The notes below the pieces were generated by a model that did not search any database, had not been told where the DNA came from, and saw only the letters and a list, made by a program, of their open reading frames with translations. Of a stretch of 64,000 nt of DNA, positions 1 through 64,000 are shown piece by piece. Position 1 is the first letter of the stretch; every line of letters begins with the position of its first letter. The stretch is from Rhodobiaceae bacterium (GTDB lineage: Bacteria; Pseudomonadota; Alphaproteobacteria; RS24): assembly GCA_024645085.1 (NCBI GenBank), contig JAHEGN010000007.1, positions 1 to 64,000 of the forward strand. The letters are read 5' to 3'. The position numbers were made by a program, and so were the translations under genes.

Positions 1-228
1 CGCTGGTTTTCTCAGGACTATTTGGGCTTTGATGGCGATGAAAATCTTGTCACAGATGTCCGTTACTCCATGATCCCCAATCAGATTGCGCCCATGTGGG
101 GGCTGGTCATTGATAATCGGCGCGGCACAAATGAGCATGCGGCATGGTGGGCAAGCCGCAGTCTAGATGATGAGAGTTTAACCTTATTCAAGGAAATGTT
201 GCTTGGTGATGCGTGCATAGCGCAATAA
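1..228 (+). CDS. C-terminal end of a metal-dependent hydrolase (YdjM/DUF457-like), partial
   Basis: The reading frame is open from the first base and stops with TAA at 226-228, so only the last 75 residues are visible and the start lies outside the window. The segment with RWFSQDYLGF, then D-x-RYSMIPNQIAPMWG, resembles the C-terminal soluble part of membrane-bound metal-dependent hydrolases of the YdjM/YbcI type, where a short 'D-R-x-G' stretch is followed by a PxWG/PxYV motif. That is a resemblance recalled from the family, not a search result. The catalytic and membrane parts are not in view. It is followed by a 158-nt gap in which I see no gene, RNA or terminator. Confidence 0.5.
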   Translation, partial: RWFSQDYLGFDGDENLVTDVRYSMIPNQIAPMWGLVIDNRRGTNEHAAWWASRSLDDESLTLFKEMLLGDACIAQ

Positions 229-386
229 TTGCGCATGAAACTCACGCATGAAAATCAATGGCAATAGAGCACCACAATATCAACCGCTTGCGATGGGGTC
301 GGCGCGACCAATGTCGGCTTTGGAAAGAGGTATAAGGTGACTAAATTTATTGTCGCATCCTCATTCTCGCAAAGCCTCACGCTGGT

Positions 387-785
387 TTAGTCAAATTCTG
401 TATAGGATTTTTCTTCAATAATCTTGGCGCCGGTCAGAAGGTTAATTTGCTTTTTCACGGCCGCGCGTTGGTCATTGGTCACATAAACCGCGCGCGCCAG
501 CGCGATGAATTTTTCGCCAAAATCCTTTTCCGCCTCGCAGGCGCGAATATCGTCTTCAATCACCCACAGCGCTTCATTAATCGTCTTAAGCTGCGCGCTC
601 AGCGCCTCTAATTCGTCGCTGGCTGGCAGATTGGCGTCGCGCGCGGCGCTCAGCTCAGATAATTCAAGCCGCACATTGGCCAGTTTTGCCGCATCACTCA
701 TGCGCTCAGATTTAATCTGCAGAATTGTGATTTTATCAATCAATTCCCCGCTACCAATTTCAACCATAATTTGTTGCTGCGTCAT
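387..785 (-). CDS. DUF6165 family protein
   Basis: A 132-residue soluble, probably all-helical and partly coiled-coil protein starting at an ATG with AAAGGAT upstream. The N-terminal IGSGELIDKITILQIKSERM (residues 10-29) is the signature of DUF6165, a small family of unknown function that I recall near surface-sugar genes in proteobacteria. There is no signal peptide or membrane segment. Residues about 40-100 are rich in Ala, Glu and Leu in heptad-like spacing. It is last in the leftward polysaccharide run, 97 nt downstream of the FkbM methyltransferase gene, which suggests a role in glycan assembly, but that is inference from location only. Confidence 0.75.
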   Translation of the reverse strand: MTQQQIMVEIGSGELIDKITILQIKSERMSDAAKLANVRLELSELSAARDANLPASDELEALSAQLKTINEALWVIEDDIRACEAEKDFGEKFIALARAVYVTNDQRAAVKKQINLLTGAKIIEEKSYTEFD

Positions 786-882
786 GACCTATCCTTTCAC
801 CAAAACTTATAGCCTTATTTACTATAGTTCGGGCCTGCAGAGAGCAAAAAACATCGCATGGTATTTGCCTGCTGTTTACATC

Positions 883-1743
883 TTATCTGCTGAATATCAG
901 ATTGAGACGGGTTTTTTGGCTGAGTGTGAAGCCGCGTTTAGCGGCAGCGGCAATGACGTCGCTTAGCCATTGGCGGCGATTGTCCTCAATGATAATTATT
1001 TTTGGTAAAAGCTCATCAGGCGCCGTTTCAAGAAACGGTAAAATCACCGCTTCTTCATGACCCTCAACATCAATTTTAAGGCCATCAATATGCGTCAACT
1101 GATGCTTGGCGATTAAGCCCATCAGGCTCATCACCGGCACATTAACCGTCTGCGAGGCCGTTTCCTCGCCATGTTTTAGCAAACGCGTCTGGCCGATATT
1201 CTTCATATCCAAGGCCATTGGCATAAACCCCTCGGCGTCACTAATGCCGACTTCGTCAATTTGTATATTCAGCTCGGGGTTTAGGCTGCAATTATATTTC
1301 AGTCGCCGAGCAATTTGTGGGTGGGCTTCAACGGCGATAATTTTTGTTCCTTTGAAATGTTTGAAACTTTCGGCCACAGAAAAACTATACAGCCCAACAT
1401 TAGCGCCAATATCGATAAACACCGCTTCGGCCGCAGCCAATTTATTGAGCGCGATACGCTCCTCATTGTCGAATAATTTTGGTGAAAAAAGCGCCCGTTT
1501 TTCCGACACATTGCCGCTGGTATAGAGCCGCAAGCGGGCGCCGAATAAAACCGTATCAGCGCATTTATCCATCCCTATAAGCGCCAAACGCCGCAACAGA
1601 AAAATCATTCGTTTAGCCAGCCATTGCGTGCCCAAAGGCCGCGTCATGGAAATGATTAGGGCAGGCAAAGACGGCGGTGCATAACGACCAAATGGTGAGG
1701 CGTCGTCAATGACAATATTATTTGGGGGCGGTTCGGGGGACAA
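883..1743 (-). CDS. FkbM family SAM-dependent methyltransferase
   Basis: Predicted to methylate a sugar or glycan using S-adenosylmethionine. The SAM-binding loop DIGANVG is at residues 111-117 and the family-typical KIDVEGHE at 223-230. The frame stays open back to 2112, but that extension runs inside the O-antigen ligase gene. I chose the TTG at 1741-1743: it lies 32 nt past the ligase stop and has AAGGA five bases upstream, giving 286 residues with a family-like N-terminus (FGRYAPPSLPALI). No ATG occurs in that interval. Together with the ligase gene it points to a methylated surface polysaccharide; the acceptor sugar cannot be told. The family call is firm, the start less so. Confidence 0.8.
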   Translation of the reverse strand: MSPEPPPNNIVIDDASPFGRYAPPSLPALIISMTRPLGTQWLAKRMIFLLRRLALIGMDKCADTVLFGARLRLYTSGNVSEKRALFSPKLFDNEERIALNKLAAAEAVFIDIGANVGLYSFSVAESFKHFKGTKIIAVEAHPQIARRLKYNCSLNPELNIQIDEVGISDAEGFMPMALDMKNIGQTRLLKHGEETASQTVNVPVMSLMGLIAKHQLTHIDGLKIDVEGHEEAVILPFLETAPDELLPKIIIIEDNRRQWLSDVIAAAAKRGFTLSQKTRLNLIFSR

Positions 1744-1774
1744 AATATTCCTTACGTCTTTTTTTTGAGAAATT

Positions 1775-3043
1775 TTAGATTTTACCCTTTCGGCATAACG
1801 CGCTTGCAATGATAATACAAGTCGCCCAAATTGACAGTGACCAGCTTTGCCAGACCGAGTGACTGAACATAATGCCGCCGAGGCCAGCACCAAAGGCGCC
1901 CCAAACCCATGGTTTATGCTGCTGGTCAAAACTGTCATCAAGGCGCTTGAGCATTTGCCACATTGCCAGCAGCAATAAAATGGCGCCGAGATAGCCAAAC
2001 TCAAAAATGATTTGCAGAAATAAATTATGCGGGTGCAGGTTAATATTGCGTTTATTTTTATTAGGGCGGACAAAATTACTGACGCGCCCTCCGCGTGCTT
2101 CACCTTCGGCAATATAGTCCTTCATGCTAGCCGGCTCGAAACTGCGGCTGCTTCTGAGGCCATGGCCTATAAGTGGTTTTTTCAGGCTCTCTTTGGCATA
2201 AACATAAAACAACCATTCGCGTGCCTCTGCAGAGCCTTTTTGGATGAAAATTTTTGGCGCATAGTTTTCTACCCATTTATTTTCAAAACTTGCAATGTGC
2301 AAAACGGGCGCGCTAAGCAGAGCAAGGGCCAGGCAGCTCCAAATAATAAGCCGTGCTAACGGGGCCGCAATATAGGCCAAAATCATACCGGCGCTCCCGA
2401 TACACAGGGCGAGCAACGACGACTGACTGTTGGAATAATAGGTAGTCACAAAACCACATGCCAGACCAATAACCACCAGCCAGCGATAATGACGTGGCAT
2501 GGCAGCGCCGAGCAACATCAATATAATCGGCAAAATGGTCAGCGATCGATTGACTTGGCGAATAAGCTCAAAAGGATAATTCAGATCAGCCGCAATACGC
2601 GGCCAATACACATTATAGGGGCCAATAATCATCGCAAAAATGCAGCCTATGACCATTGAAGCAATCAAAAGCCGCTGCCAAATGCGTCGCTTATTACTGT
2701 CAGACTGGTTGATTGTTTTGACCACCGCAATGGTGAACACGACAATGATCGTCGCGGTCAAATAACTGCCCATAGCGCCTTCATAAGAAGACCAAAAAAC
2801 AGCAAAAAAAGCATAGGCCATGAAGACCAATGCGTAGCCATAGCCCTTGATCTGCTGGCCGAAGGGCGATGCAGCTGGCGATGGTCGGTTCGATATCACA
2901 GCAATCAGGCCAAAAACGCCCGCCAAGGCCAAAATCGGTGCAAAGCCTTTGACGGCAAACGCATGTAGTGGACCAATCAGCAAAAGGAGAGAGAAAACAA
3001 TCAGAGTGCTGAAAGAGGCGATGCGTGGTAGGGAATTTGACAT
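1775..3043 (-). CDS. O-antigen ligase family protein (WaaL/Wzy_C)
   Basis: A 422-residue polytopic inner-membrane protein with about ten hydrophobic segments. Near residue 335 it has the HPHNLFLQIIFEFGYLG stretch typical of the Wzy_C domain shared by O-antigen ligases and polymerases, in the large periplasmic loop before the last membrane segments. Ligases transfer undecaprenyl-linked glycan to lipid A-core; polymerases join repeat units. Sequence alone does not settle which applies here. The ATG at 3043 has AAGG about ten bases upstream. The FkbM methyltransferase gene follows 31 nt downstream on the same strand, suggesting one transcript. Expected partners are the GDP-fucose genes and glycosyltransferases further right. 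Confidence 0.82.
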   Translation of the reverse strand: MSNSLPRIASFSTLIVFSLLLLIGPLHAFAVKGFAPILALAGVFGLIAVISNRPSPAASPFGQQIKGYGYALVFMAYAFFAVFWSSYEGAMGSYLTATIIVVFTIAVVKTINQSDSNKRRIWQRLLIASMVIGCIFAMIIGPYNVYWPRIAADLNYPFELIRQVNRSLTILPIILMLLGAAMPRHYRWLVVIGLACGFVTTYYSNSQSSLLALCIGSAGMILAYIAAPLARLIIWSCLALALLSAPVLHIASFENKWVENYAPKIFIQKGSAEAREWLFYVYAKESLKKPLIGHGLRSSRSFEPASMKDYIAEGEARGGRVSNFVRPNKNKRNINLHPHNLFLQIIFEFGYLGAILLLLAMWQMLKRLDDSFDQQHKPWVWGAFGAGLGGIMFSHSVWQSWSLSIWATCIIIASALCRKGKI

Positions 3044-3219
3044 TTTATTACGTTACCTTTCCTACAAACCAAACAGAATGGATCGCCTTTCGTCAAAATA
3101 CTCTGGCGTGACGCCGCTTACAAGCGAAACCCCAAATTAAATGCTTAGACGTGATTTGTATCGTCATAGTCGGCGATAAATGTTAATTTTAGGCTAAACC
3201 GATAAGCGAAAGAACCATT

Positions 3220-4164
3220 ATGGAAATGCCCTCTGAGCCGAAGAAAATTCTAATTATTAAACTCGGCGCCTTGGGAGATGTTATTATGGCGGAGGGGTGC
3301 ATGCGTTGTGTGCGTCAGCACTATCCTGATGCACATATCACGTTGATCACCGAGCCGCTCTATGCCCGTTTGATGGTCGCTTCGCCGCATATAGATGCCG
3401 TTGTGCCCTATAAACGAATGTCACGATGGAATTTGGCGCATTTTCGGGCGGCAAAAAAGACACTCTTAGCCGAAGGCTTTGATACGGTCATTGATATGCA
3501 AAACTCGTCGCACAGTCGGCGGTTCCAGAAATGGTTGGGCGCTACCTTTATCTCGTCGACCTCGTCGCATGCCAGCGTCCGTTATAATCGTGATGCCAGC
3601 CGGCGCTTGGCGTCGCGTGATTATTTGGCTGAACAATTAGCCAGCATTGGCATTGATGTATCTGTCGGTTATCGCAGCGACATCACATGGGCGGCACATG
3701 ATGTGGTGCCGATACTGAGAAAAGCCGGGGTTGATGATGGGTTTGCCTTTCTCATTCCCGGGTCGGCGGCACGTCACCCGCTGAAAAGATGGCCGCATTA
3801 TCATCACTTGGCCGAGGCCTTGGCTGCACGTGGCATAAGCTGTGTAACCGCGCCGGGCCCCGATGAGCTTGATTTGTGCCGCGATTTGCCGGCGACTATG
3901 TTGATGGATGGCGATAAGCCGCTGACCTTTAATCAAATTATTGGCCTTGGGCAACATTGCGGTTTTGTTATTGGAAATGATACGGGCCCGACGCATTTAA
4001 TGGCAGCGGCGCAAACCAAAGGTGTGGCACTGTTTGGCGGTCATAGTCCGGTGTGGAACACAGGTATCGATGAGATTTATCAGGTGCTAGAAAAACCAGA
4101 ATTGCAGACCATTACCGTCGACGAGGTAATGGCGCAAGTTGATGTGTTAATATCGTCTGCTTAA
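3220..4164 (+). CDS. Glycosyltransferase family 9 (ADP-heptose:LPS heptosyltransferase-like)
   Basis: 314 residues, cytoplasmic, GT-B fold expected. The N-terminal ILIIKLGALGDVIMA (residues 10-24) and the C-terminal GNDTGPTHLMAAA (252-264) are the two hallmark GT9 motifs; the second binds the nucleotide sugar. The family adds heptose to the LPS inner core in enteric bacteria, though many alphaproteobacterial members have unknown donors. It is read rightward, opposite to the surrounding polysaccharide genes. Its TAA stop shares the palindrome TTAA (4161-4164) with the stop of the convergent GT4 gene. No good promoter was seen in the 176 nt upstream. Confidence 0.85.
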   Translation: MEMPSEPKKILIIKLGALGDVIMAEGCMRCVRQHYPDAHITLITEPLYARLMVASPHIDAVVPYKRMSRWNLAHFRAAKKTLLAEGFDTVIDMQNSSHSRRFQKWLGATFISSTSSHASVRYNRDASRRLASRDYLAEQLASIGIDVSVGYRSDITWAAHDVVPILRKAGVDDGFAFLIPGSAARHPLKRWPHYHHLAEALAARGISCVTAPGPDELDLCRDLPATMLMDGDKPLTFNQIIGLGQHCGFVIGNDTGPTHLMAAAQTKGVALFGGHSPVWNTGIDEIYQVLEKPELQTITVDEVMAQVDVLISSA

Positions 4165-5213
4165 CCAAGTTTTTTGTCGCACAATGCGGTGAATTTTTCG
4201 CCCAAAACGCGAAGACTTAGGCGTGTGGTGAGCAGGGTGCGTGCATTCGTGCTCATCTGGCGGCGCAGTTCATGATTGCGAACCAACTCGTCCAAAACAT
4301 CGGCCATTTGCTCAGCCGAACCAATGTCGCTTAATCGGCCGATTGGGTGCGCTTCAGAGGCATAATGATTGAAATATTCCAGTCCGCCATTTGTTCGTGT
4401 TGCAGCAATCGCCAATCCGGCTTCAAGCGCTTCGCCAATGACCAGAGAAAAGGATTCCCCATGCGAGGGGGCGCAAAAAATATCCGCCTTTGCATATTCC
4501 GCCCGCAAAGTTTTTGTCCATGGCTGAATGCCAATATTGTGCAGCTGATAGTCGGCAATTTTTTGTTTCAGATAAGCCTCGTCGGGCCCCTCACCAAAAA
4601 TCGTGATATAGCAGGGGGTGTTTTTGTCGGCTAAAATGCGCGCGGTCTCGACCAAATCGCGGTAGCCCTTCTTCTCCATCAATCGACCAGCTGAAATAAT
4701 TTTGACGGTTTCGGGTGGCTGTTGCGGACGCACAATCTCGTCACCAACATCAAATCCATGGCCCATGACATGGCATGGGGTGGTTAGCTTGTTAAATGTT
4801 TCGTGAAAATTCTGTTTCGCCGCGTGATTGAGAAAAATAATATTCGAGGCGCGATCAAGGCGGCGTGCCTTACCATTGTGGTTGATGACATAGGTTTTAT
4901 CGGCGTGCTGATTTATCTGTCCGGCGTGCTTGCCATTGTGCAGAAAAATTGCGTCTGCATGAGCCATTAAACGTCGAATTTTACGATGCAATAAAAACCG
5001 CGTTAAAATATGAAAGCGCATAATCAAAGCAGGTAGTAGAATGAGCTTAACATTGTCCATTTGCCCCAATTCGTCGAGGGCGGGGGCTGATTTAGAGATG
5101 ATAATTACGTGCCTAATATCGGCCATAGTCATCGCTTTTGAATAGGTTTTTAAGCTATTGTTAATGCCGCCAAGCGCCCGGTCGGAAGTGATGGAAAGAA
5201 TTAATTTACTCAC
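4161..5213 (-). CDS. Glycosyltransferase family 4 (GT1/GT4 superfamily)
   Basis: 350 residues, with an N-terminal domain opening SKLILSITSDRALGGINN and a C-terminal nucleotide-sugar domain. SAGRLMEKKGYRDLVE lies at about 174-189 and SHGESFSLVIGEALEAG at about 250-266; the latter holds the E-x7-E motif of retaining GT-B enzymes. The frame is open upstream to 5336, inside fcl. I place the start at GTG 5211-5213, where AGGGA lies ten bases upstream and the protein begins as family members do. The gene begins 25 nt after the fcl stop, so gmd-fcl-GT4 looks like one operon. It may be the transferase that uses the GDP-fucose made by its neighbours; the substrate is an inference. Confidence 0.82.
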   Translation of the reverse strand: MSKLILSITSDRALGGINNSLKTYSKAMTMADIRHVIIISKSAPALDELGQMDNVKLILLPALIMRFHILTRFLLHRKIRRLMAHADAIFLHNGKHAGQINQHADKTYVINHNGKARRLDRASNIIFLNHAAKQNFHETFNKLTTPCHVMGHGFDVGDEIVRPQQPPETVKIISAGRLMEKKGYRDLVETARILADKNTPCYITIFGEGPDEAYLKQKIADYQLHNIGIQPWTKTLRAEYAKADIFCAPSHGESFSLVIGEALEAGLAIAATRTNGGLEYFNHYASEAHPIGRLSDIGSAEQMADVLDELVRNHELRRQMSTNARTLLTTRLSLRVLGEKFTALCDKKLG

Positions 5214-5238
5214 GGCTACGACGTCCCTAGCTATTTCA

Positions 5239-6171
5239 TCATCGTAAATTTTTGCCGAACCAATCATAGGCTGATTTGAGTCCAGCTTGTAAATCATATT
5301 GGTGACGCCAACCGAGTTGGTGAATTTTCGAGACATCTAATAATTTGCGCGGCGTGCCGTCTGGTTTGCTGGCGTCAAAAGTCAGGCTACCGTCAAAGCC
5401 GACGACTTTTTTAATCGTCTCCGCCAATTCAATAATCGTCACATCTTCGCCCGTGCCAAGATTGACGTGCTGCATGTCGGAATAATTCTTCAGCAGAAAA
5501 ACAATGCCAGCGGCGCAGTCATCGACGTGTAAAAATTCGCGCATAACCTTGCCAGAGCCCCAAACATCCATGCTTTCTGCGCCGGCTTGTTTGGCCTCAT
5601 GACATTTGCGCATCAGCGCCGGAATCACATGACTTGATTGAAGGTCGAAATTATCAAACGGGCCATAAAGATTGGTCGGCATGGCGGAAATAAAATCAGC
5701 GCCATATTGTTTGCGATAGGCCTGACACAATTTAATGCCAGCAATTTTTGCAATGGCATACCATTCATTGGTCGGCTCGAGGGCACCAGTGAGCAGAGCC
5801 TCTTCGGGCATTGGCTGCGGCGCCATTTTTGGATAGATACAGCTGGAACCAAGAAACAGGAGTTTTTCAACCCCAATATCATGCGCCGCCCGAATGATAT
5901 TCGCCTCAATCATCAGATTGTCGTAAATAAAATCAGCCGGATAGCTATCATTGGCCAGAATACCGCCCACTCGTGCGGCGCAGACAATCACTGCATCGGG
6001 CTTTTGTGCCTGCATCCAATTTTCCACCTCACTTTGGCGGATTAAATCGGCGTCGCTGCGCTCGGCTGTCAAAATCGTGCAGGCTTCCTTTTCCAAGGCC
6101 CGCACAACAGCCCGCCCGACCATGCCATTATGGCCAGCCACATAAATCCGCTTGCCAGAGAGCGTATACAT
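5239..6171 (-). CDS. fcl: GDP-L-fucose synthase
   Basis: Epimerises and reduces GDP-4-keto-6-deoxy-D-mannose to GDP-L-fucose with NADPH. The 310-residue protein is an extended SDR: the Rossmann motif GHNGMVG is at 13-19, the catalytic Ser in SSCIYP at 109-113, and Tyr138/Lys142 in NEWYAIAK. Its length matches the family. The ATG overlaps the gmd stop by one base (TAATG), so the two are translationally coupled. Gmd supplies its substrate directly, which makes this a complete GDP-mannose to GDP-fucose route in two adjacent genes. The next gene downstream is a GT4 glycosyltransferase. Confidence 0.93.
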   Translation of the reverse strand: MYTLSGKRIYVAGHNGMVGRAVVRALEKEACTILTAERSDADLIRQSEVENWMQAQKPDAVIVCAARVGGILANDSYPADFIYDNLMIEANIIRAAHDIGVEKLLFLGSSCIYPKMAPQPMPEEALLTGALEPTNEWYAIAKIAGIKLCQAYRKQYGADFISAMPTNLYGPFDNFDLQSSHVIPALMRKCHEAKQAGAESMDVWGSGKVMREFLHVDDCAAGIVFLLKNYSDMQHVNLGTGEDVTIIELAETIKKVVGFDGSLTFDASKPDGTPRKLLDVSKIHQLGWRHQYDLQAGLKSAYDWFGKNLR

Positions 6172-7244
6172 TAGAAATCTGCCAATTTTGTTTCTTGCCC
6201 GGGTTGGCGGGCATTATGTAGGGCCACGGAAACCATTTCAGAAACTAATTCTTCCAGCTCAATTTTTGCTTCCCAGCCGAGAATATCTTTGGCCTTTCGC
6301 GGATTGCCAATCAATAATTCCACCTCAGTCGGGCGGAAGTAGCGCGGGTCAATCTCTACCAAAATGGCTCCGGTTTTGGCGTCTTTGCCGATCTCGTTAA
6401 CGCCTTCGCCGTGCCAGGCGATTTCGCGTCCAACTTCAGCAAAAGCCAGCTCCACAAAGCGCCGCACGGTTTCTGTGCGCCCCGTGGCCAAAACGAAATC
6501 ATCACCTTCATGGTGGTTTATGATGGCGTGCATGCCAGCGACATATTCTTTGGCGTGGCCCCAATCGCGCTTGGCGTCGAGATTGCCGAGATAGATTTTT
6601 TCCTGTTTACCGGCCTCAATGGCGGCCACGGCCATGGCGATTTTTTGTGTCACAAAAGTTTCGCCGCGCATCGGGCTTTCATGGTTGAATAAAATGCCAT
6701 TAGAGGCATGAATGCCATAAGCCTCGCGATAATTGACGCAAATCCAATAGGCGTAAAGCTTAGCCACAGCATAGGGGCTGCGCGGATAAAACGGCGTTGT
6801 TTCGCTTTGCGGCACTTCTTGCACTTTGCCGTAAAGCTCTGAGGTTGAGGCTTGATAGAACCGCGTTTTGTCGACCAACCCAAGCGTGCGAATGGCCTCA
6901 AGAAAACGCAAAGTGCCGAAAGCGTCGGCATTGGCGGTATATTCAGCCGTTTCAAAGCTCACTTGCACATGACTTTGGGCCGCCAGATTGTAAATCTCAT
7001 CCGGCTCAATGTTTTGCACCAAGCGCATAATATTGCTGCTATCGGTCATGTCGCCATAATGCATAAAAAACTTTGCATTTTCGTCATGCGGGTCGGCATA
7101 AATACCATCGACGCGCTGGGTGTTGAACGAAGAGGCGCGCCGTTTCATGCCATGAACTTCATAGCCTTTTTGCAGCAAAAGCCGCGCTAAATAAGCACCA
7201 TCTTGACCGGTCACGCCGGTTATCAAAGCTTTTTTCTTACTCAC
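6171..7244 (-). CDS. gmd: GDP-mannose 4,6-dehydratase
   Basis: Converts GDP-D-mannose to GDP-4-keto-6-deoxy-D-mannose, the first step to GDP-fucose. Visible are [11 protein letters not shown] at 8-18 for NADP(H) binding, the catalytic STSE at 133-136 and the YxxxK pair Tyr158/Lys162, with family-typical [15 protein letters not shown] near 35-49. The frame extends 28 codons further to 7328, but GTG at 7242-7244 has GGGAG six bases upstream and gives the normal [10 protein letters not shown] opening, so I use it (357 residues). It heads the gmd-fcl-GT4 operon and diverges from panB across a 176-nt gap. Confidence 0.93.
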
Positions 7245-7339
7245 GCTAAACTCCCAAATAGTTACCCCATTACCTATCGCGTTCGCACTGATTTGTCCAT
7301 TGTGTGCCTTATTGTTGTCGACAATCATCTGCCGTATTT

Positions 7340-7357
7340 AATTCACCAAGATGAATT
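7340..7357. repeat. Inverted repeat in the gmd/panB divergent region
   Basis: AATTCA (7340-7345) and TGAATT (7352-7357) are perfect inverted arms separated by six bases, 63 nt before the panB start. A second palindrome, TTGTCGACAA, lies at 7315-7324. Either could be an operator for one of the divergent genes, or chance. I know of no matching regulator motif. Confidence 0.3.
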
Positions 7358-7420
7358 GCTTTAACCGCTAAATTCAGCTAGGTTCCGCGCCTATAAGAGG
7401 TTTCTCTAAAGGAAGTTATT

Positions 7421-8260
7421 ATGTCCGTTATTGGTCATGTAAAACGCATTACAGTGCCAGAAATTATGGCCCGAAAAGGTCGCGAGCCGATTGTTTGCTT
7501 GACCTCATACCACGCCCATACCGCCCGTTTAATTGACCCTTATGTCGATCTTTTGTTGGTTGGCGATAGTCTCGGCATGGTGATGTACGGCATGGAGACG
7601 ACTCTGGGCGTGACATTGGACATGATGATTGCACATGGTGCAGCGGTTGTGCGCGGGGCAGAGAAAGCGTTGATTGTCGTCGATTTGCCATTTGGCACAT
7701 ATGAAGAAAGCCCGTCGCAAGCGTTTCACAATGCGGCGCGCACTCTCAAAGAAACCGGCTGTCAGGCGGTTAAACTTGAGGGCGGCGTGCGCATGGCTGA
7801 GACGGTGAAATATTTGACCGAGCGCGGTATCCCCGTCATGGGCCATATTGGTCTGACGCCGCAAAATGTGAATGTCATGGGCGGCTATAAAACCCAAGGC
7901 CGCGAGCAGCAACAATGGCCCGAATTAGAAGCCGACGCCAAGGCCTTGGCCGAAGCCGGTGCCTTTGCCATTGTTTTGGAAGGCATGGCGGCTGAATTGG
8001 CGGATCGCATTTCAGCGCAAATTAAAGTGCCGACCATCGGTATTGGCGCATCAGCCGGTTGCGACGGACAGATTTTGGTGACCGAAGACATGTTGGGCTT
8101 GTCGCCGACAGTTCCAAAATTTGTCAAAGAATTTGCAACCCTAGGGGCGCAAATTGCCGGCGCCGCAGAAGCCTATGCAAATGATGTGCGGAGCCGAAAG
8201 TTTCCTGAAGAACAGCATACTTATGCTATGAAAAAACCAGTTAATAGCGACGAAAGTTAG
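7421..8260 (+). CDS. panB: 3-methyl-2-oxobutanoate hydroxymethyltransferase (ketopantoate synthesis)
   Basis: Adds a hydroxymethyl group from 5,10-methylene-THF to 2-oxoisovalerate, the first committed step to pantothenate and CoA. The 279-residue TIM-barrel protein shows [14 protein letters not shown] (44-57, with a metal-ligand Asp), [14 protein letters not shown] and the C-terminal GIGAS..CDGQILV segment. The ATG is preceded by AAAGGAAG. A TATAAG at 7392-7397 is the best -10 candidate, without a good -35. panC, its usual partner, is not beside it. It may be co-transcribed with the YfgM-like gene 14 nt downstream. Confidence 0.95.
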
Positions 8261-8274
8261 AGCGGAGAAATTTT

Positions 8275-8958
8275 GTGACTGATATTTTTGACGAAGTAAC
8301 TGCCGAATTGCGCCGCGACCAGAGCTCTGCCTTATGGCGCCGTTATGGCCGTTACGTAATTGGCGCAGCGGTCGCCATTGTGCTCATCGTTGCCGCTGTT
8401 ATTGGATATGATGCATGGAAAACAGCAGGGCAGGAGGCGGCTTCAGAACGCTATGACGCGCTGGTGAAAACCCTTGAAGAGGCGCCAGCTGGAGATGCGC
8501 GTGAGGCATTAATCGAACAGTTTTTAGCACAAAATAATGGCGGTTATGACGTGCTGGCCAGTTTCGTGTCGGCTTTTGAATTGGCAGAAAATGGTGATAA
8601 ATTGGCGGCGGTGGCGCGCTTTGATGGCTTGGCAGCACGCGGTGATGTGCCCTTGGCCATGCGCGACTTCAGTCGGTTGCAGTCAGCCGTCGTCTTGCTT
8701 GATGCCAATGCTAGTTTCGAAGATATTGAAGCACGCTTAAGTCGGCTTTTGGTGGACGGAAACGATATGCGCCCCTTGGCACGCGAGGTATTAGCCCTAG
8801 CCCATATGGCCCATGATCAGCTATTGGAAGCGCGTTCGGTGTTAAATGAGCAAATTGAAGACCCAATGAGCAATAATTTAACGCGCGATCGTGCCCGCAT
8901 CATGCTATCGATTGTAGAGCAGGGTTTAGGGTCTCCTTCAGTCGCTGCGACTGAATAA
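8275..8958 (+). CDS. YfgM-like tetratricopeptide membrane protein
   Basis: 227 residues beginning at GTG with GGAG upstream. A cytoplasmic N-terminus (FDEVTAELRRDQSSALWRRYGRY) leads into one membrane segment at about 30-45 and then a periplasmic Ala-rich helical TPR-like region, the architecture of YfgM/RcsB-ancillary SecYEG proteins (TPR_21). In E. coli YfgM works with PpiD at the translocon. The order yfgM-bamB-der is the same as in gammaproteobacteria, which strongly supports the identity; the sequence itself is poorly conserved. The bamB-like gene follows within 50 nt. Confidence 0.75.
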   Translation: MTDIFDEVTAELRRDQSSALWRRYGRYVIGAAVAIVLIVAAVIGYDAWKTAGQEAASERYDALVKTLEEAPAGDAREALIEQFLAQNNGGYDVLASFVSAFELAENGDKLAAVARFDGLAARGDVPLAMRDFSRLQSAVVLLDANASFEDIEARLSRLLVDGNDMRPLAREVLALAHMAHDQLLEARSVLNEQIEDPMSNNLTRDRARIMLSIVEQGLGSPSVAATE

Positions 8959-9001
8959 ACTTGGCCACATGAGTGGTCGCAAAATTAGCCGAGAAATGAA
9001 A

Positions 9002-10372
9002 ATGAAAAAGAATATTGCGCATTATGCGATTATCGCCATCGCCATGACCGGCTTAGTTGCCTGTGGTGGCGATATTGATCGGGCTGAATTTGAAGGCGAA
9101 CGTATTTCAGTGCTGAACTATGAAGCCCAGCTGACGGTTGATCCGCGGCTTGAAAACCAACAAGTGCGCATTTTACCTGCTTTTGACAACAGCCAATGGG
9201 CCAATCCCGGCGGGTTTTCGACCCATGCGGCTTATCATTTGGCCTTGTCTGGTCTAGAGCCTGCTTATGAAATTGACTTTGTTGAGGGCAATTCTGCTGA
9301 TCGCCGTTTGAAAGCGCCGCCAGTGATTGGCGAGGGCAAAGTATTTGCCATGGGCACGCAACTTAATGTCGCCGCCGTCGACGCCGACAGCGGCCAGCCT
9401 GTTTGGCAACAATCAGTGGCGGCAACCTATCGCGAACCGAATTTCAGTCTGACGCGGTTTTTAGGCTTCGCCGACAAGCCCGCTGACATTGAAGACGGTT
9501 GGGGTGGTGGCCTGGCCTATGCCGAGGGTCGCGTGTTTGTGACCACAGGTTTTGGCGAAATTCTTGCTCTGTCGGCTGAAACCGGCGATATCATTTGGCG
9601 GGTGCAAAATAGCGTGCCATTTTCTAATGCGCCAACCGTGCGCAATGGCCGTTTGTTTGTGGTGTCGCAAGACAGTCGCTTGCAAGTGCTATCTACCGAT
9701 GATGGTAGCCGCTTGTGGGAGCATTTAGCGATCACGGAACAGGCCAGTATTCTGGGCGCGTCAAGTCCCGCTGTTTCTGACCAAATCGTTATTGCTGGCT
9801 TTAACTCAGGCGAAGTAGTGGCTCTAAACACCGTCAATGGTTCAGTTATTTGGAGCGATAGTCTGACCAGTCGGGGCACACAAATTACGCCATTGTCAAA
9901 ACTCAACTCAATCGTTGGTCGTCCGGTGATTGACCGCGACCGTGTATTTGTGACCAGCCATGGCGGCCGCACGGCAGCGCTTGATATGCGCAGCGGCGAA
10001 CGTTTGTGGACCACTGATATCGGTTCCATTGAAACACCATGGGTGATGGGTGACTATGTTTTGCTGATGTCGCTTGATGGTGATCTCGTATGCTTGTCGC
10101 GTGAAACCGGCCGCGTGCGCTGGGTTGCCTCTTTGGGCGGCTATGAAGATCCGGAAGACCGTGATGAGCGCATTCGTTGGGCTGGGCCAATTTTGGCCGG
10201 TGAAAAGGTTTTAGTAGTCTCATCCGATGGTCGTCTGGTCAGTGTGAACCCGACCAATGGCGAGCTTATTGAGACGATTGAACTCGACGATGACGTCAGC
10301 CTGCCGCCAATCGTGGCCAATTCGACCCTGTATATTTTGACCGATGAAGGCACGCTCGTCGCGCGCCGTTAG
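9002..10372 (+). CDS. bamB: BamB-like outer-membrane assembly lipoprotein (PQQ-type beta-propeller)
   Basis: Non-essential lipoprotein of the BAM complex, which folds outer-membrane proteins. From the chosen ATG a signal peptide runs to the lipobox LVA-C with Cys21 as the lipidated residue, so the protein is periplasmic and lipid-anchored. Residues about 100-455 contain repeated 'W-x-G-x-V/L...L(D/N)-x-x-(T/D)G' blades typical of PQQ-like eight-bladed propellers (for example VFVTTGFGEILALSAETGDI). The frame is open to 8969, but the ATG at 9002 has GAG eight bases upstream and gives a compact signal peptide. The context YfgM-BamB-Der matches other proteobacteria. Confidence 0.85.
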   Translation: MKKNIAHYAIIAIAMTGLVACGGDIDRAEFEGERISVLNYEAQLTVDPRLENQQVRILPAFDNSQWANPGGFSTHAAYHLALSGLEPAYEIDFVEGNSADRRLKAPPVIGEGKVFAMGTQLNVAAVDADSGQPVWQQSVAATYREPNFSLTRFLGFADKPADIEDGWGGGLAYAEGRVFVTTGFGEILALSAETGDIIWRVQNSVPFSNAPTVRNGRLFVVSQDSRLQVLSTDDGSRLWEHLAITEQASILGASSPAVSDQIVIAGFNSGEVVALNTVNGSVIWSDSLTSRGTQITPLSKLNSIVGRPVIDRDRVFVTSHGGRTAALDMRSGERLWTTDIGSIETPWVMGDYVLLMSLDGDLVCLSRETGRVRWVASLGGYEDPEDRDERIRWAGPILAGEKVLVVSSDGRLVSVNPTNGELIETIELDDDVSLPPIVANSTLYILTDEGTLVARR

Positions 10373-10381
10373 GACTTTCCC

Positions 10382-11797
10382 ATGGCCATGCCATTTGTTT
10401 TAGCCATTGTTGGGCGTCCCAATGTGGGCAAATCAACCTTATTTAACCGGCTTGTGGGCCGGCGTCTGGCGTTGGTCGATGACCAGCCAGGGGTGACGCG
10501 CGATCGGCGATTTGGCGATGCGCGTTTGGGCGATTTGCGCTTTCAAATTATTGATACGGCAGGCTTTGAAGAGGGCAAAACCGGCTCTTTAGAAGCGCGT
10601 ATGCGCCTACAAACCGAAGCGGCGATTGCCGAGGCTGACATGGTGTTAATGCTCACTGACGCGCGCGCTGGCTTATTGCCAGAGGATGAGTTATTTGCCC
10701 GTCTGCTGCGCAAGGCCAATGTGCCGGTGATATTGGCGGCCAATAAATCCGAGGGCGGCGCTGGGCGCGATGGTCTTAATGAAGCCTATCGTCTTGGACT
10801 GGGCGAGCCGATTGCCCTATCTGCCGAGCACGGGCAAGGTACGGATGACTTATACACGTGCATTCGCGATGCGATGGACGCCCATGCGCCAGATTGGGCC
10901 GAGGAAACAGAGGTTGACGAAGACCCTGACTTTGACCCTGATTTGCCATTTGAAGACGATCCAGATAAGCCTTTGCGAGTGGCGATTTTGGGGCGGCCAA
11001 ATGCTGGCAAGTCGACGCTCATCAATTATTTGCTTGGCCAAGAACGCCTACTCACCGGCCCTGAGGCGGGCATTACCCGCGATAGTATTTCAGTCAATTG
11101 GACTTGGGTTGATGAGGCGGCGCCAAATGGCTCGCGTCCCGTCACTCTATGGGATACAGCCGGTGTGCGTCGCAAATCGCGGGTCGTTGAGAAATTGGAA
11201 AAACTATCTGTCGCCGATGGTTTGCGGGCCGTGCGCTTTGCCGAAGTGGTGGTGCTATTGGTCGATGCGACCAGCCCGTTTGACAAGCAAGATATTCAGC
11301 TGGCTGATTTGATTGAGCGCGAGGGACGAGCCTTGGTTGTCGGCATTAACAAATGGGATTTGAAGGTCGATCGTCAAGAAGTGCGCCAAACGATTAATGA
11401 CGCTTTATTGCGCGCCTTGCCAAAATTGCGTGGCGTGCCTGTGGTGATGCTGTCGGCCGAGACCGGTCGCGGTGTCGAAAAGCTGATGCCTGCGGTGCAG
11501 CGCCAATATGAAATTTGGAATGCGCGGATTGGTACAGCAAAACTCAATAAATGGCTTGGGGCGACGATTGACCGTCATCCGCCGCCCGCAGATAAGGGGC
11601 GTCCGGTGCGTCTGCGCTATATTACCCAAGCCAAAGCGCGGCCACCGACCTTTGTCACTTTCTCCAGTCGCGGCCATGCGGTGCCAGAGAGCTATCAGCG
11701 TTATTTAGCCAATAATCTGCGCGAGACCTTTGCTTTGGATGGTGTGCCATTGCGGATTTTTGTGCGCAAGGGCAAAAACCCATATGAGAATAAATAG
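10382..11797 (+). CDS. der: Ribosome biogenesis GTPase Der (EngA)
   Basis: Essential GTPase with two tandem G domains needed for 50S maturation. The first P-loop GRPNVGKST is at 11-19 and the second GRPNAGKST at 204-212; DTAG switch II motifs follow each, and the G4 motifs are NKSE and NKWD. A very acidic linker of about 25 residues (around 172-196) joins the domains, and the C-terminal KH-like domain ends the protein. Length 471 is normal. The start ATG could instead be the one two codons later. Its stop abuts the stop of the convergent SDR gene with no bases between. Confidence 0.96.
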
Positions 11798-12517
11798 TTA
11801 GGCTTGATAGCGGATAATTTGTCCGGTTTGGGTAAAGTCTGGCGACAAAAGTTCCAAAAACAGCGGTGCAATATCAGCCGGTGTCGGTAAAGTCAGTGGG
11901 TCTTCGCCGGGCATGGCTTTGGCGCGCATGGCGGTACGGGCGGGGCCGGGCGATAAAAGATTAACCCGCAGTTTGTCATTTTCGTGTTCATGCGCCCAGC
12001 TTTGCACCAAAGCATTTAAGGCGGCTTTACTGGTCGCATAAGTGCCCCAGAAGGCCGGTGCTTTGCTGGCCGCGCCAGAGGTAACAAAGACGGCGCGCGG
12101 GGCTTCAGCCTGCATTAATAGAGGTTCCATCGAGCGAATAAGGCGCGCATTTGCGGTCACATTCACCGCCATGGTTTTTTCAAACTCATCGGGCGCAATA
12201 TGTGCGGTTGGTGTCAATGGGCCCAAAAGGCCAGCGTTACCGACCAGAATATCAAGCTTGCCCCAGCGTTCGGCCAAAGTTGCCCCCAGTCGGTCAAGGG
12301 CGTCGAAATCGGTTAAATCAAGTGGCACGCCAGTGGCTTCACCGCCAGCTGATGAAATAATGTCATAAAGTTCTTCCAAGGCACCCTGTGTGCGTCCAAC
12401 CAACAGAACATGAGCGCCGGCTTTGGCAAGTGCTTGTGCGCAGCCATAGCCAAGCCCGCGCGTGGCGCCGGTAACCAGAGCCAGTTTGCCTGAAAAATCA
12501 GCTTGTGCGGTGCTCAT
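11798..12517 (-). CDS. SDR family NAD(P)-dependent oxidoreductase
   Basis: A 239-residue classical short-chain dehydrogenase: TGATRGLG cofactor motif (16-23), NAG (94-96), Ser147 in VTSGAAS, and the Tyr160/Lys164 pair in YATSK. The substrate is not evident. It lies three nt downstream of purF on the same strand, a placement I recall for an SDR gene in other alphaproteobacteria, so it is likely the last gene of the radA-cvpA-purF transcript. It has no recognisable link to purine synthesis. Confidence 0.85.
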   Translation of the reverse strand: MSTAQADFSGKLALVTGATRGLGYGCAQALAKAGAHVLLVGRTQGALEELYDIISSAGGEATGVPLDLTDFDALDRLGATLAERWGKLDILVGNAGLLGPLTPTAHIAPDEFEKTMAVNVTANARLIRSMEPLLMQAEAPRAVFVTSGAASKAPAFWGTYATSKAALNALVQSWAHEHENDKLRVNLLSPGPARTAMRAKAMPGEDPLTLPTPADIAPLFLELLSPDFTQTGQIIRYQA

Positions 12518-12520
12518 GAT

Positions 12521-13975
12521 TTAGCCTTGCTCGGACAGCAGTGATAATTGTTGCACTTTGTCGCCGCGATTTTGATCGGCCAATAAGGTCGGATAATCGC
12601 CAGTAAAACAATGATCTGTAAATTGCGGACGCTCATTATTGCGGCCATCCTCAAAACCCATGGCTTGATACAGGCCGTGTACACTTAAAAACGCCAGACT
12701 ATCAGCGCCAATATAGGCACACATTTCCTCGAGCGTATTATTGGCAGCCAATAATTGCTCTTGGCTAGGCGTATCAATACCATAGAAATCTGGGTGAGTA
12801 ATCGGCGGGGCGGCAATGCGCATATGCACTTCTGTCGCGCCAGCATCGCGCATCATTTGCACGATTTTGACCGAGGTCGTGCCGCGCACAATCGAGTCAT
12901 CAATCAAAATGACCCGCTTGCCCTCGACGTGAATGCGATTGGCATTATGTTTCAGCTTCACAGAAAAAGCCCGGATAGACTGCTGCGGCTCAATAAATGT
13001 GCGGCCCACATAATGATTGCGAATGATGCCAAGTTCAAATGGAATGCCCGAGGTTTCGCCATAGCCAATCGCGGCTGGTACGCCGCTGTCGGGCACGGGA
13101 ATAACCACATCTGCATCAACATGGCTTTCCGATGCTAATTGGCGGCCAAAGGCTTTGCGGCATTCATAAACGCTGCGTCCGCCAATCATACTGTCGGGGC
13201 GGGAGAAATAAATATACTCGAAAATACACGGACGCGCTTCCATTGGCGGGAATGGTTTGTGGCTTTCGAGACCATTTTCTGTGATTACAACAATCTCACC
13301 ATTCTCGACTTCGCGAACAAATTTAGCGCCAATAATATCCAGCGCACATGTTTCGGAGGCGAGCAAATAATGGCCGTCCAATTTACCAATGACCAGCGGG
13401 CGAATGCCCAATGGGTCGCGCGCGCCAATGAGTTTTTTATTGGTCAGCACGACCAGCGCATAAGCGCCTTCGATTTGGAACAAAGCATCAGTGAACCGTG
13501 CCAGCGTGTTGACCCGTTTCGAGCGGGCGACCAATTGCAAAATCGTTTCCGTGTCGGATGTTGATTGAAAAATTGAACCGCTTTTGACCAGCTCATCGCG
13601 CAAAGAAAGCGCATTGGTTAAATTACCATTATGGGCAATGGCAAAACCGCCGCCGGCTAAATCGGCAAATAATGGCTGAACATTGCGTAAAATCGTGCCG
13701 CCGGTCGTTGAATAACGCACATGGCCGACAGCCGCGCTGCCGGTCAATTGATCAAGCACGCTGGCTTTGGTGAAATGCTCACTGACCAAGCCCAATCGGC
13801 GTTCGGCGAAAAAGTTTTTACCATCAAAACTGACAATACCGGCGGCTTCTTGGCCACGGTGTTGCAGCGCGTGTAAGCCAAGTGCCGTCAAAGCTGCGGC
13901 ATCGGGATGACCAAAAATACCAAAGACGCCACATTCTTCACGCAGACGATCATCATGGGATGTGTCTGTACTCAT
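12521..13975 (-). CDS. purF: Amidophosphoribosyltransferase
   Basis: First committed enzyme of purine synthesis: PRPP plus glutamine gives 5-phosphoribosylamine. The catalytic N-terminal nucleophile is Cys15 in REECGVFG, implying removal of a 14-residue propeptide as in the Bacillus-type enzyme. The PRPP loop VILIDDSIVRGTT is at 355-367. Near the C-terminus the sequence reads FTDHCFTG, so the Cys-x-x-Cys pair that holds the [4Fe-4S] cluster in Bacillus has only one Cys; a cluster is therefore doubtful. Its ATG overlaps the cvpA stop by four bases (ATGA). Confidence 0.95.
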   Translation of the reverse strand: MSTDTSHDDRLREECGVFGIFGHPDAAALTALGLHALQHRGQEAAGIVSFDGKNFFAERRLGLVSEHFTKASVLDQLTGSAAVGHVRYSTTGGTILRNVQPLFADLAGGGFAIAHNGNLTNALSLRDELVKSGSIFQSTSDTETILQLVARSKRVNTLARFTDALFQIEGAYALVVLTNKKLIGARDPLGIRPLVIGKLDGHYLLASETCALDIIGAKFVREVENGEIVVITENGLESHKPFPPMEARPCIFEYIYFSRPDSMIGGRSVYECRKAFGRQLASESHVDADVVIPVPDSGVPAAIGYGETSGIPFELGIIRNHYVGRTFIEPQQSIRAFSVKLKHNANRIHVEGKRVILIDDSIVRGTTSVKIVQMMRDAGATEVHMRIAAPPITHPDFYGIDTPSQEQLLAANNTLEEMCAYIGADSLAFLSVHGLYQAMGFEDGRNNERPQFTDHCFTGDYPTLLADQNRGDKVQQLSLLSEQG

Positions 13976-14670
13976 TCGACCCCCTCCGAATTACGGATTA
14001 AACGCTCCATTGAGTTACGTTCGGTCTGTTTATAGCCTGTGTCTGGAGCGCTGTCTTGTGATTCATTTGGCTGATTTGTTGATTGTTGCGTTGCTGCATC
14101 AAGTACTTGCGAGCCAACCCCTCGAATGATGCTACCGGTCGCCGGATTATCGGTGAACATGCCGTCAATATTGGAAATATTGAGCGGCAGACGGTCTAAT
14201 GGCACGAAAGTGACAAGAAGTTTCGTGCCGGTTTGCATGAGTGGGCGCATTTTTGCGTCGGCCACCCATTGTGGATGGTCTTTTTCAGGCATGATTAAAA
14301 CGAAAACAAAATAGGCGAGGCAGACAATCACTGCGCCGCGCAACGTGCCGAAAATAATACCTAATGTGCGGTCTAACATGCCAATTGGGCTGGCTTTTAG
14401 CGTGCGGGCGAAGGCATTAGCAGCAAAAGAAAACACCACCAGCACAAAGATGAACACCAGCAACATAGAGCCCGCATTCACCACCCACGATATATCAATG
14501 TAGTCGGCCAATAATGGCTTGAGAAGGGGGCCAAAATAGATTGCCGCATAGGCTGATACAACCCAACCAGCGATCGATAAGACTTCCTTGGTGAAGCCGC
14601 GCATCAGAGATAGCGCTGCCGAAACCAACAGCACGGCGAAAATCACATAATCAAGCGCGAGTAATTCCAT
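13972..14670 (-). CDS. cvpA: CvpA family membrane protein
   Basis: 232 residues with four hydrophobic segments in the first about 130 (for example YVIFAVLLVSAALSLMRGFTKEV and AVIVCLAYFVFVLIM), then a polar Gln/Asn/Ser-rich cytoplasmic or periplasmic tail. The LSLMRGFTKEVLSIAGWVVSAYAA segment is typical of CvpA, a family named for colicin V production but now linked to envelope integrity. Coupling to purF (four-base overlap) is a widespread arrangement. It follows radA by 25 nt on the same strand. Confidence 0.88.
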   Translation of the reverse strand: MELLALDYVIFAVLLVSAALSLMRGFTKEVLSIAGWVVSAYAAIYFGPLLKPLLADYIDISWVVNAGSMLLVFIFVLVVFSFAANAFARTLKASPIGMLDRTLGIIFGTLRGAVIVCLAYFVFVLIMPEKDHPQWVADAKMRPLMQTGTKLLVTFVPLDRLPLNISNIDGMFTDNPATGSIIRGVGSQVLDAATQQSTNQPNESQDSAPDTGYKQTERNSMERLIRNSEGVE

Positions 14671-14695
14671 GTGTTTTACCTAACATGAGTCGATG

Positions 14696-16072
14696 TTAAT
14701 GCCCGCCTGAAACACCTAAGGCGGCAATCAAGCTGGCCAAATCTTCGATGGGTTTAACTTTCATTTTGGCGGCTTCCGAGGTTTTGCTAGCCGGTGGCGC
14801 ATAAGCCGTTTCAAAGCCTAATTTTGCGGCTTCTTTCAAACGCACACCATGCTGGGTTACCGGACGCACGGCACCGGATAAGCTAATCTCGCCAAATACC
14901 ACACTTTGCGACGGAATCGGCGTGCCGCTGAGCGATGAAATAAGCGCCGCCGCAACTGCCAAATCAGCGGCTGGTTCGTTAATCCGTAAGCCACCAGCAA
15001 CATTCAGGAAAACATCGCGACCGGCGAATGACAGGCCGCAGCGCGCTTCCAAAACCGCTAAAACCATGGATAGCCGATTGCTATCCCAGCCAACCACAGC
15101 ACGGCGCGGTGTGGCCAATGATGAGGGAGCGGCGAGGGCTTGAATTTCAACCAATAGCGGGCGCGTGCCCTCAATACCGGCAAAGACAGCGGCGCCGGGT
15201 ACATTATCATCGCGCCCTTCAAGGAATAGGGCCGACGGATTTTGTACTTCAACCAGGCCCTCTGACTGCATTTCAAAAACCCCAATTTCATGGGCCGGGC
15301 CGAAGCGGTTTTTAATGGCCCGCAAAATCCTAAACTGGTCGCCCCGATCGCCTTCAAAGTAAATCACTGTGTCGACCATATGCTCAAGCACGCGCGGGCC
15401 AGCAATTTGCCCATCTTTGGTGACATGGCCAACCAGCACCAGAGCGGCATCATTTTTCTTGGCGAAATGGATGAGCTCTTGGCCGGCAACGCGAACTTGG
15501 CTAACTGTGCCGGGAGCGGCTTCAATGGCCGGCGACCACATGGTTTGAATGGAGTCAATGACCACGAGCGCCAAATCCTTTTGCCCGGTCAAGGTTTTGC
15601 AAATATCCGCAACATTGGTTTCAGCGGCCAGCTCAACCGGTGCATCAGCAACCCCCAGTCGGGCCGCACGCATACGCAATTGGGCCAAGGCTTCCTCGCC
15701 AGAAATATAAATCACCCGCCCGCCAGACTTGCCCAGACTGGCCACCGCTTGCAGCAATAAGGTGGATTTACCAATCCCCGGATCCCCGCCAATCAGCGTC
15801 GCTGAGCCCGGCACCAGGCCGCCGCCTAAAACCCGGTCAAATTCGCTTATACCGGTTTTTTTGCGTTCCGGCTCAGCCTCATTACCAGCCAGAGAGGTGA
15901 GGGTGATGGCTTGTCCTTTGGCCGCTTTGGCGCCGCGCCCAATTGGCGGCGCACTGCTGCCGGCCTCTTCAGAAATTGTATTCCACTGGTGGCAACTTTC
16001 GCATTTACCCGACCATTTATTGGTAACCGCACCGCAATTATTGCAAGCAAAACTACTTTGACCACGAGCCAT
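14696..16072 (-). CDS. radA: DNA repair protein RadA
   Basis: RecA-like helicase that extends branches during homologous recombination. The N-terminal zinc finger uses Cys10, Cys13, Cys24 and Cys27; Walker A GGDPGIGKST is at 95-104; the RadA-specific KNRFG motif is near 257-261; and a Lon-like C-terminal domain follows (about 285-455). Length 458 fits the family. Its ATG overlaps the mlaF stop by one base (TAATG), so translation is probably coupled to the lipid transporter genes upstream. Confidence 0.96.
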   Translation of the reverse strand: MARGQSSFACNNCGAVTNKWSGKCESCHQWNTISEEAGSSAPPIGRGAKAAKGQAITLTSLAGNEAEPERKKTGISEFDRVLGGGLVPGSATLIGGDPGIGKSTLLLQAVASLGKSGGRVIYISGEEALAQLRMRAARLGVADAPVELAAETNVADICKTLTGQKDLALVVIDSIQTMWSPAIEAAPGTVSQVRVAGQELIHFAKKNDAALVLVGHVTKDGQIAGPRVLEHMVDTVIYFEGDRGDQFRILRAIKNRFGPAHEIGVFEMQSEGLVEVQNPSALFLEGRDDNVPGAAVFAGIEGTRPLLVEIQALAAPSSLATPRRAVVGWDSNRLSMVLAVLEARCGLSFAGRDVFLNVAGGLRINEPAADLAVAAALISSLSGTPIPSQSVVFGEISLSGAVRPVTQHGVRLKEAAKLGFETAYAPPASKTSEAAKMKVKPIEDLASLIAALGVSGGH

Positions 16073-16863
16073 TACTGCCCCTCGCCAGCGGCACTAATCT
16101 GCTGGCCTTCCACTTCAATAGGGCCCTCGGCGAGACCATTGACGAATTGCAATAAAAACGGGTCATCTGAAGCGGCTAGTTCCTCAGCATTGCCGTGCCA
16201 AATAATCTCGCCCTTATAAAGCAGGGCGGTTTTGTCGGCGATGGCGCGGACGCTGGTCATATCATGGGTGATGGTCAATGTCGTGGCCCCCAATTCTTGC
16301 ACGCAATCGCGTATCAAATGGTTGATGACATCAGTCATAATTGGGTCGAGACCGGTGGTTGGCTCATCAAAGAAAATAATTTTGGGTTTACAGGCAATGG
16401 CGCGGGCCAAACCAACGCGCTTATGCATGCCACCGGATAGGGAGGCCGGGTAGAGGTCAAGCAATTCCGGCCCCAGCCCAACAAGCGCCAGACTATCCAC
16501 CGCTTGGTCACGGGCGTCGGCTTCGCTGAAACCTTGATTTTGAATGGCCTGAAAAGCGACATTGCGCCAAACTGGCAGGCTGTCAAATAGGGCGCCATTC
16601 TGAAACAACATGCCCATTTGCGCGTCAATTTCTTGCCGTTGGTTGCGCGCAAGGCCGACGGTTTCAGTGCCGTCAATTTTAATAGACCCCTGTTCGGGGT
16701 GTAAAAGGCCGAGGATGGATTTCAGCATCACCGACTTGCCGCTGCCGGAGCCGCCGATTACCACCAGCGATTGACCTTCATCAACAGATAAATTGACCCC
16801 GCGCAAAACCTTTTTCGTCCCGAAGGTTTTATGAACATTGCTGAGGGTGATTTTTTCGCTCAT
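16072..16863 (-). CDS. mlaF: ABC transporter ATP-binding protein, MlaF type
   Basis: ATPase of the MlaFED phospholipid transporter that maintains outer-membrane asymmetry. Walker A GGSGSGKSV is at 37-45, the signature LSGGMHKRVG at 141-150 (the K-R after the glycines is typical of MlaF), and Walker B IIFFDEP at 161-167. Length 263 is typical. It overlaps the mlaE stop by four bases. The substrate-binding subunit gene mlaD lies 29 kb away at 45.7 kb, next to the NDUFA12 gene. Confidence 0.9.
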   Translation of the reverse strand: MSEKITLSNVHKTFGTKKVLRGVNLSVDEGQSLVVIGGSGSGKSVMLKSILGLLHPEQGSIKIDGTETVGLARNQRQEIDAQMGMLFQNGALFDSLPVWRNVAFQAIQNQGFSEADARDQAVDSLALVGLGPELLDLYPASLSGGMHKRVGLARAIACKPKIIFFDEPTTGLDPIMTDVINHLIRDCVQELGATTLTITHDMTSVRAIADKTALLYKGEIIWHGNAEELAASDDPFLLQFVNGLAEGPIEVEGQQISAAGEGQ

Positions 16864-17633
16864 GCAGAAAACAATAGTGAGGTCATGAGATAATTGGCGG
16901 CCAGAATCAAAATCGACGCTGTTACCACCGCATTGGTGGTGGCGCGGCCGACTCCTTGCGCGCCGCCTTTTGAATAATAGCCATTGTAACAGCCCATTGT
17001 GGCAATGATGAAACCGAACATCAGAGCTTTAATCAGGCCTGAACTAATATCGTCAAAGCTCAGGAAATTAACCGTGCTTTGCACATAAATCGCCGCATTA
17101 AAGCCAAATGATTGGGTCGACACCACAAAGCCGCCAAACACGCCGATAATATCGGCAACCAGTGCCAATACAGGCATGCATAAAGTGGCGGCAATGACCC
17201 GTGGGGCGATGAGATATTTGAATGGATCGGTCGACAATGTGGTCAGCGCATCAATTTGCTCGGTGACCCGCATGGTGCCAATTTCAGCGGCAATGGCAGC
17301 GCTCACGCGGCCTGCCAGCATTAACCCACCAAACACCGGTCCCAATTCGCGGGTGATACCAAGCGCGACAATGGTCGAGACAATGGTCTCAGAGTTAAAC
17401 TGATTGCCGCCATAATAGATTTGAATGGCCAAAGCCCCGCCGGTGAAAAATGACGTCAGGGCGACAACTGGTAGAGAGAGATAGCCAATACGAATAATTT
17501 GTTGGCCAATCATGCGGAAATAAAACGGCCCTCGAACAATTGCCTTGCCGGTTTCGGCGATAAATAGGCTGAGTTGCCCGACTTGGGCAAAAAAGCCAAT
17601 GAAAAAGCGTCCGATAGTTGCAAATGCGGTCAA
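16860..17633 (-). CDS. mlaE: ABC transporter permease, MlaE type
   Basis: Inner-membrane permease of the MlaFED complex, with about five to six hydrophobic segments and the family core GNQFNSETIVSTIVALGITRELGPV and AAIAAEIGTMRVTEQIDAL. The frame is open to 17813, deep inside alr. I chose TTG 17631-17633, which lies 32 nt past the alr stop and has GGGG six bases upstream; it yields 257 residues, the usual size. Alternatives are TTG at 17675 or ATG at 17720, both overlapping alr. Non-ATG initiation here would lower expression relative to alr. Family call firm, start moderate. Confidence 0.87.
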   Translation of the reverse strand: MTAFATIGRFFIGFFAQVGQLSLFIAETGKAIVRGPFYFRMIGQQIIRIGYLSLPVVALTSFFTGGALAIQIYYGGNQFNSETIVSTIVALGITRELGPVFGGLMLAGRVSAAIAAEIGTMRVTEQIDALTTLSTDPFKYLIAPRVIAATLCMPVLALVADIIGVFGGFVVSTQSFGFNAAIYVQSTVNFLSFDDISSGLIKALMFGFIIATMGCYNGYYSKGGAQGVGRATTNAVVTASILILAANYLMTSLLFSA

Positions 17634-17664
17634 GTGTTTCCCCGTTTGCCCGATTGGTGGGCGC

Positions 17665-18774
17665 TTATTGGTCAATCCAAATACGGTTATAGCGGCTTCC
17701 GAGGCTGGTGAGAAGCTCATATGAGATGGTCTGTCCGTTTTCGGCCAATTTATCAATCGTTTGGTGCTGACCAAATACTTCAACCATTGTGTCGACCGCC
17801 GGTAAGGTGGCAAAATCGGTCAAATCAATGGCCAGACTATCCATCGACACGCGCCCCAAAATAGGCGCTGGCTGGCCGTCAATCATCAGGCTTGCGCGGC
17901 TATGAGGGCGATCGCCAAAATGGCGCATAAAGCCATCGCCATAGCCAAGCCCAACAATGCCGATTTGCATATCATGCGGTGCCGTGAAGCTGGCGCCATA
18001 GCCGACCGTGTCGCCAATCGACAGGCTGCGGGTTTGCAACAAGGGGGCGTGCAAGTGCACCACCGGTTTGAGCGCCGTGTCGTCACCATTGGCGCTGCCA
18101 CCATAAAGGCTGATGCCGGGGCGTGTCATGTCGAACAAATAAGCCTCGCCCAAGATCACGCCACCAGAATTGGCCAAAGAGGCGGGGGCGGTAGGCAATT
18201 GCTGGCGCATGTGTAAAAAACACTCCAATTGCGCGCGATTCATCGGATTATCGGCCTCGTCTGAACACGCCAAATGGCTAGCAATCAAGCTCACCGTCCA
18301 GCCGTTAAAATAATCACTTACCTGCGCCAAATCGGCGACATCGGCTTCGCTTAGGCCGAGGCGGTTGAAACCCGTATCAATAAATAAAGCGGCTGGCAAA
18401 GCGGTTTTTTCAGTCAGGCAATAGGCTTGCCATGCTTTGATTTGTGCTAGTGAAATCAGACAGGGGCGCAAATTGGCCGCGGCGAAGGCTGCTGCTGCGC
18501 CGGTTGGTAGCCCGTTGAGAACATAAATCACCACATCGGGCAAAAGCGCACGTAAATCCAATGCCTCTCGGCTTTGCGCCACAAAAAAGCTACGGCAACC
18601 AGCCGCATATAGCACTGGCGCGACCTGTTCCAGACCAAGACCATAAGCATCTGCCTTGACCACACAAGCGGTTTCCGCCGCCCCTGATTTGTCTTTCATG
18701 GTGAGGTAATTATCGCGCAGGGCTGCCAAATTTATCGTGACCTGACCACCATCAAGGGCTGACGCGCTGCTCAT
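17665..18774 (-). CDS. alr: Alanine racemase
   Basis: PLP enzyme making D-alanine for peptidoglycan. Lys40 in VVKADAYGLG carries PLP, and the second catalytic base Tyr is in DTVGYGASF in the C-terminal beta-domain. MTRPGISLYGG and RVSMD are further family signatures. Length 369 is normal. Its ATG overlaps the dnaB stop by one base (TAATG). The dnaB-alr pairing is shared widely across proteobacteria. Confidence 0.94.
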   Translation of the reverse strand: MSSASALDGGQVTINLAALRDNYLTMKDKSGAAETACVVKADAYGLGLEQVAPVLYAAGCRSFFVAQSREALDLRALLPDVVIYVLNGLPTGAAAAFAAANLRPCLISLAQIKAWQAYCLTEKTALPAALFIDTGFNRLGLSEADVADLAQVSDYFNGWTVSLIASHLACSDEADNPMNRAQLECFLHMRQQLPTAPASLANSGGVILGEAYLFDMTRPGISLYGGSANGDDTALKPVVHLHAPLLQTRSLSIGDTVGYGASFTAPHDMQIGIVGLGYGDGFMRHFGDRPHSRASLMIDGQPAPILGRVSMDSLAIDLTDFATLPAVDTMVEVFGQHQTIDKLAENGQTISYELLTSLGSRYNRIWIDQ

Positions 18775-20288
18775 TAGTCAAACCGCTCGGGAAGTCTGTC
18801 ATCCTCGATTAAATCGGTGAAGCGGGTAAAGCGATCTTCAAAGGCCATTTTTGCCGTGCCGGTTGGGCCATGGCGGTTTTTGCCAATAATTACCTCGGCG
18901 GTGCCGTCGACTAAATTCATCCGTTCCTGCCAGAGCATAAACTCTTCCGTGCCTTCATTTGGCTTTTCACGCATTAAATAATATGGCTCGCGATAAACAA
19001 ACATCACAATATCCGCATCTTGCTCGATGGAGCCCGATTCCCGCAAGTCTGATAATTGCGGCCGTTTGTCATCGCGCGCTTCGACCTGACGCGAAAGCTG
19101 CGACAGCGCAATGATGGGCACGTTTAATTCTTTTGCCAAAGCTTTCAGCCCTTGGGTGATTTCGCTGACCTCTTGCACCCGACCATCGCCGCCGCGCGCC
19201 GATGACGCCCGCACCAATTGCAGATAATCGACAATAATCAGCCCCAGCCCATGCTGGCGCTTTAAGCGCCGCGCGCGGGCTGAAAGTGTGGCAATCGGTA
19301 TAGCGCCCGTATGGTCAATAAACAGCGGCGCGTCGCTCAAATCATGGGCCGATTTCACCAATCGGGCATATTCATCTTCATGAATTTCGCCCTTACGAAT
19401 ATTTGATGATGAAACCCCAGACTGCTCAGCCAACATACGTGTCGCCAGCTGGTCAGCCGACATTTCAAGCGAGAAAAACCCAACCGTGGCGCCATCTTTG
19501 ACCCTGACTTGGCCATCTGGTGTGGTTTCCACATTGCCGCTTTTTTTGGCTTTCAAATAATTATTGGCAACGGTGAAGGCAATATTAGTGGCCAAGGCGG
19601 TCTTACCCATGGCTGGGCGGCCGGCCAGAATAAGCAAGTCGCTTTCTTGCAGGCCACCGAGTAAATCATCCAAACCCTTGAAGCCAGACGACAGGCCTGA
19701 CAAATTGCCTTCGCGCTGATAGGCGCGCTCGGCCATTTCAATGGCGCCGCTTAAAGATTGGTCAAACGGCATGAAGCCTGCATTATGCGTGCCTTTTTCG
19801 GCGATTTCATAAAGCGCTTGTTCGGCTTTGTCGATTTGTCGCTCCGGACTATCGTCAATATCACCATCAAAAGCGTCGCCAATCATTTCTTCGCCGACAA
19901 TGATTAACTCGCGCCGAATGGCCAAATCATAGATGGTTTTGCCATATTGGCGGGCGTTGGAAATCGTTGTCGCATTACTGGCCAGACGGGCCAAATAAGA
20001 CGTGCCGCCAAGCTCGGCCAAGCCTTCATCCATTTCGAGATAGGTCTTCAGCGTGACCGGAGAAGCGAGATTGCCATTGCCGATAAGCTTGCTAATGGCC
20101 TCGAAAATTCTTTGGTGTACAGGATCAAAAAAATGCTTCGATAACAGGAAGTTAGCGATTTGATCAAGGGCATCATTATTGATCAGCAAAGCCCCCAAAA
20201 GACCTTGTTCTGCTTCAATATTATGCGGCAATTGCCGATAATCGGAGGTCGACTCAGGCGGTGATATTTGTGTGATTGGGCTTTCCAT
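18774..20288 (-). CDS. dnaB: Replicative DNA helicase DnaB
   Basis: Hexameric 5'-3' helicase of the replication fork. The N-terminal DnaB domain begins at [16 protein letters not shown] (about residues 20-35). The RecA-like C-terminal domain has Walker [23 protein letters not shown], and the DYLQL and [24 protein letters not shown] motifs. I use ATG 20286-20288 rather than the frame start at 20345, because the extra 19 residues overlap a terminator and look non-coding. This gives 504 residues. It is insulated from rplI by that terminator, so it needs its own promoter or read-through; I found no convincing -35/-10. Confidence 0.95.
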
Positions 20289-20327
20289 GAGGCCTACACT
20301 AATCGGCGGATTGGGGTGGCGCCAGAC

Positions 20328-20365
20328 AAAAGAAAGGGCCGCCAAAAATAAATTCTGGCGGCCCT
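20328..20365 (-). terminator. Rho-independent terminator after rplI
   Basis: A perfect 10-bp inverted repeat (20335-20344 and 20356-20365, arms AGGGCCGCCA / TGGCGGCCCT) with an 11-nt loop, followed on the minus strand by TTCTTTTGT. It lies 27 nt past the rplI stop and 40 nt before the dnaB start. It should end the rpsF-rpsR-DUF2232-rplI transcript. Confidence 0.85.
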
Positions 20366-20391
20366 GTTAATAGCGGGGAAAACTTGCGCGA

Positions 20392-21060
20392 CTAGTCTTG
20401 TTTCGCGTCTTCTTCCTCAGTTTCGGCAGGCGCTTCAGCTTCAACAACATCAGCCACTTCGGCCTCTGCTTCAGCTTCTTCAGCAAGCTCAACAGCCTCA
20501 TCGGCTACGTCAACGCTAACACCTTCTTCAAACACTTCTTCGACTTGCAAAGTCTCTTCTTCAAGGCCTGGCTCGACGGTTACATCTTCACCGGCTTCTT
20601 GGCGCTCAGCTTCATCAGCTGTGCGCGCCACATTGATAATCACGTTGCTAGCAACTTCTGGGTGCAACATAATCGATACGCTGTGCAGGCCGAGGGTTTT
20701 AATCGGCTGATCAATCGCAACTTGGTTGCGGGACACATCAAAGCCACCAGCTGATAAAAGCTCGCTAATATCGCGTGGCGTCACGGAACCATAAAGCTGG
20801 CCAGTGTCACCTGACTGGCGAATAACGATAAACTTCTGGCCGTCCAGCTTAGCAGAAACGGCTTCCGCTTCTTCGCGGCGTTCAAGGTTGCGCGCTTCCA
20901 ATTGCGCACGCTCTGTTTCAAAACGCGCTAGATTAGATTTGTTGGCACGAAGGGCTTTGCCTTGCGGCAGTAAAAAATTGCGGGCGTAACCGTCTTTAAC
21001 GGTGACCACATCACCCATTTGGCCAAGTTTCGCAATGCGTTCTAATAACACAATCTGCAT
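20392..21060 (-). CDS. rplI: 50S ribosomal protein L9 with long acidic tail
   Basis: bL9 links the 50S stalk base to the neighbouring ribosome. The N-terminal rRNA-binding domain [21 protein letters not shown] continues into the signature [14 protein letters not shown] (23-36), then the connecting helix and C-terminal domain. Length is 222 against about 150 in E. coli; the surplus is an acidic Glu/Ala/Val tail from roughly residue 160 (runs such as [20 protein letters not shown]). Extended acidic L9 tails are common in alphaproteobacteria, but this one is long. It ends the rpsF operon before a strong terminator. Confidence 0.95.
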
Positions 21061-21083
21061 GAGTCTAACTCCTTATCCCGTTT

Positions 21084-22010
21084 CTAATCGGACGACTTGT
21101 CGGGGTTACGAGGCAGGCGCCGAAAATTGAAACGCCCATCCAATAAACCCATTAGGCTGACGGGAATAATCACCCAGGCCGTCATGAGGAGGAAAAAATA
21201 TAGCGCTGTCAAAAATAACGCACGCCCTTTCCAAGCGCCGGAGATAGCATGAATAATCGCTAAACCCAACAAAAAATATGCGCTAATGGCAATCGCCGCG
21301 AGGGTCAGAGCAAGATTGGCGAGCCAGCCGTCAAAAATAAAGCTCGCAATAAAGCAAGCGGCAATGCCAAAGGTTAAATAGCTTGGCAAGGTCAGGGTCT
21401 TGTAATCTGGCGTTGGCCGCAAATTGCGCGAAAAATAAACCGTGCCTGCTTGCGCGATTTGTAAGCCGCCAAGCATTAAAATTGGCCAAGAGGCGAAGCC
21501 GGTAATTAGCACCCAATTGGCAATTATCGACACTTCACCCAAAGTTGATGTGCCATACACCGCTTCCAAGGTTTGCATGATTTCTGGCGTTTCATACATT
21601 GTGTCGGCCAAAAGTTTTGGTAGGCCGCCGGCGTAATCGGCAAAACCGAGATAGACCAGAACCGCACCCAAGGCGACGATGATTAGCGTGTCTTCAATAA
21701 TAAAGCGCGGTGGGTAGAATTGAAATTGATCTTGATAATCGGGGTCAGTCCGCGACATGAGCGCCCGTCGAATAAGCGCCAGTGTTGGGATAAGCAAAAA
21801 TAGAGCAAAAACAAAAGCCATCGGCGGCGATAGCAGAAAACCGGTCAGTAAAAGTGCAAATGCCGCTGCCAGTGCCGCCTCAGCCAGCCCAAAGGCCAGT
21901 CCAATAGCAGCCACTGGAACAGCGGCAAAAGGTAGTGTCACCACGCCAGCATAAAGAACAAAGCTGGCAAGGGCGGCAAAAGCACAAGGAAGGAGGCGGG
22001 ATTGGCTCAT
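21084..22010 (-). CDS. DUF2232 family membrane protein
   Basis: 308 residues with about eight hydrophobic segments and almost no soluble domains, ending in a short basic/polar tail (NFRRLPRNPDKSSD). DUF2232 proteins are predicted integral membrane proteins of unknown function, distantly like ECF-transporter S components. The position between rpsR and rplI is a conserved alphaproteobacterial arrangement, which is the main support for the call. It is probably translated from the S6-S18-L9 mRNA. No substrate can be inferred. Confidence 0.78.
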   Translation of the reverse strand: MSQSRLLPCAFAALASFVLYAGVVTLPFAAVPVAAIGLAFGLAEAALAAAFALLLTGFLLSPPMAFVFALFLLIPTLALIRRALMSRTDPDYQDQFQFYPPRFIIEDTLIIVALGAVLVYLGFADYAGGLPKLLADTMYETPEIMQTLEAVYGTSTLGEVSIIANWVLITGFASWPILMLGGLQIAQAGTVYFSRNLRPTPDYKTLTLPSYLTFGIAACFIASFIFDGWLANLALTLAAIAISAYFLLGLAIIHAISGAWKGRALFLTALYFFLLMTAWVIIPVSLMGLLDGRFNFRRLPRNPDKSSD

Positions 22011-22049
22011 CGCATTTTCATGTTGAGAGCAGACCCCGCCAACATCATC

Positions 22050-22286
22050 TTATTGTTCGACTGTGTAAGGCATGAGAGCCAAATAACGTGAGCGTTTAAT
22101 TGCCCGCGCCAGCTCTCTTTGTTTTTTCGCCGAAACCGCAGTGATGCGGCGTGGCACGATTTTGCCGCGCTCTGATACATAGCGCTGCAACAGCCGTGTG
22201 TCTTTGTAATCAATAACCGGTGCATTCGGCCCAGCGAATGGGCATGACTTGCGACGGCGACCAAATGGACGTCTTCCCTGGCTCAT
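22050..22286 (-). CDS. rpsR: 30S ribosomal protein S18
   Basis: bS18 binds S6 on the platform of the small subunit. The 78-residue sequence has the family core KSCPF...[28 protein letters not shown] followed by the basic helix [22 protein letters not shown]. Its ATG overlaps the rpsF stop by four bases (ATGA), giving balanced synthesis of the S6:S18 pair. Confidence 0.97.
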
Positions 22287-22666
22287 TCTGATGCTCCTTC
22301 AAAATCACTTGCGCCACGACGTGGTGTGCGGCGGTCATCACGGTTTTTATTGCGCATTTGAACTGACTCGTCAGTTTCATGTGCGTCAACCCGCAATGTG
22401 AGGTGGCGAATAATGTCATCATTCAAGCTGATGCGGCGTTCCATTTCGGCAACGGCCGCATGGTCGGCTTCAATGTTTAACAATGAGTAATGACCTTTGC
22501 GGTTTTTCTTCACCCGATAGGCCAGTGATTTCAAACCCCAATATTCATTTTTGGTGATTTTACCGCCGTTTTCTTCCAAAACAGCCGTAATCATATCGGT
22601 CAGACCTTCAACCTGTTGGGTTGAAATATCTTGCCGTGCAATAAAGATATGCTCGTATAGAGCCAT
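22283..22666 (-). CDS. rpsF: 30S ribosomal protein S6
   Basis: bS6 forms a heterodimer with S18. The start is ATG 22664-22666 with AAAGGAGAG upstream; the frame is open to 22801 but the extra 45 residues are leader sequence. From there [22 protein letters not shown] opens a normal S6 fold of about 95 residues (ending [17 protein letters not shown]), followed by a short charged tail ([16 protein letters not shown]) to 127 residues. It heads the S6-S18-DUF2232-L9 operon and follows a leader of about 175 nt that probably has a regulatory role. Confidence 0.96.
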
Positions 22667-22841
22667 AGCTTCTCTCCTTTTCTTTCGGCGCCGAGCCCCT
22701 GGCGAGCACTTTTCTACCCGAAGGGAGAAGCTCACAAGTAACGCGAGAGCGGAGACAAGGGACGCGGACCATTCCGAATAATCAGTTCTCTTGGCGGGCA
22801 AAAGATGATTACCTGTCCTTTCAGCCTCCGGCCGACTTAAC
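22667..22841 (-). promoter_or_regulatory. Structured 5' leader of the rpsF operon
   Basis: Between the predicted transcription start (about 22841) and the rpsF ATG lies about 175 nt without a gene. It contains a hairpin at 22704-22733 (GAGC...TTCG loop...GCTC). The same segment's GCTTCTCCCTT (22731-22721) can instead pair with the Shine-Dalgarno stretch AAGGAGAGAAGC (22679-22668): 11 pairs with one bulged A. S6:S18 repression through the rpsF leader is known in other bacteria; here it is inferred from base pairing only. Confidence 0.5.
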
Positions 22842-22865
22842 AGCAGGGTGATACACGTTTACGCT
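22837..22865 (+). promoter_or_regulatory. Promoter candidate for fabD
   Basis: TTAACA (22837-22842), 17-nt spacer, TACGCT (22860-22865). The -10 is weak. It interleaves with the opposite-strand rpsF promoter candidate. Confidence 0.35.
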
Positions 22866-22876
22866 GGGCTTGGCAA
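22848..22876 (-). promoter_or_regulatory. Promoter candidate for rpsF operon
   Basis: On the minus strand TTGCCA (22876-22871), a 17-nt spacer and TATCAC (22853-22848). The -35 is the same as in the ndk promoter candidate. Start of transcription is expected near 22841. Confidence 0.55.
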
Positions 22877-22939
22877 GGGGCAATCAAGGCTGGAAACAGA
22901 CCATGACTCAGCTTAAAAATAAGCCATAGGAGACAGCAC

Positions 22940-23878
22940 ATGGGACAGACATTTATTTTTCCGGGACAGGGCAGCCAAGCGGTCGGCATGGGGCGAGATC
23001 TAGCGCAAAATTATGCTGAGGCACGCGCCGTTTTTGACGCCGTGGACGAGGCGCTGGGGCAAAAGCTCAGTGACTTAATGTGGGATGGGCCAGAAGATGA
23101 GTTAACCCTCACGGAAAATGCTCAACCGGCCCTGATGGCGGTTTCCATGGCGGTGGTGCGGGTGCTTGAGGCGCGCGGCTATTCAATCGCCGAGCATGCT
23201 TCCTATTTGGCCGGTCACAGTCTTGGTGAATATGCGGCGTTGACCGCCGGTGGCGCGCTCAAATTAGAAGACACAGCGCGCTTGCTGAAATTGCGGGGTC
23301 AAGCCATGCAGCGGGCCGTGCCGGTTGGGGTTGGGGCGATGGCCGCGCTATTGGGATTGGATTTTGATGCGGTGATTACGATTGCCGCCGATGCCAGTGG
23401 CGATGGTGAAATCGTCGGTGCGGCCAATGATAATGCCAATGGGCAAGTCGTGATTTCCGGCCATGCAACAGCGGTTGAGCGGGCCATTGAACTGGCCAAA
23501 GAACGCGGTGCCAAACGGGCCATGCCGTTGCCGGTCAGCGCGCCTTTCCATTGCGCTTTGATGCAACCAGCGGCCGATGAAATGCAGGCGGCTTTGGCGG
23601 CGGTTGATATTCAATCCCCTCGTGTGCCGATTATTGCCAATGTAACGGCTGGGCCGGTCAGTGATCCGGACGCCATTCGCAAATTGCTTGTCGAACAGAT
23701 TACGGGGTCTGTGCGATGGCGTGAATCGATGATTTGGTTGGCCGAAAATCAGGCCGGTGAATTGCTGGAATTGGGTAGCGGTAAAGTGCTGACCGGCATG
23801 GCGCGGCGTATTGATGAGCGCCTCAGCGCCAAAGCCCTGAACACAGCAGAAGATATTGAAGCATTTTTGGCTGTCTAA
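22940..23878 (+). CDS. fabD: Malonyl-CoA:ACP transacylase
   Basis: Loads malonate onto acyl carrier protein for fatty-acid elongation. The active-site Ser94 is in AGHSLGEYAAL, the catalytic His in PFHCALMQPA near 204, and the LRGQAMQRA Arg motif near 118. The N-terminal FPGQGSQAVGMG is diagnostic. Length 312 is typical. AGGAGA lies upstream of the ATG. It heads the fabD-fabG-(terminator)-acpP-fabF-mltG-gmk row and diverges from rpsF. Confidence 0.96.
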   Translation: MGQTFIFPGQGSQAVGMGRDLAQNYAEARAVFDAVDEALGQKLSDLMWDGPEDELTLTENAQPALMAVSMAVVRVLEARGYSIAEHASYLAGHSLGEYAALTAGGALKLEDTARLLKLRGQAMQRAVPVGVGAMAALLGLDFDAVITIAADASGDGEIVGAANDNANGQVVISGHATAVERAIELAKERGAKRAMPLPVSAPFHCALMQPAADEMQAALAAVDIQSPRVPIIANVTAGPVSDPDAIRKLLVEQITGSVRWRESMIWLAENQAGELLELGSGKVLTGMARRIDERLSAKALNTAEDIEAFLAV

Positions 23879-23900
23879 GCCGAAGTTGGAAAGGAAAACC

Positions 23901-24638
23901 ATGTTTGATCTCAGCGGAAAAACAGCTCTCGTTACTGGCGCCTCCGGCGGCATTGGTCGCGATATTGCCAAAACTTTACATGCGGCAGGAGCCAATGTCG
24001 GGCTGGCCGGTACGCGGCAAGCGGTATTGCAAGAATTGGCCGATGAAATGGGCGAGGGCGCGCATGTGTTTGTTGCCGACCTATCAACCAGCGATGGCGC
24101 AGCAGCTCTTGCCGCCGCGGCCGAGGAAAAACTCGGTAGTGTTGATATTCTAGTCAATAATGCCGGTATCACCCGTGATAATTTGGCCTTGCGGATGAAA
24201 GATGAAGATTGGGACGCCGTATTGGCGGTCAATCTAACCTCAAGCTTTCAGCTTATTCGGGCGGTGATGCGCGGCATGATGAAACGTCGTCACGGGCGCA
24301 TTATCGGCATTACCTCAGTCGTTGGCGTGACCGGTAATCCCGGACAGGCCAATTATGCCGCCACCAAAGCCGGTATGATTGGCATGAGTAAATCATTGGC
24401 GCAAGAAGTGGCCAGTCGCAATATTACGGTGAATTGCGTGGCCCCCGGATTTATTGCTACACCAATGACCGATGTGTTGAGCGACGATCAAAAGGCCGCC
24501 ATGTCGAGTGCCATTCCAGCTGGGCGGCTTGGGTCAGGCGATGACATTGCTGCGGCGTGCCTATATTTGGCCAGTGATGAAGCGGCTTATGTCACCGGAC
24601 AGACGCTGCACGTCAATGGCGGCATGGCGATGATTTAA
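23901..24638 (+). CDS. fabG: 3-oxoacyl-ACP reductase
   Basis: NADPH-dependent reduction of beta-ketoacyl-ACP. TGASGGIG is at 12-19, NNAG at 86-89, and the catalytic Ser139, Tyr152 and Lys156 are all present (ITSVVG, YAATK). ATG 23901 has AAGGAAAA upstream and yields 245 residues; the frame is open 15 codons further back into fabD and those are rejected. A clear terminator follows, so acpP is probably transcribed mainly on its own. Confidence 0.95.
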   Translation: MFDLSGKTALVTGASGGIGRDIAKTLHAAGANVGLAGTRQAVLQELADEMGEGAHVFVADLSTSDGAAALAAAAEEKLGSVDILVNNAGITRDNLALRMKDEDWDAVLAVNLTSSFQLIRAVMRGMMKRRHGRIIGITSVVGVTGNPGQANYAATKAGMIGMSKSLAQEVASRNITVNCVAPGFIATPMTDVLSDDQKAAMSSAIPAGRLGSGDDIAAACLYLASDEAAYVTGQTLHVNGGMAMI

Positions 24639-24714
24639 TTTTAGGTTTTGACGAGGCATTTTATAGGTGCGCTCGTCTATGGACATGGTTTATAAAGGGT
24701 GATAACTAGCCGTT

Positions 24715-24740
24715 AAGTGTGAAGGTCACACTTTTATTTT
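24715..24740 (+). terminator. Rho-independent terminator after fabG
   Basis: Stem AAGTGTGA / TCACACTT (8 bp, perfect, 24715-24722 and 24726-24733) with a 3-nt AGG loop, followed by TTTATTTTAA. It lies 77 nt past the fabG stop and separates fabDG from acpP-fabF. I found no clear acpP promoter in the 54 nt after it. Confidence 0.8.
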
Positions 24741-24794
24741 AATGAAGGCAAATGTGTCTGAATTTTCTGGCACATGGTATTTAAGGAGCCAAAC

Positions 24795-25028
24795 ATGAGC
24801 GATACCGTAGAACGCGTTAAAAAAATTGTTGTCGATAATCTTGGTGTAGACGCTGATAAAGTGACAGAATCAGCCAGTTTCATTGACGATCTGGGCGCTG
24901 ATAGCCTCGACACGGTTGAACTGGTTATGGCTTTTGAAGAAGAGTTTGGCATCGAAATTCCAGATGATGCTGCAGAAACAATTCTGACAGTTGCCGATGC
25001 TGTGAAATTTATCGACGCAGCTGCTTAA
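24795..25028 (+). CDS. acpP: Acyl carrier protein
   Basis: 77-residue acidic four-helix protein. Ser37 in [11 protein letters not shown] receives the 4'-phosphopantetheine arm that carries growing acyl chains. The start ATG 24795 follows AAGGAG; seven codons of open frame before it are leader. The family is highly conserved, so the call is secure. The order fabG-acpP-fabF is standard for proteobacteria. Confidence 0.97.
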
Positions 25029-25045
25029 TCGAATTTTAATTATCC

Positions 25046-26299
25046 ATGAGACGCGTCGTCATCACGGGCATTGGGTCGGTTAATCCGCTCGGTGAAACAA
25101 TCCAGAAAAGCTGGGAAAAGCTTATCGCCGGTAAATCCGGCGCTGGGCCGATTACCAGTTTCGACGCTTCTGATCTGCCGTGTCAAATTGCTTGCTCGGT
25201 AGAGCGTGGTGAGAACGGGTTCAACCCGGATCTCTATATGGACCCCAAAGACCAGCGTCGGGTTGATGATTTTATCATCTTCGCCGGAGCGGCGGCCGAC
25301 ATGGCTTTGGCGGATTCCGGCTATAAGGCAGAAACCGAAGAGCAACAATGGCGCGCTGGCGTGCTGATTGGGGCGGGTATTGGTGGCCTTTCGGGTATTG
25401 AAGACGGCGCTTTCACGGTTCGTGACCGTGGGCCGCGCCGTCTCAGCCCATTTTTTGTTCCCGGCGCTTTAATCAATCTGGCCGGCGGACATGTTTCCAT
25501 TAAACATGGTCTGAAAGGCCCTAATCATGCGGTTGTCACGGCGTGCTCAACAGGCGCCCATGCGATTGGCGATGCGGCGCGTTTGGTGATGCTGGATGAC
25601 GCCGATGTGATGGTTGCAGGTGGCACAGAGTCGACCGTTACGCGTTTGGGTATTGCTGGTTTCGCCGCTTGTCGTGCGCTTTCGACGGGCTTTAATGATG
25701 CGCCGGAAAAAGGCTCGCGCCCCTATGACAAAGACCGCGATGGTTTTGTCATGGGTGAGGGCGCTGGTGTTGTCGTGTTGGAAGAATATGAGCACGCGAA
25801 AAAACGCGGCGCTAAAATTTACGCCGAAGTCGTCGGTTACGGCCTCTCCGGTGACGCTTACCACATTACCTCGCCAGCCGAAGATGGGTCTGGCGGTTTC
25901 CGCGCCATGCAGGCGGCTCTAAAACGCTCGGGTCTGAACCCTGAAGACATTGGCTATATTAACGCCCATGGCACATCGACCCCATTGGGCGATGAGATTG
26001 AATTGCGCGCCGTTGAGCGCTTATTTGGCGCTGAGGCGTCGAATATGGCAATGTCGTCCACCAAATCAGCAGTTGGCCATTTGCTTGGTGCGGCGGGTGC
26101 TGTTGAGGCTATTTTCTCAGTTCTAGCCATTCGCGACGGGGTTTTGCCACCGACCTTGAACCTTGATAATCCATCGGTGGAAACCAATTTGAACCTGGTG
26201 CCGCATAAGGCGCAGGAGAAAAAAATAACCGCCGTTTTGTCGAATAGTTTTGGCTTTGGTGGCACTAATGCTTCTTTGGTATTTAAGGCCGTTTCTTAA
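25046..26299 (+). CDS. fabF: 3-oxoacyl-ACP synthase II
   Basis: Condensing enzyme that elongates acyl-ACP with malonyl-ACP and controls cis-vaccenate content. The catalytic triad is visible: Cys167 in TACSTGAHA, His in NAHGTSTPLGD near 310, and His in AVGHLLGAAG near 346. The C-terminal NSFGFGGTNASLVF is typical. Length 417 is normal. It begins 17 nt after acpP and ends just before mltG. Confidence 0.97.
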   Translation: MRRVVITGIGSVNPLGETIQKSWEKLIAGKSGAGPITSFDASDLPCQIACSVERGENGFNPDLYMDPKDQRRVDDFIIFAGAAADMALADSGYKAETEEQQWRAGVLIGAGIGGLSGIEDGAFTVRDRGPRRLSPFFVPGALINLAGGHVSIKHGLKGPNHAVVTACSTGAHAIGDAARLVMLDDADVMVAGGTESTVTRLGIAGFAACRALSTGFNDAPEKGSRPYDKDRDGFVMGEGAGVVVLEEYEHAKKRGAKIYAEVVGYGLSGDAYHITSPAEDGSGGFRAMQAALKRSGLNPEDIGYINAHGTSTPLGDEIELRAVERLFGAEASNMAMSSTKSAVGHLLGAAGAVEAIFSVLAIRDGVLPPTLNLDNPSVETNLNLVPHKAQEKKITAVLSNSFGFGGTNASLVFKAVS

Positions 26300-26304
26300 T
26301 TATT

Positions 26305-27288
26305 GTGGCGCGAAAATCCCACGTTTTTCAGATAAAAAAATGGCTCACTTTGGGCATATTTGCCAGCCTCGTGCTGGCGTTTATCGGGTTAGGCTTTGTG
26401 TTTGTACCAGGCCCGCATGGGCAAGAACGGCGCATTAGCTTCCCAAAAGGTGTTTCTCTGACTTTCATTGCCGATGATTTGGCGCGTCAAAATCTCATTC
26501 ATAGCGGTTTTGTGTTTCGCCTATTGGCGCGGTTCAGCGGGCAGGCCAGTCAAATGCAGGCTGGTGAATATGATGTGCCTGCCAAAGCCAGTATGGCGGA
26601 TGTTCTAGAAATTTTAACCACGGGCGACAGCGTGTTGCATGTGGTGGTGGTGCCCGAGGGGCTGACCAGCCAACAAGTGGTAAATCTTATAGCTGAGCTC
26701 GCGGTTTTAAATGGCGATGTTGATGTGCCCGCCGAGGGCAGCCTATTGCCTGAAACCTATCATTTGCCGCGCGGTACAATGCGGGTGGATTTCATTGCGC
26801 AAATGCAAAAAGCACAAAGCGATGTGCTAGCCGCCTTATGGCCAAAACGCGACGCCAATCTGCCGATTAAAACGCCGCAGGAAGCGCTGATTTTAGCCTC
26901 AATTGTTGAAAAAGAAACGGCGCTGGACAGCGAGCGACCGCTGATTGCGGCGGTCTTTATCAACCGATTGCGCAAAAATATGCGGCTGCAATCTGACCCA
27001 ACGATTATTTACGGTTTGGTAGGCGGTGTTGGCACACTTGGTCGGCCCATTCGGCGCAGCGAAATTCGTCGCCAAACAGCCTATAACACATACCGCATTG
27101 ATGGCCTGCCGCCGACACCGATTGCCAATCCGGGGCGCGCCGCGATTGCCGCTGTGCTTAATCCGGCGACCACCAAGGCATTATATTTTGTCGCTGATGG
27201 GAGTGGTGGCCATGTGTTTGCCGATAATCTGAAAAGCCATGAACGAAATGTCAAAAAATGGCGGCAAATACGTGGCACCGGCCGATAA
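26305..27288 (+). CDS. mltG: Endolytic murein transglycosylase MltG
   Basis: Cuts nascent glycan strands in the inner membrane and so sets their length. A cytoplasmic N-terminus is followed by a membrane anchor at about 13-33, a LysM-like region, and the YceG catalytic domain with Glu202 in ASIVEKETA and SDPTIIYG and GLPPTPIANPG downstream. Start is GTG 26305, five nt after fabF. In most alphaproteobacteria I know, yicC sits between mltG and gmk; here gmk begins 32 nt after this stop. Confidence 0.94.
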   Translation: MARKSHVFQIKKWLTLGIFASLVLAFIGLGFVFVPGPHGQERRISFPKGVSLTFIADDLARQNLIHSGFVFRLLARFSGQASQMQAGEYDVPAKASMADVLEILTTGDSVLHVVVVPEGLTSQQVVNLIAELAVLNGDVDVPAEGSLLPETYHLPRGTMRVDFIAQMQKAQSDVLAALWPKRDANLPIKTPQEALILASIVEKETALDSERPLIAAVFINRLRKNMRLQSDPTIIYGLVGGVGTLGRPIRRSEIRRQTAYNTYRIDGLPPTPIANPGRAAIAAVLNPATTKALYFVADGSGGHVFADNLKSHERNVKKWRQIRGTGR

Positions 27289-27320
27289 TCCGCTATACTC
27301 AGTTGATTCGAGGAGCGCCT

Positions 27321-27956
27321 ATGTCGAGTTTCATTCACCGCCGTGGTCTTATGCTGGTTTTATCGTCACCCTCAGGGGCGGGCAAAACCACTTTGGCACG
27401 AGGATTATTAATGGCAGATGATCATATTGAAATGTCTGTCTCATTGACCACACGTCCGCCTCGGCCCGGTGAAATCAATGGGCAGGATTATCATTTTGTC
27501 GATGCGCAAGCTTTTGGTGAAATGCGAAATCGCGGCGAAATGCTCGAGCACGCTAAGGTTTTTGACCATTATTACGCCACCCCACGCCAACCGGTTGAAG
27601 TCGCATTGAACGCCGGACGCGACGTGTTGTTCGATATTGATTGGCAGGGCACGCAGCAATTACAAGCCAGCGCAGCGGCTGATCTGGTGAAGGTTTTTCT
27701 CTTGCCGCCGAGTGCCGCTGAGCTTGAAAAACGCTTGAAAACCCGCGCCCAAGATAGCGCCGATGTGGTGGCGCGCCGAATGTCGAAAGCGTCTAATGAG
27801 ATTAGCCATTATCCTGAATATGACTATGTGATCGTCAATGAGGATGCCGAGGACAGTTTGGCGCAATTGCGCGCCATTTTAACCGCTGAGCGGCTAAAAC
27901 GCGACCGTCAGACCGGCCTATCAGATTTTGTGCAAACTTTGCGCGGCTCGCTTTAG
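27321..27956 (+). CDS. gmk: Guanylate kinase
   Basis: Phosphorylates GMP to GDP with ATP, serving nucleotide supply and ppGpp metabolism. The P-loop SSPSGAGKTT is at 15-24, and the GMP-binding TTRPPRPGEINGQDYHFV lies near 47-64. The start ATG 27321 follows GAGGAG; 21 upstream codons of open frame overlap mltG and are rejected. Length 211 is typical. Its stop is three nt from the stop of the convergent alcohol dehydrogenase. Confidence 0.96.
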   Translation: MSSFIHRRGLMLVLSSPSGAGKTTLARGLLMADDHIEMSVSLTTRPPRPGEINGQDYHFVDAQAFGEMRNRGEMLEHAKVFDHYYATPRQPVEVALNAGRDVLFDIDWQGTQQLQASAAADLVKVFLLPPSAAELEKRLKTRAQDSADVVARRMSKASNEISHYPEYDYVIVNEDAEDSLAQLRAILTAERLKRDRQTGLSDFVQTLRGSL

Positions 27957-27959
27957 CGG

Positions 27960-29006
27960 CTAATTGGTCAGCACCACGCGGCCCAGAATTTTGCCTTCGC
28001 GCAAATCATCCAATGTTTGGCTGGCTTGACTCATGTCGCGCATTTCAACCGGAATTGGATTGATTTTGCCCGCTTTCACAATCTCCAACATTTCAATTGT
28101 ATCGGCTAAAGAGCCGGTCATTGAGCCGCCAATGGAAATCGCCCGGAATGGGAAATACGGAATCGGCATTTGGAAAGCGCCGCCAAATAGGCCAACCACT
28201 TTTGCTTCGCCGCCACGACGCAAGGCCGCTGAGGCAAAAGCCAAAGAGCTTTCAGCGCCAACAAAATCAACCGCAGCGCCGACGCCGCCATTTGTGTCGG
28301 CCTGTAATTTGGCCAAGGCCTCTGGGTCTTTTGGGTTATAGGCTGCGTGCGCGCCTGCACCCATGGCGGCTTGCAATTTATTGTCATCCAAATCAGCCAC
28401 GAGAACCGGCCGGTTGAGCATTTGTAAGGCGAATTGCAGCGCCATCATGCCAACGCCACCAAGCCCCATAATCAACACTGGCTCATTATCATCCATAGGT
28501 TTGAGATGTTTCAGCGCCGCATAGGCGGTGATGCCAGAGCACATATATGTGCTGGCTAAGCCCGGCTCAATACCGTCGGCGTCGAGACAATAATGTTCTT
28601 CCGGCACCAGGCAATGCGAAGAAAACCCGCCCGGCAAGCGCACGCCAAGTGCGCGACCAGTGCAGTAATGTTCGCGGTCATTATGGCAGTCAGGGCAGTC
28701 GCCGCAGCCAATCCATGGGTAAATCACTTTGCGTTCGCCGACTTTGACATTCTTCACCGCGTCGCCGACAGCAACCACAGTGCCCTCAATTTCATGTCCG
28801 AGGGTGAAAGGAGTTTTGCGGGCCCGTGTCACATCAAGCTTTTCGCCGCCGCCCATGTCAAAATAACCATCGTGGAAATGCACGTCAGAATGACAAACGC
28901 CGCAATGGCTGATTTCAATCAACACTTCATTGCCGGTTGGTTTTGGCAGTTCCGACTCAACTTCTTCAAGCGGGGCCCCATAATTTACAATTGCCTGACT
29001 TTTCAT
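27960..29006 (-). CDS. Zinc-dependent alcohol dehydrogenase (MDR family)
   Basis: 348-residue medium-chain dehydrogenase. The catalytic zinc site is in HCGVCHSDVH (Cys38) plus the later GHEIEG His; the structural zinc ligands lie in the Cys-rich CGDCPDCHNDREHYC; and the NAD motif GLGGVGMMALQ is in the second half. The acid-alcohol preference cannot be read. It starts at ATG 29006 (AGGGAGAG upstream), 17 nt after rsmA on the same strand, so it may be the tail of a surA-rsmA-adh transcript. Placement of a metabolic ADH here is unusual; I recall no such neighbour at the gmk/rsmA junction elsewhere. Confidence 0.88.
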   Translation of the reverse strand: MKSQAIVNYGAPLEEVESELPKPTGNEVLIEISHCGVCHSDVHFHDGYFDMGGGEKLDVTRARKTPFTLGHEIEGTVVAVGDAVKNVKVGERKVIYPWIGCGDCPDCHNDREHYCTGRALGVRLPGGFSSHCLVPEEHYCLDADGIEPGLASTYMCSGITAYAALKHLKPMDDNEPVLIMGLGGVGMMALQFALQMLNRPVLVADLDDNKLQAAMGAGAHAAYNPKDPEALAKLQADTNGGVGAAVDFVGAESSLAFASAALRRGGEAKVVGLFGGAFQMPIPYFPFRAISIGGSMTGSLADTIEMLEIVKAGKINPIPVEMRDMSQASQTLDDLREGKILGRVVLTN

Positions 29007-29023
29007 TGTTCTCTCCCTATTAA

Positions 29024-29881
29024 CTATGAAACGGCTTCGTCTAAAAGACGCGCCAATGTGCAAAAGGCTTCGACGGAAATCTCCTCGGCTCGCGCGGTCT
29101 CGTCAATGCCAGCGCGGGCCAGAAGATCATGTGGGTCCAAGCATATCTGTTTTAGGCTGGCGCGCAACATTTTACGTCGCTGACCAAAGGCCGCAGCGGT
29201 AAGTTTTTCAAATGTTTTTGGGTTGGCTTCGGCCAATGGCTGCGCCCGCGGCGTTACCTGCACAATGGCCGAAGTGACTTTCGGCGGCGGCACAAAAGCC
29301 TGCCGATCCACTTCAAACACGAGGTCGGCATAGGTTAGCCAGCCGGCCAAAACCCCCAAACGGCCATAGGCGCGCTGTTTGTGTTTGGCGACAAGGCGTT
29401 GCGCCACTTCTTTTTGGAACATCAGTGTCAGCGACAAAAATTTCGGCTGCCAGCACCCATCCTGCCAAGCCGATTGTAGCCAATCAATAATCAGTGGCGT
29501 CGCCACATTATACGGCAGATTGGAAACAATGCGATAAGGCGCATCGGTCAGGCTTGCCGGGTCGATTTTCAGCGCATCGCCCTGAATAATCTCAACCCGT
29601 CCGGGATAATGCGCGGCGATTTCTTCCAGCGCTGGCAAGAACCGTCGGTCTGCCTCAATGGCGATAACTTTACGCGCCCCCTCCATCAGCAAGCCACGGG
29701 TCAAACCGCCCGGGCCGGGGCCAATTTCAATGACATCACAATTGGCAATATCGCCAGCCGTGCGAGCAATGCGACGCGTTAAATTAAGGTCGAGAATAAA
29801 GTTTTGTCCAAAACGCTTATCGGCCCGCAATTGGTGATGCGCAATCACATCACGCAGAGGCGGCAGTCCATCTTCACTCAT
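29024..29881 (-). CDS. rsmA: 16S rRNA (adenine1518/1519-N6) dimethyltransferase
   Basis: Dimethylates the two adjacent adenines of helix 45 late in 30S assembly. The [10 protein letters not shown] opening, the SAM-binding [11 protein letters not shown] (51-61) and the catalytic NLPY (121-124) are all present, with a C-terminal helical domain. Length 285 is typical. It starts five nt after the surA stop, so the pair is surely co-transcribed. pdxA, which separates surA and rsmA in most relatives, is not here. Confidence 0.95.
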
Positions 29882-29886
29882 AAAGA

Positions 29887-31134
29887 CTAGCGATATTCGA
29901 CGACGGCTTCGCGTCGCAGGTCACGCAAATGACGCCGTGCCATCATTGAAAGGCGTTGGGAATAAATATTATCTGACACTGCGTCGCGCGAAATTTGTAC
30001 GCCAAGGTCATCTTTGCGGTCGCAGACAACGAAGACCTGCGTGCCCTCGTCTGAGCTTTGCGGCGGGGCGACACGGCCAGCCTCTAGCCCACCAACCAAA
30101 GTATGCAAAAAGGCAGGTAATTGCTGCAATTCTTTTAAGCCTGAGCGCTGCGCATCGGCCTGCAATTCTTTGGCGGCGCGTTGGGCTTGACGACAGGTCC
30201 GGAACTCACTGACGAACTGATTGATCGTGGCTGGCGGCGTTTGTTTGTCAAAACCAACAGTCAAAATATCAAATTGGTTTTTCATAGGGTTCTTTGACCC
30301 GCCTTGTTTAACGTCACCCAAAGCCAAAATATAGATGCCCGCACGGGCGCGAATAGGCGTCGAAATTTGCCCGGGCTGCATTTGCACGATAATGGCAGCG
30401 ATTTCTTTATCGAGTTGGTCGGCTGATAACCAGCCCAATTGTCCACCGCGGGCTGATGATGGGGCAATTGAGAATTGCCGAGCGACCGCGCCAAAATCCA
30501 CACCGTTTTGTAATTGCATCACAATTTCATTGGATAGTGCGTTAATTTGCTCATCATTGGCAAAACTATCGAGATTGAGCAAGATTTCGCTGACGTAATA
30601 ACGCGGTTCATTGATTGAGCGCATGGCCTTTTCATATTGCTCATCGACTTCTTCGTCGCTGATGCTCAGCCGTCCGCCAAAGCTGCGGCGAACAAATTGG
30701 CTCCAAGCCAACTCCGCTCTAATCTGCGCTTTCAACGTATCTTCCTCAATGGCATTTTCCTTGAGGAATTCCTGAATGCCTTCATAAGACATTTTGTTTT
30801 CGGTCGCGATGCGCTTGATGTTTTTATCAACTTCTTCGGCTTCAATTTCAATCTCAACGCGGTCGGCTTCCTGCATTTGTAATTTTTCGTCGACCAAAGA
30901 GCGCAAAACTTGTTGACGAATTCGCTCGCGCATATCATTTGATTTTTCCAAGCCGGATGTTGCAAAAACCAGATCAACTCGCTGGTCGACGTCGAAAAGT
31001 GAAATCACCTGATCATTAACAATCGCGGCGATTCCCTCTACATCGCGGTCAATTGCCGCCCAAGCCGGTTGCGCCGCCGCAAAGGCGAGGGTCAATAAAA
31101 GGCTAAAAGCAGTCAGGAACGTTGATTTTTGCAT
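29887..31134 (-). CDS. surA: Periplasmic peptidyl-prolyl isomerase/chaperone SurA
   Basis: Chaperone for outer-membrane proteins. ATG 31134 opens a signal peptide ending AAQPAWA-A near 27, followed by the SurA N-terminal chaperone region ([18 protein letters not shown] to about 150) and one parvulin-like domain around 180-285 ([32 protein letters not shown]). E. coli SurA has two parvulin domains; one is common in alphaproteobacteria. The upstream open frame to 31185 is rejected for lacking a signal. It diverges from pepA; lptD, normally directly upstream of surA, is not here. Confidence 0.88.
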
Positions 31135-31208
31135 ATTTGTCTCTTCGGTTGAGCCTTTGTTTAACACATTTGCCTGCGACATCACAAAACCTAAATGTTG
31201 CTAGACCT

Positions 31209-31231
31209 CATAGTCTTTTCGCCATAGTCTT
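31209..31231. repeat. 9-bp direct repeat in the surA/pepA divergent region
   Basis: CATAGTCTT occurs at 31209-31217 and again at 31223-31231, start-to-start 14 bp, between the divergent surA and pepA starts. It could be a two-site operator or a leftover duplication. No known regulator motif is recognised. Confidence 0.4.
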
Positions 31232-31284
31232 GCCGACACACATATAACTTGTGGCGCACACATAACACAATTTTGGAGAAAAAA

Positions 31285-32766
31285 ATGTCTCTTGCGATTA
31301 GTTTCACTGCAGAAAAAACCCCAACTAAAGGCTCGCTGATTATTGCCGTTGCCGAAGGTGGCAAACTAGCGCCTTTGGCCAAAGCGTTGGATAAGACAAC
31401 TGGCGGAGCAATTAGCCAAGCTATGAAAGTGAAGAAATTCACCGGTGCCGCAGGCGCTTCTTTCACGCTTTTGGCGCCGTCAAAAACCACGCTAGACCGG
31501 ATTGTGGTTATTGGTTTGGGTGACCCGAAAAAACTAGGCAATACAGATGCGGAAAAATTCGGCGGCACGGCTTTGGGCGCAGTTGAAAAAACCGATGCGC
31601 CAGTAACGCTTTTGCTCGAACCGATGCGAGGGGCGCTGACAGCGGCAGATTTTGCCGCGCGGGCAGCCACTGGTGCCATGCTGCGCGATTATAAATTCGA
31701 GATTTATAAAACTGTCAAGAAGTCAGCCGCCGGGCCGAAAAAACTGACCATTGCCACATCAGAACTGACGGCTGCGCGCAAGGCTTTTGCTGAGCTGAAA
31801 GCGATTGCAGAGGGCACGATTGTGGCCCGCGATTTGGTCAATGAGCCAGCCAATATTCTGACCCCAGCGGAATTTGCCAAACGGGCAAAAACCTTGACCA
31901 AACTTGGGGTTAAGGTCGAAGTATTGAGCGAAGCGCAAATGAAAAAACTTGGCATGGGCTCACTTTTGGGCGTCGGCCAAGGCAGTAAGCAGCCAAGCCA
32001 AATGGTGGTGATGCAGTGGAATGGTGCCGCCAAATCGAAAAAACCTGTGGCCTTTATCGGCAAGGGCGTGTGTTTTGACACTGGCGGTATTTCAATCAAA
32101 CCAGCCGGCGGCATGGAAGACATGAAGGGCGATATGGGCGGCGCAGCTGCGGTTACCGGTCTGATGCATGCTTTGGCGAGCCGCAAGGCGAAGGTCAATG
32201 CGGTTGGTGTTTTAGGGCTGGTGGAAAATATGCCGGGCTCAAATGCTCAACGCCCAGGTGATATTGTGACCTCAATGTCGGGGCAAACCATTGAAGTCTT
32301 AAACACGGACGCGGAAGGGCGTTTGGTTTTGGCCGATGCGCTCTGGTACACACAAAAGCGCTTTAAGCCGCAATTCATGATTGATCTGGCAACCCTTACC
32401 GGCGCCATTATGGTTGCTCTCGGGCAAGAATATGCCGGCCTGTTCAGCAATAGTGATGAATTATCAGAGCGCTTGACAGCGATTGGTAATGCCGAGGGCG
32501 AGAAAGTCTGGCGCATGCCAATGTGCGAAACTTTCGACAAAATGATTGATACGCCCAATGCTGACATGAAAAACATCGGCGCCCGCTATGCTGGTTCCAG
32601 CACGGCGGCGCAATTCTTGCAGCGTTTTACCAATAATGTGCCGTGGGTGCATTTGGATATTGCTGGCACCGCCATGGGCTCGCCGAAAACCGCCATCAGC
32701 CGGACATGGGCCAGCGGATATGGCGTGCGCTTGCTCGACCGTTTGGTGAAAGCACACTACGAATAG
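31285..32766 (+). CDS. pepA: Leucyl aminopeptidase (M17)
   Basis: Hexameric cytosolic aminopeptidase with two metal ions. The metal and active-site residues are in [15 protein letters not shown] (near residue 267) and [14 protein letters not shown] (near 344), which is the M17 signature. The ATG at 31285 follows TGGAGAA; 12 open codons before it are leader. 493 residues is normal. holC follows after four nt, as in many proteobacteria. PepA in E. coli also binds DNA in Xer recombination; nothing here tests that. Confidence 0.96.
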
Positions 32767-32770
32767 GGTC

Positions 32771-33235
32771 ATGGTGAGCGAAATTCTGTTCTATCATTTA
32801 GAGCGCCAATCGCTTGAAGAGGCTTTGCCGAAATTGCTTGAGGCGTCGCTGAAACGCGGCTGGAGGGCCGTCGTGCAAGCCCCTGACGAAGCCCGAGTAA
32901 AGGCTTTGGATGAACATTTATGGCGCTGGCGTGACGATAGTTTCCTGCCGCATGGGGCAGATGGTGATGAACGGTTGCAGGGTTTCGCCGCCGACCAACC
33001 AATATGGGTGACTGCCAAAGACGAAACGCCCAATGATGCGCAAGTCTTGTTTCTGGTCGAAGGGGCGGCGCGTCAAGCGCTGGATGATTTCGAGCGATGT
33101 GTGTTTATGTTCAATGGCCGCGATGAAGAGGGGCTGGCGCAGGCGCGCAAAAAATGGAGCGAGCTCAAGCAAGCTGGCCACGATATGACCTATTGGCAGC
33201 AAAATAATGATGGCGTTTGGGAGAAGCAGGCATAG
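32771..33235 (+). CDS. holC: DNA polymerase III subunit chi
   Basis: Links the clamp loader to single-strand binding protein. 154 residues with the chi-typical opening EILFYHLERQSLEEALPKLLEASLKRGWRAVV and the later DETPNDAQVLFLVEG and FNGRDEEGLAQARKKW. It starts four nt after pepA, the usual pairing, and probably shares its transcript. ndk follows 75 nt later with its own promoter candidate. Confidence 0.92.
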   Translation: MVSEILFYHLERQSLEEALPKLLEASLKRGWRAVVQAPDEARVKALDEHLWRWRDDSFLPHGADGDERLQGFAADQPIWVTAKDETPNDAQVLFLVEGAARQALDDFERCVFMFNGRDEEGLAQARKKWSELKQAGHDMTYWQQNNDGVWEKQA

Positions 33236-33239
33236 TTTC

Positions 33240-33268
33240 TTGCCACGCGAGCTTATCTTCCCTATAAG
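33240..33268 (+). promoter_or_regulatory. Sigma-70 type promoter for ndk
   Basis: TTGCCA (33240-33245), exactly 17 nt, TATAAG (33263-33268), with transcription expected from about 33275 and the ndk ATG at 33311. It is the best-matched promoter in the window. Confidence 0.65.
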
Positions 33269-33310
33269 GCCTGAGAATTGATATCTTTTGATACCTGAAA
33301 GGAAGCTCCA

Positions 33311-33733
33311 ATGGCTCTTGAACGCACTTTTTCGATTATTAAACCAGACGCGACACGCCGCAATTTGACCGGCAAAATCATTGACCGTTTCGAAAGCAAT
33401 GGTTTGCGCATTATTGCCTCTAAGCGCATTCATATGTCGCGCGAACAAGCCGAGGGCTTTTACGCAGTGCATAAAGAGCGTCCGTTTTTCGGTGAATTGG
33501 TCGAGTTTATGATTTCTGGCCCGGTTGTCGTGCAGGTCTTGGAAGGCGAGAACGCCATTTTGAAAAACCGTGAAATCATGGGCGCCACCAACCCAGCCGA
33601 TGCTGACGCGGGCACCATTCGTAAAGATTTCGCTGAGAGCATTGAAGCCAATTCCGTGCATGGTTCAGACGCCGCTGAAACCGCTGCTGAAGAAATCAAA
33701 TATTTCTTCTCAGATGCTGAGCTGGTTGGCTAA
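33311..33733 (+). CDS. ndk: Nucleoside diphosphate kinase
   Basis: Transfers the gamma-phosphate between nucleoside triphosphates and diphosphates through phospho-His117, which lies in the invariant [15 protein letters not shown] at 7-14 and the Kpn-loop region [13 protein letters not shown] are present. 140 residues is standard. GAAAGGAAG precedes the ATG. Its stop is 12 nt from that of convergent purN. Confidence 0.97.
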
Positions 33734-33745
33734 TTTATCAAAATA

Positions 33746-34363
33746 TTAAATTTGGCGGGTCTGCTCGGCAGTGCCCGCCATTTTTTTGAGCACAATATCC
33801 AGCGCTTCTGGATAAGCGATGTGCTCTTGCTGCAAAACCCGCGCCGCCAATGTGTCGGCCGTGTCATCGGCTAGCACTGGCACTTTTCTTTGCACAATCA
33901 CCGGCCCATCGTCCATTTCTGGGCGCATGAAATGCACCGAACAGCCATGTTCGCTTGCGCCATCATCGAGCGCCCGCTGATGCGTGTTCAGCCCCTTATA
34001 AGCGGGCAGAAGTGATGGGTGAATATTGAGTAATCGATCATGCCATTGGCTGACAAAATCTGCCGTCAACAGGCGCATGAAACCGGCGCAGCACACCAAA
34101 TCAATGCCCGCATTTGTCAATTGCTGGTGCAGGGCGGCGTCAAAATCAGCACGCTGTTCGAATTGCTTGTGGTCGATGACTTGCGCGGGAATATTATGCG
34201 CAGCGCAAAACGCCAGCCCGCCGGCATCAGGTCGATTGCTGAGCGCCAAGGCGAGCTCAGCTGGAACCTCTTCGCCAGCGATATAGGCGGCCAAGCTTTG
34301 CAGATTGGAGCCGCGGCCAGAAAATAAAATCGCAATACGCAGTGGCAGCCGACTTTGGCTCAT
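33746..34363 (-). CDS. purN: Phosphoribosylglycinamide formyltransferase
   Basis: Formylates GAR with 10-formyl-THF in purine synthesis. [11 protein letters not shown] (14-24) binds phosphate; [19 protein letters not shown] contains the catalytic Asn and His; [13 protein letters not shown] contains the catalytic Asp. The C-terminal [12 protein letters not shown] is typical. Its ATG overlaps the purM stop by four bases. 205 residues is normal. Confidence 0.95.
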
Positions 34364-35430
34364 TTTTCAAGACTGCCTGAAAACACTACGGCATCGCCTT
34401 GGCGTGCGGCGATTGTGCCAATTTCAATGACTTCTTCACCCTGTGCGTCGAGACATTGAGCCACAGCCGCCGCTTGCTCTGCGCTGACAATAACAATCAT
34501 GCCAATGCCGCAGTTGAAAGTGCGCAATAATTCATCTTGTTCAATATTGCCCATATCTTGCAAGCCAGCGAAAACCGGCGGCAAACGCCAAGCGGAAAGA
34601 TTGATTTCAGCGGCACAATGATCGGGCAGAATGCGCGGCAAGTTTTCCTGAAAACCGCCGCCGGTTACATGTACCAGCGCTTTAATGCCGGAAGTTTGCT
34701 GCAGAGCGGCCAGAACTGAGCGCACATAGATACGCGTCGGTTCCAGCAAATCTTCTGCCAGCGTCAGCCCCGGGGTGAAGGGACTGGCGTCTTGCCACTG
34801 AAGCTTATGGGCGGCGATTAATTTGCGTACCAGTGAAAATCCGTTGGAATGCAGACCGCTGGACGCTAAGCCGAGTACCACATCGCCGGCGCCGACATCT
34901 TCGCGCGGCAAAATGGCCGCCCGTTCGACAGCACCAACGGCAAAACCGGCGAGGTCATAATCGCCGGCGCTATACATGCCTGGCATTTCCGCTGTTTCAC
35001 CGCCAATCAGGGCGCAATTGGCTTGCTTGCAGCCAACCGCAATGCCGCTGATAACATCGCTAGCGGCATCCACATTAAGCGCGCCAGTGGCAAAATAATC
35101 GAGGAAGAAAAGGGGCTCGGCGCCTTGCACAATCAAATCATTGACGCACATGGCAACCAAATCAATGCCGACGGTATCGTGCTTATCGGCATCAATGGCA
35201 ATCCGTAATTTCGTGCCAACGCCATCATTGGCAGCCACTAAAACCGGATCATCATAATTGCATGCAGCGAGGTCGAACAGACCACCAAAGCCACCCAATT
35301 TACTGTCGGAACCAGTGCGCGCCGTCGCTTTGGCCATGGGCGCAATGCGGCGAACCAATTCATTGCCGGCTTCAATATCGACGCCAGCGGCGGCATAGGT
35401 TTGTGGGGGCGGAGTTGGATTATCTGTCAT
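34360..35430 (-). CDS. purM: Phosphoribosylformylglycinamidine cyclo-ligase
   Basis: AIR synthetase, the ATP-dependent ring closure in purine synthesis. Key segments are [16 protein letters not shown] near the start, [43 protein letters not shown] and [15 protein letters not shown] use the ATG at 35428-35430; the frame opens five codons earlier with GTG. 356 residues is typical. purM-purN are translationally coupled and diverge from the DUF2066 gene. Confidence 0.95.
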
Positions 35431-35583
35431 AATGTTACGTCGCACTCATCTTTGGCTGAATCACTGTTGCTAAACTAGCCTTTTCGCGCCGCCTTGTAAC
35501 CCGTTGCCTGAGCAAACATTAAAGTTTTTCACCGAATGATGCTTTTGATTGCGGCCAATCGGTGGTCGCGCTAGTTTCGCTAT

Positions 35584-36654
35584 ATGAAAAAGCCGAATTT
35601 ATTCCTCCTTTTGGGCGCTCTTGTGCTGGTTGTCGCCATCGGGCTCCCAGCCTTTGCCGGCAATGTGTTCAATGTTGAGAAAATCGCCGTTGATGTGACG
35701 GCTGGTTCGGCCAGCGACGCGCGTGCGGCGGCTTTGCTCGACGGACAAAAGCGCGGATTGCAAACGGTTATTCGGCGTCTCACCTTGCGCGATGAATGGC
35801 CAAAGTTGCCGACTATTGAGCAAATCGAGGTTGAAAATTTTGTCGAAGGTTTCCGCGTCAGCGATGAAAAAACTGGCCGCAATCGCTATTTGGCCACCTT
35901 GTCCGTGCAATTCAAACCAGGTGCGCTTAGTCGTTATTTGCGCAATTACGAGGTCGCGATAACCGAGAGCCAAGCGCCGTCGGTTCTGCTATTGCCGGTA
36001 TTAGAAGATGCTGAAGGGCTGCAAGCCTGGGGTGAGAATTGGTGGCGTCAAGGATGGATGGCCCGCGACCTTGATAACAACCCTGCGCCAATGACCCTGC
36101 CATTGGGCGGCATTGATGACAGCACATTGATTGGTGCCGAAGATATTCTCATTGGCAATCCGATGAAATTAGGGGAGTTAAACGCCCGCTATGGCACAGA
36201 TACAGTAGTGGTGGCGCATGCTCTGGCAGACGTGACCGGCCAGCTTGGAGTGACAGCCTATATTTTCGGGCCGAGTGAGGCCGACGTGATTGTGCTGACC
36301 TATCGCGGAGCCAAGCCACATGCTGAAATGGCGGAGCAAGCGATTGATGCGTTGATTGATGACCTGAATGATCGGTGGAAGCGCATTGCTGCTGTCGCCA
36401 GCGATGATATGCTTGAGTTGCAAGCCAAACTTACATTCGGTGACTTGCCGACATGGCGCCGACAATTGGCGCGTCTTGATGAGGCTAATCTCATTCGTAA
36501 AATGTCGATTGTCGAAATGACCGCAAACTATGCCTATGTGCGCTTTTCATATATCGGCTCACTAGAGCAATTGAGCAGCAATCTCCACCAAGCCGGTCTG
36601 CATTTAGCGCAAACCGAGAATGGGTGGCAATTGAGCGAAAAGCAGGAGTATTAA
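35584..36654 (+). CDS. DUF2066 domain-containing exported protein
   Basis: 356 residues. A signal peptide runs to about residue 25 (LPAFA-G), so the mature protein is periplasmic. The opening VEKIAVDVTAGSASDARAAALLDGQKRGLQTVIRRL matches DUF2066, a family of unknown function found in this position beside perM and hdaA in alphaproteobacteria. The C-terminal third contains a second small alpha/beta unit (DLPTWRRQLARL...SYIGSLEQLSSNL). The next gene starts at the very next base after its stop, so it is the first gene of a DUF2066-perM-hdaA operon. Confidence 0.8.
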   Translation: MKKPNLFLLLGALVLVVAIGLPAFAGNVFNVEKIAVDVTAGSASDARAAALLDGQKRGLQTVIRRLTLRDEWPKLPTIEQIEVENFVEGFRVSDEKTGRNRYLATLSVQFKPGALSRYLRNYEVAITESQAPSVLLLPVLEDAEGLQAWGENWWRQGWMARDLDNNPAPMTLPLGGIDDSTLIGAEDILIGNPMKLGELNARYGTDTVVVAHALADVTGQLGVTAYIFGPSEADVIVLTYRGAKPHAEMAEQAIDALIDDLNDRWKRIAAVASDDMLELQAKLTFGDLPTWRRQLARLDEANLIRKMSIVEMTANYAYVRFSYIGSLEQLSSNLHQAGLHLAQTENGWQLSEKQEY

Positions 36655-37698
36655 ATGCCGTTAAAGCCCGCGCAAATCGTTGTTATTATTGGTATTATAC
36701 TGATTGGTCTGGCCATTAACCTGCTCGGCGATATTATTCTGCCGTTTGTTTTGGGGTTTGCTGTGGCTTATTTGCTTGATCCTTTGGCCGATCGGTTGGA
36801 AGCGCTCGGCTTGCCGCGCGCTTTGGCAACGGCGACCATTACGCTGGTTTTTGTCGCTAGTCTAATCGTGGCGCTGACTTTGGGCTTGCCTGTACTGGCT
36901 GAGCAAATCTCCGCTTTAGTGGCCGCCGTACCCGGCTATATGCAAGCGCTACAGGGCTGGATTGACGCGCAGCAAATGGGGCTGCCTGAGAATGAAATCA
37001 TCGCCTCGCTCAATCAGGCGGCGGTGGATGGTTTGCAAACTATGGCACGTGGTCTTGTCTTGTCAGGTTTAAGCGTTGTTAATTTGCTGACGCTGGTTTT
37101 CATCACACCGATTGTTGCTATTTATATGCTGAACGACTGGGATCGCATGGTGGCGGGCATTGACGCGCTTTTACCGAGCCATCAAGCAGCGCTTATTCGT
37201 CAATTGGCAAGCCAGATGGATGCCATGTTGTCAGGGTTCTTGCGCGGCCAGATTATGGTCTGTCTGGTGCTGGGCGTGATTTACGCACTAGGCCTGTCGT
37301 GGGTCGGATTAAAGGGCGGCCTGGTGCTCGGCTTTATCGCCGGTCTGATTAGCTTTATCCCCTATGTCGGGGCCGCGATTGGCATGGTCGTGGCGGGGCT
37401 TTTGGGGCTTGGGCAATTTGGCATTGATTGGATGATGCTGGGCCAAATTGCGGCGGTTTTCGCCATTGGGCAGTTTGTCGAGGGCAATGTTCTAACCCCG
37501 AGATTGGTCGGCGATCGGGTGCGCTTGCATCCGGTGTGGATTATGTTCGCTTTATTGGCCATGGGGCATTTATTTGGCTTCCTCGGCCTATTATTGGCGG
37601 TGCCTGTGGCCGCCATTTGCGGCGTTGTGGTGCGCCATGCGGCCGGCGTCTATCAGCGCGATTATGTGTCGGCGTCAGAGGACAAAACCGATGGCTGA
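36655..37698 (+). CDS. AI-2E/PerM family transporter
   Basis: 347-residue inner-membrane protein with about eight hydrophobic segments and a soluble loop around 95-125. VLGFAVAYLLDPLADRLEALGLPRALA near 37-63 and FIPYVGAAIGM and EGNVLTPRLVGDRVRLHP near the end are family signatures. The substrate is unknown; despite the AI-2E name most members are probably ion exchangers. It lies directly between DUF2066 and hdaA and overlaps the latter by eight bases. Confidence 0.88.
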   Translation: MPLKPAQIVVIIGIILIGLAINLLGDIILPFVLGFAVAYLLDPLADRLEALGLPRALATATITLVFVASLIVALTLGLPVLAEQISALVAAVPGYMQALQGWIDAQQMGLPENEIIASLNQAAVDGLQTMARGLVLSGLSVVNLLTLVFITPIVAIYMLNDWDRMVAGIDALLPSHQAALIRQLASQMDAMLSGFLRGQIMVCLVLGVIYALGLSWVGLKGGLVLGFIAGLISFIPYVGAAIGMVVAGLLGLGQFGIDWMMLGQIAAVFAIGQFVEGNVLTPRLVGDRVRLHPVWIMFALLAMGHLFGFLGLLLAVPVAAICGVVVRHAAGVYQRDYVSASEDKTDG

Positions 37699-38374
37699 GC
37701 AATTATTCTTTGACCTACCATCGCGTCCAGCGTTTGAGCGCGAAGCCTTTATGGTGACGCAGAGCAATGCTGAGGCGGTGGCGTTGATTGACCAGGCGGC
37801 GCATTGGCCAGTGCCGGTTCAATGGATTTACGGCCCGTCGGGCTGTGGCAAAACCCATTTGGCGGCTGTGCTGGCGCAAGACTTTGATGTGCATATCGTG
37901 CACGCCAATGGGTTACACAAAAACGCCGATGTGTCGGCGATTTTAGGCGGCGAATTGTCGGCGACGATTGTTATTCTCGAAGCGCTCGATGATTTACAGA
38001 CGGCGGACGAGGAAAGCCTGTTTCACCTCATGAATCACGCGCGCCATGGGGCACAAAAATTATTGCTCATGTCGCAAGCGCCTGCGGCGCGCCTGAATAT
38101 TGGCTTGCCAGATTTGCAATCGCGCCTGAAAGCCATTGCCGCGATTGCCATGGGGCCGCCTGATGACGAGTTGGTAGCGGGGCTTTTGCATAAATTATTT
38201 GGTGATTTGCAATTGCGTGTGGATGATAGGGTGATTGCCTATTTGGTGCCGCGTATTGAGCGTGATTTTACCAGCATGGGGCAAGTGGTCAAAGCCATTG
38301 ACCGACAAGCGCTGGCGTTAAAAAAGCCGGTGACTGTGCCGCTTGTCGCCGATGTGTTGACAGCATATTTGTAA
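37691..38374 (+). CDS. hdaA: DnaA-homologous replication regulator HdaA
   Basis: AAA+ protein that with the beta clamp promotes ATP hydrolysis by DnaA and prevents re-initiation. The first residues MAEQLFFDLPS hold a clamp-binding QLF(F)DL motif. Walker A GPSGCGKTH (around 39-47), a Walker B-like IVILEALDD and the box VII Arg in LPDLQSRLKA follow. ATG 37691 is used; 39 open codons before it lie in perM. 227 residues is normal. Placement upstream of ppk is the usual alphaproteobacterial one. Confidence 0.88.
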   Translation: MAEQLFFDLPSRPAFEREAFMVTQSNAEAVALIDQAAHWPVPVQWIYGPSGCGKTHLAAVLAQDFDVHIVHANGLHKNADVSAILGGELSATIVILEALDDLQTADEESLFHLMNHARHGAQKLLLMSQAPAARLNIGLPDLQSRLKAIAAIAMGPPDDELVAGLLHKLFGDLQLRVDDRVIAYLVPRIERDFTSMGQVVKAIDRQALALKKPVTVPLVADVLTAYL

Positions 38375-38391
38375 TATTTTTGACATATAAT
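38357..38391 (+). promoter_or_regulatory. ppk promoter candidate with TGTCA-type repeats
   Basis: A perfect TATAAT at 38386-38391 lies 31 nt before the ppk ATG, without a matched -35. Upstream, on the minus strand, TGTCA (38385-38381), TTACA (38374-38370) and CTGTCA (38363-38358) form three repeats spaced 11 and 12 bp, which is Pho-box-like. The repeats overlap the end of hdaA. Confidence 0.4.
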
Positions 38392-38422
38392 AAAGCCATA
38401 ATTATTTGGGAAAATTTGATTA

Positions 38423-40606
38423 ATGAGCAAAAAAACAAAGAAAAAAACAGGTGTCTTGCGCAGCTTTAAGCCGGCGCAGAAATTGCCTCAAACTCATTTA
38501 GGGTTTTCGCGCGCCGAACGTTTTGCCAATCGCGAAATATCATGGCTGGCTTTTAATCAGCGGGTCATGGAAGAGGCCACAAACCCCAATCATCCTTTAA
38601 TGGAAAAACTACGCTTCCTGTCGATTTCAGCCAGTAATTTGGATGAGTTTTTCATGGTGCGTGTGGCCGGTTTGGTTGGGCAAACATTGGCCGGTGTTGA
38701 AGAACCCAGCAAAGATGGGCGCACCCCGCGTCAGCAATTGGATGAGATTTCCGAAACTGCCAATCAATTGATGGATAATCAACAAGTCGTCTGGCGGCAT
38801 TTGCTAGAAGAGATGCGCCAGTCCAATGTCTGCGTGCTTGAGCCTGATGAGCTGACAGCATCGCAATTAGCTTGGCTGGACGATTATTTTCTCGAGCAAG
38901 TGCTACCCGTGTTAACGCCACTGGCGGTCGATCCGGCGCATCCGTTTCCGTTTATTCCCAATCTTGGCTTCGCCTTAGCTTTGCAATTGGCGCGGCGCGT
39001 TGATGGTCATCAAATGAACGCGCTTTTGCTGATTCCGCAGCAGCTCGATCGCTTTATTCTTCTCCCCAATGATGACGCGAGCGCCCCCGAAGGCGCATTG
39101 AACTTTGTGCGCTTGGAAACCCTGATCTCAATGTTTTCCGAACGCACTTTCCCGGGCTATGAAGTTTTGGGGCAGGGAGTGTTTCGGATTATCCGTGACA
39201 GCGATCTTGAGGTTGAAGAAGAAGCCGAGGATTTGGTGCAATTATTCGAAAGCGCATTGAAAAAACGGCGTCGTGGCTCCGTTATTCGGCTGAAAATTGA
39301 TAAATCCATGCCGGAAAATTTGAAACGACTGATTACCAAGGAATTGGAAGTTGATCCACGCGGGGTGATTGTCGCCAGCGATTTGGTCGGGTTGTCGCAA
39401 ACCAATCAGATTGTTTCCCATGCGCCGCCCGAACTGAAATTCCCGCCTTTCACGGCACGCTTTCCGGAGCGCATTCGCGAGCATGGTGGCGACTGTTTTT
39501 CAGCCATTGGTGCCAAAGATATTTTGGTGCATCACCCCTATGAGAGTTTTGATGTGGTGGTGCAATTTATTCGCCAAGCGGCAATGGATCCGGATGTGGT
39601 GGCGATTAAGCAAACCCTCTATCGCACCACGGATGACAGCCCAATTGTGAAAGCGCTGATTGAAGCGGCGGAAGCTGGCAAGTCAGTGACGGCGCTGGTG
39701 GAGCTTAAAGCGCGCTTTGATGAGGCGGCCAATATTCGTTTGGCGCGCGATATGGAACGCGCAGGCGTGCAAGTGGTGTTCGGCTTTATCCAGTTGAAAA
39801 CACATGCAAAAGTGAGCCTTGTCGTGCGCCGTGAAGCAGGCCGCATGCGCACTTATGTGCATTTGGGCACGGGCAATTATCACCCGCAAAACGCTTTGGT
39901 TTATACGGATTTATCTTTGTTTACTTGTGATAAAAATATCGCCAGTGACGCGGCGCAGGTTTTCAACTTCTTTACCGGCTATGCCGAACCCTCTGACCTC
40001 AAATGTTTGTCAATGTCGCCGATTACCATGCGGCAAACGATTATGAAGGGCATTAAGGCTGAGATGCAGCATGTGAAAAAGGGGCAACCAGGGGCGATTT
40101 GGGTCAAGCTCAATGCGCTGGTTGACCCATTTGTTATCGACGCCCTCTATGACGCCTCACAGGCCGGTGTGCAGATTGATCTGGTGGTGCGTGGCATTTG
40201 TTGTTTGCGCGCCGGCGTCAAAGGCCTGTCTGAAAATATTCGCGTAAAAAGCATTGTTGGACGCTATTTAGAACATTCGCGGATTGTTTGTTTTGGTAAT
40301 GGCGGCGGTCTGCCTTCAGATGACGCCAAAATTTATATTTCTTCAGCCGATTGGATGCCGCGCAACCTCGACCGTCGCGTCGAAGTGTTGACGCCTGTTT
40401 TGAACCCCACCGTCCGCGAGCAAGTGATGAACCAAATCATGGTGACCAATTTGGCAGATAATCAGCAAAGCTGGCTGATGCAACCCGACGGCCAATTTGC
40501 CCGTGCGCATACGCCGGAGGGTGAGCCGGAAATCAACGCACATGATTATTTTATGACCAACCCAAGCCTTTCAGGGCGCGGTGAGAGCATGAAGAAAAAG
40601 GTTTAG
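38423..40606 (+). CDS. ppk1: Polyphosphate kinase 1
   Basis: Makes polyphosphate from ATP. The N-terminal domain opens [20 protein letters not shown]. The two PLD-like catalytic domains carry the autophosphorylated His in [23 protein letters not shown] and the second [11 protein letters not shown] and [14 protein letters not shown]. 727 residues is typical. It begins with GGGA ten bases upstream of the ATG and is followed after three nt by ppx, giving a synthesis/degradation pair. Confidence 0.96.
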
Positions 40607-40609
40607 GTA

Positions 40610-42166
40610 ATGAGTTCTTATAAAACCGAAAAATTTGCCGATGCGCTCAATCGTCTGGGTGCCTTGCGGCCCGATGCGCCATTGGGGGTTTTGGATATTG
40701 GTTCAAACTCTGTGCGTTTGGTCGGCTATAGCGGCTCGGCCCGCACACCTTTACCGATTTATAATGAGCGCGCCTTTTGTCGGCTCGGTGAGGCGGTCGC
40801 CGCCACCGGCCGCATTGAGGGCGCGCCTTATGAATTGGCAATTCAAACATTTCATCGGTTTCACGCGATTGCCGCACGGCTTGGCATTGGCAATCTTGCG
40901 GCTTTTGCCACGGCGGCGGTGCGTGACGCCGAAAACAGCGAGGCATTTATTGCCGAAGCCGAAGCTATTTTGGGACATAAAATCCGCATTTTAAGTGGCG
41001 AAGAAGAAGCAATTTACTCGGCTGATGGGGTGATGCTGTCGATACCCAAGGCTGATGGTATTGTTGCCGATCTGGGCGGCGGCAGTTTGGAATTGGCCCG
41101 CGTGCACGGCAATCAAACGCATCATTGGGCGAGCTTGCCGCTGGGGGTTCTGGCCTTGAACCAGCAGTCAGACGGCGATCGCGCGCTGATGGCGCAGCAA
41201 GTCAGCACAGCTTTGCAGCAAATTGACTGGCTGTCCGACGGCAAAGGCTTGCCGCTTTATGTGGTTGGCGGCACATGGCGTAATTTAGCGAAAATTCATA
41301 TGGACTATGAAAACTATCCGCTCGACGTATTGCACCAATATGCCGTGCCAGCGCAGCAAATGACGGGTTTTGCCCGCGCCCTGATAGAAGATGGGGCGGC
41401 GTTTGATTTATCGCTATCATCGTCCAATCGGCGCGAGGCTTTGCCGATTGCCGCGATTGTGCTCGATAAGCTGACTGAAGCGGTGCAGCCCAATGACATT
41501 ATCGTCTCGGCCAATGCGGTGCGCGAGGGCATTTTATATTCCATGTTGGAAAGCAAATTCCGTAAGCTTGACCCGCTCTTATTGGCCTGCGAAGAAATGG
41601 CTGAAAGGCTATGTAAATCAGCAGCTTATGGTCATGAATTGGCGGCTTGGACGAGTGGGTTATTTACCGGTCGTCACGCCCAATTTGCTGCCGATAAAGA
41701 GCTCAATCGATTGCGCTTGGCGGGCTGTTTGATTTCAGATTTGGCATGGGCCAGTCACCCGAGTTTTCGCGCCGAAGTGGTGCGCCAGACGGTGTTGACG
41801 GCGCCATTTGGTGGCATTGATCACCAAAGTCGCGTATTTCTTGGTCATGCGCTGTCTTATCGTCATGAGGTCGAAGCGGGCTGGTATGGGGCCAATCGTT
41901 TGTCTTTAGTGCCAGAGGATGAGAAACTAGCGCGGGCCTTTGGTCTGTGTCTACGCTTGGCACATTCGCTGTCGGCATCGCTGCCAAATTTATTACCGCT
42001 CACACGTCTAACTTTTGGGCAAGACCAAGTGGTGCTGACCATTGATCCGTCGCAGGCCGAATTGCTGGGGCCGATTATCGACAATCGATTGAAACGTGTG
42101 GCTGAGGTCCTCGGCCTCGATTCGCAAGTTGAGTTGGCGCCGGTGGAAATTAAAACCGCCGGTTAA
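40610..42166 (+). CDS. ppx: Exopolyphosphatase / GppA-type phosphatase
   Basis: Removes terminal phosphate from polyphosphate or pppGpp. ASKHA fold: the phosphate-1 loop VLDIGSNSVRLVGY is at about 24-37, FATAAVRDAENSEAF and SGEEEAIYSADGV follow, then the second loop VADLGGGSLELARV. The C-terminal half is a helical HD-like domain (about 330-510). Length 518 is normal. Coupled to ppk1. Its TAA stop shares TTAA with the stop of rnd on the other strand. Confidence 0.92.
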   Translation: MSSYKTEKFADALNRLGALRPDAPLGVLDIGSNSVRLVGYSGSARTPLPIYNERAFCRLGEAVAATGRIEGAPYELAIQTFHRFHAIAARLGIGNLAAFATAAVRDAENSEAFIAEAEAILGHKIRILSGEEEAIYSADGVMLSIPKADGIVADLGGGSLELARVHGNQTHHWASLPLGVLALNQQSDGDRALMAQQVSTALQQIDWLSDGKGLPLYVVGGTWRNLAKIHMDYENYPLDVLHQYAVPAQQMTGFARALIEDGAAFDLSLSSSNRREALPIAAIVLDKLTEAVQPNDIIVSANAVREGILYSMLESKFRKLDPLLLACEEMAERLCKSAAYGHELAAWTSGLFTGRHAQFAADKELNRLRLAGCLISDLAWASHPSFRAEVVRQTVLTAPFGGIDHQSRVFLGHALSYRHEVEAGWYGANRLSLVPEDEKLARAFGLCLRLAHSLSASLPNLLPLTRLTFGQDQVVLTIDPSQAELLGPIIDNRLKRVAEVLGLDSQVELAPVEIKTAG

Positions 42167-43317
42167 ACGTCGCGCGCGACCAAAATAACCATGTCATTTT
42201 CTGACGCCAAAGCAAGCCGACCCTGTTTCAAATCCAGAGCATATTGGCCAAAAATTTCGCGACGCCAGCCGCGCATGGCGGGCACATCTGGCTCACTATC
42301 GCTGGCGATGCGTTCCAAATCGGCAACATTGGCAATCAATTTCGGCGCCACTTGGGTTTCTTCGCTGCGTTGTTTCAGTAGAACTTTCAGCAATTCGACC
42401 AATGGCCCAATGCCCGGACGATTGACCACAGCGGCTGGCACATCGGGTAGATCTTCGGGCTTTTTATTTCGGCCAATTGCCACCGCTTCTAACAGGGTTT
42501 CAGCATGGCGTGAGTTTTCAAAACCACGCGGGACGGCGCGCAGTCGGGCCAGCGCGGTTTTGTCTTTCGGCGCTTGTAGCGCTAATTCGCGAATGGCGTC
42601 ATCTTTGAGCACACGATTACGCGGCACATTGCGGCTTTGCGCTTCGGCGTCGCGCCATTTGGCAACTTCAATTAAAACGCCGAGCACTATGGGCCGGCGG
42701 TCTTGCATGCGCAGGCGGCGCCAAGCATTTTCCGGGCTTTGTAAGTAAACTTCTGGGTCAGATAGCAAATTGCTCTCTTCTTCTAGCCATGCGCGACGGC
42801 CATTTTTCTCCAGCGTTTCCTCGAGATATTCATAAGCATCGCGCAAATGGGTGACGTCGGAGAGCGCATAGGTAAGTTGTGCATCACTAAGCGGGCGATG
42901 GCTCCAATCGGTAAAACGACTGGCTTTGTCGACCTTACCATTGGTGGTTTTATGAATCAGCGTTTCATAGCCCACCGCATCGCCAAAGCCACACACCATG
43001 GCGGCGATTTGCGTGTCAAAAAGCGGCGTTGGAATCACCCCTGCCAAATGGTGGAAAATTTCAACATCTTGCCGGCAGCCATGCATGACTTTGAGCACGT
43101 GCGGATTGACCAGAAGGTCATAAAATGGTTGTAAATCAATGTCTTCAGCAAGCGGGTCAATCATTCCCTCGACATTGTGTCCGGCTGTTTGGATGAGGCA
43201 TAAAATCGGCCAAAATGTGCTCTCGCGCAAAAATTCAGTATCAACCGTAATATACGGGCAGGCGGCCAATTCGGCGCACAGAGCTTCGAGCTCTTCAGTT
43301 GTGGAAATCAGTTTCAT
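42163..43317 (-). CDS. rnd: Ribonuclease D
   Basis: 3'-5' exonuclease for tRNA and stable-RNA trimming. The DEDDy residues are visible: Asp26 and Glu28 in YITVDTEFLRESTFW, Asp in MHGCRQDVEIFH, and Tyr and Asp in DAQLTYALSDVTHL. An HRDC domain lies around 210-290. 384 residues is normal. No Shine-Dalgarno precedes the ATG, and the best promoter candidate would start transcription about two nt upstream, suggesting a leaderless mRNA. Confidence 0.94.
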   Translation of the reverse strand: MKLISTTEELEALCAELAACPYITVDTEFLRESTFWPILCLIQTAGHNVEGMIDPLAEDIDLQPFYDLLVNPHVLKVMHGCRQDVEIFHHLAGVIPTPLFDTQIAAMVCGFGDAVGYETLIHKTTNGKVDKASRFTDWSHRPLSDAQLTYALSDVTHLRDAYEYLEETLEKNGRRAWLEEESNLLSDPEVYLQSPENAWRRLRMQDRRPIVLGVLIEVAKWRDAEAQSRNVPRNRVLKDDAIRELALQAPKDKTALARLRAVPRGFENSRHAETLLEAVAIGRNKKPEDLPDVPAAVVNRPGIGPLVELLKVLLKQRSEETQVAPKLIANVADLERIASDSEPDVPAMRGWRREIFGQYALDLKQGRLALASENDMVILVARDV

Positions 43318-43325
43318 GAAACTAT

Positions 43326-43354
43326 GTTATAAAACACTGAAATGGTTTTGTCGC
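43326..43354 (-). promoter_or_regulatory. Promoter candidate for rnd
   Basis: On the minus strand GCGACA (43354-43349), 17 nt, TATAAC (43331-43326). The -10 ends nine bases before the rnd ATG, so the transcript would be leaderless or nearly so. Confidence 0.45.
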
Positions 43355-43411
43355 CTCCTGAAAATAGGCTCGATTTTCACCGTTCAAAAGGGCGGCAAAC
43401 GCATGTGTGGC

Positions 43412-43440
43412 TTGACAAATCGTGTGAAGCGTTGTGTTTA
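43412..43440 (+). promoter_or_regulatory. Promoter candidate for aspS
   Basis: A perfect -35 TTGACA (43412-43417), 17-nt spacer and a weak -10 TGTTTA (43435-43440), 28 nt before the aspS ATG. Confidence 0.4.
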
Positions 43441-43468
43441 GGCATCACTATTCTTTAAGAGGTTGAAG

Positions 43469-45268
43469 ATGCACGAATATAGAAGCCATGATTGCGGCAC
43501 GTTGCGCGCGACACATATCGACGAAACCGTCCGTTTATCAGGTTGGGTGCACCGAAAACGTGACCATGGTGGGCTATTATTCATTGATTTGCGCGACCAT
43601 TACGGGCTGACGCAATTGGTCATAGAGCCATCAAGTCCGTATTTTTCGGTTGCCGAAGAGGTCCGCGCTGAAAGCGTTATTCGCGTCGAGGGCAAGGTTG
43701 TTGGCCGCGATGCCGACGCCAAAAACCCTAATCTGCCAACGGGTGAGATTGAGATTTATGTTTCCAACATGGAAATATTATCGCAGGCCGGTGATTTGCC
43801 GCTGCCCGTATTTGGCGAGCCGGACTATCCGGAGGACATTCGTCTGCGCTATCGTTTCCTCGATTTGCGTCGCGACACGCTGCATAAAAACATTGTTTTG
43901 CGGTCGGATATTATTTCATGGCTGCGCCGTCGTATGACCGATGACGGGTTCCGCGAGTATCAAACACCGATTTTGACGGCCTCAAGCCCAGAGGGCGCGC
44001 GCGACTTTTTGGTGCCGTCGCGCACCCACCCAGGCCGCTTCTATGCCCTGCCACAAGCGCCGCAGCAGTTTAAGCAATTGCTGATGGTGGCTGGTTTTGA
44101 CCGCTATTTCCAAATCGCGCCATGTTTCCGTGATGAAGACGCCCGCGCCGATCGTTCGCCCGGCGAGTTTTATCAGCTCGATTTGGAAATGAGTTTTGTC
44201 ACGCAAGAGGATGTGTTTCAGGCGGTTGAGCCGGTATTGCGCGATGTTTTCACCACTTTCGGCAATGGCAAACGGGTGACGCCGGAGTTCCCGCGTATTC
44301 CTTATGCTGAAGCCATGCAAAAATATGGTTCCGACAAACCGGATTTGCGCATTCCGATTGAAATGCAGGACGTTACCGCTGCCTTTGATGGGTCAGACTT
44401 TAAGATTTTCGCCAATATGATTGCCAAGGACGATAAGGTTCGGGTCTGGGCGATTCCAGCCAAAACCGGCGGTAGTCGGGCGTTTTGTGACCGTATGAAC
44501 AGCTGGGCGCAGGGCGAAGGCCAGCCAGGTCTAGGGTATATTTTCTTCCGCGATGGCGAAGGCGCTGGGCCATTGGCGAAAAATATCGGTGCCGAGCGCA
44601 CCGAACAAATTCGCAGCCAATTGGCGCTTGAAGATGGCGATGCTGTTTTCTTCTGCGCCGGTGTGCCCAAGTCATTTGCTGAATTCGCAGGCCGCGCCCG
44701 TAATCGGGTTGGCGAAGAACTTGAGCTAATTGACCGCGATCAATTCGCCTTTTGCTGGATTGTTGATTTCCCGATGTATGAAATTGACGATAGCACCAAA
44801 AAACTCGACTTCTCCCATAACCCGTTCTCCATGCCGCAAGGTGGTATGGAAGCGCTGGAGAGCATGGACCCATTGGATATTCTTGGCTATCAATATGATA
44901 TTGTCTGCAATGGTATTGAGCTATCGTCGGGTGCTATTCGGAATCACAAGCCGGAAATTATGCTGAAAGCATTTGAGATTGCTGGCTATGACAGCGCTGT
45001 AGTGGAAAAAGAATTTGGCGGTATGCTGAACGCTTTCCGTTTTGGCGCGCCACCGCATGGCGGTATTGCTCCAGGCGTTGACCGTATTGTCATGCTCTTG
45101 GCGGAGCAAGAAAACCTGCGCGAGGTCGTGGCCTTCCCAATGAACCAGCAAGCTGAAGATTTATTAATGCAAGCGCCGTCGGAAGTTTCCAATGCGCAAT
45201 TGCGTGAATTGCACATTCGCTTGAATTTGCCAGCCGAGAAAAAATCATCACCCGATGAGGCGTCGTAA
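43469..45268 (+). CDS. aspS: Aspartyl-tRNA synthetase
   Basis: Class II synthetase. OB-fold anticodon domain at about 15-105 ([26 protein letters not shown]), motif 2 [19 protein letters not shown], the bacterial GAD insertion at about 290-410, and motif 3 [13 protein letters not shown] near 540. Start is ATG 43469 with AAGAGG upstream; a TTG two codons earlier is also open. 599 residues is usual for the bacterial type. Whether it also charges tRNA-Asn cannot be read here; presence of gatCAB and asnS elsewhere would tell. Confidence 0.96.
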
Positions 45269-45336
45269 TCAAGGAAGATGCAGGGCGCGCGCTTTCGTGC
45301 TATAAATTCGTCTCTGTCGAAATGGAAAGTCAAATA

Positions 45337-45723
45337 ATGCAATTTCTTAAAATGATTTTTACATGGTGGAACAGCCAAACTTTGGGCACGTTGATTTGGA
45401 CCAAACGCCGTGGGCAATTGGTTGGTCAAGATGAGCAGGGCAATTGTTATTATCAGGACCGCAAAGGTGCCTCCATCAATGGTAAGGCGCGCCGCTGGGT
45501 GATTTTCAATGGCGACATTGAAAGCACGCGGGTGTCGTCTGAGTGGCACGGATGGTTGCATTACACGGTTGATGAAACCCCCGATGAAGCGCAATTTGTT
45601 CGTCGCGACTGGCACAAGCCACATCAAATCAATCAAACCGGAACGAAAAATGCTCATAAGCCAGCTGGACCAGCCGATGCGGCTTCTTATGCATCTGGCT
45701 ATGATTCTTGGAAACCAGAATAG
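45337..45723 (+). CDS. NDUFA12 (B17.2) family complex I accessory subunit
   Basis: 128 residues matching the accessory subunit that alphaproteobacteria share with mitochondrial complex I. TLGTLIWTKRRGQLVGQDEQGN is followed by YYQDRK and RRWVIFNGDIESTRVSSEWHGWLHYTVDETP, the conserved core, with YDSWKPE at the end. I use ATG 45337, which has GGAAA eight bases upstream; an ATG at 45322 is also open. A TATAAA lies nearby at about 45301. It probably shares a transcript with mlaD, nine nt downstream. Confidence 0.9.
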   Translation: MQFLKMIFTWWNSQTLGTLIWTKRRGQLVGQDEQGNCYYQDRKGASINGKARRWVIFNGDIESTRVSSEWHGWLHYTVDETPDEAQFVRRDWHKPHQINQTGTKNAHKPAGPADAASYASGYDSWKPE

Positions 45724-45731
45724 GACGCATT

Positions 45732-46196
45732 ATGCTGAAAGATAATCTCGTCGAAACCCTCGTAGGTGCCTTTGTTGTTATCGTTGCCACGCTTTTCGTC
45801 GCTTATGGTTATTCAGTAACCGAAACCGGCAGCTCAGACGGCTATCGTCTGTCGGCTCAGTTCAACCGCGTTGATGGCCTGACCATTGGCAGCGATGTAC
45901 GCATGTCCGGCATTAAAGTTGGAACAGTGGTGTCGCTCGAACTAGACCCGAAAAGCTATTACGCCAATGTCGTTTTCTCGATGAATGGTGATATTAGTTT
46001 TCCAGATGATACCAGCGCCAAAATCACCAGTGAAGGCCTGCTTGGCGGTAATTATATTTCTTTGTCGCCCGGCGGCAGCGAGGATTTTTTGGAAGATGGT
46101 GGAGAAATTCTCTATACGCAGGGCTCTGTTGATCTCATCGAATTGGTGAGCCAAGCCCTGTTCAGCGCTGGTGATGGCGAGAGTGACCAAAAATAA
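45732..46196 (+). CDS. mlaD: MlaD, MCE-domain lipid-binding subunit
   Basis: Hexameric periplasmic ring of the MlaFED transporter. 154 residues: N-terminal membrane anchor at about 7-27 (LVGAFVVIVATLFVAYGYSV), then one MCE domain (YRLSAQFNRVDGLTIGSDVRMSGIKVGTV, ITSEGLLGGNYISLSPGG) and a short C-terminal helix (SVDLIELVSQALF) that would line the pore. It is shorter than E. coli MlaD (183). It is separated from mlaE-mlaF by 29 kb but sits with NDUFA12 and DUF2155, an arrangement I recall from other alphaproteobacteria. Confidence 0.92.
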   Translation: MLKDNLVETLVGAFVVIVATLFVAYGYSVTETGSSDGYRLSAQFNRVDGLTIGSDVRMSGIKVGTVVSLELDPKSYYANVVFSMNGDISFPDDTSAKITSEGLLGGNYISLSPGGSEDFLEDGGEILYTQGSVDLIELVSQALFSAGDGESDQK

Positions 46197-46827
46197 ATTC
46201 CTGTTTTTGCCTGTCTTATTGCTCCTCTCGGGGCCAATATCGCTATCAGCCCAAGAGCTACCATCTCCCGATGCCAGCACGACACCATCATTGCCAGTGC
46301 TTGTTGCGCCACCGCTACCCGACACCAATCCTTTTGATGGAAGGCCGACGGCGGGTTATGATGATTTTCAAACGGTTCCGGTTGAGCCGCCGCTTCTTGA
46401 TGATTTTGACGAGTTAACCGAAGAATTTGACGGTTCTTTGCCATTGCCGCTATTTGATGTGCCGGTGATTGAGCTTCCCACTGACAGTTCAACACCAAGC
46501 ACGCGAGTGATGCGCATTGGGCGATTCACCCTATTGCACAAGGTGACGGCGAAAATCCGCCCACTAGAATTGCGTCTAGATGAGCCAGTGGAAATTGATG
46601 ATTTGCGCATCACCATGCATGATTGTCTTTCCACGCCGCCGGAAGAACCGCCCGAAACCAAAGCGTTTTTAACGATTTTGGAAAATAAGAATGGCGAGGA
46701 AAAACGTTTGTTCAATGGTTGGATGTTTGCCTCCAGCCCTGGCATTAACGCGTTGGAACATGCTGTTTATGACCTTTGGCCGAAAGCCTGTGTGGGCGCC
46801 GACGATATGCCGTTTACTGGTGAGTAA
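46174..46827 (+). CDS. DUF2155 domain-containing exported protein
   Basis: 217 residues: signal peptide to about residue 26 (ISLSAQ-E), a Pro/Asp-rich low-complexity stretch at about 28-110, and the DUF2155 domain at about 112-212 (RFTLLHKVTAKIRPLELRLDEPVEIDDL ... WMFASSPGINALEHAVYDLWPKAC). Two Cys in the domain may form a disulfide. Function unknown. It overlaps the mlaD end by 23 bases; the ATG at 46174 has no strong Shine-Dalgarno, and GTG 46183 is an alternative start. Neighbour of accC by 21 nt, convergently. Confidence 0.82.
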   Translation: MARVTKNKFLFLPVLLLLSGPISLSAQELPSPDASTTPSLPVLVAPPLPDTNPFDGRPTAGYDDFQTVPVEPPLLDDFDELTEEFDGSLPLPLFDVPVIELPTDSSTPSTRVMRIGRFTLLHKVTAKIRPLELRLDEPVEIDDLRITMHDCLSTPPEEPPETKAFLTILENKNGEEKRLFNGWMFASSPGINALEHAVYDLWPKACVGADDMPFTGE

Positions 46828-46848
46828 GCGGCCATCACATAGTCGGGT

Positions 46849-48210
46849 TTAACCGGCGGTTTTCTTCTCGGCTTCGCTTTGCAAAAATCCTTCAAGCCAA
46901 TGAATGTCGTAATCGGCTTTTTGGAAATCTTCATTGGCCAATAAGCGATGGAACAGCGGCAATGTGGTTTCGACGCCATCAATGGCAAATTCGCGCAAAG
47001 CCCGATCGAGGCGTCGCATACAGGTCTCGCGGTCGGCAGCATGGACAATCAATTTACCAATCAAACTGTCGTAATAGGGTGGAATGGCATAGCCGGAAAA
47101 CACCGCACTATCAATTCGAACCCCTAAACCGCCGGGGGCGTGATAGGTCTGAATTTTGCCTGGTGACGGCACGAATGTTTCAGGATGCTCGGCATTGATG
47201 CGGCATTCCATGGCGTGGCCGCTGAGCACAATATCATCTTGCGTGAAACTCAAGACCTCGCCATTGGCAACGCGGATTTGTTCGCGCACAAGGTCAATGC
47301 CGGTAATCGCTTCGGTCACCGGATGTTCAACCTGTAGGCGGGTGTTCATCTCAATGAAATAGAACTCGCCTTTTTCATATAAAAACTCAATCGTGCCGAC
47401 CCCGCGATAAGACATGCCTTGCATCGCATTGGTAACAATTTTACCGATTTTGGCGCGCGCCGCATCGTCCAGCACGGTGCTTGGTGCTTCTTCTAAAACC
47501 TTTTGGTGGCGACGTTGTAAGGAACAATCGCGCTCACCCAAATGCACTGCATTGCCATGCGTGTCGCAGGCCACTTGAATTTCAATATGGCGCGGCTTTT
47601 CGAGATATTTCTCGATATAAACCGCATCATCCCCAAAGGCTGCCTTGGCTTCGCTGCGCGCCGTGGTAAAGGCCTCGGCCAGATCATCCTCGGTTTTGGC
47701 AATTTTCATGCCGCGCCCGCCGCCGCCCGATGCGGCTTTAACCAAGACAGGAAAGCCCATCTCGCGGCCGACTTTGAGCGCCTCCGCTACGTCTTTCACT
47801 TCGCCGTCAGAGCCCGGCACCACCGGAATACCCAATTCAATGGCCTTGGCTTTGGCGGCAATTTTATCGCCCATTAGGCGAATGTGATCGGCGGTTGGGC
47901 CGATAAAGGTAATGCCATGGGCTTCCAAAATATCTGCGAATTTGGCGTTTTCAGACAAAAACCCATAACCCGGATGCACGGCATCGGCGCCGGTGATTTC
48001 GCAGGCGGCAATAATTGACGGAATGTTCAAATAGCTATTGGCAGCGGGGGCGGGGCCAAGGCAGACGCTTTCATCGGCCAGCCCAACATGCATGGCATGA
48101 TTGTCTGCCGTTGAGTGAACAGCCACTGAGGCAATGCCCATTTCGCGGCATGCGCGGATAACTCGGAGGGCAATTTCTCCGCGATTGGCAATAAGGATTT
48201 TGCTAATCAT
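46849..48210 (-). CDS. accC: Acetyl-CoA carboxylase, biotin carboxylase subunit
   Basis: Carboxylates biotin on AccB using ATP and bicarbonate. KILIANRGEIALRVIRACREMGI opens the protein; the ATP-grasp domain carries KAASGGGGRGMK and MNTRLQVEHPVTE. 453 residues is normal. It starts three nt after accB and is in the same transcript. The gene aat, usually next in alphaproteobacteria, is absent; the convergent DUF2155 gene takes that place. Confidence 0.97.
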   Translation of the reverse strand: MISKILIANRGEIALRVIRACREMGIASVAVHSTADNHAMHVGLADESVCLGPAPAANSYLNIPSIIAACEITGADAVHPGYGFLSENAKFADILEAHGITFIGPTADHIRLMGDKIAAKAKAIELGIPVVPGSDGEVKDVAEALKVGREMGFPVLVKAASGGGGRGMKIAKTEDDLAEAFTTARSEAKAAFGDDAVYIEKYLEKPRHIEIQVACDTHGNAVHLGERDCSLQRRHQKVLEEAPSTVLDDAARAKIGKIVTNAMQGMSYRGVGTIEFLYEKGEFYFIEMNTRLQVEHPVTEAITGIDLVREQIRVANGEVLSFTQDDIVLSGHAMECRINAEHPETFVPSPGKIQTYHAPGGLGVRIDSAVFSGYAIPPYYDSLIGKLIVHAADRETCMRRLDRALREFAIDGVETTLPLFHRLLANEDFQKADYDIHWLEGFLQSEAEKKTAG

Positions 48211-48213
48211 GAC

Positions 48214-48681
48214 TTACTCAATAATCAGCAGAACTTCGTCAAATTCGACGGGCTGCTCATTGGTGACGATGATCTCAGTAACCTTGCCGGCGCGCGGAGC
48301 GGTGATTGGATTCATGGTTTTCATCGCTTCAATAATCAGCAAAGTTTGGCCCTGTTTTACTGTGCTGCCAATGGTAACAAAATCTTTTGCACCTGGTTCT
48401 GGGGCCAAATAGGCGGTGCCAACCATGGGTGACTTAACCGCTCCTGGATTGCTCGCTGGATTGGCCGAAGCAGCCGGTGCTGGCGCCACGTCGGCGGCAG
48501 GTGCTGGCGCGGCTGGTGCTGGCTGAGCGATGGTTTGCTGTGAGGTGACCATTTGGGTGGCGCCTTGGCGGGCAACACGAATGCGCATGCCGTCGGCTTC
48601 CAACTCAATTTCCGTCAGACTGCTTTTATCTAATAGATCGGCTAATTCTTTAATGAGTTTACTATCGGGTAGTTTCGCCAT
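48214..48681 (-). CDS. accB: Biotin carboxyl carrier protein
   Basis: 155 residues. N-terminal helical domain at about 5-45, an Ala/Pro-rich flexible linker at 50-80, and the biotinyl domain with Lys121 in EAMKTMN, the biotin attachment site. The SPMVGTAYLAPEPGAKDFV thumb region is typical. It precedes accC by three nt and follows aroQ by 41 nt. Confidence 0.96.
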   Translation of the reverse strand: MAKLPDSKLIKELADLLDKSSLTEIELEADGMRIRVARQGATQMVTSQQTIAQPAPAAPAPAADVAPAPAASANPASNPGAVKSPMVGTAYLAPEPGAKDFVTIGSTVKQGQTLLIIEAMKTMNPITAPRAGKVTEIIVTNEQPVEFDEVLLIIE

Positions 48682-48722
48682 TTTGCCCTCCGCGTGACAC
48701 TGCCGTTTCGTTCAACGTCTAT

Positions 48723-49163
48723 TTAAGGTTTAATACGCTTAGCCAGCGCGTCAATAGCCATTTCATAGCCCTGCGCGCCAAGCCCGCAGATCACACCGGT
48801 TGCCACTTGTGAAATATGTGAGTGATGGCGGAAACTTTCGCGAGCGTAAATATTCGATAAATGCACTTCAATAATGGGCTGCGAGAGCGATTGCAGCGCA
48901 TCCAAAATGGCCACTGAGGTATGCGAATAGGCAGCAGCGTTAATAATGACGCCACTGGCTTCCAAACGCGCGGTTTGAATAATCGACACGAGCTCGCCCT
49001 CATCATTGCTTTGAAAAAAGCTCATCGGCAAATCATAGCTGCTCAGCTTGCTGGCGCAGGCCGCTTCAATGTCAGCCAAAGTGGTTGTGCCATAGATTTC
49101 CGGTTCCCGACTGCCAAGCAGATTCAGGTTAGGGCCGTTGATAATGTAAACAGCTTGGGCCAT
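48723..49163 (-). CDS. aroQ: 3-dehydroquinate dehydratase, type II
   Basis: Third step of the shikimate pathway. [19 protein letters not shown] (8-25) contains the catalytic Tyr24 and the Asn/Arg residues; [12 protein letters not shown] and the substrate-binding [16 protein letters not shown] follow. 146 residues is typical for the dodecameric type II enzyme. Start at ATG 49163, since the 20 earlier codons lack family resemblance. aroQ-accB-accC is a conserved order. Confidence 0.96.
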
Positions 49164-49324
49164 GCCAAGTCCTTTCGAAGCCTGAGAAGCAACAATATAC
49201 TCTGTGGGTAAACGAGATTTCAAAAAACATCAAGGATTTCAGTCTATAACTTAGTTAAAGGCAAGAACAGGACTTGCGTCTTGAAACGAAGATTTGCATT
49301 ATCAAACGCTCTCGGAGAACGACG

Positions 49325-49525
49325 ATGAATGTGCAAATTAATGGCGAAATGCGTGAGTTTGAAGCGCCAATGAGCATTTTACAGCTGTTGCAGGCAATGA
49401 GTTTGCCAAGCCAAAAAATTGCTGTTGAGTTAAACCTCGAAATCGTCCCGAAGTCTGCCTATCACAGCCAAATGGTGGCGGCGGGTGACCGAATTGAAAT
49501 TGTCCACTTTATTGGCGGAGGCTGA
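49325..49525 (+). CDS. thiS: Thiamine biosynthesis sulfur carrier protein ThiS
   Basis: 66-residue ubiquitin-like carrier ending in Gly-Gly(-Gly), the tail that is adenylated and then thiocarboxylated to feed sulfur to Thi[21 protein letters not shown] and [11 protein letters not shown] are typical. ATG 49325 is chosen over the open 17 codons before it. thiG starts three nt after its stop. No TPP riboswitch is recognised upstream, and no other thi gene is nearby. Confidence 0.93.
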
Positions 49526-49527
49526 GG

Positions 49528-50316
49528 ATGAACGCAGATAGTTCAAAAGATGATGTTTTAACCATTGCCGGACGAGACTTTTCTTCCCGCCTCATTATTG
49601 GCACCGGCAAATATGCCGACTATGCCGAAAATGCGGCAGCGGCTGAGGCGGCTGGCGCAGAAATAGTAACCGTGGCGGTGCGGCGGGTTAATTTGTCTGA
49701 CCCATCTGCGCCGATGTTGATCGACTATATCGACCCGAAAAAATACACATTTTTGCCCAATACAGCCGGTTGTTTTACTGGCGAAGACGCGGTGCGCACG
49801 CTGCGTTTGGCGCGAGAGGCCGGCGGCTGGTCATTGGTCAAATTGGAAGTTTTGGGTGATGAGAAAACCCTTTACCCGAATATGCCCGAGACGTTGCGAT
49901 CGGCTGAATTGCTGGTCAAAGAGGGCTTCGATGTGATGGTTTATTGTAGCGATGACCCAATTATGGCCAAACAATTAGAAGACATTGGCTGTTGCGCCAT
50001 TATGCCCTTGGCGGCGCCGATTGGCTCCGGCTTGGGGGTGCAAAACCCGATTAACATTCGGATGATTATCGAGCAGTCGAAGGTGCCTGTGTTGGTTGAT
50101 GCTGGCGTTGGCACCGCCTCAGACGCGGCGATTGCCATGGAATTGGGCTGCGATGGCGTGTTGATGAATACAGCAATTGCTGAGGCCAAAAATCCGGTGT
50201 TAATGGCCCAAGCCATGCGCCATGCGGTGATTGCCGGACGCCAAGCCTATCTGGCAGGGCGTATGGCTAAGCGCCTTTATGCGGATCCAAGCTCGCCTTT
50301 GGCAGGGCTTATCTAA
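49528..50316 (+). CDS. thiG: Thiazole synthase ThiG
   Basis: Builds the thiazole phosphate of thiamine from DXP, dehydroglycine and ThiS thiocarboxylate. TIM barrel: [13 protein letters not shown] near 20-32, VTVAVRRVN, the Schiff-base Lys in LVKLEVLGD near 108, and [29 protein letters not shown]. 262 residues is normal. Its usual partners thiO/thiH and thiE are not adjacent. Its stop lies one nt from the stop of the convergent DsbA-family gene. Confidence 0.95.
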
Positions 50317-50317
50317 G

Positions 50318-51076
50318 CTAATTAGTTGATTTGCGCTGCGCCGCCAAGGCCGCCTCAATGGCGGCCTCAAATTCGTGCTTTTCCAGCGCCCCGGGATAGA
50401 CTTGATTGCCAATCACAAAGGCTGGTGTGCCGGCGACATCTAGAGCTTGGGCAAGCTGGCGGTTTTCGTCCAAAATATCGGTAATTTTTTGACTGCTGCG
50501 TTGCGTCGCAATGGCTCTTTCTTCCAGTTTCATATCGGCTAAGGTTTGGCTGATGAAACCGTCATTAAGCCCGGCTTTATTATTCATCAAGCGGGCGTGA
50601 AAGGTCAGGAATGTGAGTTGATTATCAAGTGTTAGCGCCGTCCGCGCCGCGACTTCTGAGCTGTCGCTGAGAATTGGAAATTCTTTAAACACCAATCGCA
50701 CATCGTCGCGTTGATTGACCACTTCCATCAAAACTGGAAACACGCGTTTGCAATAGCCACAATTGTAATCGAAAAATTCGACAATAGTGACCGGCGCGTC
50801 GACCGGCCCCATGCTGAAATCGGCCTTATTGCGAAACAGAACGTCCGCATTTTGTGCAATCGTGCGCTGCACGCGGGTCTCCTCGGCACGCTCATAATGG
50901 GCCTGCATATTCTGCAAAGCATCGGCCAAGGCTTCAGGGTTTTGCATCAGATAATCTTGCACCACCGCCTCAATTGATTTTTTTTCAGCTGCGCTAAACT
51001 CTGCCGCCTGCGCCGAAGCGATGAAGATGTTGAGCCCAAATGCGAAGCAGAATAGGGCGGTCAAAAATCGGGTCAT
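50318..51076 (-). CDS. DsbA family periplasmic thiol oxidoreductase
   Basis: 252 residues with a signal peptide to about residue 24 (IASAQA-A), an N-terminal helical extension (25-85) and a thioredoxin fold with the redox pair Cys106/Cys109 in NCGYCKR. The CGYC dipeptide matches DsbC/DsbG-like and Com1-like proteins rather than CPHC of DsbA. The cis-Pro is in AGTPAFVIG near 219. ATG 51076 (GAGAG upstream) is preferred to the TTG four codons earlier. It begins 13 nt after the M48 protease gene. Confidence 0.9.
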   Translation of the reverse strand: MTRFLTALFCFAFGLNIFIASAQAAEFSAAEKKSIEAVVQDYLMQNPEALADALQNMQAHYERAEETRVQRTIAQNADVLFRNKADFSMGPVDAPVTIVEFFDYNCGYCKRVFPVLMEVVNQRDDVRLVFKEFPILSDSSEVAARTALTLDNQLTFLTFHARLMNNKAGLNDGFISQTLADMKLEERAIATQRSSQKITDILDENRQLAQALDVAGTPAFVIGNQVYPGALEKHEFEAAIEAALAAQRKSTN

Positions 51077-51089
51077 AAAATCTCTCAAC

Positions 51090-52466
51090 TTAAAAAGTCA
51101 TTTTCAAAATATCGCGACTGCGCAAATACTCGATTGAGTCTTTTGGTAAGCCACGCAAAGCGCGTTGGGCATAGCTGATAGCCTGCGGATTGCGCATTAA
51201 GGCATAATATTCTGCCAATGACCATTCCGCATAAGGCGCGCGCTCTAATTGCCCATAGGCTTTTGACATGAAGAAATAAGCGGTGGCGTTTTCAGGGTCC
51301 ATGCGCAGGGCTTTGCGTAAATTTTCAATCGCCGCATCATTATAGTCACTCTGCTCGACGCCGAGGCCAATTTGGCAGGTTGCCAATCCGACCAATAGGA
51401 GCGGTTCGTCTGGTTTAAGAGATATGGCTTTTTTGTAGGGCTCTAATCCTTTACCGGCGACACCGGACTCGTAAAACACCTGACCTTTGAGCTCATGAAA
51501 CCATGGGTTTTCTGGATATTGGGCAATCAAGCCGTCAATCAGTGCAATTGATTGGTCGAGTTTGGCTTGCTGGTGAAAGGCAATGGCGCGGGCATATTGA
51601 GCTGGCGGCGATTGATCGCCCTCATACCGACGAAAAGTGACTTCGGGCCGGTCAATAAAACCAAATAATTTGGCTCGCGCCATATTGTGGCGGAAAACCA
51701 TTTCTGGATCATCGGCTTGGTGGCGATATTTTGAATCGGCAGCACCGGCGATATAAGCATTGACCCGATCGCGCGACATCGGGTGGGAGCGTGCATAAGG
51801 ATCTTGATGGATTTCATTCAAAATCTCTTGCCCAGCCAGCGTATCCATTAGTTCAATAATACCGTCTGGCGATTGGCCAGTGGCGTCTAATAATTTCAGG
51901 GCACTGACATCGGCGCTGGCTTCTTGAGCTCGCGAATAAACCAGAAAGCTGCGCTGAGCAATTTGTTGGCCGCCACTAATGAGAGCAATGCCAGCTTCAG
52001 GATTGCCCGCTAGCAGGCTGCCAAAACCCAAAATTGTCGCCACAAGGGCCGGTGTTTGCGCCCGCGTAATGGCGTCACTTGAGCGCGCCAAATGGCCGCC
52101 GGTGATATGGCCAATTTCATGGGCCATCACGCCGATTACCATATTGGGACTGTCGGATTCGAGAATAAGGCCCGTGTGTACGAAAATATTCTGTCCCATG
52201 GTGACATAGGCATTCAGGGCGCGGTCATTGACAACCGTCAACCCAACGGCCTCGGGATTAAGACCGGCAGCGATGAGCAAGGGGCGCGTGTAATCGTCAA
52301 TTAATTCTTCAATTTCGCCGTCACGTATGGCACCAGCCTGCGCCGAGGTCACCATCATCATCAGACCGATGAGCAGCCCCAAGATCCGCGCTTGCCAAAC
52401 ACCAAGCACTAATGAGGCCCCGCCCAACGCGCAGGGTAATTGCAGAAATTTTTCTACTCTCATCAT
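51090..52466 (-). CDS. M48 family metalloprotease with TPR repeats (BepA-like)
   Basis: Periplasmic zinc protease likely to police outer-membrane assembly, as BepA does. HEIGH in MAHEIGHITGGH supplies two zinc His, with the third ligand Glu in EASADVSAL. The C-terminal half (about 270-450) has TPR-like helices. The frame is open to 52832, but the first 107 codons are RNase E sequence read out of frame. I use ATG 52466, which gives a long signal segment ending TSAQAGA. No strong Shine-Dalgarno is seen, so the start is uncertain (52463 is the next ATG). Confidence 0.85.
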   Translation of the reverse strand: MMRVEKFLQLPCALGGASLVLGVWQARILGLLIGLMMMVTSAQAGAIRDGEIEELIDDYTRPLLIAAGLNPEAVGLTVVNDRALNAYVTMGQNIFVHTGLILESDSPNMVIGVMAHEIGHITGGHLARSSDAITRAQTPALVATILGFGSLLAGNPEAGIALISGGQQIAQRSFLVYSRAQEASADVSALKLLDATGQSPDGIIELMDTLAGQEILNEIHQDPYARSHPMSRDRVNAYIAGAADSKYRHQADDPEMVFRHNMARAKLFGFIDRPEVTFRRYEGDQSPPAQYARAIAFHQQAKLDQSIALIDGLIAQYPENPWFHELKGQVFYESGVAGKGLEPYKKAISLKPDEPLLLVGLATCQIGLGVEQSDYNDAAIENLRKALRMDPENATAYFFMSKAYGQLERAPYAEWSLAEYYALMRNPQAISYAQRALRGLPKDSIEYLRSRDILKMTF

Positions 52467-52527
52467 GGACACCACACTATGGCTAAATACGGCTTTAATA
52501 TGACGGAGCATCGACGCAAGCGCTAGC

Positions 52528-55020
52528 TTAACGCTTCCACCATCCGCGTTTGACCGGTTGTTCTGGCGTTTCGCTGGTTTCGACTGCGGCGGCCATAATT
52601 GGTTCGGCGACTGTTTCGACTTCAGCGGCTGTAACCACTTCCGGCTCAGCCTTGACCGCTTCAGTCTCGGCATCAGCTTTTTTAGCAGTGGTTTTCTTAG
52701 CCTTTGGCTCAGCTTTCGGTTTAGCTTTCGGTTTAGCTTTCGGTTTGGCTGTGGCCTTTTCCTTCGGCTTGTCTTTATCGGCCGCTTTGGCGCGAGACTT
52801 GCGCTTTGGTTTTTCAGCCACTTCTTCAGCAATAGCTTCTTCGATCGTGTCAGCCTCAGCAGCTATATCTGTAGTGGCCGTATCGTCGATTTGAGCCGTC
52901 TCAACACTTGCGGGCTCAGTTTCAGCAGCCGGCGTAACAATCATGATTTTTTCGACCGGCATATCGCTTATCGCTTGGCCATCATGTGATGCCCCGTCAG
53001 CGGCTTCTGAGCTCTCGCCCTCTCCAGCGGTTGTTTCGCCATCACGACGGCGACCACGGCCACCGCGACGTCCACGACGGCGACGCCGCTTCGGCTTATT
53101 ATCATCATCTTCACCCTCGCCAAATGACGGGGTTTCATTGTCATCATTGGACGCATGGTCCTCTGCCGCCTCACTGGCGCCATTGGCGCTTTCTTGGTCT
53201 TCCGAGTTATCATCAGACGAGTCATGGTCGGGATTATCATTTGACTGATTACGACCACGTCCGCCACGACGGCGGCGGCGGCGTGATTTGCCATCATCGC
53301 CATCAAGCGCTGCTTTAGGGTCGCCTTCCATACGCGAGGTGCCTTCGCTTTCGGTCTGGTCGGGCAGGGTAAAGGCCATTTCCATGGCACTCAAAGCACT
53401 GTCACCCAGCACAATAATCTGTACACCAGTGCGTTCTTCAATCTCGCCCAATTGCAGGCGTTTTTGGTTTAGCAAATAGCTGGCCACATCTTCCGGCACA
53501 TGGGCAATTAATTCGCCTGAGCTATATTTGCCGCAACGTTCGTCAATATCGCGCAAGACGTGCAGGGCGCGGCTTTCGACCGAACGCACCATACCAGAGC
53601 CATTGCACTGACTACAGGTGTTGCTGCTGCCTTCAAGAACGCCAGCGCGCATGCGTTGGCGCGACATTTCCATCAGGCCAAAGCTGCTGATGCGGCCGAC
53701 TTGAATGCGGGCGCGATCATTTTTCAGCGCATCTTTCATGCGTTTTTCGACGGCGCGATTATTGCGGTTCTCGTCCATATCAATGAAATCAATAACCAAA
53801 AGACCGGCCAAATCGCGCAAGCGTGCTTGGCGGGCAACTTCTGTCGCGGCTTCCAAATTAGTGGCCAGCGCGGTTTTCTCAACTGAATATTCGCGCGTTG
53901 ATTTGCCTGAGTTCACATCAATGGCGACCAAAGCTTCGGTTTGATTAATCACCAAATAACCGCCTGATGGTAGCACCACCACCGGATTGAACATGGCGGC
54001 CAGCTTATCTTCGACGCCATATTGTTTGAACAAAGGCGTCGCTTCCGTGTGTAATTTGACCTTGCGTGCATGGCTTGGCATTAGCAATTTCATATAATTG
54101 CGCGCCTCTTTATAGGCTTCTGCGCCAGCCACGGTAACCTCGTCAAAATCTTTTGAATAAATATCGCGAATGCAGCGGCGAATAAGATTGCCTTCTTCAT
54201 AGACCAAAGCAGGGGCTTGGCTGACGACGGTTTTTTCACGCACATCGGCCCACATTTGCGACAAATACTGCCAATCGCGGCGGATTTCAGTCAGCGTGCG
54301 CTGTGCTCCAGCTGTGCGAACAATCAAGCCCATGCCTTGTGGCACATCGAGCTTTTCGACAATGGATTTCAATTTTTTGCGGTCGGCGCCATTATTGATT
54401 TTGCGCGAAATGCCGCCGCCACGCGCCGTGTTTGGCATTAACACGCAATAGCGGCCAGCGAGCGACATATAGGTTGTCAAAGCCGCGCCCTTATTGCCAC
54501 GCTCTTCTTTCAGCACTTGCACCAGAATAATCTGCCGCCGCTTGATGACTTCTTGAATTTTATATTTGCGATGCAGCGCCCGTGAGGCGGTTGGGGTTGC
54601 CACTTCCTCATGCGCGTCGCCGCCCAAATCTTCTACTGATTTGCCGTCGCTATCGTCTTGATTATCGTCATCGCTGGCGGCTTTCGACGTCTCGTCGATA
54701 TCCGAATCCTCATCAGCAGCATTATCGCGTTCTTCTTGCGCATATTCGCGCATCAGCTCTTCGCGGTCGCTAATCGGAATTTGATAATAATCAGGGTGGA
54801 TTTCGTTAAACGCTAAAAACCCGTGGCGATTGCCACCATATTCGACAAAAGCAGCCTGTAGAGAGGGCTCTACACGGGTAACTTTGGCGAGATAGATATT
54901 GCCGCGAAGCGGGGCTTTGGTGCTGGATTCAAAATCAAATTCGTCGATCTGATTGTTTTCTGTCACCACCACACGGGTTTCTTCCTGGTGGGCGGCATCG
55001 ATAAGCATTGTTTTGGTCAT
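52528..55020 (-). CDS. rne: Ribonuclease E/G
   Basis: Main endoribonuclease and degradosome scaffold. The S1 domain begins GNIYLAKVTRVEPSLQAAFVEYGGNRHGFL and contains an acidic insertion (about 95-140, ERDNAADEDSDIDE type). The catalytic Asp are in VAIDVNSG and VIDFIDMDENRNNR; the Zn-link Cys are in CSQCNGSG. After about residue 530 comes a disordered C-terminal region of acidic blocks, Arg-rich RNA-binding blocks (KRRRRRGRRGGRGRR) and Lys-Pro-Lys-Ala repeats. 830 residues. It diverges from amiC across a long leader. Confidence 0.95.
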   Translation of the reverse strand: MTKTMLIDAAHQEETRVVVTENNQIDEFDFESSTKAPLRGNIYLAKVTRVEPSLQAAFVEYGGNRHGFLAFNEIHPDYYQIPISDREELMREYAQEERDNAADEDSDIDETSKAASDDDNQDDSDGKSVEDLGGDAHEEVATPTASRALHRKYKIQEVIKRRQIILVQVLKEERGNKGAALTTYMSLAGRYCVLMPNTARGGGISRKINNGADRKKLKSIVEKLDVPQGMGLIVRTAGAQRTLTEIRRDWQYLSQMWADVREKTVVSQAPALVYEEGNLIRRCIRDIYSKDFDEVTVAGAEAYKEARNYMKLLMPSHARKVKLHTEATPLFKQYGVEDKLAAMFNPVVVLPSGGYLVINQTEALVAIDVNSGKSTREYSVEKTALATNLEAATEVARQARLRDLAGLLVIDFIDMDENRNNRAVEKRMKDALKNDRARIQVGRISSFGLMEMSRQRMRAGVLEGSSNTCSQCNGSGMVRSVESRALHVLRDIDERCGKYSSGELIAHVPEDVASYLLNQKRLQLGEIEERTGVQIIVLGDSALSAMEMAFTLPDQTESEGTSRMEGDPKAALDGDDGKSRRRRRRGGRGRNQSNDNPDHDSSDDNSEDQESANGASEAAEDHASNDDNETPSFGEGEDDDNKPKRRRRRGRRGGRGRRRDGETTAGEGESSEAADGASHDGQAISDMPVEKIMIVTPAAETEPASVETAQIDDTATTDIAAEADTIEEAIAEEVAEKPKRKSRAKAADKDKPKEKATAKPKAKPKAKPKAEPKAKKTTAKKADAETEAVKAEPEVVTAAEVETVAEPIMAAAVETSETPEQPVKRGWWKR
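52711..52746. repeat. Three tandem 12-bp repeats in rne
   Basis: AGCTTTCGGTTT occurs three times in a row at 52711, 52723 and 52735, encoding Lys-Pro-Lys-Ala repeats of RNase E. Being in-frame, copy-number change would alter tail length without breaking the gene. Confidence 0.85.
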
Positions 55021-55468
55021 AAATTTCTCCGGCGACGTAATCGGCGGCGGGCGTTAGCTTCATCGCGCGCGGATCAGAGGTCAGTGTTTTATTAAATTGT
55101 TGCGTAAAAGGTGTGAGGCTAAATGCAGGCGCAACACAGGCACGGTTCACTTTGTGACCGTTCTTTATGCCTATTATTTGTCGAGATTCGCTGTGCACGA
55201 GACACCTTTATAAGATTACTTTGCGGTGGCAGACCACCTTTGGCTGGCAGGTTTATCTGAGGGGTGCAAACTGGCTCCCAATTTGGGCCTTCAGTTCGAG
55301 CGCCTCAGTATCGCGCTGCTTGCGTGTTGACATTAAGCGCGTCGGCGCGCCATTGCAAGTTATATGTGTGCCACTATCGGCTAGCCGCAGCGGGTCGCCA
55401 GTTGTCAATGAGTTTGCTATAGTGCGTGCATTGCCGTGAGTCGCGCAAAATGGGTGAAAATCTATCGT
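55021..55468. other. Long intergenic region between rne and amiC
   Basis: 448 nt from the rne ATG to the chosen amiC ATG. I see no protein gene or known RNA. It holds a hairpin at 55142-55161 (ACGGTTCAC / GTGACCGT, one extra T), a small GGTGG-CAGA-CCACC hairpin at 55225-55238 and the amiC promoter candidate near its right end. The left part is probably the long rne leader, which in E. coli serves autoregulation; no clear rne promoter was found. Confidence 0.5.
55395..55423 (+). promoter_or_regulatory. Promoter candidate for amiC
   Basis: TCGCCA (55395-55400), 17 nt, TATAGT (55418-55423), with transcription expected near 55430, between the rne leader and the amiC start. Confidence 0.4.
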
Positions 55469-56701
55469 ATGAAATTTATTTCTTCGTTCTTTAATTATTT
55501 GCGCCCCGGAGTGTTAGCTCTGGCGCTTATGCTTGCCAATGTGGCCACTGCATCTGCGCTAACCAAAGTTGATGATGTGCGTATTGGCGTGTCTAATGAA
55601 CGCACTCGCTTGGTGCTCGACCTGTCATCGCGAGTGAATTTTGAAGTATTTTTGCTGGAAAACCCGCGCCGCGTGGTCGTTGATCTACCAAGTTTGCAAT
55701 GGCCGGATAGTTTACAGCCCAAGTCGCAAGGGTTTATTGGCGACATGCGTTTTGGCCAATTCACTGCCGACAAAAGCCGTTTGGTACTGGATTTGAAACA
55801 ACCCGCCACGGTCAGCAAAAGTTTTATTTTGGGCAAAACCTCTGGACTGCCCGTGCGCTTAGTTATTGATATGGTGCCGTCGACAGCAGCACAGTTCACC
55901 GAGCAAGTGAACGCCGACCGGCTACGCAATCAACAAAAAACTGCCTCGGCGCCAGCCCTCGCCGCAAAGCCTGTTTTACAAACGCCCAAACCTAAAAAGC
56001 GAAAAGCCAAACCAGTGATTGTTATCGACCCGGGCCATGGCGGGGTTGATCCGGGTGCCCATGGGCGCAAAGCGCGAGAGAAAAACGTCACGCTGGATTT
56101 TGCCCGCCAATTTGCTAAGCAATTGCGAAATACCGGCAAATATGACGTCTATCTGACCCGAAATTTAGATATTTATATTCCGTTACGCCAGCGCGTGGCG
56201 ATTGCCCGCAAACATAATGCCGATTTATTCGTCTCTATTCACGCTGATGCCATTCAACGATCTTCGGTGCGCGGCATGTCTATTTACACTTTGTCGGAAA
56301 CCGCTTCCGACAAGGAAGCCGCCGCTCTTGCGCGCAAGGAAAACCGTTCTGATATAATTGCCGGTATTGATTTTGACGATCAGCCGAAAGAAGTGGCGGA
56401 TATTTTGATTGATTTGGCTCAGCGTGAAACCAAAAACCTGTCAGTGCAATTTGCCAATTTAGTGGTCGATCATGCGCGTGGCAGTACCAAACTTCTAGAG
56501 CGGACGCACCGTTTCGCAGGTTTTCGGGTGCTCAAAGCACCTGACGTGCCATCCGTGCTTATCGAGTTGGGCTTTTTGACAAATCGCAGCGATGAAAAGC
56601 AATTATTGTCGTCGGCTTGGCATAAGAAACTTGCTGGTCGATTGGTCAAATCTGTCGATAGTTATTTTTCCAAAGAACGTTTGGTCGGTATCGTCCAATA
56701 A
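55469..56701 (+). CDS. amiC: N-acetylmuramoyl-L-alanine amidase
   Basis: Cuts stem peptides from glycan strands at division. From ATG 55469 a signal peptide runs to about 31 (ATASA-L). An AMIN septal-targeting domain lies at about 33-140, a Lys/Pro linker follows, then the Amidase_3 domain from about 185: zinc ligands in IDPGHGGVDPG and SIHADAI and the catalytic Glu in LIELGFLTN. The frame opens at GTG 55436, an alternative start. 410 residues. PBP1A follows 105 nt downstream. Confidence 0.93.
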   Translation: MKFISSFFNYLRPGVLALALMLANVATASALTKVDDVRIGVSNERTRLVLDLSSRVNFEVFLLENPRRVVVDLPSLQWPDSLQPKSQGFIGDMRFGQFTADKSRLVLDLKQPATVSKSFILGKTSGLPVRLVIDMVPSTAAQFTEQVNADRLRNQQKTASAPALAAKPVLQTPKPKKRKAKPVIVIDPGHGGVDPGAHGRKAREKNVTLDFARQFAKQLRNTGKYDVYLTRNLDIYIPLRQRVAIARKHNADLFVSIHADAIQRSSVRGMSIYTLSETASDKEAAALARKENRSDIIAGIDFDDQPKEVADILIDLAQRETKNLSVQFANLVVDHARGSTKLLERTHRFAGFRVLKAPDVPSVLIELGFLTNRSDEKQLLSSAWHKKLAGRLVKSVDSYFSKERLVGIVQ

Positions 56702-56776
56702 ATTTACTTTCCCCAAGCTTTATGTCGTCAAAGCTTTGCAATCTCAGAATTGTCACATTGGTGCCGTATTTTGGCC

Positions 56777-56782
56777 TATAAT
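56777..56782 (+). promoter_or_regulatory. -10 candidate for mrcA
   Basis: A perfect TATAAT 25 nt before the mrcA ATG. The nearest -35-like TTGTCA (56750-56755) is 21 nt away, which is too far for a classic promoter. Confidence 0.35.
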
Positions 56783-56806
56783 CGGGTCTGCGGCACAGAG
56801 GATTTC

Positions 56807-59278
56807 ATGAAGTTTACAGGCAGGCTTATTCGCGATTTTGCGGGCATTTCGGTGACCTTGCTTGCGCTTGGCCTATTTTTGATTTCTTTATATTTATGGC
56901 GCATGTCGAGCACTTTGCCGAATTACCAGCATTTGTCCGATTACACGCCGCCGGTGATGAGCCGCGCCCATGCCGGCGACGGCAGCTTGATTGCAGAATA
57001 TGCTGAACAGCGGCGCATTTTTGTGCCGATTAATGTAGTGCCGGAACATTTGATTCAGGCGTTCATATCGGCTGAGGACAAAAACTTTTTTGAACACTCC
57101 GGCATTGATTTTGTTGGCGTCATGCGCGCCGTCGTGCAAAACGTCATCAATGTTGCCACGGGCCGACGACTTGAGGGCGCCTCAACAATTACCCAGCAAG
57201 TGGCGAAGAATTTCTTATTGAGCAGCGACGTCACCCTTGAGCGCAAATTGAAAGAAGCGGTTTTGGCGGTTCGGCTGGAAAACACATTCGATAAAAGCCA
57301 ATTATTGGAATTATATTTGAACGAGATTTATCTCGGCATGGGACGCTATGGTGTGGCAGCTGCGGCGTTGCACTATTTCGACAAGCCGCTGAACCAATTA
57401 TCAATCGCCGAAGTGGCATATCTTGCCGCCTTGCCGAAAGCGCCAAATAATTACCACCCGTTTCGACGTCGCGCGCAAGCCATTGCCCGACGCAATTGGG
57501 TCATTGAACGGATGCATGAAAACGGCTTTATCACCGACGCTCAAGTGCTTGAGGCGCAGGCGCAAGATCTAGAAGTCGCAACCCCTGTGTCGGGAATACA
57601 ACGTTATGCAGCGGAATATTATGTTGAAGATGTGCGCCGTCAAGTGAATGCGATTTATGGCAATAAAACGCTTTATGGCGGCGGCTTATCCATTCGCACG
57701 ACATTGAACACTGAATATCAATTAATCGCCGTCAAAGCCCTGCGTAAAGGTCTGGTCAATTATGACCGTCGACACGGATATCGCGGGCCGGTGGCACAAT
57801 TTGAAACCCTGGATGATTGGTGGGAACAAATCACTGAGATTTCCATACCAACTGATTTAGCGCCTTGGCGTTTGGCTGTTGTCTTGGAGGTCGGAGCCGA
57901 TCAAGCTGCAATTGGTCTGCGTCCACGCATGACGCGGGCCCGTCGTTTTGAAGATAAAATTGATTTAGGCTACTTACGCCTGGCTGATGTCAAATGGGCG
58001 CGGGCGGCGCCGGGGCCTGATAATGATTACAAAAATATTGGGCCGCGCATTAAATCCATATCATCGGTATTGAAAATCGGCGATGTGGTTTGGGTGTCGC
58101 CAAAAGATGAAAATGGCCGTTATCAACTCGAACAAGTGCCCGAAGTGAACGGCGCCGTGGTCGCCCTCGACCCGCATACCGGACGGGTTTTGGCAATGGT
58201 CGGCGGTTATAGTTTTCGGGCCAGCGAGTTTAACCGCGCGGCACAAGCCAAACGCCAGCCGGGCTCGGCATTTAAGCCATTTGTTTATGCTGCCGCATTG
58301 GACAGCGGCTTTACCCCCGCCAGTCTTGTGCTTGATGCGCCGTTTGTGATGGAGCAGGGCAATGACCAAGGCTTATGGAAGCCAGAAAACTATGCGCGTC
58401 GTTTTTATGGTCTGTCGACCCTGCGTTTGGGCATGGAGAAAAGCCGCAATCTGATGACGGTGCGCATGGCGCAAGAAATTGGCATGAACAAAATCCGCGA
58501 CTATGCCAAACGCTTTGATATTAACAATTCAATGCCCCGCGTGTTGGCCATGGCTTTAGGGGCGGGTGAGACCAGTCTGATGCGGCTGACGTCGGCCTAT
58601 GCCATGTTGGTGAATGGCGGCAAGCGCATTGAGCCGGTGTTTATTGACCGTATTCAAGACCGATATGGCCACACTCTTTATCGCCATGATGAGCGCGCCT
58701 GCATCGGCTGCAACGCCGAGCAATGGCGCGGCCAGGCACCGCCAGATTTGCTTGATGAGCGCGCCCAAGTCATCTCACCGCAAACCGCCTATCAAGTGGT
58801 GTCCATGCTTGAGGGTGTCGTCAAACGCGGCACGGGCCGGCGTATCAGCTCTATTGGTAAACCATTGGCCGGCAAAACCGGCACCACCAATGACAGCCGT
58901 GACGCATGGTTCGTTGGCTTTTCAGCCGATTTAGCGGTCGGTGTGTATGTCGGTTATGATGACAATCGTTCGCTCGGCGATGGCGAGTCAGGTGGCCGCG
59001 TCGCTGGTCCCATTTTTCAAGATTTCATGGCTGAAGCGCTGAAAACTATGCCGACCCCGCCATTTCGTATTCCGTCGGGGGTTAGCCTTGTCAGAATTAA
59101 CGCTGTGACCGGTAAATTGGCGGCGCCGGATGATGAAACCGTCATTCTTGAGGCCTTCAAAATTGGCACAGAACCCTCAGCTGGTCGCAAGCAAGCGATT
59201 GTCAATGGCAGCACCGGCGGGCAAAGGCTCGGCGTGCAAGATGACGCCATTGGTGCGGGCACAGGTGGGCTTTACTAA
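56807..59278 (+). CDS. mrcA: Penicillin-binding protein 1A (bifunctional)
   Basis: Polymerises and cross-links peptidoglycan. Membrane anchor at about 13-33; GT51 transglycosylase with catalytic Glu in ISAEDKNFFEH and EGASTITQQVAKN; then an OB-like insertion; then the transpeptidase with the acylated Ser in GSAFKPF, the S-x-N in EKSRNLM and GKTGTTND. ATG 56807 is used; 19 earlier open codons lack an anchor signal. 823 residues is typical of alphaproteobacterial PBP1A. amiC-mrcA-prfB is a conserved run. Confidence 0.96.
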   Translation: MKFTGRLIRDFAGISVTLLALGLFLISLYLWRMSSTLPNYQHLSDYTPPVMSRAHAGDGSLIAEYAEQRRIFVPINVVPEHLIQAFISAEDKNFFEHSGIDFVGVMRAVVQNVINVATGRRLEGASTITQQVAKNFLLSSDVTLERKLKEAVLAVRLENTFDKSQLLELYLNEIYLGMGRYGVAAAALHYFDKPLNQLSIAEVAYLAALPKAPNNYHPFRRRAQAIARRNWVIERMHENGFITDAQVLEAQAQDLEVATPVSGIQRYAAEYYVEDVRRQVNAIYGNKTLYGGGLSIRTTLNTEYQLIAVKALRKGLVNYDRRHGYRGPVAQFETLDDWWEQITEISIPTDLAPWRLAVVLEVGADQAAIGLRPRMTRARRFEDKIDLGYLRLADVKWARAAPGPDNDYKNIGPRIKSISSVLKIGDVVWVSPKDENGRYQLEQVPEVNGAVVALDPHTGRVLAMVGGYSFRASEFNRAAQAKRQPGSAFKPFVYAAALDSGFTPASLVLDAPFVMEQGNDQGLWKPENYARRFYGLSTLRLGMEKSRNLMTVRMAQEIGMNKIRDYAKRFDINNSMPRVLAMALGAGETSLMRLTSAYAMLVNGGKRIEPVFIDRIQDRYGHTLYRHDERACIGCNAEQWRGQAPPDLLDERAQVISPQTAYQVVSMLEGVVKRGTGRRISSIGKPLAGKTGTTNDSRDAWFVGFSADLAVGVYVGYDDNRSLGDGESGGRVAGPIFQDFMAEALKTMPTPPFRIPSGVSLVRINAVTGKLAAPDDETVILEAFKIGTEPSAGRKQAIVNGSTGGQRLGVQDDAIGAGTGGLY

Positions 59279-59322
59279 AAATGATTGCTGGCTATTGTCT
59301 GTAGCAAGCAAAGGAAACTGAC

Positions 59323-60462
59323 ATGCGTGCCGAAGTAAATGTTTATATTGTCCGGATTAAGCAATCCATTGAATTGCTGCGCCGCCATCTCGATTGGGAT
59401 AAGGCTCTGGCGCGCCTAGAGGAACTTAATAGGGCCGCCGAAGACCCTGACTTGTGGAATAATCCGGAGCAAGCGCAAGCCAAAATGCAAGAGCGCATGC
59501 GTTTGGAAAATGCCATTCAAACATGCAAAACCCTGCAGTCAGAAATGGATGATCATGTCGATATGATTGCCATGGGTGAAGCCGAGGGCGATAGCGACAT
59601 TGTCGCCGAATCCGAGGCGGCGCTGGCTGATTTGCAGAGTCGCGCCGAGCGCATGGAAGTAGAAACGCTGCTGTCGGGCGAGGCCGATAGCAATGATGTT
59701 TATCTCGAAGTACACGCCGGCGCCGGTGGCACAGAAAGCCAAGATTGGGCTAGTATGTTGCTGCGCATGTATCTGCGGTGGGCCGAGAAAAAAGGCTATA
59801 AGGCAACGATAATTGAGCAAACCGATGGCGAAGAGGCCGGTATTAAATCAGCAACGATTGAGATTAATGGCCATAATGCGTATGGCTGGGCGAAAACTGA
59901 ATCTGGGGTTCACCGCTTGGTGCGCATTTCACCATTTGATAGCAATGCCCGCCGTCACACGAGTTTTGCCAGCGTCTGGTGCTATCCGGTGGTTGATGAC
60001 ACGATTGCCGTGGATGTGGCCGAGTCGGATGTGCGTATTGATACTTTCCGCGCCAGTGGCGCTGGTGGCCAGCATGTGAACACCACGGATAGTGCTGTGC
60101 GCATCACCCATTTAGAAACCAATATTGTGGTACAATGTCAAAACCAGCGCTCGCAGCACAAAAACCGCGCCACCGCTTGGGCGATGTTGCGGGCGCGCTT
60201 ATATGAATTAGAACTGCAAAAGCGCGAAGCAGAAGCCATGGCCAATGCTGAACAAAAAACCGAAATTGGTTGGGGCCATCAAATTCGCTCTTATGTTTTG
60301 CAGCCCTATCAAATGGTCAAAGATTTGCGAACTGGTGTTGAGAGCGGCAATCCGTCGGCGGTGCTTGATGGCGCGCTTGATCCATTTATGGAAGCGGCTT
60401 TGGCGCAACGCGTCAATGGCGAGGCCGGCAGCGATAATGTGGCCAGTGAAGATTTAGCTTAA
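59323..60462 (+). CDS. prfB: Peptide chain release factor 2
   Basis: Terminates translation at UGA and UAA. The stop-recognition SPF is in [15 protein letters not shown] near 204, and the peptidyl-hydrolysis GGQ in [17 protein letters not shown] near 247. The N-terminal part reads straight through [17 protein letters not shown] with no in-frame UGA, so the programmed frameshift that autoregulates prfB in E. coli is absent. 379 residues. AAAGGAA precedes the ATG. The stop shares TTAA with the bactofilin stop. Confidence 0.96.
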
Positions 60463-60857
60463 TGCGGCTGAACGCTTGCGCCCTCGTTTGGCAGGCTTTG
60501 CGGCGCGGCTTGCCCGAGCGGGTCTTTTTCGTGAATCGCGCGACCATCAAATTGCGCACCAGATTCAACCGCTAACGCCGTGTGATGAATATCACCGGCA
60601 ACGACACATTTGGCACATAGATGCACTTGTAAGGCGCGGATTGTTCCGGTGACGCGACCATAGACGGTAACGATTTCAGCTATTAATTCGCCCTCAACCT
60701 CGGCTGAGGCGCCAATGGTGATGGCGTGAGACGCCATATCACCTTGCAATTTACCTTCAATTTGAACATCGCCAGATGACACAAATTGCCCAATGATCTT
60801 GGCGTCTTTGCCAATAATTGATGGCGCCATTTTGTTTAACTTTTGAGCTTCAGCCAT
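60459..60857 (-). CDS. Bactofilin
   Basis: 132-residue polymer-forming cytoskeletal protein. The beta-helix core has the repeating pattern of short hydrophobic strands and Gly turns from about 18 to 110 ([49 protein letters not shown]), followed by a short disordered tail. It forms filaments without nucleotide and often recruits a cell-wall hydrolase to set local shape. The M23 peptidase gene ends 11 nt upstream on the same strand, a pairing known from bacA-lmdC and ccmA-csd1. Confidence 0.93.
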
Positions 60858-60868
60858 TTTTTATCCAA

Positions 60869-62212
60869 TCACTCGGTTTTGCTCTCAATGGTTTCAGCGA
60901 TATTAAAAATCTGTTTTCCCGTATTGAGGAAAGCGATTGGGTCACGCACTTTACCGTCGAACCAAATTTCATAATGCAAATGGGGCCCCGTACTGCGCCC
61001 ACTGTTGCCAGCATCAGCGATATGCTGCTGGAACTCGACCCGCTGGCCACGTTGTACGCGGCTACGGTTCAAATGAGCATAGCGCGTGCGAAAGCCATTG
61101 CCATGGTCAATTTCAACCATCAGTCCATAGGGGCCTTTATATCCGGCTTGGGTGACCGTACCTGGCAAGGTCGTGTGCACCGGCGTTCCCGTCGGTGTAC
61201 CAAAATCAACACCGGCATGAAAAGCGGCGCGTTTTTTGAAAGGGTCCATACGGGCGCCAAAACCACTAGTAAGGCTGTAGTCATGAATCGGCGTGGCCAG
61301 GGGAATTTTGGTCATTGACTGGCTGAGGTTTTGCAGTCGGTCAAGATTGTTTGAAATACGATAGATCTGCTGATGCAGACGCGAGTTTAATCCGGCTCTG
61401 TCGCTGAGCGGAATATAAGGGCCGCCGATCGCTAAGGCGCTCTCAGGCAATACCCGAGCCATGAAGTTTTCAGTATCCAGAATGTCAGTTCCGGCAATCA
61501 CTTCTTCGAATTCTCTGACTTTCTCGTCGACACTTTCTTCTAGCGCATCCAGCATGTCGCGCTGGCGTGTGTCGAGGCTGGTGATACGGCTGTAGACGTC
61601 TTTTGAGACATGTGGCAGCGCAAGTGGTGTCGCAGCGGCGACTGTGTCAGCTGCAACATTTTGTGCCAATCGCAGACCCGCAGGAGATGCGCTGGCTGTA
61701 AGATTGCGACTTTCCATCACTTGATGCACCTGATCGCTGGTGCGACCAACCAATTCAACGGCGCTTTTATTACGCTTAGAGCGCTTGGCAACGCTGGCGA
61801 ATGCTTCTTGCATGGAGCGCAAATTGCTTGAGACGCGGGCGTTTTGCTCCATCACAGTATTTAACTGATTGTGGCGGGCTTCTAATTTGTCTGTTGTTTG
61901 CGTAAACCAGTCACGGGTCAGCACAAGCTGTGCGTTCAAATCATCATAGGCGCGTTGCAAGCGGCTGAGTTCGGTTTCATAAGCCAATTGCATTTCGCGC
62001 AATTGCGCCTCGCGTTGGTTAACAATTCTGTCTTGAAACAACACATTGACGCTAGCAAAGCCGACCCACAAGCAAACCGCCATCAAAAAACTACTGAGCA
62101 AAATTTGGCTGCGCGTTGACAGAGGAACAAAAGTAACTTTGCCCTGGCTGCGAATATAAATTTGTTTGTCAGCAAATATTCTATTTATGCGCGTTTTGAT
62201 TTTTGACATCAT
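60869..62212 (-). CDS. M23 family metallopeptidase with coiled coil
   Basis: 447 residues: basic cytoplasmic N-terminus, membrane segment at about 34-55 (ILLSSFLMAVCLWVGFASVNVLF), long coiled-coil region at about 60-270, and a C-terminal LytM domain. The zinc site appears complete: HAGVDFGTPTG, TRYAHLN and GPHLHYEIW provide the His and Asp ligands. An active DD-endopeptidase is therefore expected. The bactofilin gene lies 11 nt downstream, matching the LmdC/Csd1-type hydrolases that work with bactofilins. The start could be ATG 62212 or 62209. Confidence 0.92.
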   Translation of the reverse strand: MMSKIKTRINRIFADKQIYIRSQGKVTFVPLSTRSQILLSSFLMAVCLWVGFASVNVLFQDRIVNQREAQLREMQLAYETELSRLQRAYDDLNAQLVLTRDWFTQTTDKLEARHNQLNTVMEQNARVSSNLRSMQEAFASVAKRSKRNKSAVELVGRTSDQVHQVMESRNLTASASPAGLRLAQNVAADTVAAATPLALPHVSKDVYSRITSLDTRQRDMLDALEESVDEKVREFEEVIAGTDILDTENFMARVLPESALAIGGPYIPLSDRAGLNSRLHQQIYRISNNLDRLQNLSQSMTKIPLATPIHDYSLTSGFGARMDPFKKRAAFHAGVDFGTPTGTPVHTTLPGTVTQAGYKGPYGLMVEIDHGNGFRTRYAHLNRSRVQRGQRVEFQQHIADAGNSGRSTGPHLHYEIWFDGKVRDPIAFLNTGKQIFNIAETIESKTE

Positions 62213-62282
62213 TTCACCGAATTAAGATGCGTTTGTCTCAAAAAATGTAAGAAAATGCAAGCGTTTGCTCATAATTATGAGT

Positions 62283-63089
62283 TTACTGCAAATGGTAGTA
62301 ATGCGCTGGAAGCCCAGCTTGCGCGCGCGCCTCATCGTTAAATGGCGGTTTGAGGCGACCAGTAAAATAGCGTTCAACCATGGTTTGAAAGCTGTTTTCA
62401 GGGGTGAGGTTTTGTTCTTGGCACAAATAATGGAACCAGCGCGTGCCAGCTTTGACATGGGTTTTTTCATCTTCGAAAATAATTTCCAGCATTTTCGCCG
62501 ATTTATCATCGCCAGCTTGCGAAAACTTTTGCATCATCAACGGTGTCACATCAAGGCCCCGCGCTTCTAAAACCAGAGGCACAATCACCAAACGGCCAAG
62601 TAAATCATCGCGCGTGTCATAGGCCGCTTGCCATAAACCATCATGGGCTGGCAGATCACCATAGTGCATGTCGAGCTCTTCTAGTCGGTCGGCCAGCATC
62701 AGAAAATGCCGGGCTTCGTCGGCCCCAACTTTTATCCAATCATCAATAAAATCATCCGGCACTTCAGCAGTGATAAAACGCCCAATTAAATCAAAAGCCA
62801 GATCAATAGCGTTCAGCTCAATATGAGCGAGCGCATGTAATTGAGTTTTGCGACCGGTCGGGCTCGACATGCGTCGCTTGGGCATATCTTGCGGCGCGAT
62901 TAATTGCGGTGCGGCTGGGCGGGCCGGGCGATCTGGCCAATCTTTCGAGGCCGTTTTATCGCGCTGTAAGCTACCATTGCGCCATTGGCTGGCTGTCTCG
63001 CGGGCTTTGGCCGCCTTGTCGCGCGCGTCAGAGGTCAGCAAAACATTGCGACAAGCATGGGCGAGAGAGGAGGTGGCCGCGCTCATCAT
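62283..63089 (-). CDS. DUF455 ferritin-like protein
   Basis: 268 residues. The all-helical core carries the carboxylate/His residues expected of a di-iron site: ALAHIELNAIDLAFDL, KVGADEARHFLMLADRLEEL, PLVLEARGLDVTP and EDEKTHVKAGTRWF. DUF455 proteins lie in the ferritin-like superfamily and are of unknown function. The N-terminal about 80 residues are basic and less conserved. Its ATG overlaps the stop of the peroxiredoxin gene upstream, so the pair is co-translated and perhaps linked by oxidative stress. Confidence 0.85.
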   Translation of the reverse strand: MMSAATSSLAHACRNVLLTSDARDKAAKARETASQWRNGSLQRDKTASKDWPDRPARPAAPQLIAPQDMPKRRMSSPTGRKTQLHALAHIELNAIDLAFDLIGRFITAEVPDDFIDDWIKVGADEARHFLMLADRLEELDMHYGDLPAHDGLWQAAYDTRDDLLGRLVIVPLVLEARGLDVTPLMMQKFSQAGDDKSAKMLEIIFEDEKTHVKAGTRWFHYLCQEQNLTPENSFQTMVERYFTGRLKPPFNDEARAQAGLPAHYYHLQ

Positions 63090-63559
63090 CAGGCGCCTTG
63101 TGCTGCCTCAAGAACCGCTGCGACATGGCCTTTGACTTTTACTTTGCGCCAAATCTGCTGGATATTGCCCGCCTCATTAATCAAAAAGGTAGCCCGCTCA
63201 ATACCCATATATTTGCGACCATACATATTCTTCTCAACCCATACGCCATAGGCCTGAAGCATTTTTTGCTCAGGGTCGCTGAGCAGGGTCACAGATAAAT
63301 TGTGCTTTGCCTTAAATTTGTCATGTTTTTCGACACTATCAGCAGAGACCCCAATGATTTGCGTATTGGCGGCGGTGAAAGCTTTAATATGAGTGGTAAA
63401 ATCAATAGCTTCAGTCGTGCAACCGGGCGTGTCGTCTTTAGGGTAGAAATAAATCACCAGTTTCTGACCAGCATAATCTTTCAAGGCAACGGTGCGGCCG
63501 CCATCGGCTTCAAGCGAAAATTGCGGGGCTATATCATTGAGTGCGAGAGCATTTGTCAT
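63089..63559 (-). CDS. bcp: Thioredoxin-dependent thiol peroxidase, 1-Cys BCP type
   Basis: Peroxiredoxin reducing hydroperoxides. 156 residues with YPKDDTPGCTTEAIDF holding the peroxidatic Cys47. The resolving Cys five residues later, found in E. coli BCP, is Asp52 here, and Cys47 is the only Cys in the protein, so it must resolve with another thiol. The C-terminal Arg-containing GIERATFLINEAG is typical. It ends inside the start of the DUF455 gene. Confidence 0.94.
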   Translation of the reverse strand: MTNALALNDIAPQFSLEADGGRTVALKDYAGQKLVIYFYPKDDTPGCTTEAIDFTTHIKAFTAANTQIIGVSADSVEKHDKFKAKHNLSVTLLSDPEQKMLQAYGVWVEKNMYGRKYMGIERATFLINEAGNIQQIWRKVKVKGHVAAVLEAAQGA

Positions 63560-63674
63560 TGGCTATCCTTAAATATCGTGAAACGGTTATCAGACTCAGT
63601 TTTATATTGTATATGGCAATTTGGACTGCCCGACTATTTTTTCAAGCCAAGCATTTGGCCCATGGAGTGAACAG

Positions 63675-64000
63675 GTGTTAATCACCGGCGCAAAATTTTT
63701 GATACGATGGTCTCTGGTGACTGTCTCGCTTTTGGGCGTCGGCTTTGCTGCGCTTATTTTTGTATCGCGCTTTACGCCTGTGTCATTGGGCTTGGTTGAG
63801 GGTGGTGTGGCCTATTTTGCAGGCCGCAGTACCGGCACCAATGTAGAAATTGACGGCGCACAATTGTTGTGGTCTGAGGGCCAGAATTTCCCCGCCCTCA
63901 AAATCGGCCGCGTTGAATTTGTCGACAGCGACGCATTTACAGCGCGCCTCGGGGACGTCTTTGTTGCCCCCAGCCGACGAGCTTTCGTCGATGAATTTAC
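63675..64000 (+). CDS. AsmA/DUF3971-like membrane protein, N-terminal part
   Basis: Runs off the right edge; 108 residues are visible from GTG 63675, which has GGAG seven bases upstream. A membrane anchor at about 14-33 (LVTVSLLGVGFAALIFVSRF) is followed by VSLGLVEGGVAYFAGRSTGTNVEIDGAQLLWSEGQNFPALKIGRVEF, which resembles the beta-strand opening of DUF3971/YhdP-type AsmA-like proteins, thought to move phospholipid between membranes. The identification rests on this short region and on a position beside bcp that I recall in relatives. Confidence 0.6.
   Translation, partial: MLITGAKFLIRWSLVTVSLLGVGFAALIFVSRFTPVSLGLVEGGVAYFAGRSTGTNVEIDGAQLLWSEGQNFPALKIGRVEFVDSDAFTARLGDVFVAPSRRAFVDEF

Follow-up and report, generated by a model that had tools for sequence, protein, structure and literature searches.

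Known rpsF leaders and comparison with the present locus

The leader of the E. coli operon holding rpsF and rpsR carries a putative Shine-Dalgarno (SD) sequence inside its structure, and the complex of ribosomal proteins S6 and S18 (S6:S18) represses translation, according to the available text of the study describing it (PMC4647458). Another S6:S18 leader, found in Chlorobi by Eckert and Weinberg (2020), was described as having no apparent rRNA mimicry, and the same survey, as far as its available text goes, called an S6:S18 leader conspicuously absent in Alphaproteobacteria and mentioned unpublished motifs (PMC7247131). As well, a 2007 study of S. meliloti detected sra29, an RNA of about 110 nt seen as a Northern band and termed a "probable leader for rpsF" (PMC2245857). 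The main text of two large surveys of bacterial RNA motifs does not mention rpsF (PMC8632094, PMC11109978).

In the window, which is the whole 64,000-nucleotide stretch of DNA analysed here, the 5' UTR of rpsF (about 22841-22664) is, in our estimate with a probability of about 0.65, a structured, autoregulatory S6:S18-type leader belonging to a class that Rfam does not include. No description of the present structure was found in the open-access literature, subscription papers and preprints being largely outside that search. Rfam 15 matched nothing in the window or in those loci of relatives that were scanned, and at a permissive threshold its only matches lay elsewhere and far below the cut-off. 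The RpsF_leader model (RF02893) matched none of 142 alphaproteobacterial genomes and scores 110 bits in E. coli, with low sensitivity beyond close relatives, since E. coli alone matches among 14 control genomes.

Like RF02893, the present leader lies in the 5' UTR of an operon that includes rpsF and rpsR and can hold the SD within RNA structure (available text of PMC4647458): the 5' UTR is structured, rpsR was confirmed downstream in the window only, and sequestration of the SD is possible judging by pairing potential and covariation. The two differ in that the E. coli RNA is modelled over 85 positions and has a bulge carrying CC and mimicking C719/C720 of 16S rRNA, as its available description has it, whereas the alphaproteobacterial leader is about 170 nt long and has a three-way junction and two competing folds. 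The GCUGAAUAAUCCGU bulge with the CC contacted by S18 is not in the present leader, where GGCUGAA is followed by P3 and not by UAAUCCGU. The present leader would act like an S6:S18 leader without being a member of RF02893. The sequence-only reading had called it an alphaproteobacterial version of a known leader; a conserved alphaproteobacterial rpsF leader it is, but not a version of RpsF_leader, whose model finds no match in the loci and genomes scanned.

It is very improbable, in our view, that the leader is an RpsF_leader with its strands swapped, in which the E. coli pairing CCUUGCCUCC:GGAGGCUGAA... would correspond in opposite order to GGAGGCUGAA...:CCUUGUCUCC of the window. The 10-mer GGAGGCUGAA is indeed common to both, and only 3 of 500 shuffles equal it; yet UAAUCCGU, an essential part of the bulge in E. 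coli, is absent, the longest match is this 10-mer in only 47 of 236 leaders and the 7-mer GGCUGAA in 136, and the covariance model matches neither the window nor the relatives scanned.

The Chlorobi leader resembles the present one in lying in the rpsF 5' UTR, in being lineage-restricted and in having no apparent rRNA mimicry, a likeness drawn from the available text description only and not from structure. The RNA sra29 also lies in the rpsF 5' UTR, and five Sinorhizobium/Ensifer genomes carry the present RNA at that place, S. meliloti 1021 being outside those five; sra29 differs in being known as a size band and probable leader, for which the available text gives no structure (PMC2245857).

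The rpsF locus and its transcription

The genes of the locus and the parts of the leader are given in Table 1. Between rpsR and rplI, a membrane-protein-like ORF of 308 aa (21084-22010, minus strand) has no Pfam match at E 0.001. On the other side of the leader, a divergent acyltransferase gene, which we take to be fabD, begins at 22940 according to the ORFs and Pfam matches of the window. A 16S rRNA gene was not detectable in the window's assembly (G000), which is 99.65% complete.

Table 1. Features of the rpsF locus and leader (positions in the window)
Feature	Position	Strand	Description
P1, outer closing helix	22685..22835	-	5' strand 22835-22831, 3' strand 22689-22685; relatives have up to 7 pairs; 85-89% of cells paired; 5/7 pairs changed on both sides
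P2	22750..22830	-	22830-22824 with 22756-22750, then UGAA bulge 22823-22820; 98% paired; 2/7 pairs changed on both sides
P3	22758..22819	-	22819-22815 with 22763-22758, 22759 bulged; 93% paired; 4/6 pairs changed on both sides
P4 and P5, variable hairpins closed by P3	about 22814-22764	-	
Strand X (CUCUCGCG)	22742..22749	-	P6a with 3' half of Y, 22749-22746 with 22700-22697; 3/4 pairs changed on both sides
Strand Z and anti-SD (GAGCUUCUCCCUU)	22721..22733	-	5' arm of P6b; also SD partner
Strand Y (GCUCGCCAGGGG)	22696..22707	-	forms P6b with Z (22707-22704) and P6a with X; at the X/Z boundary, bases able to pair with either strand
Conserved joining stretch (GGCUCGGCGCC)	22687..22697	-	runs into the 3' strand of P1; GGCU, and GC two bases on, invariant in A4
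Shine-Dalgarno stretch and 3' extension (AAGGAGAGAAGCU)	22667..22679	-	covered in the SD-closed fold
rpsF (ribosomal protein S6)	22283..22666	-	ORF and Pfam Ribosomal_S6, E 1.1e-29
rpsR (ribosomal protein S18)	22050..22286	-	overlaps the end of rpsF; ORF and Pfam Ribosomal_S18
rplI (L9)	21060-20392	-	downstream of rpsR; ORF and Pfam Ribosomal_L9
Predicted rpsF promoter	22848..22876	-	-35 TTGCCA 22876-22871, 17-nt spacer, -10 TATCAC 22853-22848; read by eye

A strict sigma-70 consensus scan near rpsF reported no promoter. Among 227 unique leaders, a promoter-like pair CTTG...TA(T/C) occurs 5' of P1 in 149, against 6.6 expected from shuffling, and the end of its -10 element lies at a median of 15 nt ahead of P1. 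A transcription start downstream of 22721, which had been named as a possible objection to the switch, is unlikely, because the predicted promoter and this conserved pair lie upstream of P1.

Architecture and covariation of the leader

As the sequence-only reading had claimed, the segment GCTTCTCCCTT (22731-22721) can form 11 pairs with AAGGAGAGAAGC (22679-22668), one A being bulged, and both coordinates and letters proved exact; A22732-U22667 adds a twelfth pair to this duplex of anti-SD and SD. The same segment is also the 5' arm of a hairpin (22733-22704), closed by GAGC/GCUC with UUCUCC/GGUAGAA above. The description of this element as a TTCG-loop hairpin holds for the window, but the TTCG loop is found only there and in the nearest relative, L001, and the hairpin is one arm of a much larger RNA: the rpsF leader of about 170 nt is well supported by covariation as a single structure, a three-way junction of P1, P2-P3 and P6.

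Folded as a single sequence, the leader of the window is no better than its shuffles (z -0.60 and -0.17), so the case for it rests on relatives. Alignment A2 omits L018, which contains Ns, L002, which duplicates the window, and L023, which is offset by one base. Alignment A4 holds 62 leaders of the 71 references drawn up, without L032, L036, L050, L082, L089, L112, L133, L204 and L213, some of which were cut wrongly by the parser. It supports five helices (P1, P2, P3, P6a and P6b), in which 91.0% of 1798 cells form standard pairs, compared with 82.8% after shuffling and 41-57% (at most 57.3%) when the strands are slid. Both bases have varied in 19 of the 29 pairs; shuffles give 10.9 such pairs (sd 1.5). 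The covariation score, 0.210 in shuffles, reaches 0.367 in the alignment, a value that none of 500 shuffles attained, and one of 500 shuffles has as many pair types. Counted directly in 153 unique cores, P1 is paired in 89%, P2 in 98%, P3 in 93% and P6a in 89%, compared with 28-67% for slid strands. For P6a, a large share of the covariation lies between one family and another and therefore reflects few independent events.

Part of strand Y appears claimable by either Z or X, a suggestion more weakly supported than the helices themselves. In the family f70, where alone the test of exchange is informative, three Y bases are able to pair with X as well as with Z, in 99, 100 and 96 of 101 leaders, respectively, and shifted controls do so in 48 and 27 of 101 at two of the three positions. 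In f1, three of five Y positions can pair with both strands in 18 of 20 leaders, and one of the two shifted controls pairs equally often (20/20). In f10, this holds for four of five positions in 28 of 32 leaders, the first extension base of Z pairing in none of the 32 and a shifted control in 31. In L223, the sequence UCUUUCG occurs in X as well as in Z, and Y contains CGAAAGA. The idea that X:Y and Z:Y exclude each other entirely was considered and rejected, since a count of bases shows that the larger part of P6a and P6b can coexist and that the boundary bases alone are contested.

Small inverted-repeat inserts, e.g. GTTACCGC..GCGGTAGC, lie between P1 and the SD in four members of genus g5 (L003, L004, L006 and L008), and L006 seemingly has two of them.

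Pairing of the anti-SD with the Shine-Dalgarno sequence

The pairing of anti-SD with SD was compared between each leader and re-dealt combinations, the regions taken being the stretch between X and Y and the last 24 nt ahead of the start codon (the last 22 nt when re-dealing stayed within families). Among 214 unique leaders (of 247 loci, 236 were parsed and 234 used), the leader's own pairing averages -15.89 kcal/mol and the re-dealt one -13.70 (sd 0.17); when re-dealing was restricted to families (142 unique leaders), the values are -14.97 and -13.67. In both cases none of 5000 re-deals was as low, the permutations ignoring kinship beyond the similarity clustering applied to the base counts of f70. 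A stretch from the P4/P5 region averages -9.99 kcal/mol against the SD and is as strong as the anti-SD in 15 of 214 leaders. Within f10 alone, own and re-dealt pairings do not differ (-14.69 vs -14.68).

A single base of f70 points to what constrains the strand. All but one of 101 leaders have G or A as the second Z base, which faces mostly U in Y (G.U 56, A-U 34, G-C 10). Considered with the base after the SD, the counts are 44 for G with C, 20 for G with another base, 3 for A with C and 31 for A with another base; by similarity cluster, they are 36, 20, 3 and 30, respectively. Because G goes with C after the SD (44/64) and A does not (3/34), this base seems to be set by the SD partner more than by the hairpin. 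In Rhizobiaceae, a different anti-SD is seen by eye at the corresponding place, e.g. CUUUCUUGC with GCAAGAAAG, and another hairpin seems, again by eye, to stand in for P6b.

The covariation analysis of relatives that the sequence-only reading had called for thus bears out its central point: the complementarity is conserved, lack of conservation being excluded, and both the structure and the anti-SD:SD pairing covary, as do the two competing pairings of the one segment.

When 22841-22664 is folded by calculation, the minimum free energy structure is the SD-closed one (-57.8 kcal/mol), with a mean pair probability of 0.79 for anti-SD:SD and 0.05 for P6b. The open fold with P1, P2, P3 and P6b reaches -53.6 kcal/mol, and -47.5 kcal/mol when the four P6a pairs are also forced. 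By calculation, the closed fold would therefore be preferred without any ligand, the open one being 4 to 10 kcal/mol weaker; these energies are a guide only, because nested folding makes P1 and the SD helix impossible together and ignores the order of synthesis. A closed ground state is what one would expect if there were no effector and the structure simply covered the SD, giving a fixed translation rate or melting with temperature. Such a thermometer or brake would need the anti-SD and SD alone, yet P1, P2-P3 and P6a are separately constrained and the anti-SD strand keeps a second possible partner. This explanation is judged quite improbable.

Proposed regulation

Whether the leaders of Hyphomicrobiales and neighbouring alphaproteobacterial lineages form a new class, sensing S6:S18 despite lacking the known binding motif and regulating translation through an exchange of three strands in which X and Z compete for Y and freed Z covers the SD, is, in our judgement, evenly balanced. 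Comparison of relatives supports the two states of Z with the anti-SD: it can pair with Y, forming hairpin P6b and leaving the SD free, or with the SD and the bases following it, so that the SD is hidden. The proposed control of these states is as follows. Free S6:S18, made of the first two gene products, might bind the junction and the conserved P2/P3 internal loop and favour X:Y pairing; Z would then be released, the SD covered and translation of rpsF-rpsR repressed. As 16S rRNA takes up S6:S18, Z would return to Y and the SD would open. If so, the cell would probably stop producing S6 and S18 when their supply suffices.

The gene context makes S6:S18 the candidate effector, and a likely one because of position and precedent. 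The same RNA switch might instead answer to S18 alone, L9, another protein or a small molecule. In keeping with this, rplI lies downstream of rpsF-rpsR and no rRNA mimicry was seen in the leader, which showed no likeness to the S6:S18 site of 16S rRNA when compared by eye with the 16S sequence. We nevertheless regard another effector as unlikely, for the RNA stands before rpsF wherever the gene start is readable, which is the position of the proven E. coli S6:S18 leader (available text of PMC4647458).

Control through processing of the leader or early termination, rather than through covering of the SD, has likewise a slim chance of being correct. It could account for the Northern band of about 110 nt of sra29 in S. 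meliloti (available text of PMC2245857), but a leader fragment could also remain if the RNA decays once translation is blocked, which has been proposed for E. coli; moreover, a search of 22600-23000 found no terminator-like hairpin, and the pairing with the SD covaries.

If the S6:S18 reading is true, the present RNA would be the second S6:S18 leader without apparent rRNA mimicry, after that of Chlorobi. It offers one candidate, with consensus structure, covariation, distribution and a stated switch, for the alphaproteobacterial gap noted in 2020 (available text of PMC7247131).

Distribution among relatives

The search for S6 found it in 55 of 61 genomes. In the family of the window, the large conserved leader is present in 23 of 25 upstream regions, the window included; it is absent from L025 and L026, both smaller, incomplete genomes. 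An A+T-rich repeat stands upstream of rpsF in place of the leader in L025. A covariance model built from 22 leaders of this family (R1) matches 23 of 28 genomes of the order or family of the window, the five misses being the genomes of L025 and L026 and three without an S6 match. R1 also matches 36 of 40 genomes of f10 and 110 of 119 of f70, once per genome and with E values of about 6e-7 to 1.5e-21, neither family being in the model. In an evenly drawn sample of the class, R1 matches 12 of 385 genomes and the broader model R2 15, adding f121 and f171; in a sample of the phylum, 27 of 200 match, all within the same class, and searches over more than 40 genomes used stricter filters, so that misses there are not proof of absence.

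A scan of 84,980 species with the P2-P3 core pattern gave at least 119 stretches. Immediately upstream of rpsF are 109 of these; in seven the sequence ends first, and L229, L277 and L296 are chance matches. The last 39 were checked for rpsF only. The 80 titled matches are presumably mostly of Hyphomicrobiales genera. Among the matches listed are Rhizobium, Sinorhizobium, Brucella, Methylobacterium and others, the pattern scan having revealed Rhizobiaceae. Since Sinorhizobium, Rhizobium and Methylobacterium have good genetics, the question can be put to a direct test.

Of 167 loci from R1, excluding the f10 matches G408 and G422, 162 were parsed with an S6 start downstream, as both locus parsers required; three more have one, and two end at or near contig ends. 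An earlier parse held 154 of these loci, giving the 142 unique leaders of the within-family anti-SD test and the 153 unique cores of the helix test. Four of four further R2 matches that were read lie before rpsF. Thus, the RNA sits before rpsF wherever the gene start is readable.

Finally, a second type of alphaproteobacterial rpsF leader (CUCCUUGCCGG-hairpin-CCGGCUAGG...CAGCCAUAAGGAG) is likewise an rpsF 5' UTR with an anti-SD. It differs in having the anti-SD at the 5' end of the element and with a different sequence, a 5' CUCCUU that can pair with the SD. This type may be a divergent relative of RpsF_leader. Among 24 regions upstream of rpsF from genomes that lack the present RNA, a strict pattern finds it in 11, namely L027-L029, L318, L319, L322, L323, L327, L331, L332 and L336.
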